Source: Candidatus Dadabacteria bacterium
Lineage (GTDB): Bacteria; Desulfobacterota_D; UBA1144; Nemesobacterales; JADFKM01
DNA length: 22,028 nucleotides
Direction: 5' to 3'
NCBI GenBank assembly: GCA_022564935.1
Contig: JADFKM010000036.1
Coordinates: 1-22,028 of the forward strand
A program made the translations under genes and the position numbers. Shown here piece after piece: positions 1-22,028 of this stretch. Each line of letters begins with the position of its first letter. The stretch's first letter is position 1. The notes under the pieces are model-generated. The model did not search any database and was not told the origin of the DNA. It was given only the letters and a program-made list of their open reading frames with translations.

Positions 1-1
1 G

Positions 2-925
2 AAAGAGGATGACAAAACTTCCAAGAAACACCGCAGCCAGGAAGAAATAATGGGGGAGAAGATAGAGAACTTCGCTTCTTCTTTTATTGAAAGCATTGCC
101 GAGAAGCGCAAGAGAAATACGCAGTGGGCTATAGAGGCCGTTAGGAACAGCGCTTCGATAACTTCCACGGAGGCCCTCAAGAAAAAGGTCATCGACATCA
201 TCTCCCGTAACCGTACGGAGCTGTTTGAATCCATAGACGGCTGGGAGGTTGAGCTTCCCGATACTAAGCGCAAGCTTGCGATAAAGGGCGCAGTAGTTAA
301 AAGGCTGGATATGAATGTCAAGCAAAAGATGATAAACATCCTGAGCACTCCAAACATAGCTTTTCTCCTGCTCTCCTTGGGCTCGCTTGGCCTCACGATG
401 GAGATATTCAAGCCCGGCATGATATTTCCGGGCGTCGTAGGGGCTATATGCTTTCTAACGGGGTGCGTATCCCTGCAAATCCTTCCTTTTAATTACGCCG
501 GACTTGCCCTGCTGGTGTTTTCTATAGTACTGTTTGTGTCGGAGTTGTTCGTCACCAGCTACGGTCTTCTGGCCGTTGCGGGCCTGGTGAGCTTCATCAT
601 AGGGGGGGTGCTTCTGTTCGACACCCCCGAATTCGATGTTAGGGTCAGTATGGACGTTATCCTGAGTGTTGGGGTACCCCTTGGATTGTTCTTCCTCTTA
701 ATAGCCTATTTCGTGTTCAGGGCGCAACAGCTTGCCCCCGCAATGGGACAGGAGGCGCTCATCGGCAAGCACGGCGAAGCGATGACCGATATAGTAGGGG
801 AAGGAAAGGTATTTGTTTTCGGGGAGTACTGGAACGCCACCAGCGAAGACGCCATACCCAAGGGCTCCAAGATCGAGGTGCTGGGAGTTGAAGATGGCAT
901 GATAATGACAGTGAAGAAGTTGTGA
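2..925 (+). CDS. NfeD long-form membrane serine protease, 3' part (5' end outside window)
   Basis: The frame is open to the window edge, so 307 residues are visible and the N-terminus is missing. The first ~75 residues match the end of the ClpP/crotonase-like protease domain of long NfeD proteins: a lysine in GEKIENF that may correspond to the catalytic Lys, then a [18 protein letters not shown] segment typical of this domain. Next come several hydrophobic helices (about residues 110-240 of the visible part). The last ~65 residues form the soluble OB-fold NfeD domain ([30 protein letters not shown]). An ATG at 50 is in frame but has no ribosome binding site and lies inside the protease domain, so it is not the likely start. 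The family is membrane-bound and is encoded with stomatins, as here: a slipin starts 25 bp downstream. In archaeal homologues the protease cleaves the stomatin partner. The catalytic serine lies upstream of the window and cannot be checked. Confidence 0.88.
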
Positions 926-950
926 AATCCATTCAAGGAGGAGTAAACAA

Positions 951-1715
951 ATGTGGATAGTGATACTTATTGGAGTAATTTTTGTGATCGCTTTCTCGGG
1001 AATCAGGGTCTTAAACGAGTATGAGAGGGGGGTTATTTTCAGGCTGGGTAGGATAAGGAAGCCCAAGGGAGCGGGCCTTACATGGATTATTCCCGGGATT
1101 GACAGGATGGTCAGGATCAGCCTCAGGATAATTACCATGGACGTGCCCCCGCAGGACGTCATCACCAAGGATAACGTGTCCGTCAAGGTCAACGCCGTAG
1201 TCTATTTCAAGGTGGTCGATCCGGTAAAAGCCGTCATTCAGATCGAGAATTACCTCTACGGCACCTCGCAGCTCGCCCAGACCACTCTGCGGAGCGTGCT
1301 GGGTCAGGTCGAGCTGGACCAGCTCCTCTCCGAAAGGGAGACCCTCAACATGCAGCTCCAGTCAGTGATCGATAAGCAGACAGACCCCTGGGGCATAAAG
1401 GTCAACCTTGTTGAGGTCAAATACGTAGACCTCCCGCAGGAGATGCAGAGGGCAATGGCCAAGCAGGCGGAAGCCGAGAGGGAGAGGCGTGCCAAGGTTA
1501 TCGCCGCCGAGGGTGAGTTCCAGGCTTCTACGAGGCTTGCCGAGGCTTCCGATATTCTCTCACGGAACCCGATGTCGCTTCAGCTCAGGTTCCTTCAGAC
1601 CCTGTCCGAAGTCGCTTCGGAGAATAACTCGACAATTGTTTTCCCCATCCCGATCGACATTCTCACCCCGTTTATGCAGACTCTGCAGAACAAGGTTAAA
1701 AAGGACGAAAAGTAG
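951..1715 (+). CDS. Stomatin/prohibitin-family slipin (SPFH domain)
   Basis: This 254-residue protein has an N-terminal hydrophobic anchor (about 2-17) followed by an SPFH/Band 7 domain (about 20-175) with the family hallmarks [28 protein letters not shown] and [17 protein letters not shown] charged Ala/Glu/Arg helix (about 170-195) should form a coiled coil used for oligomerisation. A hydrophobic C-terminal patch ([15 protein letters not shown], about 227-241) corresponds to the oligomerisation and cleavage region of archaeal slipins. The start is supported by an AAGGAGGAG site 6-7 nt upstream of the ATG. Slipins form membrane-associated ring assemblies and microdomains. The NfeD gene 25 bp upstream is the standard operon partner and probably its processing protease. 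The exact physiological role is unknown. Confidence 0.93.
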
Positions 1716-1773
1716 TAACCCGTCCCTCAAAGCAGGTTAATAATATACAAACCCTCTCGATCCGGAGTGCAGT

Positions 1774-3492
1774 ATGAGTAGACCCTTTATGGCAGTAATG
1801 GTGATTATTGCCGTGTTTTTTTTACTGTTTTCATGCTCTAAGGATGAAGAGGGTGCTGAGGGATCAAGCGGCGGCGGCAGAAAACAAGCTCAGGCCGACG
1901 GCAAGGATTCGAAACGAGACGGAAAGGAAAACAGATACTCAATATACAAAGATTCCCCCCCCGTGGACGGCGACTGGCTGATTTACAACCTGAGCGCCGA
2001 GCCGGGCACCCTGAACCCCATTCTCGCCACAGACGCATATGAGAGCACGGTAAACGGGGGGAACGTGTACGAGACCCTCGTTAAGCGAGACAACAAGACC
2101 CTCGAGATAGTTCCCCTCCTGGCGGAGTCCTGGGATATATCCCAGGACAAGCTCTCCTACACCTTCCACCTCAGAAAGGACGTCAAGTGGCACGACGGAG
2201 CTCCGTTTACGGCCCGCGACGTTCTGTTTTCATTCGAGAAGATTTTTGACCCCAAAATAGATTCCGCCCATTTGAAGAACTATCTCAAAGACATAAAAAA
2301 GGTTGAAGCCCTCGATGACTACACGGTCAGGTTCACGTATTCGAAGCTGTATTTCCTCGCCCTCGAGGTTTGCGGAGGAATGCCTATTGTACCACAGCAC
2401 GTCTTTAAAATAGGTGATTTCAACTCCAATCCGGCAAACAGAAAACCCATCGGCACCGGCCCGTATAAATTCATAAGATGGGCAACGGGCGAAGAGATAG
2501 TCCTCGGGAGGAACGAAGACTACTGGGGAGAAAAACCCCACATCATGAGGGTGGTTTTCAGAATTATCACCGACTCCACCGTTGCCCTGCAGGTGCTCAA
2601 GCGGGGCGAGCTTGACCGGATGGGCCTTACCCCCATACAGTGGGAAAAGCAGACCGGCTCCGATTCTTTTAATGAGGAGTTCAACAAGCTCGGCTACTTT
2701 ACGCCGAACTACAGGTTTATCGGCTGGAACATAAAAAAGCCCTTCTTCTCCGAGGCCCGCGTCAGGAGGGCAATGACCCACCTGCTGAACAGGCGTCTTA
2801 TCCTCCAGAAGATACTCTACGACCTCGGCGAAGTGGTTACCAACCCCTTTTATATAAACAGCCCGGAGTACGACAAGGCCATCAAGCCCTACCTCTACGA
2901 CCCGGAGAAGGCCAAATCGCTCCTTGAAGAGGCCGGATGGGTAGACACTGACGGAGACGGACTGAGAGATAAAGATGGAGTTAAGTTCGAGTTCGAGTTC
3001 CTTTTGCCGAACAACTCGGAGACGGGGGAGAAGGTAGCCACGATCCTCAAAGAAGAGCTTGACTCCGTCGGGATAAACATGAAGATAAGGAAAACGGAGT
3101 GGGCGGTGTTCGTACAGAGGCTCCAGCAGCGCAAGTTCGAGGCCGTAACGCTCGCATGGAGCATGGGTGTGGAATCCGATCCCTATCAGATATGGCACTC
3201 CTCGCAGGCCGAGCAGGGCTCCAATTTCGTGGGCTTCGAAAACAAGAGGGCCGATGAGCTTATCGATGAGGCTAGAGGTGAGTTCGATAGAAGCAAGCGG
3301 ATTGAATTATATCGGGAGTTTGCGGAGATAGTGCATGCGGAGCAGCCTTATACGTTCCTGTTCTGCGGCAAAGCTACGGTTGCTGTTAGCAGGAGGTTTC
3401 AGGACGTGGTGGTGTATCCACTGGGTCTCGACCCCCTAGAATGGTTTGTGCAGAAGCCCCTGCAAAGGTACGGCACCGCGTTGGTGCATTAG
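1774..3492 (+). CDS. ABC transporter substrate-binding lipoprotein, family 5 (peptide/oligopeptide class)
   Basis: This 572-residue protein starts with a lipoprotein signal: a hydrophobic stretch and the lipobox LFSC with Cys21 as the acylation site. Residues ~22-57 are a Gly/Ser/Lys/Asp-rich tether. The family 5 solute-binding fold follows, with the landmarks NLSAEPGTLNPI (~72-83), LAESWDISQDKLSYTFHLR (~116-134), KWHDGAPFTARDV (138-150), IGTGPYKF (226-233) and, near the C-terminus, ESDPYQIWHSSQ. A DTDGDGLRD segment (391-399) looks like a calcium loop but also occurs in other family members. The start is supported by GGAG 6 nt upstream. The gene heads a five-gene importer, so it should capture the ligand at the outer face of the membrane and pass it to the two permeases. 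The substrate cannot be read from sequence: peptides are most likely, though nickel or other small ligands occur in this family. Confidence 0.93.
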   Translation: MSRPFMAVMVIIAVFFLLFSCSKDEEGAEGSSGGGRKQAQADGKDSKRDGKENRYSIYKDSPPVDGDWLIYNLSAEPGTLNPILATDAYESTVNGGNVYETLVKRDNKTLEIVPLLAESWDISQDKLSYTFHLRKDVKWHDGAPFTARDVLFSFEKIFDPKIDSAHLKNYLKDIKKVEALDDYTVRFTYSKLYFLALEVCGGMPIVPQHVFKIGDFNSNPANRKPIGTGPYKFIRWATGEEIVLGRNEDYWGEKPHIMRVVFRIITDSTVALQVLKRGELDRMGLTPIQWEKQTGSDSFNEEFNKLGYFTPNYRFIGWNIKKPFFSEARVRRAMTHLLNRRLILQKILYDLGEVVTNPFYINSPEYDKAIKPYLYDPEKAKSLLEEAGWVDTDGDGLRDKDGVKFEFEFLLPNNSETGEKVATILKEELDSVGINMKIRKTEWAVFVQRLQQRKFEAVTLAWSMGVESDPYQIWHSSQAEQGSNFVGFENKRADELIDEARGEFDRSKRIELYREFAEIVHAEQPYTFLFCGKATVAVSRRFQDVVVYPLGLDPLEWFVQKPLQRYGTALVH

Positions 3493-3526
3493 GCCGTGTT
3501 CTGTTCGGGATTTGTTTCAACTTGAT

Positions 3527-3541
3527 TTATTCTAAGAATAA
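3527..3541. promoter_or_regulatory. Perfect AT-rich palindrome between the binding-protein and permease genes
   Basis: TTATTCTAAGAATAA is a perfect 7-bp inverted repeat around one central base. As RNA it can fold as a 6-bp stem with a TAA loop. It ends 6 bp before the permease start codon, where a Shine-Dalgarno site would be expected and none is seen. It could be an operator, or an mRNA element that changes expression between the binding protein and the permeases. The function is inferred only. Confidence 0.4.
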
Positions 3542-3547
3542 CCTGCT

Positions 3548-4549
3548 ATGAGAACCTATATCCTGAAAAGGCTGCTGCTGCTGCTACCCACGCTGTTCGG
3601 CATTACACTAATCACGTTCTTCATAATCCAGCTTGCTCCCGGAAGTCCCGTACAGGGGAAGCTTGGGCTGGAAGAGGGTGTCAGGGCCGAAGAGATAACC
3701 AAGGAGATAATGGAGCAGACCAAAAAACTGTACGGACTGGACAAGCCTATACACGTCCGCTACGGGATATGGGTCAAACAGATAGTCACTCTTGACTTCG
3801 GAAATTCTTTCAAAGACCACAGGCCGGTGATAGATAAGATTGCAGAGCGCCTTCCCGTCACTATGACCCTCAGCGTGATCTCCATCTTCCTCACATATAT
3901 GATTTCCATCCCGATCGGGATTTTCGCCGCCGTGAAGCGCGGCACCGTCACCGACCGGGCGATGACGTTCGTGCTGTTTGTGCTTTATTCAGTGCCCAGC
4001 TTCTGGATGGCTATAGTCCTTATCTACTTCCTCGGAGGAGGTGATCATTTCGACGTGTTTCCCATTTACGGCCTGCACTCTCAGGGGGCCGAGAGCTTCC
4101 CCTTCTTCAAACGGGCGCTGGATTTCCTCTGGCACATTGCGCTCCCGGTGTTTTGCCTCACCTATGCCGACCTCGCAGCCCTTTCGCGCTTCCAGAGAGG
4201 GAGCCTGCTGGAGGTGCTGCGGGCCGATTTCGTACGCACGGCCATCGCAAAGGGGCTTTCCGGCAGGGTAGTGCTCCTAAAACACGCCCTCAGGAACTCC
4301 CTCATTTCCATCGTAACCATATTGGCCTCCATTCTGCCTGCGATGATAGGCGGGAGCGTCATAATAGAGAGCATTTTCTCCATTCCTGGACTCGGCAAGC
4401 TGGGCTTTGAGTCCATTCTCTCAAGGGACTACCCCGTTATCATGGCGATCTCCACAATATCGGCCTTTCTGACCCTGATTGGCATTCTTGTCTCGGACAT
4501 AATATATGTTTTGATCGACCCCAGGATAAGCTTCGAGGGGAGGGTATGA
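3548..4549 (+). CDS. ABC transporter permease, DppB/OppB type
   Basis: This 333-residue inner-membrane protein begins with the classic MRTYILKRLLLLLPTLFG start and first helix (about 8-29). A periplasmic loop with the YGLDKPIHVRYGIW and LDFGNSF motifs follows (about 62-88). About five further helices lie near 103-129, 138-162, 193-213, 250-275 and 298-323. The EAA-type ATPase-contact loop is RADFVRTAIAKGLSGR (225-240), and IFSIPGLGKLGFESIL is the conserved motif before the last helix. It should form the translocation pore with the next gene product. No clear Shine-Dalgarno precedes the ATG, but the N-terminus aligns naturally with the family. The last 4 bp overlap the next permease gene (ATGA). 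Confidence 0.94.
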   Translation: MRTYILKRLLLLLPTLFGITLITFFIIQLAPGSPVQGKLGLEEGVRAEEITKEIMEQTKKLYGLDKPIHVRYGIWVKQIVTLDFGNSFKDHRPVIDKIAERLPVTMTLSVISIFLTYMISIPIGIFAAVKRGTVTDRAMTFVLFVLYSVPSFWMAIVLIYFLGGGDHFDVFPIYGLHSQGAESFPFFKRALDFLWHIALPVFCLTYADLAALSRFQRGSLLEVLRADFVRTAIAKGLSGRVVLLKHALRNSLISIVTILASILPAMIGGSVIIESIFSIPGLGKLGFESILSRDYPVIMAISTISAFLTLIGILVSDIIYVLIDPRISFEGRV

Positions 4550-5565
4550 ACACGGGGAGCGCACAGCAGCACAGCCGCGGGTACTGGAGGACGGTGTGGG
4601 GTGAGTTCAAGCGGGATAGGGTTGCAGCAGCGGGACTTGTCGTGATCTTGCTTTTAATCGGCGTTGCGCTGTTTGAGGACCTCATTGCGGGCAATAAGCC
4701 GATAGTGCTCAGGTGGGAAGGGAAGCTTTATTTCCCGGCTTTGGTAGATTACGCTGAGTTTGCCGACGCCGATTTTAAGCGGATGGCGAAAAGGGCTGGA
4801 GAGGGGGACTTTTTCCTGTTCCCGCCCGCCCGGTTCAGCCCTACCGAGAACGATCTCATGGTCGTTTTGGAACCCCCCTCTTCGACCCATTTTTTCGGCA
4901 CGGACGATAGGGGAAGGGACGTTTTGAGCAGGATTGTGCACGGCACCAGGATTTCCCTTTCCGTAGGGTTCGTGGCTGTGGGAATATCCATGCTGATAGG
5001 AGTTTTTCTCGGCGCAATTGCGGGGTATTACGGCGGGAGGACGGATTTTATCGTCTCGAGGCTCTTTGAGGTGATGATGACGTTCCCGGTCTTCTTTCTC
5101 ATCCTTACAATTCTCGCATTCCGCAACCCGAGCATATACAATATCATGATAGTTATCGGGGCCACATCGTGGACGGGTATAGCCCGGCTGGTAAGGGGAG
5201 AGTTCCTAAGGCTCCGGAAAAACGCATACGTGGAAGCGGCGGTGGCTCTCGGAGCAGGTGACCTCAGGGTGATGATGAGACACATGCTTCCAAACGGCAT
5301 CGCCCCGGTATTGGTCTCAGCCACTTTCGGCGTTGCGGGAGCGGTGCTTGTGGAATCGGCCCTCAGCTTCCTGGGATTCGGCGTCCCGCCCCCTCAGCCG
5401 AGCTGGGGAGACGTGCTTTCGCAGTCGAAGAAGTACGTGGATTTTGCCTGGTGGCTCGTTCTATTTCCGGGACTTGCGATCTTTATTACCGTGACGTCGT
5501 TTAATCTGGTGGGGGAGGGGTTCCGAGACGCTTCCGACCCGAGGCTCAAAGGCAGGGGGTTCTAA
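4546..5565 (+). CDS. ABC transporter permease, DppC/OppC (YejE-like) type
   Basis: This 339-residue permease partners the upstream DppB-type subunit. The N-terminal OppC_N motif (GYWRTVWGEFKRDRVAAAG) leads into helix 1 (about 28-46). The family motif FGTDDRGRDVLSRIVHGTR (117-135) precedes helix 2. The EAA loop is NAYVEAAVALGAGDLRVMM (226-244), and the C-terminal motif SALSFLGFGVPPPQPSWG (271-288) is typical. Between helix 1 and the GTDDRGRD motif is a long periplasmic stretch (about 50-115) containing KLYFPALVDY, which recalls the microcin-C/YejE branch rather than short DppC proteins. GAGGGGAGGG just upstream and the ATGA overlap suggest translational coupling with the first permease. Confidence 0.93.
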   Translation: MNTGSAQQHSRGYWRTVWGEFKRDRVAAAGLVVILLLIGVALFEDLIAGNKPIVLRWEGKLYFPALVDYAEFADADFKRMAKRAGEGDFFLFPPARFSPTENDLMVVLEPPSSTHFFGTDDRGRDVLSRIVHGTRISLSVGFVAVGISMLIGVFLGAIAGYYGGRTDFIVSRLFEVMMTFPVFFLILTILAFRNPSIYNIMIVIGATSWTGIARLVRGEFLRLRKNAYVEAAVALGAGDLRVMMRHMLPNGIAPVLVSATFGVAGAVLVESALSFLGFGVPPPQPSWGDVLSQSKKYVDFAWWLVLFPGLAIFITVTSFNLVGEGFRDASDPRLKGRGF

Positions 5566-5664
5566 GCGGTGCGAGTTCCGCAGCGTGGGCTATATAGGGT
5601 GTGTTTTATCGATTTAAGAGGGCGCAGCGCAATACAGAGAGTATAGAGAGGAATAGAGCCGGAG

Positions 5665-6651
5665 ATGGAAAATCTACTCGAGGTAAAGGGACTCAGCGTT
5701 TCATTCGCAACCGACAGGGGCCGTCTCGAGGCCCTGAGTGGGGTAAGCATTTCCGTGCCTAAGCGCAGGAGCGTTAGCATCGTGGGGGAAAGTGGCTGCG
5801 GCAAGACTGTTACTGCCCTTTCGATATTGAAACTGATACCCGACCCCCCCGGAAGGATTGAATCGGGGGAGATACTTTTTAACGGTGTGAACCTTTTGGA
5901 ATTGAGCGAGGGAGAGCTGAGGCGGATTAGGGGAGCTAAGATATCGATGATCTTTCAGGAGCCTGTTAGCTCCCTAAACCCCGTTTTTACGGTGGGCGAC
6001 CAGATAGGAGAGACGATAAGGGCACATGAGGCGGTGTCCAAATCCCAGGAGAAGGAGCGAGTGATTGAACTGCTCAATCTCGTTAAGATCCCCGCTCCCG
6101 AAACGAGGTTCAGGAGCTATCCGCACGAGCTGAGCGGGGGTATGTGCCAGAGGGTCATGATCGCTATGGCCCTGGCGTGCGGCCCGGAGCTCCTGATAGC
6201 CGACGAGCCCACCACGGCCCTCGATGTGACCATACAGGCCGGAATTTTGGATTTGATCGGAGAATTGAAGGAAAGCCTAGGGATGAGTGTGCTGCTCATC
6301 ACCCACGACCTGGGCATTGTGGCCGAGGTGGCCGATGAGGTGTATGTGATGTATGCGGGCAAGGTCGTGGAGCACGGTCTCACGGAAGCGCTGTTCTCGA
6401 GCCCACGCCATCCCTACACCGCCGGCCTGCTGGAATCCATTCCCGGTTTGGAGAAAAAGAGAAAGGAAAGGCTCAGCTCGATTACCGGAGTGGTGCCTGC
6501 TTTAGGCGAGTTTCCAGAGGGGTGCAGATTTGCGGACAGGTGTCCGCTTGTCGTAGAGCAATGCAGGGCTTCAGACCCCCTCCTGCGTGCAGTGGACGGC
6601 GGTGGACAATCGGCGTGTTTCAGGGCGGAGGAGGTGGTGTTGAGGTCGTAA
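5665..6651 (+). CDS. ABC transporter ATP-binding protein, DppD/OppD type
   Basis: This 328-residue cytoplasmic ATPase energises the importer. It has Walker A GESGCGKT (41-48), Q-loop FQEPVSSLNP (Gln98), signature LSGGM (156-160), Walker B LLIADEPTTALD (Asp180, Glu181) and H-loop ITHDLG (His214). The C-terminal oligopeptide-transporter extension has four cysteines (Cys287, Cys293, Cys300, Cys318) in GCRFADRCPLVVEQC and a later SACF. This pattern binds a [4Fe-4S] cluster in characterised dipeptide and oligopeptide importers. GAGAGGA lies 12 nt upstream of the ATG; the 99-bp gap before the gene holds no strong terminator. The signature LSGGM replaces the usual LSGGQ, as in many DppD proteins. 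Its stop is directly followed by the ATG of the second ATPase. Confidence 0.94.
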   Translation: MENLLEVKGLSVSFATDRGRLEALSGVSISVPKRRSVSIVGESGCGKTVTALSILKLIPDPPGRIESGEILFNGVNLLELSEGELRRIRGAKISMIFQEPVSSLNPVFTVGDQIGETIRAHEAVSKSQEKERVIELLNLVKIPAPETRFRSYPHELSGGMCQRVMIAMALACGPELLIADEPTTALDVTIQAGILDLIGELKESLGMSVLLITHDLGIVAEVADEVYVMYAGKVVEHGLTEALFSSPRHPYTAGLLESIPGLEKKRKERLSSITGVVPALGEFPEGCRFADRCPLVVEQCRASDPLLRAVDGGGQSACFRAEEVVLRS

Positions 6652-7620
6652 ATGGATAATCAACAAATCGTAAAGACTGAAAATATCAAGAAGTATTTCC
6701 CCGTCAAGAGTGGGGTGTTCTCAAGAGTTAAGAGCTACGTTAAGGCCGTAGACGGCGTTGATCTCGACATCGTCGAAGGGGAGACCCTGGGTGTGGTGGG
6801 CGAGAGCGGGTGCGGGAAGACCACTCTTGGCAAGACCATTTTAAAGCTTTACGATCCCACAGAGGGCAGGATTTTTTTTAACGGACGTGATATAACTCCC
6901 CTGAGCTCAAGGGAGCTTCGCCCCCTCAGGCGCGATATGCAGATTATTTTTCAGGACCCATACGGCTCCCTTAACCCCCGCATGAAGGTAGAGGACATAG
7001 TAGGAGAGGGGCTCTATATCCACAACGTGGTCCCTAAGTCGGAAAGGACTGATGAGATAAGGCGTATCCTTGAGGTCGTGGGACTGAGGGAAGACTCCCT
7101 TTCCCGCTACCCACATGAGTTCAGCGGCGGGCAGCGTCAGAGGATCGCAATCGCAAGGGTGCTCGCTGTTAGGCCTCGGTTTGTTGTCTGCGACGAGCCG
7201 GTCTCCTCCCTTGACGTATCGGTACAGGCGCAGATTATAAACCTGCTCCTTTCCCTTCAGGAGGAGTTCGGGCTAACGTACATGTTCATATCGCATGATT
7301 TGCGGGTCGTGCGCCACATAAGCGACAGGGTGGCCGTTATGTACCTGGGCGTTGTGGTGGAGCTGGCGGGAAGCGACGAGTTGTACCGGAGCCCGCTGCA
7401 TCCCTACACGCAGGCGCTTCTGGCCGCCATTCCCATCCCGAAGCCCGGGGCAAAAAAGAAGACTTTTGCAATATCGGTCGATATCCCCAGCCCTATCGAC
7501 CCTCCATCAGGCTGCAGGTTCCACACGAGGTGTCCCATCGCCGAGGAGAGGTGCAGTGTAGAAGTGCCGGTTCTAAGGGACGTGGGAGGCAGCCACTATG
7601 TGGCATGCCATCTCGTGTAG
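6652..7620 (+). CDS. ABC transporter ATP-binding protein, DppF/OppF type
   Basis: This 322-residue second ATPase pairs with the DppD-type subunit. The motifs are Walker A GESGCGKTT (50-58), Q-loop FQDPYGSLNPR (Gln101), signature FSGGQ (157-161), Walker B VVCDEPVSSLD (Asp181, Glu182) and H-loop ISHDLR (His215). A KSGVFSRVKSYVKAVDGV segment (~19-36) is typical of the DppF/OppF side. The C-terminal extension again carries four cysteines (Cys288, Cys294, Cys301, Cys319), in GCRFHTRCPIAEERC and VACH, with the same spacing as in its partner. The start codon follows the previous stop without a gap, so translation is probably coupled. It is the last gene of the importer; no clear intrinsic terminator follows. 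Confidence 0.94.
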   Translation: MDNQQIVKTENIKKYFPVKSGVFSRVKSYVKAVDGVDLDIVEGETLGVVGESGCGKTTLGKTILKLYDPTEGRIFFNGRDITPLSSRELRPLRRDMQIIFQDPYGSLNPRMKVEDIVGEGLYIHNVVPKSERTDEIRRILEVVGLREDSLSRYPHEFSGGQRQRIAIARVLAVRPRFVVCDEPVSSLDVSVQAQIINLLLSLQEEFGLTYMFISHDLRVVRHISDRVAVMYLGVVVELAGSDELYRSPLHPYTQALLAAIPIPKPGAKKKTFAISVDIPSPIDPPSGCRFHTRCPIAEERCSVEVPVLRDVGGSHYVACHLV

Positions 7621-7639
7621 TCTACTGCTTGCTTCGAAC

Positions 7640-7667
7640 TTGCAAATCACTGAAGTTATATTATATT
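7640..7667 (+). promoter_or_regulatory. Candidate sigma-70-type promoter for the yceD-rpmF-plsX-fab operon
   Basis: TTGCAA (7640-7645, 4/6 to consensus) and TATATT (7662-7667, 5/6) are separated by 16 bp inside an AT-rich 81-bp gap between the importer and yceD. Transcription would begin about 25-30 nt before the yceD ATG at 7702, which has no obvious Shine-Dalgarno. The inverted pair ACTGAA (7649-7654) and TTCAGT (7679-7684) flanks the -10 element, a position where a repressor could act. This is inferred from sequence only. Confidence 0.5.
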
Positions 7668-7701
7668 AAAATGTTCATTTCAGTTTGCGCGGCTTATTGC
7701 A

Positions 7702-8226
7702 ATGAAGATAAAATTGTCTGAGATACTGGATTCAGGTTTGCACCTGGTAACAAGCAGAGAGCCAAATTGGCTGCACAACATCCCGGAGCTTTTCACCGAA
7801 GGAGAAGATGTCCGCATCACCTCCGAGCTTAGCTTCGACCTATGGATTTCGAAGGGGACGGGATATGTAACGGTGGATGGTGAGCTATTATACTCCGTCC
7901 TGTTCCCATGCTCGAGGTGTTTGAGTCCGGTGGAATTGAAGATCAGCCCCAGGGTGCATTTGGTGCTGTCGCCCGAAGTTAACATCGGTGTCGATGTAGA
8001 TTGTAAAACGGGCACCGACTATGAGGCATACTCAGGAGAGCAGATAGACCTGGGTGATTACATGCGTGAGGTAATAGTCAGGGATTTGCCCTTGAAGGTC
8101 CTCTGTGCTGAGCAGTGCAGGGGCTTGTGCCCTGAGTGCGGGGCGAACCTGAATGAAACGCAATGCGGCTGCGGCAGCGATTGGGTCGACCCAAGGTTTG
8201 AGGCGCTTAAGAGCCTCAAAGTTTAA
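7702..8226 (+). CDS. yceD: YceD/DUF177 family protein
   Basis: This 174-residue protein belongs to the DUF177 (YceD) family, which is nearly always encoded just before rpmF, as here. Visible hallmarks are the CSRCL motif (Cys70, Cys73) in the centre, GEQIDLGDYMREVIVRDLPLK-type core residues (~112-132) and a C-terminal cysteine cluster CAEQCRGLCPECGANLNE (Cys135, 139, 143, 146) followed by CGC (Cys155, Cys157). The family end DPRFEALKSL is also present. In plants and E. coli the family is linked to 23S rRNA accumulation or processing; the cysteines probably bind a metal. No Shine-Dalgarno is evident before the ATG, and a short or near-leaderless transcript from the promoter at 7640-7667 would fit. 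The next gene starts 15 bp downstream. Confidence 0.9.
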   Translation: MKIKLSEILDSGLHLVTSREPNWLHNIPELFTEGEDVRITSELSFDLWISKGTGYVTVDGELLYSVLFPCSRCLSPVELKISPRVHLVLSPEVNIGVDVDCKTGTDYEAYSGEQIDLGDYMREVIVRDLPLKVLCAEQCRGLCPECGANLNETQCGCGSDWVDPRFEALKSLKV

Positions 8227-8241
8227 TCGAAGGAGAGTACT

Positions 8242-8433
8242 ATGGCGCTTCCAAAGAGAAAACAGTCAAAAGCAAAGTCAAGGAAAAGGAGGTCTCACTA
8301 CAAGCTTAAGGCCCCGGGCATGTCGCTTTGCGTCAACTGCGGCGAGTTTAAGCCTCCCCACAGGGCATGTCCGAGCTGCGGATATTACAAGGGCGAAATT
8401 TATAAGAAAGAAGAGGCCGCCGAAGAGGAGTAA
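8242..8433 (+). CDS. rpmF: 50S ribosomal protein L32
   Basis: This 63-residue protein starts with the universal MALPKRKQSKAKSRKRR and has a zinc ribbon of two CxxC pairs (Cys30/Cys33 in SLCVNCGE and Cys43/Cys46 in RACPSCGYY), so it is the zinc-containing form. It belongs to the large ribosomal subunit. An AAGGAGAG site sits 4-6 nt upstream of the ATG. The tail is strongly acidic (KKEEAAEEE), slightly longer than in many L32 proteins. Its place between yceD and plsX is the common arrangement that ties ribosome production to lipid synthesis. Confidence 0.97.
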   Translation: MALPKRKQSKAKSRKRRSHYKLKAPGMSLCVNCGEFKPPHRACPSCGYYKGEIYKKEEAAEEE

Positions 8434-8442
8434 CTCCCCGGT

Positions 8443-9477
8443 ATGAAGATCTCTCTTGACGCTATGGGTGGTGATTTTGCCCCGAGGGCAGTCATTGAGG
8501 GCTCGCTCCTCGCTGCGGAGGAGATCGAAAGCTCCATTATTCTTGTCGGCAGGGAAGAGGATATCAGGGCTCATATGAGTGAGCTGGGCGCCAAGAAACC
8601 AGAGAGCATCGAGATAGTGAATTCCACAGAAGTGATCGATATGGGCGAGCCGCTTTCGAGGGCTCTCAGGAAGAGAGATTCTTCCATAAGGGTCGCTGCA
8701 AATCTGGTTAAAAGCGGGAGGGCCGAAGCTTTTGTCAGCATGGGTCACTCAGGGGCCGTTATGGCTGCGGGCATTATTACTCTGGGCAAGATCCCGGGTG
8801 TTGAGCGTCCGGCTTTAGCAACGCTTATTCCGACCATAAAGGGCACGTCTGCGTTGATTGACGTGGGCGCCAATGTAGACTCTAAGCCCGTCAATTTGCT
8901 TCAATTTGCCCTGATGGGCCGCGCGTTTATAAAAGCGGCCATTGAGAAGGAAAACCCCACCGTCGGCCTTCTCAGCAACGGAGAGGAGGATATAAAGGGA
9001 AACGACATTACAAAACAGGCTCACAACTTGCTCAAGAACAACATCACTAACTACGTCGGTTACGTCGAAGGCAAGGACATACTACTTGGAGATGTGGATA
9101 TAATTGTTTGCGACGGGTTTGTGGGAAACATTATCCTCAAAATGGGTGAAGGCTTCGTCGAGCTGCTCCCCAGATTTATTATGAAAAAGATTGAAGGATT
9201 ATCCGAGGGAGAAGGGGCTCGGCCGTCCCTTGAATATATGTCTTCGCTGGATGAGTTTGACCGCCTCGTGCGCGAGAACTTCGATTACAACCAGTACGGC
9301 GGCGCACCCCTTCTGGGGATAAACGGTATTTGCATCTTGGGACATGGCCGCTCCAAAGCCACCGCCGTGAAGAACGCCATTCATATGGCCGAGGGGTTTG
9401 CCAAAGGACGATTGGTATGCGAAATGGAGAAGGAGTTTTCCAAACCGCCGACTCTTGGCAAACCTGTGATCAACTGA
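8443..9477 (+). CDS. plsX: Phosphate acyltransferase PlsX
   Basis: This 344-residue enzyme converts acyl-ACP and phosphate to acyl-phosphate, the donor for PlsY in glycerophospholipid synthesis. The N-terminus MKISLDAMGGDFAPRAVIEG is diagnostic. Other family blocks are VEIVNSTEVIDM-like residues (~61-70), GRAEAFVSMGHSGAVMAAG (~92-110), RPALATLIPT, DVGANVD and VCDGFVGNIILKMGEG (~223-238). It acts as a peripheral membrane protein on the cytoplasmic side. Length is normal. GAGGAG overlapping the end of rpmF serves as a somewhat distant Shine-Dalgarno. The gene just downstream is fabD, with no fabH between. Confidence 0.97.
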   Translation: MKISLDAMGGDFAPRAVIEGSLLAAEEIESSIILVGREEDIRAHMSELGAKKPESIEIVNSTEVIDMGEPLSRALRKRDSSIRVAANLVKSGRAEAFVSMGHSGAVMAAGIITLGKIPGVERPALATLIPTIKGTSALIDVGANVDSKPVNLLQFALMGRAFIKAAIEKENPTVGLLSNGEEDIKGNDITKQAHNLLKNNITNYVGYVEGKDILLGDVDIIVCDGFVGNIILKMGEGFVELLPRFIMKKIEGLSEGEGARPSLEYMSSLDEFDRLVRENFDYNQYGGAPLLGINGICILGHGRSKATAVKNAIHMAEGFAKGRLVCEMEKEFSKPPTLGKPVIN

Positions 9478-9489
9478 CTGTGTATTTAT

Positions 9490-10428
9490 ATGATAGCATT
9501 TGTATTCCCGGGACAGGGCTCTCAGTATGTGGGTATGGGAGAGGATTTGTTTGATGCCTTTCCCGAAGCCCGTCGCACGTTTGAAGAGGCGAGCGACGTT
9601 CTTGGTTTCGACCTTACACGGCTCTGTTTTGGCGGCGACCCTGGGGAGTTGGCACTGACCTCCAACGCGCAGCCAGCCATTTTGACCCACAGCGTTGCGG
9701 CGCTCAGGGCGCTTAAGGCACATACTGTGCTAGGCGCTTCATACATGGCGGGGCACAGCCTCGGGGAGTTTACAGCCCTTGTGGCCACGGGTGCTCTTGG
9801 ATTCGGCGATGCCGTGCGTGTGGTGAGGATGCGGGGGGAGTTCATGCAGCAGGCCGTGCCTCCCGGAGTTGGGGCGATGGCCGCCGTTCTCGGAACCCTC
9901 GACTCAAGTATTTACGAGATATGCGCTGAGGGATGTCATGAAAGCAGTTTCGTGAGCCCTGCAAACTTCAACGCCCCGGGACAGGTGGTTATCTCAGGGC
10001 ACAAAGAGGCGGTCGAGCGCGCCGGAGAGATAGCAAAATCGAGGGGAGCGCGAAGGGTTGTACATCTCGACGTCAGCGCCCCTTTCCATTGCAAGCTCAT
10101 GAATTCGGCGGCCGAGAGGCTTTCCGAAGTCCTGTATGAAGTGGAGGTAGGCGCTCTCGATGTGCCTGTAGTAACGAATGTCGAGGCCGAGCCGAATACA
10201 GATTCTTCGCGAGTTAAGCATCTTCTTTATGAGCAGGTGTCAAATCCCGTGATGTGGGATCGATCGGTGGTAAAGATGTCTCAGCTCGGGGTCGATGATT
10301 TTGTAGAGATTGGCCCCGGAGGCGTGCTTGAGGGGCTGATAAAAAGAACGGTAAAAGGGAGCAGGGTAACGGGAGTTGAGAAGGCTGAGCACATAGAGGG
10401 GATTAAGCGCAATGGACTTCAAAGATAA
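9490..10428 (+). CDS. fabD: Malonyl-CoA:ACP transacylase
   Basis: This 312-residue cytoplasmic enzyme loads malonyl groups onto ACP for fatty acid elongation. It starts with the family motif FVFPGQGSQYVGMG. The nucleophile elbow GHSLGEF puts the catalytic serine at Ser90; Arg115 (MRGEFMQ) binds the malonyl carboxylate, and His200 (SAPFHCKLM) completes the dyad. Near the C-terminus is the conserved VEIGPGGVL. The start has no obvious Shine-Dalgarno and lies 12 bp after plsX. The gene overlaps fabG by 17 bp, so the two are probably translated together. Confidence 0.96.
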   Translation: MIAFVFPGQGSQYVGMGEDLFDAFPEARRTFEEASDVLGFDLTRLCFGGDPGELALTSNAQPAILTHSVAALRALKAHTVLGASYMAGHSLGEFTALVATGALGFGDAVRVVRMRGEFMQQAVPPGVGAMAAVLGTLDSSIYEICAEGCHESSFVSPANFNAPGQVVISGHKEAVERAGEIAKSRGARRVVHLDVSAPFHCKLMNSAAERLSEVLYEVEVGALDVPVVTNVEAEPNTDSSRVKHLLYEQVSNPVMWDRSVVKMSQLGVDDFVEIGPGGVLEGLIKRTVKGSRVTGVEKAEHIEGIKRNGLQR

Positions 10429-11155
10429 AGTAGCGCTTGTTACAGGGGCGTCTAGGGGAATCGGCAGGGCGGTGGCCTTGAAGCTGGCCTCCTGCGGGGC
10501 GAGTGTGGTCGTGAACTACGCCTCAAATAAGGAACTGGCAGAGGAGGTGCTTGGTGAGATAGAGGCAATGGGCTCGACCGGACAGGTAAGGCAGTTTGAC
10601 GTGTCCGATTCCCTTCGGGTGAGAGAGGAGGTGAGCTCCATTGCCCGTGAGCTAGGCGGTCTTCACATCCTGGTTAACAACGCGGGGATTAATAGAGACA
10701 GTCTGCTCGTAAGGATGAAGGAAGAGGATTGGGATGAAGTGCTAACTGTAAATTTAAAGGGTATGTTTAATACGACAAAAATTGCGGCGAGAGTAATGAT
10801 GAAGCAGAGGTTCGGCAGGATAATAAACCTAACTTCGGTGATTGGTGAGATGGGGAATCCCGGTCAGTCCAACTATTCCGCCTCTAAATCAGGAATAATC
10901 GGCTTTACAAAGTCGGTGGCGAAAGAGCTGGGCCCCAGGGGCATAACCGTTAACGCCGTCAGCCCGGGCTTTATCGATACCGATATGACCAGGTCGCTCT
11001 CCGATAGCGTTAAGGAGCAGTATTTAAAGGGGATTGCGCTGGGCAGGTTCGGCTCACCGGAAGACGTTGCAGGAGTGGTTGCCTTTCTGGCCTCGGAGGA
11101 GGCCTCATACATTACGGGCGAAGTGATCAGGATAAACGGGGGAATTTACACCTAA
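10412..11155 (+). CDS. fabG: 3-oxoacyl-ACP reductase
   Basis: This 247-residue short-chain dehydrogenase performs the NADPH-dependent reduction of 3-ketoacyl-ACP. Visible are the nucleotide motif VTGASRGIGRAV (10-21), NNAGINRDS (89-97), Asn114, and the catalytic set Ser142, Tyr155 and Lys159 in the segment SVIGEMGNPGQSNYSASK. NAVSPGFIDTDMT follows, and the protein ends with the typical GGIYT. The ATG overlaps the end of fabD in another frame; AGAGGGG about 9 nt upstream can act as ribosome binding site. It is part of the fab cluster with acpP and fabF. Confidence 0.96.
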   Translation: MDFKDKVALVTGASRGIGRAVALKLASCGASVVVNYASNKELAEEVLGEIEAMGSTGQVRQFDVSDSLRVREEVSSIARELGGLHILVNNAGINRDSLLVRMKEEDWDEVLTVNLKGMFNTTKIAARVMMKQRFGRIINLTSVIGEMGNPGQSNYSASKSGIIGFTKSVAKELGPRGITVNAVSPGFIDTDMTRSLSDSVKEQYLKGIALGRFGSPEDVAGVVAFLASEEASYITGEVIRINGGIYT

Positions 11156-11181
11156 GGAAATAACCACTGGAGGAATATGAT

Positions 11182-11418
11182 ATGTCAGCCGAAATTATTG
11201 AGAAGGTAAAAAAGATGGTCGCAAACCAGCTCGGCAAATCCATAGATGAAATTGAGCTTAAAGCGGCCTTTATCGAGGACTTAGGAGCCGATTCACTTGA
11301 CCTTGTCGAGCTGGTTATGGCTATGGAGGACGAGTTCGGCCTTGAGATTTCCGACGAGGATGCGGAAAAAATAATCACCGTCATGGACGCTGCTAATTTC
11401 GTTCTGGAGCGAAAATAG
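11182..11418 (+). CDS. acpP: Acyl carrier protein
   Basis: This is a 78-residue, highly acidic helical protein. The DSL motif in [12 protein letters not shown] places the 4'-phosphopantetheine attachment at Ser38. It carries growing acyl chains for FabD, FabG and FabF and is the acyl donor for PlsX. TGGAGGAA lies 7-8 nt before the ATG, a strong site that fits the high expression expected of ACP. A nearby ATG at 11177 is out of frame. The gene sits between fabG and fabF, the standard order. Confidence 0.98.
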
Positions 11419-11420
11419 AT

Positions 11421-12656
11421 ATGGACCGAAGGGTTGTGATAACGGGTATCGGCCTGGTTACCCCACTGGGCGTGGGTAAGGATAAATCCTGGAATACCCT
11501 TTGCTGCGGGAAGTCCGGCATAGGGAGGATACAGAAATTCGACCCCTCCGCCCTTAAGACACAGATCGCCGGTGAAGTCCTTGACTTTAGCCCCCAAGAT
11601 TACATGGAGCCGAAGGAGGTCAGGAGGAGCGACCCTTTTATTCACTTCGCGATAGCCGCAACAAAGCTTGCCTTGGAGGACGCATCCCTCGAAGTTACCG
11701 AGGAGCTTTCCCCGCGTGTGGGCACGTTTGTAAGCTCCGGAATAGGGGGGCTTGAGTCCTTTTGCAAAAATGTGGTGGAGATGCACGAAAGGGGGCCTTC
11801 GCGCGTATCTCCGTTCTTCATCCCGTCCATGATAGCCAATATGGCAGCGGGCTACGTTTCGATCTATTACAACGCTAAGGGTCCGAGCAACTGCACTACC
11901 ACGGCGTGTGCCGCAAGCGCGCATGCGATTGGGGACTCTTCGAAGATCATTTCCCGCGGGGATGCGGATGTCATGATTGCGGGTGGCACCGAGGCTCCGC
12001 TGATTCCTGTGGCTATTGCCGGGTTTAATAACATGAAGGTGCTCTCGAAGAGGAACGACGAGCCCGAGCGGGCTTCCAGGCCCTTCGACAAGGAGCGTGA
12101 CGGTTTTATTATGGGGGAGGGCTCGGGGATTTTGATACTGGAGGAGCTTGAATTCGCCCGGAAGCGCGGCGCCAGGATATACGCTGAAGTACTGGGTTAC
12201 GGGATGAGCAGCGACGCACATCATATCACAGCCCCCTCTCTCGACGGGCCCGTGAGGTGCGTGAAGAGCGCGCTGAGAGATTCTAAGCTCAGTCCCGATC
12301 AGATCGATTACATTAACGCCCACGGCACATCCACTACCCTCAACGACGCAAATGAAACCCAGGTCATCAAGGAGATATTCGGCCCCCGCGCATACAAGAT
12401 CCCTATTAGCTCTACGAAATCGATGACCGGGCACCTTCTGGGAGCGGCTGGAGGCGTGGAGGGCGCGTTCACAGTGCTTGCGCTTGTTAACGGAGTGTTG
12501 CCTCCAACTATTAACCAGGAATATCCCGACCCGGAGTGTGATCTGGACTATGTGCCGAACGAAGCCAGGGACGAGAAAATAAAGATCGCCCTTACAAATT
12601 CTTTCGGCTTCGGCGGAACGAATGTCTCCATTGCCTTAAGGAAGTTCGATGGCTAA
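11421..12656 (+). CDS. fabF: 3-oxoacyl-ACP synthase II (KAS II)
   Basis: This 411-residue condensing enzyme elongates acyl-ACP with malonyl-ACP. The N-terminus RRVVITGIGLVTPLG is typical. The catalytic cysteine is Cys163 in TTTACAASAHAIGD, with His301 (NAHGTSTTLND) and His338 (STKSMTGHLLGAAGG) as the two active-site histidines and Lys333 nearby. The end NSFGFGGTNVSIALRKF is conserved. The triad is of the Cys-His-His type of FabF/FabB, not the Cys-His-Asn type of FabH. The gene begins 2 bp after acpP and overlaps rpiB by 8 bp. Confidence 0.97.
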   Translation: MDRRVVITGIGLVTPLGVGKDKSWNTLCCGKSGIGRIQKFDPSALKTQIAGEVLDFSPQDYMEPKEVRRSDPFIHFAIAATKLALEDASLEVTEELSPRVGTFVSSGIGGLESFCKNVVEMHERGPSRVSPFFIPSMIANMAAGYVSIYYNAKGPSNCTTTACAASAHAIGDSSKIISRGDADVMIAGGTEAPLIPVAIAGFNNMKVLSKRNDEPERASRPFDKERDGFIMGEGSGILILEELEFARKRGARIYAEVLGYGMSSDAHHITAPSLDGPVRCVKSALRDSKLSPDQIDYINAHGTSTTLNDANETQVIKEIFGPRAYKIPISSTKSMTGHLLGAAGGVEGAFTVLALVNGVLPPTINQEYPDPECDLDYVPNEARDEKIKIALTNSFGFGGTNVSIALRKFDG

Positions 12657-13113
12657 GAATGCATTGGCGATTGCCTGTGACCACGCCGGGCTGGAATTAA
12701 AGAACGAGGTGAAGAGGTATGTTCTCGAGTTGGGGTACGAGGTTGAGGATTTCGGCACCGACACCACCGAGAAGGTCGACTATCCCGACTTTGCTCGCGA
12801 AGTGTCCGAAAGGGTGTCTTCAGGACAGTATAAGAGGGGCATACTGGTCTGCAGCTCCGGGGTTGGAATGGCCATAGTCGCCAACAAGTACCCCCGCGTG
12901 AGAGCGGTTCTTGCCGGAGACGCCCATACGGCTCTTATGAGCAGAAAGCACAACGACGCCAACGTGCTCACCCTGGGAGCCAACATCACTCCTAAGGAGA
13001 AGGCCCTTGAGATCGTTTCGGTATGGCTCCGTACCGAGTTCGAAGGAGGCAGGCACGAAAAGAGGATAAACAAGATCAGAGACATCGAGAAAGAGGCGAA
13101 ACAAAACGAGTAA
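12649..13113 (+). CDS. rpiB: Ribose-5-phosphate isomerase B
   Basis: This 154-residue RpiB/LacA-family sugar isomerase interconverts ribose-5-phosphate and ribulose-5-phosphate. Key positions visible are Asp11-His12 (ACDHAGLELK), the catalytic Cys68 in CSSGVGMAI (the E. coli form reads CGTG), and HNDANVLTLGA (101-111). Length fits the family. The ATG overlaps the end of fabF, and AAGGAAG about 5 nt upstream serves as ribosome binding site. rpiB closing a fab operon is a known arrangement. The downstream gap has a T-rich tract but no convincing hairpin. Confidence 0.95.
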   Translation: MAKNALAIACDHAGLELKNEVKRYVLELGYEVEDFGTDTTEKVDYPDFAREVSERVSSGQYKRGILVCSSGVGMAIVANKYPRVRAVLAGDAHTALMSRKHNDANVLTLGANITPKEKALEIVSVWLRTEFEGGRHEKRINKIRDIEKEAKQNE

Positions 13114-13347
13114 GCACCCATTGATTCCCCCGCTTTTTTTATTTCCGCCCGTAAGGGTTACACAATAAGGCCTCCTCTTTAGGTTACGCTTCCCACAAAA
13201 TATTTTATCCCTCTGAAAAACGCCGATATTGTAGCGGCTGCTTCCTAGAATTCGGCTTGTATCCCTGGTATATAGTTTATTTATCCCCGCGCGCGTGTCT
13301 TTCTGATCAATTCTCAATAATTTGCTTTATTGAATGGGTGATCCGAG
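13114..13347 (+). promoter_or_regulatory. Intergenic region with the acnA leader: candidate -10 and nested palindrome
   Basis: This 234-bp gap shows no coding signal. Near its start, CCCCCGCTTTTTTT (~13125-13139) is a T-tract without a good hairpin, so termination after rpiB is uncertain. TGGTATATAGT (13266-13276) could give an extended or simple -10, but no -35 hexamer is evident. Just before acnA is a nested inverted repeat: GATCA (13305-13309) with TGATC (13339-13343), enclosing a perfect 7-bp stem TCAATAA (13314-13320) and TTATTGA (13327-13333) around the loop TTTGCT. The structure ends 4 bp before the acnA ATG and includes the only Shine-Dalgarno-like bases (GGGTG). It could be an operator or a translation-controlling hairpin. 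Confidence 0.45.
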
Positions 13348-16050
13348 ATGACCGAGAAAAATCCGTTTGACACAATCTCAACTCTAAATACCGGCTATGG
13401 CGAGGTTAAGTACTACTCTCTCGAGCGTCTGGGAAAGTCTGTAGGGGTGGATATATCCTCACTGCCGTTCTCTGTGCGTATTCTGCTTGAGAACGCGCTC
13501 AGGAACATGGATTCACCCCACGTCAACGAAGAGGATGTCGTATCCCTCGCACGGTGGAAGCCGTCGGTCTCCGACGCTTCGGAAATTCCCTACAAGCCCG
13601 CAAGGGTTATTCTTCAGGATTTTACCGGCGTCCCATGCGTGGCCGACCTGGCCGCGATGCGCTCGGTAGTCGAGAGGATGGGAGGGAACACTGAGCGCAT
13701 CAACCCCCTCGTGCCCGTCGACCTCGTCATCGACCACTCCGTCCAGGTCGATTTCTTCGGCACCCCGGAGGCGTTCGGCAAAAACGTCGAGCGCGAATAT
13801 GAGAGGAACCTCGAGAGGTACGCTTTCCTCCGGTGGGCGCAAAAGGCCTTCGATAAGTTCAGGGTCGTACCTCCGGGCACCGGGATTGTCCATCAAGTAA
13901 ACCTCGAATGCCTCGCAAGGGTCGTTCTGCTCACGGAGACGGACGGAGAAATGACGGCATATCCGGACACCCTCGTGGGCACAGACTCCCATACCACCAT
14001 GATCAACGGCCTCGGTGTTCTTGGCTGGGGAGTTGGCGGAATAGAGGCGGAGGCGTGCATGCTCGGCCAGCCCCTTTACATGCTCGTTCCTGAAGTCGTC
14101 GGCTTCAAATTGACCGGCAGCCTCGGTGAAGGTGTGACCGCTACCGACCTCGTTCTGACGGTGACTCAGATGTTGAGGCAGAAGGGAGTGGTCGGGAAGT
14201 TCGTTGAGTTCTTTGGAGCGGGGCTTAACAGGCTCGGGCTTGCCGACAGGGCTACGGTAGCCAACATGGCGCCTGAGTACGGCGCTACGATGGGGTTCTT
14301 CCCGTTGGATGGGGAGACCCTTCGTTATCTGAGCGGCACCGGCAGGGAAAAGATGCACGTCGAGCTCGTCGAGCTGTATAGCAGGGCGCAGAGCCTGTTC
14401 AGGGCGGACGAGGCGCCCGACCCGCTTTATTCGAGCCTGCTTGAGCTCGATATGGGCGATGTCGAGCCCTCTGTTGCGGGGCCCAGCCGTCCTCAGGACA
14501 GAGTGCCTCTCAGGGAGCTGAAAAGCTCGTATGGGGCGTTGATAAGGGAGAGGAATGGAAGCGAGCAGGAGATTAACAGGGCTGTAAGTGTAGATTTGGG
14601 GGGTAAGAAAGTCCAGGTTAAAAACGGATCGGTCGTTATTGCCGCAATCACTAGCTGCACGAACACGTCCAACCCTTCAGTTATGATAGGCGCCGGTCTT
14701 CTGGCCAAAAAAGCGGTCGAGGCCGGCCTCAGGGTGAGCCCCGCCGTAAAGACAAGCCTTGCGCCCGGCTCCGCCGTAGTTACCGAGTATTTGACCAGCT
14801 CCGGCTTAATGCCGTATCTCGAGAAGCTTGGGTTTAACCTGGTCGGCTATGGCTGCACCACTTGCATTGGGAACAGCGGGCCGCTTCCCGAGCCCGTTGA
14901 GCGGGCCGTGAGGGACGGCGACCTTACGGTGGCCGCCGTGCTGAGCGGGAACCGCAACTTCGAGGGGAGGATACAACCTCTTGTAAAGCTCTCCTACCTG
15001 GCCTCACCCCCTCTAGTGGTGGTATATGCCCTGGTGGGCACGATCGACATAGACGTAGTCAACGACCCTCTTGGAAAGGGCAGAGATGGCGGGGACGTGT
15101 ACCTTCGCGATATATGGCCCACACACGATGAGATTAAGAGCACGATGGAGAAAACACTCAACCCCGAGATATTCAGGGAAAGGTACTCCGAGGTGTTCGG
15201 GGGGGATGAGAGGTGGAGGGCTCTCCGGGTCCCGGAGGGCAGCCTCTACGAGTGGGACCCCGAGTCTACCTATTTACGGGAGCCGCCGTTCTTCAAAGAT
15301 TTCGGACTCGACGCGCCCCCGCTCGAGGACATAAAGGGGGCCCGCATGCTCGCTCTTCTCGGCGACTCGGTTACCACAGACCATATTTCCCCCGCAGGGG
15401 CCATACCAAAGGACGGCCCGGCAGGCAAATATTTAATACAGCGCGGAGTGAGCCAGCGCGAGTTCAACAGCTTTGGCTCGAGGAGGGGCAACCACGAGGT
15501 GATGATACGCGGCACTTTCGCCAACATAAGGATTAAAAACTTCATGGCGCCCGGAACCGAGGGGGGCTGGACGAAGCTCCAGCCCGATGGGCAGGTCATG
15601 TCCATTTACGATGCAGCGCAGGCGTATAAGGAAAGGGGGACTCCGCTGATCGTCGTCGGAGGTAAGGAGTACGGAAGCGGATCCTCGAGGGATTGGGCTG
15701 CCAAGGGAACCATGCTTCTGGGCGTAAAGGCCGTCATTGCCGAGAGTTTTGAGAGGATACACAGGAGCAATCTCGTGGGTATGGGCGTCCTGCCACTGCA
15801 GTTCGCAGAGGGGGAGAACGGCGGAACGTGGAAGATGGACGGCACCGAGGAGTTCTCGATCGATGGGATCGCCCGTGGACTTGAGCCCAAGAAGAGGCTT
15901 ACTGTACTTATGAAGCGCTCAGGCGGCTCTCTGGAAAAAATCGAGGTGATTTGCAGGCTCGATAGCCCCGTTGAGGTGGACTATTTCACTAATTCAGGAA
16001 TCCTGCAGACCGTTTTAAGGGACATGTTGAGATCGAATGGAGGCGAATAA
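13348..16050 (+). CDS. acnA: Aconitate hydratase A
   Basis: This 900-residue monomeric [4Fe-4S] enzyme isomerises citrate to isocitrate in the TCA cycle. The cluster cysteines are Cys437 (ITSCTNTSNP) and Cys503/Cys506 (GYGCTTCIGNSGP), the same numbers as in animal IRP1, to which AcnA is related. Other blocks are VILQDFTGVPCVADLAAMR, DLVIDHSVQVD, PDTLVGTDSHTTM and LGDSVTTDHISPAG. The C-terminal swivel domain has YGSGSSRDWAAKG with the catalytic Ser/Arg and AESFERIHRSNLVGMG. It is full length. Only a weak GGGTG site precedes the ATG. It is likely monocistronic: a wide gap precedes it and an intrinsic terminator follows. AcnA-type enzymes can lose the cluster and bind mRNA in some bacteria; whether this one does is unknown. 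Confidence 0.97.
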   Translation: MTEKNPFDTISTLNTGYGEVKYYSLERLGKSVGVDISSLPFSVRILLENALRNMDSPHVNEEDVVSLARWKPSVSDASEIPYKPARVILQDFTGVPCVADLAAMRSVVERMGGNTERINPLVPVDLVIDHSVQVDFFGTPEAFGKNVEREYERNLERYAFLRWAQKAFDKFRVVPPGTGIVHQVNLECLARVVLLTETDGEMTAYPDTLVGTDSHTTMINGLGVLGWGVGGIEAEACMLGQPLYMLVPEVVGFKLTGSLGEGVTATDLVLTVTQMLRQKGVVGKFVEFFGAGLNRLGLADRATVANMAPEYGATMGFFPLDGETLRYLSGTGREKMHVELVELYSRAQSLFRADEAPDPLYSSLLELDMGDVEPSVAGPSRPQDRVPLRELKSSYGALIRERNGSEQEINRAVSVDLGGKKVQVKNGSVVIAAITSCTNTSNPSVMIGAGLLAKKAVEAGLRVSPAVKTSLAPGSAVVTEYLTSSGLMPYLEKLGFNLVGYGCTTCIGNSGPLPEPVERAVRDGDLTVAAVLSGNRNFEGRIQPLVKLSYLASPPLVVVYALVGTIDIDVVNDPLGKGRDGGDVYLRDIWPTHDEIKSTMEKTLNPEIFRERYSEVFGGDERWRALRVPEGSLYEWDPESTYLREPPFFKDFGLDAPPLEDIKGARMLALLGDSVTTDHISPAGAIPKDGPAGKYLIQRGVSQREFNSFGSRRGNHEVMIRGTFANIRIKNFMAPGTEGGWTKLQPDGQVMSIYDAAQAYKERGTPLIVVGGKEYGSGSSRDWAAKGTMLLGVKAVIAESFERIHRSNLVGMGVLPLQFAEGENGGTWKMDGTEEFSIDGIARGLEPKKRLTVLMKRSGGSLEKIEVICRLDSPVEVDYFTNSGILQTVLRDMLRSNGGE

Positions 16051-16107
16051 TTGTGCTACGTCTGCACTCAAGCGCTGTTAGTGATGATGGATCGTGAAGC
16101 ATAAAAT

Positions 16108-16133
16108 CTGCCCAAACCGGGCAGTTGTTTTTT
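16108..16133 (+). terminator. Rho-independent terminator after acnA
   Basis: CTGCCC (16108-16113) and GGGCAG (16119-16124) form a perfect 6-bp GC-rich stem with a 5-nt AAACC loop, followed by TTGTTTTTT (16125-16133). It lies 58 bp after the acnA stop and should end that transcript before icd. The last T residues are part of a 10-bp palindrome TTTCCGGAAA (16131-16140). Confidence 0.88.
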
Positions 16134-16164
16134 CCGGAAATCCATGTAGTATTCAGTCCCGTTT

Positions 16165-16190
16165 TATAGTTAAGGAAAGAGAGGTGTGTA
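16165..16190 (+). promoter_or_regulatory. Candidate -10 element and ribosome binding site of icd
   Basis: TATAGT (16165-16170, 5/6 to consensus) lies between the acnA terminator and icd. No good -35 hexamer is found 16-18 bp upstream, so it may depend on an activator or be incidental. AGAGAGG (16178-16184) is 6 nt before the icd ATG at 16191. A promoter in this gap is expected because of the terminator upstream. Confidence 0.35.
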
Positions 16191-17426
16191 ATGTCAGAAG
16201 GAGAAAAGATCACCGTAAATGAGGAGAAAGGAACACTCAATGTTCCTGACAACCCGATTATCCCGTTTATCGAAGGGGACGGCACCGGGCCGGACATCTG
16301 GAGAGCGTCGCAAACCGTTTTTGACGCCTCGGTGAGCAAAGCTTACAACGGCAACAGAATGATAGTGTGGCATGAGATCCTGGCCGGCGAGAAGGCATAC
16401 AACAAAACTAAGAACTGGCTACCCGATGAAACTCTCGAGGATATAAGGACGTATATCGTCGCCATCAAGGGCCCGCTTACTACGCCTGTGGGCGGCGGTA
16501 TCAGGAGCCTCAATGTGGCTCTCAGGCAGATCCTGGACCTCTATGCCTGCGTTCGCCCCGTTAGGCATATAGAAGGCACCCCTTCCCCTGTAAAAAGGCC
16601 GGAGCGGCTGGATGTGGTGATATTCAGGGAAAATACCGAAGATGTTTATGCAGGCATTGAGTGGGAATCGGGCTCCGCCGATGCCGCGAAGCTCATAGAG
16701 TTCATCAAAGACAATTTTGGTAAGAGCATCCGCTCCGACTCAGGGATAGGTATAAAGCCGATCAGTATTTTCGGTACGAAGAGGCTTGTCAGAAAGGCTA
16801 TCAAATACGGCCTCGAGAACAACCGCAGGAGTGTAACCCTCATGCACAAGGGAAACATCATGAAGTTCACCGAAGGGGCGTTCAGGGAGTGGGGCTACGA
16901 GGTTGCCGAGGACGAGTTCCCCGATGTGACGGTTACTGAGGACGAGATGTGGGATAAGCATGGCGGCAAGCAGCCCGAAGGCAGGCTCCTCATCAAGGAC
17001 AGGATCGCAGACAGCATGTTCCAGCAGGTCCTCACGAGGGCATCTGACTACGATATCATAGCCACTACCAACCTCAACGGCGATTATCTCTCCGACGCCT
17101 GCGCCGCTCAGGTCGGGGGTCTCGGCGTCGCGCCGGGAGGCAATATAGGCGACTTCTACGCTGTGTTCGAGGCCACCCACGGCACGGCTCCCAAGTATGC
17201 GGGCCAGGACAAGGTCAATCCCGGCTCCTTGATCCTCTCGGGGGTAATGATGCTCGAGTATATGGGATGGAAAGAGGCCGCAGACCTTATAGTGAAGGCG
17301 ATGGGGAGGACGATAATGGAAAAAACCGTAACTTATGACCTGGAGAGGCTGATAGACGGTGCCACATTGCTCAAGTGCTCGGAGTTCGCAGACACCATCG
17401 TAAAGAACATGGATCAATTTGTTTAA
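16191..17426 (+). CDS. icd: NADP-dependent isocitrate dehydrogenase
   Basis: This 411-residue homodimeric enzyme of the E. coli Icd type oxidises isocitrate to 2-oxoglutarate and CO2. Substrate residues are Ser106, Asn108, Arg112 and Arg122 in and after [13 protein letters not shown], with Lys93 in [14 protein letters not shown] specificity is indicated by Lys335-Tyr336 in [11 protein letters not shown] and by Tyr382 and Arg386 in [10 protein letters not shown], matching the NADP-binding residues of E. coli Icd. [10 protein letters not shown]-like residues (147-155) and [15 protein letters not shown] (217-231) are standard. Ser106 corresponds to the serine phosphorylated by AceK in enterics; no aceK is in the window. 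It is followed after 37 bp by mdh and may be co-transcribed with it. Confidence 0.96.
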
Positions 17427-17463
17427 GACCTATTAAATTAAGCAGAGTTTAGGAGGGGAGAAG

Positions 17464-18405
17464 ATGAGCAGAGCTAAAATTTCCGTCATAGGAGCTGGCC
17501 ACGTCGGCGCCACCACGGCTCTCAGGCTTGCGGAGATGGAGCTTGGGGACGTAGTGATGGTGGATATCGTTGAGGACATGCCCCAGGGTAAGGCGCTCGA
17601 CCTTATGGAGATGGCCCCGGTCGTTGGATATGATGTGAGCATAACAGGAGCTAACGGGTATGACGATACCGCAGGCTCCGACATAGTGGTTATCACTTCC
17701 GGTATTCCCAGAAAGCCCGGGATGAGCAGAGACGACCTCCTGGCCACTAATGCGAAGATAGTCAAGCAGGTCACCGAAGAAGTCATTAAAAAATCTCCCG
17801 ACACGATATTGATAGTTGTCTCAAACCCCCTTGACGCTATGGTTTACGTCGCCCACAGGGTAAGCGGCTTTCCCCGCGAAAGGGTCATGGGGATGGCCGG
17901 CGTGCTTGATTCCGCTCGGTTCAGGGCCTTCATTTCAATGGAGCTTGGGGTTTCTGTCGACAACATTCACGCATTTGTGCTCGGCGGGCACGGAGACGAT
18001 ATGGTACCCCTCGCCAAATACACCACGGTTGCCGGAGTGCCGATAACGGAGCTGATGCCCCCCGAAAGGGTAGAGGCTCTTATAACGCGCACCCGCCAGG
18101 GAGGGGCGGAGATAGTAAAGCTGCTTAAAACAGGGAGCGCTTACTACTCCCCTGCGGCCTCGGCTGCGCAGATGTGCGAGGCCATATTAAAAGACCAGAA
18201 GAAGATACTGCCGTGCTGCGTACTGGCTCAGGACGAGTACGGCTTAGACGGAGTATTTGTTGGCCTTCCCGTGAAGCTCGGCTCCGGAGGGGTGGAAGAG
18301 GTGTTCGAGATAGAGCTTGAAGACGGCGTTAGAGACGAGCTTCACACCTCGGCAGGCCACGTCAAAGAGCTTTGCGACAAGGTGCATGAGCTGATAGAAA
18401 TTTAA
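17464..18405 (+). CDS. mdh: Malate dehydrogenase (LDH-like type)
   Basis: This 313-residue NAD-dependent enzyme interconverts malate and oxaloacetate. It has the dinucleotide motif [11 protein letters not shown] (9-19), an acidic residue after the second strand (Asp34) that favours NAD, and substrate arginines Arg83 and Arg89 in [14 protein letters not shown]. An Arg at this loop position points to malate rather than lactate. Asn121 (VSNPLD), Asp149 and Arg152 (GVLDSARFR) and the catalytic His176 ([10 protein letters not shown]) complete the active site. AGGAGG lies 7 nt upstream of the ATG. The position between icd and the succinate dehydrogenase genes fits a TCA-cycle role. Confidence 0.96.
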
Positions 18406-18539
18406 GCGGGTAAGGCGCAGTATAAAAACCCTTGACTGTGAAATACTGTTTATGTACCCCGGCGCTGTATAAGCTCCGTAGTATTTATAAAGGCTTAACG
18501 TTCGGATCACAATACATACATTTTTAAGGAGAGCAGGCA
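18406..18539 (+). promoter_or_regulatory. sdhC leader with direct repeats and alternative hairpins
   Basis: This 134-bp gap contains the near-identical direct repeats GGCGCAGTATAA (18414-18425) and GGCGCTGTATAA (18461-18472), 11 of 12 bases equal and 47 bp apart. A middle segment, AAATACTG (18441-18448), can pair either with CAGTAT (18418-18423) or with AGTATTT (18480-18486), so two exclusive RNA hairpins are possible. TTGACT (18432-18437) looks like a -35 box but has no -10 at proper spacing. AAGGAGAG (18526-18533) is the sdhC ribosome binding site. No intrinsic terminator after mdh is visible. Confidence 0.4.
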
Positions 18540-19268
18540 ATGGCGCAGGCAGGTGTGCAGCACTCTATGACATTGAGAACCGACGCTTGGTGGGTGGCTC
18601 CCCTTGTGACTTTCGTGATGCTCAGCGCTTTTGTGGTCTATACGACCTGGAGAATTATTGAGAACCAGTACTACCTCGCAGAGCCTTACCTTTCCCCATT
18701 GTACTCCCCGCTCCTGCTCTTGGACTGGTGGCCTCTGTCCCCCGCGATTCTTATTCTATGGGCCCCCGGAGGCTTCAGGCTTACGTGCTACTACTATAGG
18801 AAGGCGTATTACCGCTCGTTCGTCTTGAGCCCCCCCGCCTGTGCCGTAGATAGGGGGAAGCCGGGGGAGTACTGTGGGGAGACGAGGTTCCCGCTGATAC
18901 TCCAGAACCTGCACCGTTATTTTTTCTACGCAGCCGGAGTTGTGCTCGTATTTCTCTGGTATGACGCGTTTAAGGCCTTCGTTTTCGATGAGAAGTTCGG
19001 CGTCGGCGTGGGCTCCATTGTCCTGCTTTTAAATGCGGCTCTTCTCACCATGTATTCGCTGTCGTGTCATTCGTTCCGTCACATGATTGGCGGGAAGCTT
19101 AACGTTTTTTCGAAATGCCCCACACGGTTCATGCTGTGGAAAGCTGTGAGCGGTTTTAACGAGCATCACATGTTCTGGGCGTGGTTCAGCTTGATAGTGG
19201 TCTCTTTAACCGACCTGTATGTGCGCCTTGTAGCATCCGGGGCAATACAAGATGTGAGGTTTATATGA
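18540..19268 (+). CDS. sdhC: Succinate dehydrogenase membrane anchor subunit (single, five-helix type)
   Basis: This 242-residue hydrophobic protein precedes the flavoprotein and iron-sulfur subunits in the order C-A-B. About five membrane segments are seen (17-37, 64-84, 127-149, 155-177, 211-231). Usual complex II anchors have two small three-helix proteins or one ~220-residue five-helix protein with haem histidines. This one has an unusual set of cysteines (Cys83 in LTCYYYRKAYYRS, Cys101, Cys112, Cys176, Cys193) and histidines (His125, His177, His181, His209, His210). The size, gene order and CYYYRKAYY-like signature fit the mycobacterial Sdh1 (type F) anchor, in which a Rieske-type [2Fe-2S] cluster replaces haem. 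The anchor role is well supported by context; the type F assignment is from memory and needs alignment. It overlaps sdhA by 4 bp (ATGA), implying coupling. Confidence 0.82.
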   Translation: MAQAGVQHSMTLRTDAWWVAPLVTFVMLSAFVVYTTWRIIENQYYLAEPYLSPLYSPLLLLDWWPLSPAILILWAPGGFRLTCYYYRKAYYRSFVLSPPACAVDRGKPGEYCGETRFPLILQNLHRYFFYAAGVVLVFLWYDAFKAFVFDEKFGVGVGSIVLLLNAALLTMYSLSCHSFRHMIGGKLNVFSKCPTRFMLWKAVSGFNEHHMFWAWFSLIVVSLTDLYVRLVASGAIQDVRFI

Positions 19269-20992
19269 TGGAGATGTATGAAACTCATACCCATGACGTG
19301 ATCGTCATAGGCGCAGGGGGCGCAGGCCTTCGCGTGGCGATTGAGGTCTCGGCGCAGGGAGCCTCCGTCGGGCTCGTATGCAAATCCCTGCTCGGAAAGG
19401 CCCACACAGTCATGGCCGAGGGGGGGATAGCCGCGGCGCTTGCCAACGTGGATGCCGGTGACGACTGGGAGACCCATTTCTGCGATACGATGAGGGGAGG
19501 CAAGATGCTCAATAACTGGCGCATGGCGCAGCTCCATGCCCAGGAAGCGCCCGACAGGGTGAAGGAGCTTGAGAGATGGGGCGCTTTGTTCGACCGCACG
19601 AAAGAGGGCAGGATCATGCAGCGCGCCTTCGGAGGCCACACCTGGAAGAGGCTTTGCCACGTGGGAGACCGCACGGGCCTCGAGATGTTACGCACCCTCC
19701 AGGACAAGGGAGTTCACTCCGGAATCGACGTCTATATGGAATGCACTATTACCGATATATTAAAGGACGGAGACCGCGTGGCGGGCGCCATGGGCTACTG
19801 GAGGGAGAGCGGTAAGTTCGTGGTGTTTCCGACCAAGGCAATTGTTCTTGCCACGGGAGGCATCGGCAAGATATACAAGGTCACCTCGAACTCGTGGGAA
19901 TACACCGGAGACGGACAGTGCTTGGCTTACAGCGCAGGCGCCGAGCTAATAGATATGGAAGCCGTGCAGTTCCACCCTACCGGGATGATTTGGCCCCCTA
20001 GCGTCAAGGGTATACTCGTGACCGAGGCCGTTAGAGGGGAGGGCGGTATCCTAAGGAATTCTGAAGGGCAGAGGTTTATGGAGAAATACGACCCGGAGAA
20101 TATGGAGCTCTCCACACGCGACGTCGTCGCCCGCGCTATATACACCGAAGTTCAGGAGGGACGCGGGAGCACCCACGGCGGCGCTTACCTGGACATATCG
20201 CACAAGGACTCAGAAATTGTGAAGAGAAAGCTTCCGAGCATGTACCATCAATTCATGGACTTTGCGGATATAGACATTACAAAGGCCCCGATGGAGGTGT
20301 TCCCCACGACCCACTACATCATGGGCGGCGTTCGTGTTGAAGCGGAGACGGGACGGAGCACGGTGCCGGGCCTTTTTGCCGCCGGAGAGGTGGCCGGAGG
20401 CATGCACGGCTCGAACCGTCTAGGCGGCAATTCGCTCTCAGACCTTCTGGTGTTCGGCCGTCGCGCTGGCATGGGAGCGGCCGAGTACGCCAAGGGGGTC
20501 GATGCCGGCTCGCTGAAGATCGACGAATCGCAGATAGAGCTTAATGAAAAAGAGCTTTTAGCTCCCTTTGAGAACACAGGAGGTCAGAACCCCTATACGA
20601 TTCATCAGGAACTTCAGGATATAATGCAGGCTTATTTCGGCGTGTTCAGGACTGAAGAGAGGCTCCAGCAGGGCATTGAAGAGCTCGCAAAGCTCAGGGT
20701 AAAAGCCTCGGTGCTCACGATCGAGGGCTCCCGGATATACAACCCCGGGTGGCACCTTTGCAGAGACCTTAAATCCATGCTGATTGTCTCGGAGGCTATC
20801 GGCAGGACGGCGCTCCTTCGCAAGGAAAGCCGCGGAGCACACAGCCGTGTGGACTATCCAGACAGCGATAACGAGAATTGGGGCAAGGTAAACACGGTCA
20901 TATGCAAGCACGGAGATGAAATGAAGGTGGATACATCGCCGCTGCCTGAAATGCCCGACGAGCTCAAAAGGCTGTTTACGGAGGTCAAATAG
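19265..20992 (+). CDS. sdhA: Succinate dehydrogenase/fumarate reductase flavoprotein subunit
   Basis: This subunit oxidises succinate to fumarate with covalent FAD. The frame is open further upstream (to 19181), but that part lies inside sdhC and the FAD motif begins right after ATGATG at 19265-19270. I therefore choose 19265 (575 residues), which overlaps the sdhC stop as ATGA; 19268 is nearly as good. Visible are HDVIVIGAGGAGLR (10-23), the FAD-linking His47 in KAHTVMAEGG, HPTG with His237, Arg257 (VRGEGG), His350 (PTTHYIMGG) and Arg385 (GSNRLGGNSL), which together form the dicarboxylate site. It faces the cytoplasm and passes electrons to the iron-sulfur subunit encoded directly downstream. 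Confidence 0.96.
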   Translation: MMEMYETHTHDVIVIGAGGAGLRVAIEVSAQGASVGLVCKSLLGKAHTVMAEGGIAAALANVDAGDDWETHFCDTMRGGKMLNNWRMAQLHAQEAPDRVKELERWGALFDRTKEGRIMQRAFGGHTWKRLCHVGDRTGLEMLRTLQDKGVHSGIDVYMECTITDILKDGDRVAGAMGYWRESGKFVVFPTKAIVLATGGIGKIYKVTSNSWEYTGDGQCLAYSAGAELIDMEAVQFHPTGMIWPPSVKGILVTEAVRGEGGILRNSEGQRFMEKYDPENMELSTRDVVARAIYTEVQEGRGSTHGGAYLDISHKDSEIVKRKLPSMYHQFMDFADIDITKAPMEVFPTTHYIMGGVRVEAETGRSTVPGLFAAGEVAGGMHGSNRLGGNSLSDLLVFGRRAGMGAAEYAKGVDAGSLKIDESQIELNEKELLAPFENTGGQNPYTIHQELQDIMQAYFGVFRTEERLQQGIEELAKLRVKASVLTIEGSRIYNPGWHLCRDLKSMLIVSEAIGRTALLRKESRGAHSRVDYPDSDNENWGKVNTVICKHGDEMKVDTSPLPEMPDELKRLFTEVK

Positions 20993-21724
20993 ATGGCTGA
21001 GGCTACCATAATGGTATTTCGCGGAGAAGCTCATCAGGGCGGAGAAGAAAAGGAGTACACAGTGCCCGTTCAGGAAGGCATGGTCGTGCTCGACGCCCTC
21101 CTCTACATACAGGCCAATTACGCCGGCGACCTGGCCGTTCGCTGGAACTGCAAAGCGGCCAAATGCGGCTCCTGCAGCGCAGAGATAAACGGGAAACTGG
21201 GGCTTACCTGCAAAATGCGTATGGACAGCCTGCCTTTAGAGGAGCCCGTCAGAGTATATCCGATGAAAACCTTCCCTTTGATAAAAGACCTTGTTACCGA
21301 CGTTTCCTGGAATTATGAGATTGAGAAACGGATTCCGCCGTTTGCCCCTCCCGAGGGCGAATTGACGATGTATCAAGAAGACATAGACCGTATACAGGAG
21401 TTCCGCAAGTGTATTGAGTGCTTCTTGTGCCAGAACATATGTCATGTGCTGAGAACCCATGACAGGAAAGACAGCTTTTTCGGCCCCCGTTATATGATAA
21501 AAATAGCTGAGCTCCAAATGCACCCCCTCGATACGGTAGACCGAACCGAGTTGTTGAATGGTGACGGGGGAATGGGTTTTTGCAACATTACTAAATGCTG
21601 CACCGAGGTATGTCCCGAAAACATACAAATCACGGATAATGCGATTATCCCCCTTAAGGAAAGGGTCGCGGACAGGTTCTTTGATCCGCTACTGTGGATC
21701 TTACGTAAACTGGCGGGGAAATAG
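20993..21724 (+). CDS. sdhB: Succinate dehydrogenase iron-sulfur subunit
   Basis: This 243-residue electron-transfer subunit connects the flavoprotein with the membrane anchor. The [2Fe-2S] ligands are Cys53, Cys58, Cys61 and Cys73 in [10 protein letters not shown] and LTCKM. The [4Fe-4S] ligands are Cys140, Cys143, Cys146 and Cys207. The [3Fe-4S] ligands are Cys150, Cys197 and Cys203, in [12 protein letters not shown] and [12 protein letters not shown]. Two details differ from E. coli SdhB: Cys150 is followed by His instead of Pro, and there is an extra Cys202. GGAGG (20980-20984) lies 8 nt before the ATG, which follows the sdhA stop without a gap. Confidence 0.96.
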
Positions 21725-21755
21725 GGGGAAAACAGGGGGGAGTATAGCAGGGGGG
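21715..21755 (+). other. G-quadruplex candidate across the sdhB stop codon
   Basis: Four G-runs occur on the coding strand: GGGG (21715-21718), GGGGG (21724-21728), GGGGGG (21735-21740) and GGGGGG (21750-21755), with loops of 5, 6 and 9 nt. The last loop is a little long for the strict rule. Such a structure in the mRNA would lie between sdhB and sucC. It is also possible that the runs are simply purine-rich spacer sequence. Confidence 0.45.
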
Positions 21756-21762
21756 AATATAG
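21733..21762 (+). repeat. 15-bp tandem direct repeat upstream of sucC
   Basis: CAGGGGGGAGTATAG (21733-21747) is directly followed by CAGGGGGGAATATAG (21748-21762): two head-to-tail units differing at one base. It lies in the 64-bp gap between sdhB and sucC and looks like a recent small duplication. Each unit contains an SD-like purine run. Confidence 0.85.
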
Positions 21763-21772
21763 ATGGAATATC

Positions 21773-21780
21773 AGGAGGAA
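21773..21780 (+). promoter_or_regulatory. Ribosome binding site deciding the sucC TTG start
   Basis: AGGAGGAA lies 8 nt before a TTG codon at 21789 that opens the SucC reading frame. No ATG or GTG in the same frame precedes the conserved N-terminus, so this site fixes the start. Confidence 0.85.
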
Positions 21781-21788
21781 GTGCGAAG

Positions 21789-22028
21789 TTGAATATCCAC
21801 GAGTACCAGGCCAAGGCTATATTGGCGCAGTACGGAGTGAGCGTTCCCGCGGGCAGGGTGGCTTTTACCCCCGATGAAGCAGAGCAGATTGCAAAGGACT
21901 TAAATGCGGAGAAGTTTGTGGTTAAAGCACAGATTCATGCCGGAGGCAGAGGGAAGGAAGGAGGGGTCAGGCTTGCGGACAACCCGGCTGAAGTGGGTCG
22001 AACTGCCTCTGATATGCTTGGTATGCGT
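21789..22028 (+). CDS. sucC: Succinyl-CoA synthetase (ADP-forming) beta subunit, 5' part
   Basis: The first 80 codons are visible and the gene runs off the window. Starting from TTG, the protein begins [19 protein letters not shown], the diagnostic N-terminus of SucC, and contains the nucleotide-binding segment [17 protein letters not shown] of the ATP-grasp domain. With SucD (expected downstream) it converts succinyl-CoA to succinate with ATP or GTP formation, supplying the substrate of the succinate dehydrogenase encoded upstream. The rare TTG start, a strong AGGAGGAA site and a tiny upstream reading frame (21763-21792) whose stop overlaps the TTG suggest that translation may be tuned. Confidence 0.95.

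Follow-up and report, generated by a model that had tools for sequence, protein, structure and literature searches.

A type F complex II in a Dadabacterial TCA operon, at a site that different complex II types appear to have occupied in turn

Complex II types differ in their membrane cofactor, and the reason for this is unsettled, least of all settled for the enzymes that reduce low-potential menaquinone. The window, which is the whole 22,028-nucleotide stretch of Candidatus Dadabacteria DNA analysed here, carries three complex II genes inside a TCA operon (acnA-icd-mdh-sdhCAB-sucC) and raises the question of which type they encode, what cofactor the anchor may hold, and how the genes came to lie where they do. 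A sequence-only reading of the window had proposed a complex II of the mycobacterial Sdh1 class with a Rieske-type cluster in its anchor. The open reading frames bear out the gene order C-A-B and the single 242-residue membrane anchor described there, giving a complex of three subunits (Table 1), and every Cys and His position listed for SdhC is exact in the translation.

Table 1. Features of the TCA operon in the window
Feature	Position	Strand	Basis
acnA, aconitase	13348..16050	+	ORF; same position in nearly all relatives with a contig long enough
icd, isocitrate dehydrogenase	16191..17426	+	ORF; order conserved among relatives
mdh, malate dehydrogenase; upstream border of the slot	17464..18405	+	TIGR01763 above cut-off; conserved order
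sdhC, type F membrane anchor	18540..19268	+	phmmer to 7d6v_C, E 9.5e-64; fold; conservation
sdhA, flavoprotein	19265..20992	+	7d6v_A, E 1.7e-209; NF005866 above cut-off; tree
sdhB, iron-sulphur subunit	20993..21724	+	7d6v_B, E 1.1e-97; NF009052 above cut-off; Cys positions
sucC start, truncated by the window end; downstream border of the slot	21789..22028	+	sequence; phmmer to sucC

The sdhA gene starts at the ATG at 19265 or 19268 and overlaps the sdhC stop; a longer GTG-initiated frame from 19181 was rejected as an artefact of ORF listing. H47 of SdhA (in HTVMAEGG) occupies what we take to be the place of the covalent-FAD His, by analogy with E. coli SdhA. The Cys spacing of SdhB is canonical (C53/58/61/73, C140/143/146/207 and C150/197/203). 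SdhB also has an additional Cys, C202 (in CNITKCC), adjoining the third-cluster ligand C203, and an equivalent of C202 is present in 7D6V_B.

Assignment of the window enzyme to type F

When SdhC was searched against all PDB sequences by phmmer, the sole match was chain C of 7D6V, the M. smegmatis Sdh1, with about 53% identity over 232 aligned residues. The same entry gave the best PDB match for SdhA (chain A; the next match had an E-value of 1.4e-112) and for SdhB (chain B; next, 1.9e-20), and the E-values of the three 7D6V matches exclude a chance resemblance. The AlphaFold2 prediction of SdhC, made with 46 homologues (mean pLDDT 84), had a significant fold match to 7D6V chain C alone (E 1.1e-14, TM 0.84/0.78), with a Z of 22.5 as against 7.4 for the next row. 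About five anchor helices had been described from the sequence alone, and the model has five long ones (residues 19-41, 69-90, 117-145, 157-174 and 210-233) plus two short ones at 177-184 and 194-207, compared with the six helices published for class F anchors, the class of complex II that holds a membrane Rieske cluster (PMC10238741). In a tree of SdhA, the type F sequences, among them those of the window and 7D6V_A, formed one clade with support of 100/100, apart from 6LUM_A (type A), the Dadabacterial types B and D, other type-B-like proteins and one type C protein. The matches of all three proteins, the SdhC fold and the SdhA clade thus support the assignment of the window sdhCAB to type F, the class of M. 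smegmatis Sdh1, as the sequence-only reading had supposed.

The same data bear on the alternative that the anchor is of a haem type (A, B or C), with haem b bound by its His residues. For two haems, four conserved His placed at helix ends would be enough, and the middling fold matches of the model include cytochrome b6 and the hydrogenase cytochrome b, but a Z of about 7 reflects a common arrangement. Searches of SdhC against Pfam and NCBIfam matched no anchor family, including Sdh_cyt, b558 (TIGR02046) and FrdC/D; no TIGR02046 anchor was found in the source genome, and the window locus does not have the two small anchors, FrdC and FrdD, of type D. With 7D6V as the only clear relative, three invariant Cys alongside the His, and an SdhA outside every haem-type clade, we regard a haem-binding anchor as extremely unlikely and retain the type F assignment.

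Two other SdhA-like genes of the source genome, a draft of 2.0 Mb, were considered as complex II and rejected. One belongs to a type C sdhCDAB on contig C51, where positions 1-5340, of about 68% GC and carrying this proteobacterial-type operon, are joined to sequence of 52% GC. The junction falls inside a single ORF that seems to begin with a CBS domain and to continue as an aldehyde dehydrogenase (names given by reading the sequence), and the GC break within an ORF points to a chimeric contig or contamination rather than to a genuine second complex II. The other (contig C16) has the size and the nad-like neighbours of an L-aspartate oxidase.

Candidate cluster ligands and the proposed electron path

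Conservation was scored over 112 distinct SdhC sequences. C83, C101, C176, H125 and H210 were invariant, H177 was kept in 111 and H181 in 110 of the 112; the exceptions are all Asn (H177N in L023, H181N in L036 and L061), each from a single draft sequence. All seven residues are common to the window SdhC and 7D6V, and in the alignment the conserved Cys and His of the two anchors coincide. C112, C193 and H209, by comparison, vary freely and are therefore unlikely ligands, which leaves seven of the ten residues originally put forward as the ligand pool. Three Cys and four His are fully or almost fully conserved, whereas a Rieske-type cluster takes two of each, so the ligand set is not unique. 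H125 and H210 are most likely the His ligands, and two among C83, C101 and C176 most likely the Cys ligands, because only these residues never vary. In the model, C83 lies within the second long helix and H125 within the third, C176 is just past the fourth, and H210 begins the fifth, while C101 is inside an unreliable loop with a pLDDT under 50. In the M. smegmatis Sdh1 structure paper, replacement of two His ligands by Ala is said to have abolished quinone reduction.

It could still be that the window's lineage has retained the type F fold and has lost or altered the cluster, as an assembled cluster is not demonstrable from the window sequence alone. All seven conserved residues are nevertheless kept by the window SdhC, as they are by the divergent marine-type homologue from another Dadabacterial genome (G056), and we consider such a loss very improbable.

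The genomic setting suggests a function. The source genome has futalosine-type menaquinone genes (an MqnA/MqnD-like pair, PF02621), and PF02621 genes occur in 55 of the 57 genomes of the phylum; no MenD scored above the cut-off in the source genome, which also encodes haem-copper oxidase subunit I. The menaquinone genes make it most likely that the window enzyme acts as a succinate:menaquinone reductase, and together with the oxidase and the TCA-cycle neighbours they point to aerobic succinate:menaquinone reduction, the direction being our inference. The sdhCAB complex would oxidise succinate within the aerobic TCA cycle and reduce menaquinone. Electrons would leave the FAD of SdhA and run along the three SdhB clusters, [2Fe-2S], [4Fe-4S] and [3Fe-4S] in turn. 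A Rieske-type [2Fe-2S] cluster, placed at the cytoplasmic end of the bundle of SdhC helices, would then hand them on to the quinone. The presence of this Rieske-type cluster, the sequence of electron transfer steps and the quinone site are here proposed by analogy with the solved M. smegmatis homologue.

The complex II slot between mdh and sucC

What is new at this locus is the place of the genes, a complex II slot that appears to have been repeatedly refilled, the type F enzyme itself being of a known kind. We surveyed the slot in 57 genomes of the phylum, all of one class, identifying type D anchors by PF02300/PF02313 and type B anchors by TIGR02046. Type F anchors were found in 33 genomes, type B (b558) anchors in 15 and type D (FrdC) anchors in 5, and none of the 57 had two slot types; four genomes fall outside these counts (G031, G035, G033 and G055), the first two of which have type F sdhA/sdhB at contig ends. 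Regions from 47 genomes have the order acnA-icd-mdh-[complex II]-sucC-(rpoH)-dnaK, each as far as its contig extends, and the gene order around the slot is identical whichever complex II type is present.

Three families are mixed in type: F and D occur together in f4, and F and B in both f6 and f8. A tree built from the flanking icd, mdh and sucC genes recovered the given families for the most part, and on it the slot type must change at least six times. AU tests rejected trees in which the type D genomes (p 0.0096) or the type B genomes (p about 1e-94) were held together, with groups that were defined post hoc on data already inspected. In the SdhA tree, the type F sequences of the window's order form a clade of their own, and the type F sequence of G056 falls outside it, which suggests a separate acquisition. 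Vertical inheritance of the G056 type F within the phylum was rejected by the AU test (p 0.003), though its branch is long. This locus (L141, 3422-6863) is the sole type F complex II in f8, a family of small genomes (about 1 Mb); it is divergent, with an anchor of 281 aa, and its place is among sequences of other phyla.

Could three types in one slot be an artefact of assembly or binning, with no replacement in place? Draft assemblies make up most of the set, and contig C51 of the source genome supplies one real chimera. An artefact would nevertheless have to recur in 47 genomes in which both flanks are present wherever the contig allows, and it would have to account for one-contig genomes with type F (G034) and type B (G004) and for types that track genera rather than single genomes; we judge it very unlikely. 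That the slot has been repeatedly refilled in place by complex II types with unrelated anchors is well supported.

In-place displacement of operon genes is a known process. For complex II types we found no account of it in a literature search that covered papers other than the main classification paper. Among the type B and among the type D enzymes, SdhA identities are similar to those of the flanking genes, so that exchange inside the phylum and import are equally possible; one close type B outside the phylum was found, in the actinobacterial Embleya hyalina genome (L215, 65% identity). We propose, as a probable account, that the slot is exchangeable: Rieske (F), b558 haem (B) and haem-free FrdCD (D) cassettes would have been swapped at least about six times, one always being left, perhaps by recombination via the conserved flanks, on an unchanged menaquinone background.

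With one quinone pathway and Rieske, haem and haem-free versions swapped in one operon, the slot amounts to a natural experiment on the cofactor question, and, if the proposal is true, the function of the membrane cofactor becomes testable between close relatives. Taken together, we hold it highly probable that the window encodes a type F complex II that passes electrons from succinate to menaquinone, has a Rieske-type cluster in SdhC, and lies in a repeatedly refilled slot.

Comparison with known systems and the spread of type F

The M. smegmatis Sdh1, reportedly described as a type (class) F complex II by Zhou et al. in 2021 (PDB 7D6V/7D6X), and the window enzyme share a single anchor with SdhA and SdhB, the seven conserved Cys/His residues, the fold and the SdhA clade. 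They differ in that the window comes from another phylum, the loop from the first to the second helix is shorter in its SdhC, C112, C193 and H209 are T, H and R in M. smegmatis Sdh1, and the window sdhCAB sits inside an acnA-icd-mdh-sucC operon.

When 84,980 species genomes were scanned, at least 589 type F anchors were confirmed, and the best 80 of these represent Actinobacteria, Acidobacteria, Rokubacteria, NC10, Binatia, Melainabacteria, Myxococcota, Planctomycetota, Chloroflexi, Acetothermia and Dadabacteria. In the SdhA tree, the actinobacterial sequences, 7D6V_A included, are nested inside a many-phylum clade, and nothing in this tree or in the scan shows an actinobacterial origin of type F. 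The window enzyme by itself is a further member of a known, widespread family. An anchor of this kind outside Actinobacteria had been expected to be informative on the origin of type F; with at least 589 loci in many phyla, type F is not rare there, and this single genome is of little help on the question. The mycobacterial Sdh1, a tuberculosis drug target under study, is thus one member of a broad bacterial family, a fact that matters for the selectivity of Sdh1 inhibitors.

Two other type F loci have unusual surroundings. In NC10 bacterium CSP1-5, a single ORF (L042, 3696-4331) comes after the type F sdhCAB and joins in frame the first 21 sucC codons, then FrdC-like and then FrdD-like sequence; it is either an assembly chimera or a remnant of a type D cassette at this position. 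A Deltaproteobacteria draft (L025) carries an additional sdhA-sdhB pair, of a different type (about 1277-3992), directly upstream of its type F sdhCAB (from 5217 onward), on the same strand.

Type F loci of Rokubacteria, Acidobacteria, Melainabacteria, Binatia, NC10 and others share with the window the C-A-B order and the invariant residues, while in most other phyla the neighbouring genes differ from the window's. Three Rokubacteria loci (L027, L015 and L065) have icd and mdh just upstream, as in the window, and L027 and L065 also have sucC downstream, so that the slot may be common to several phyla. Within the Dadabacteria, the type B (TIGR02046 b558 anchor) and type D (FrdC/FrdD) enzymes occupy the same mdh/sucC slot as the window's, but their anchors come from other families and their SdhA is distant from that of the window.
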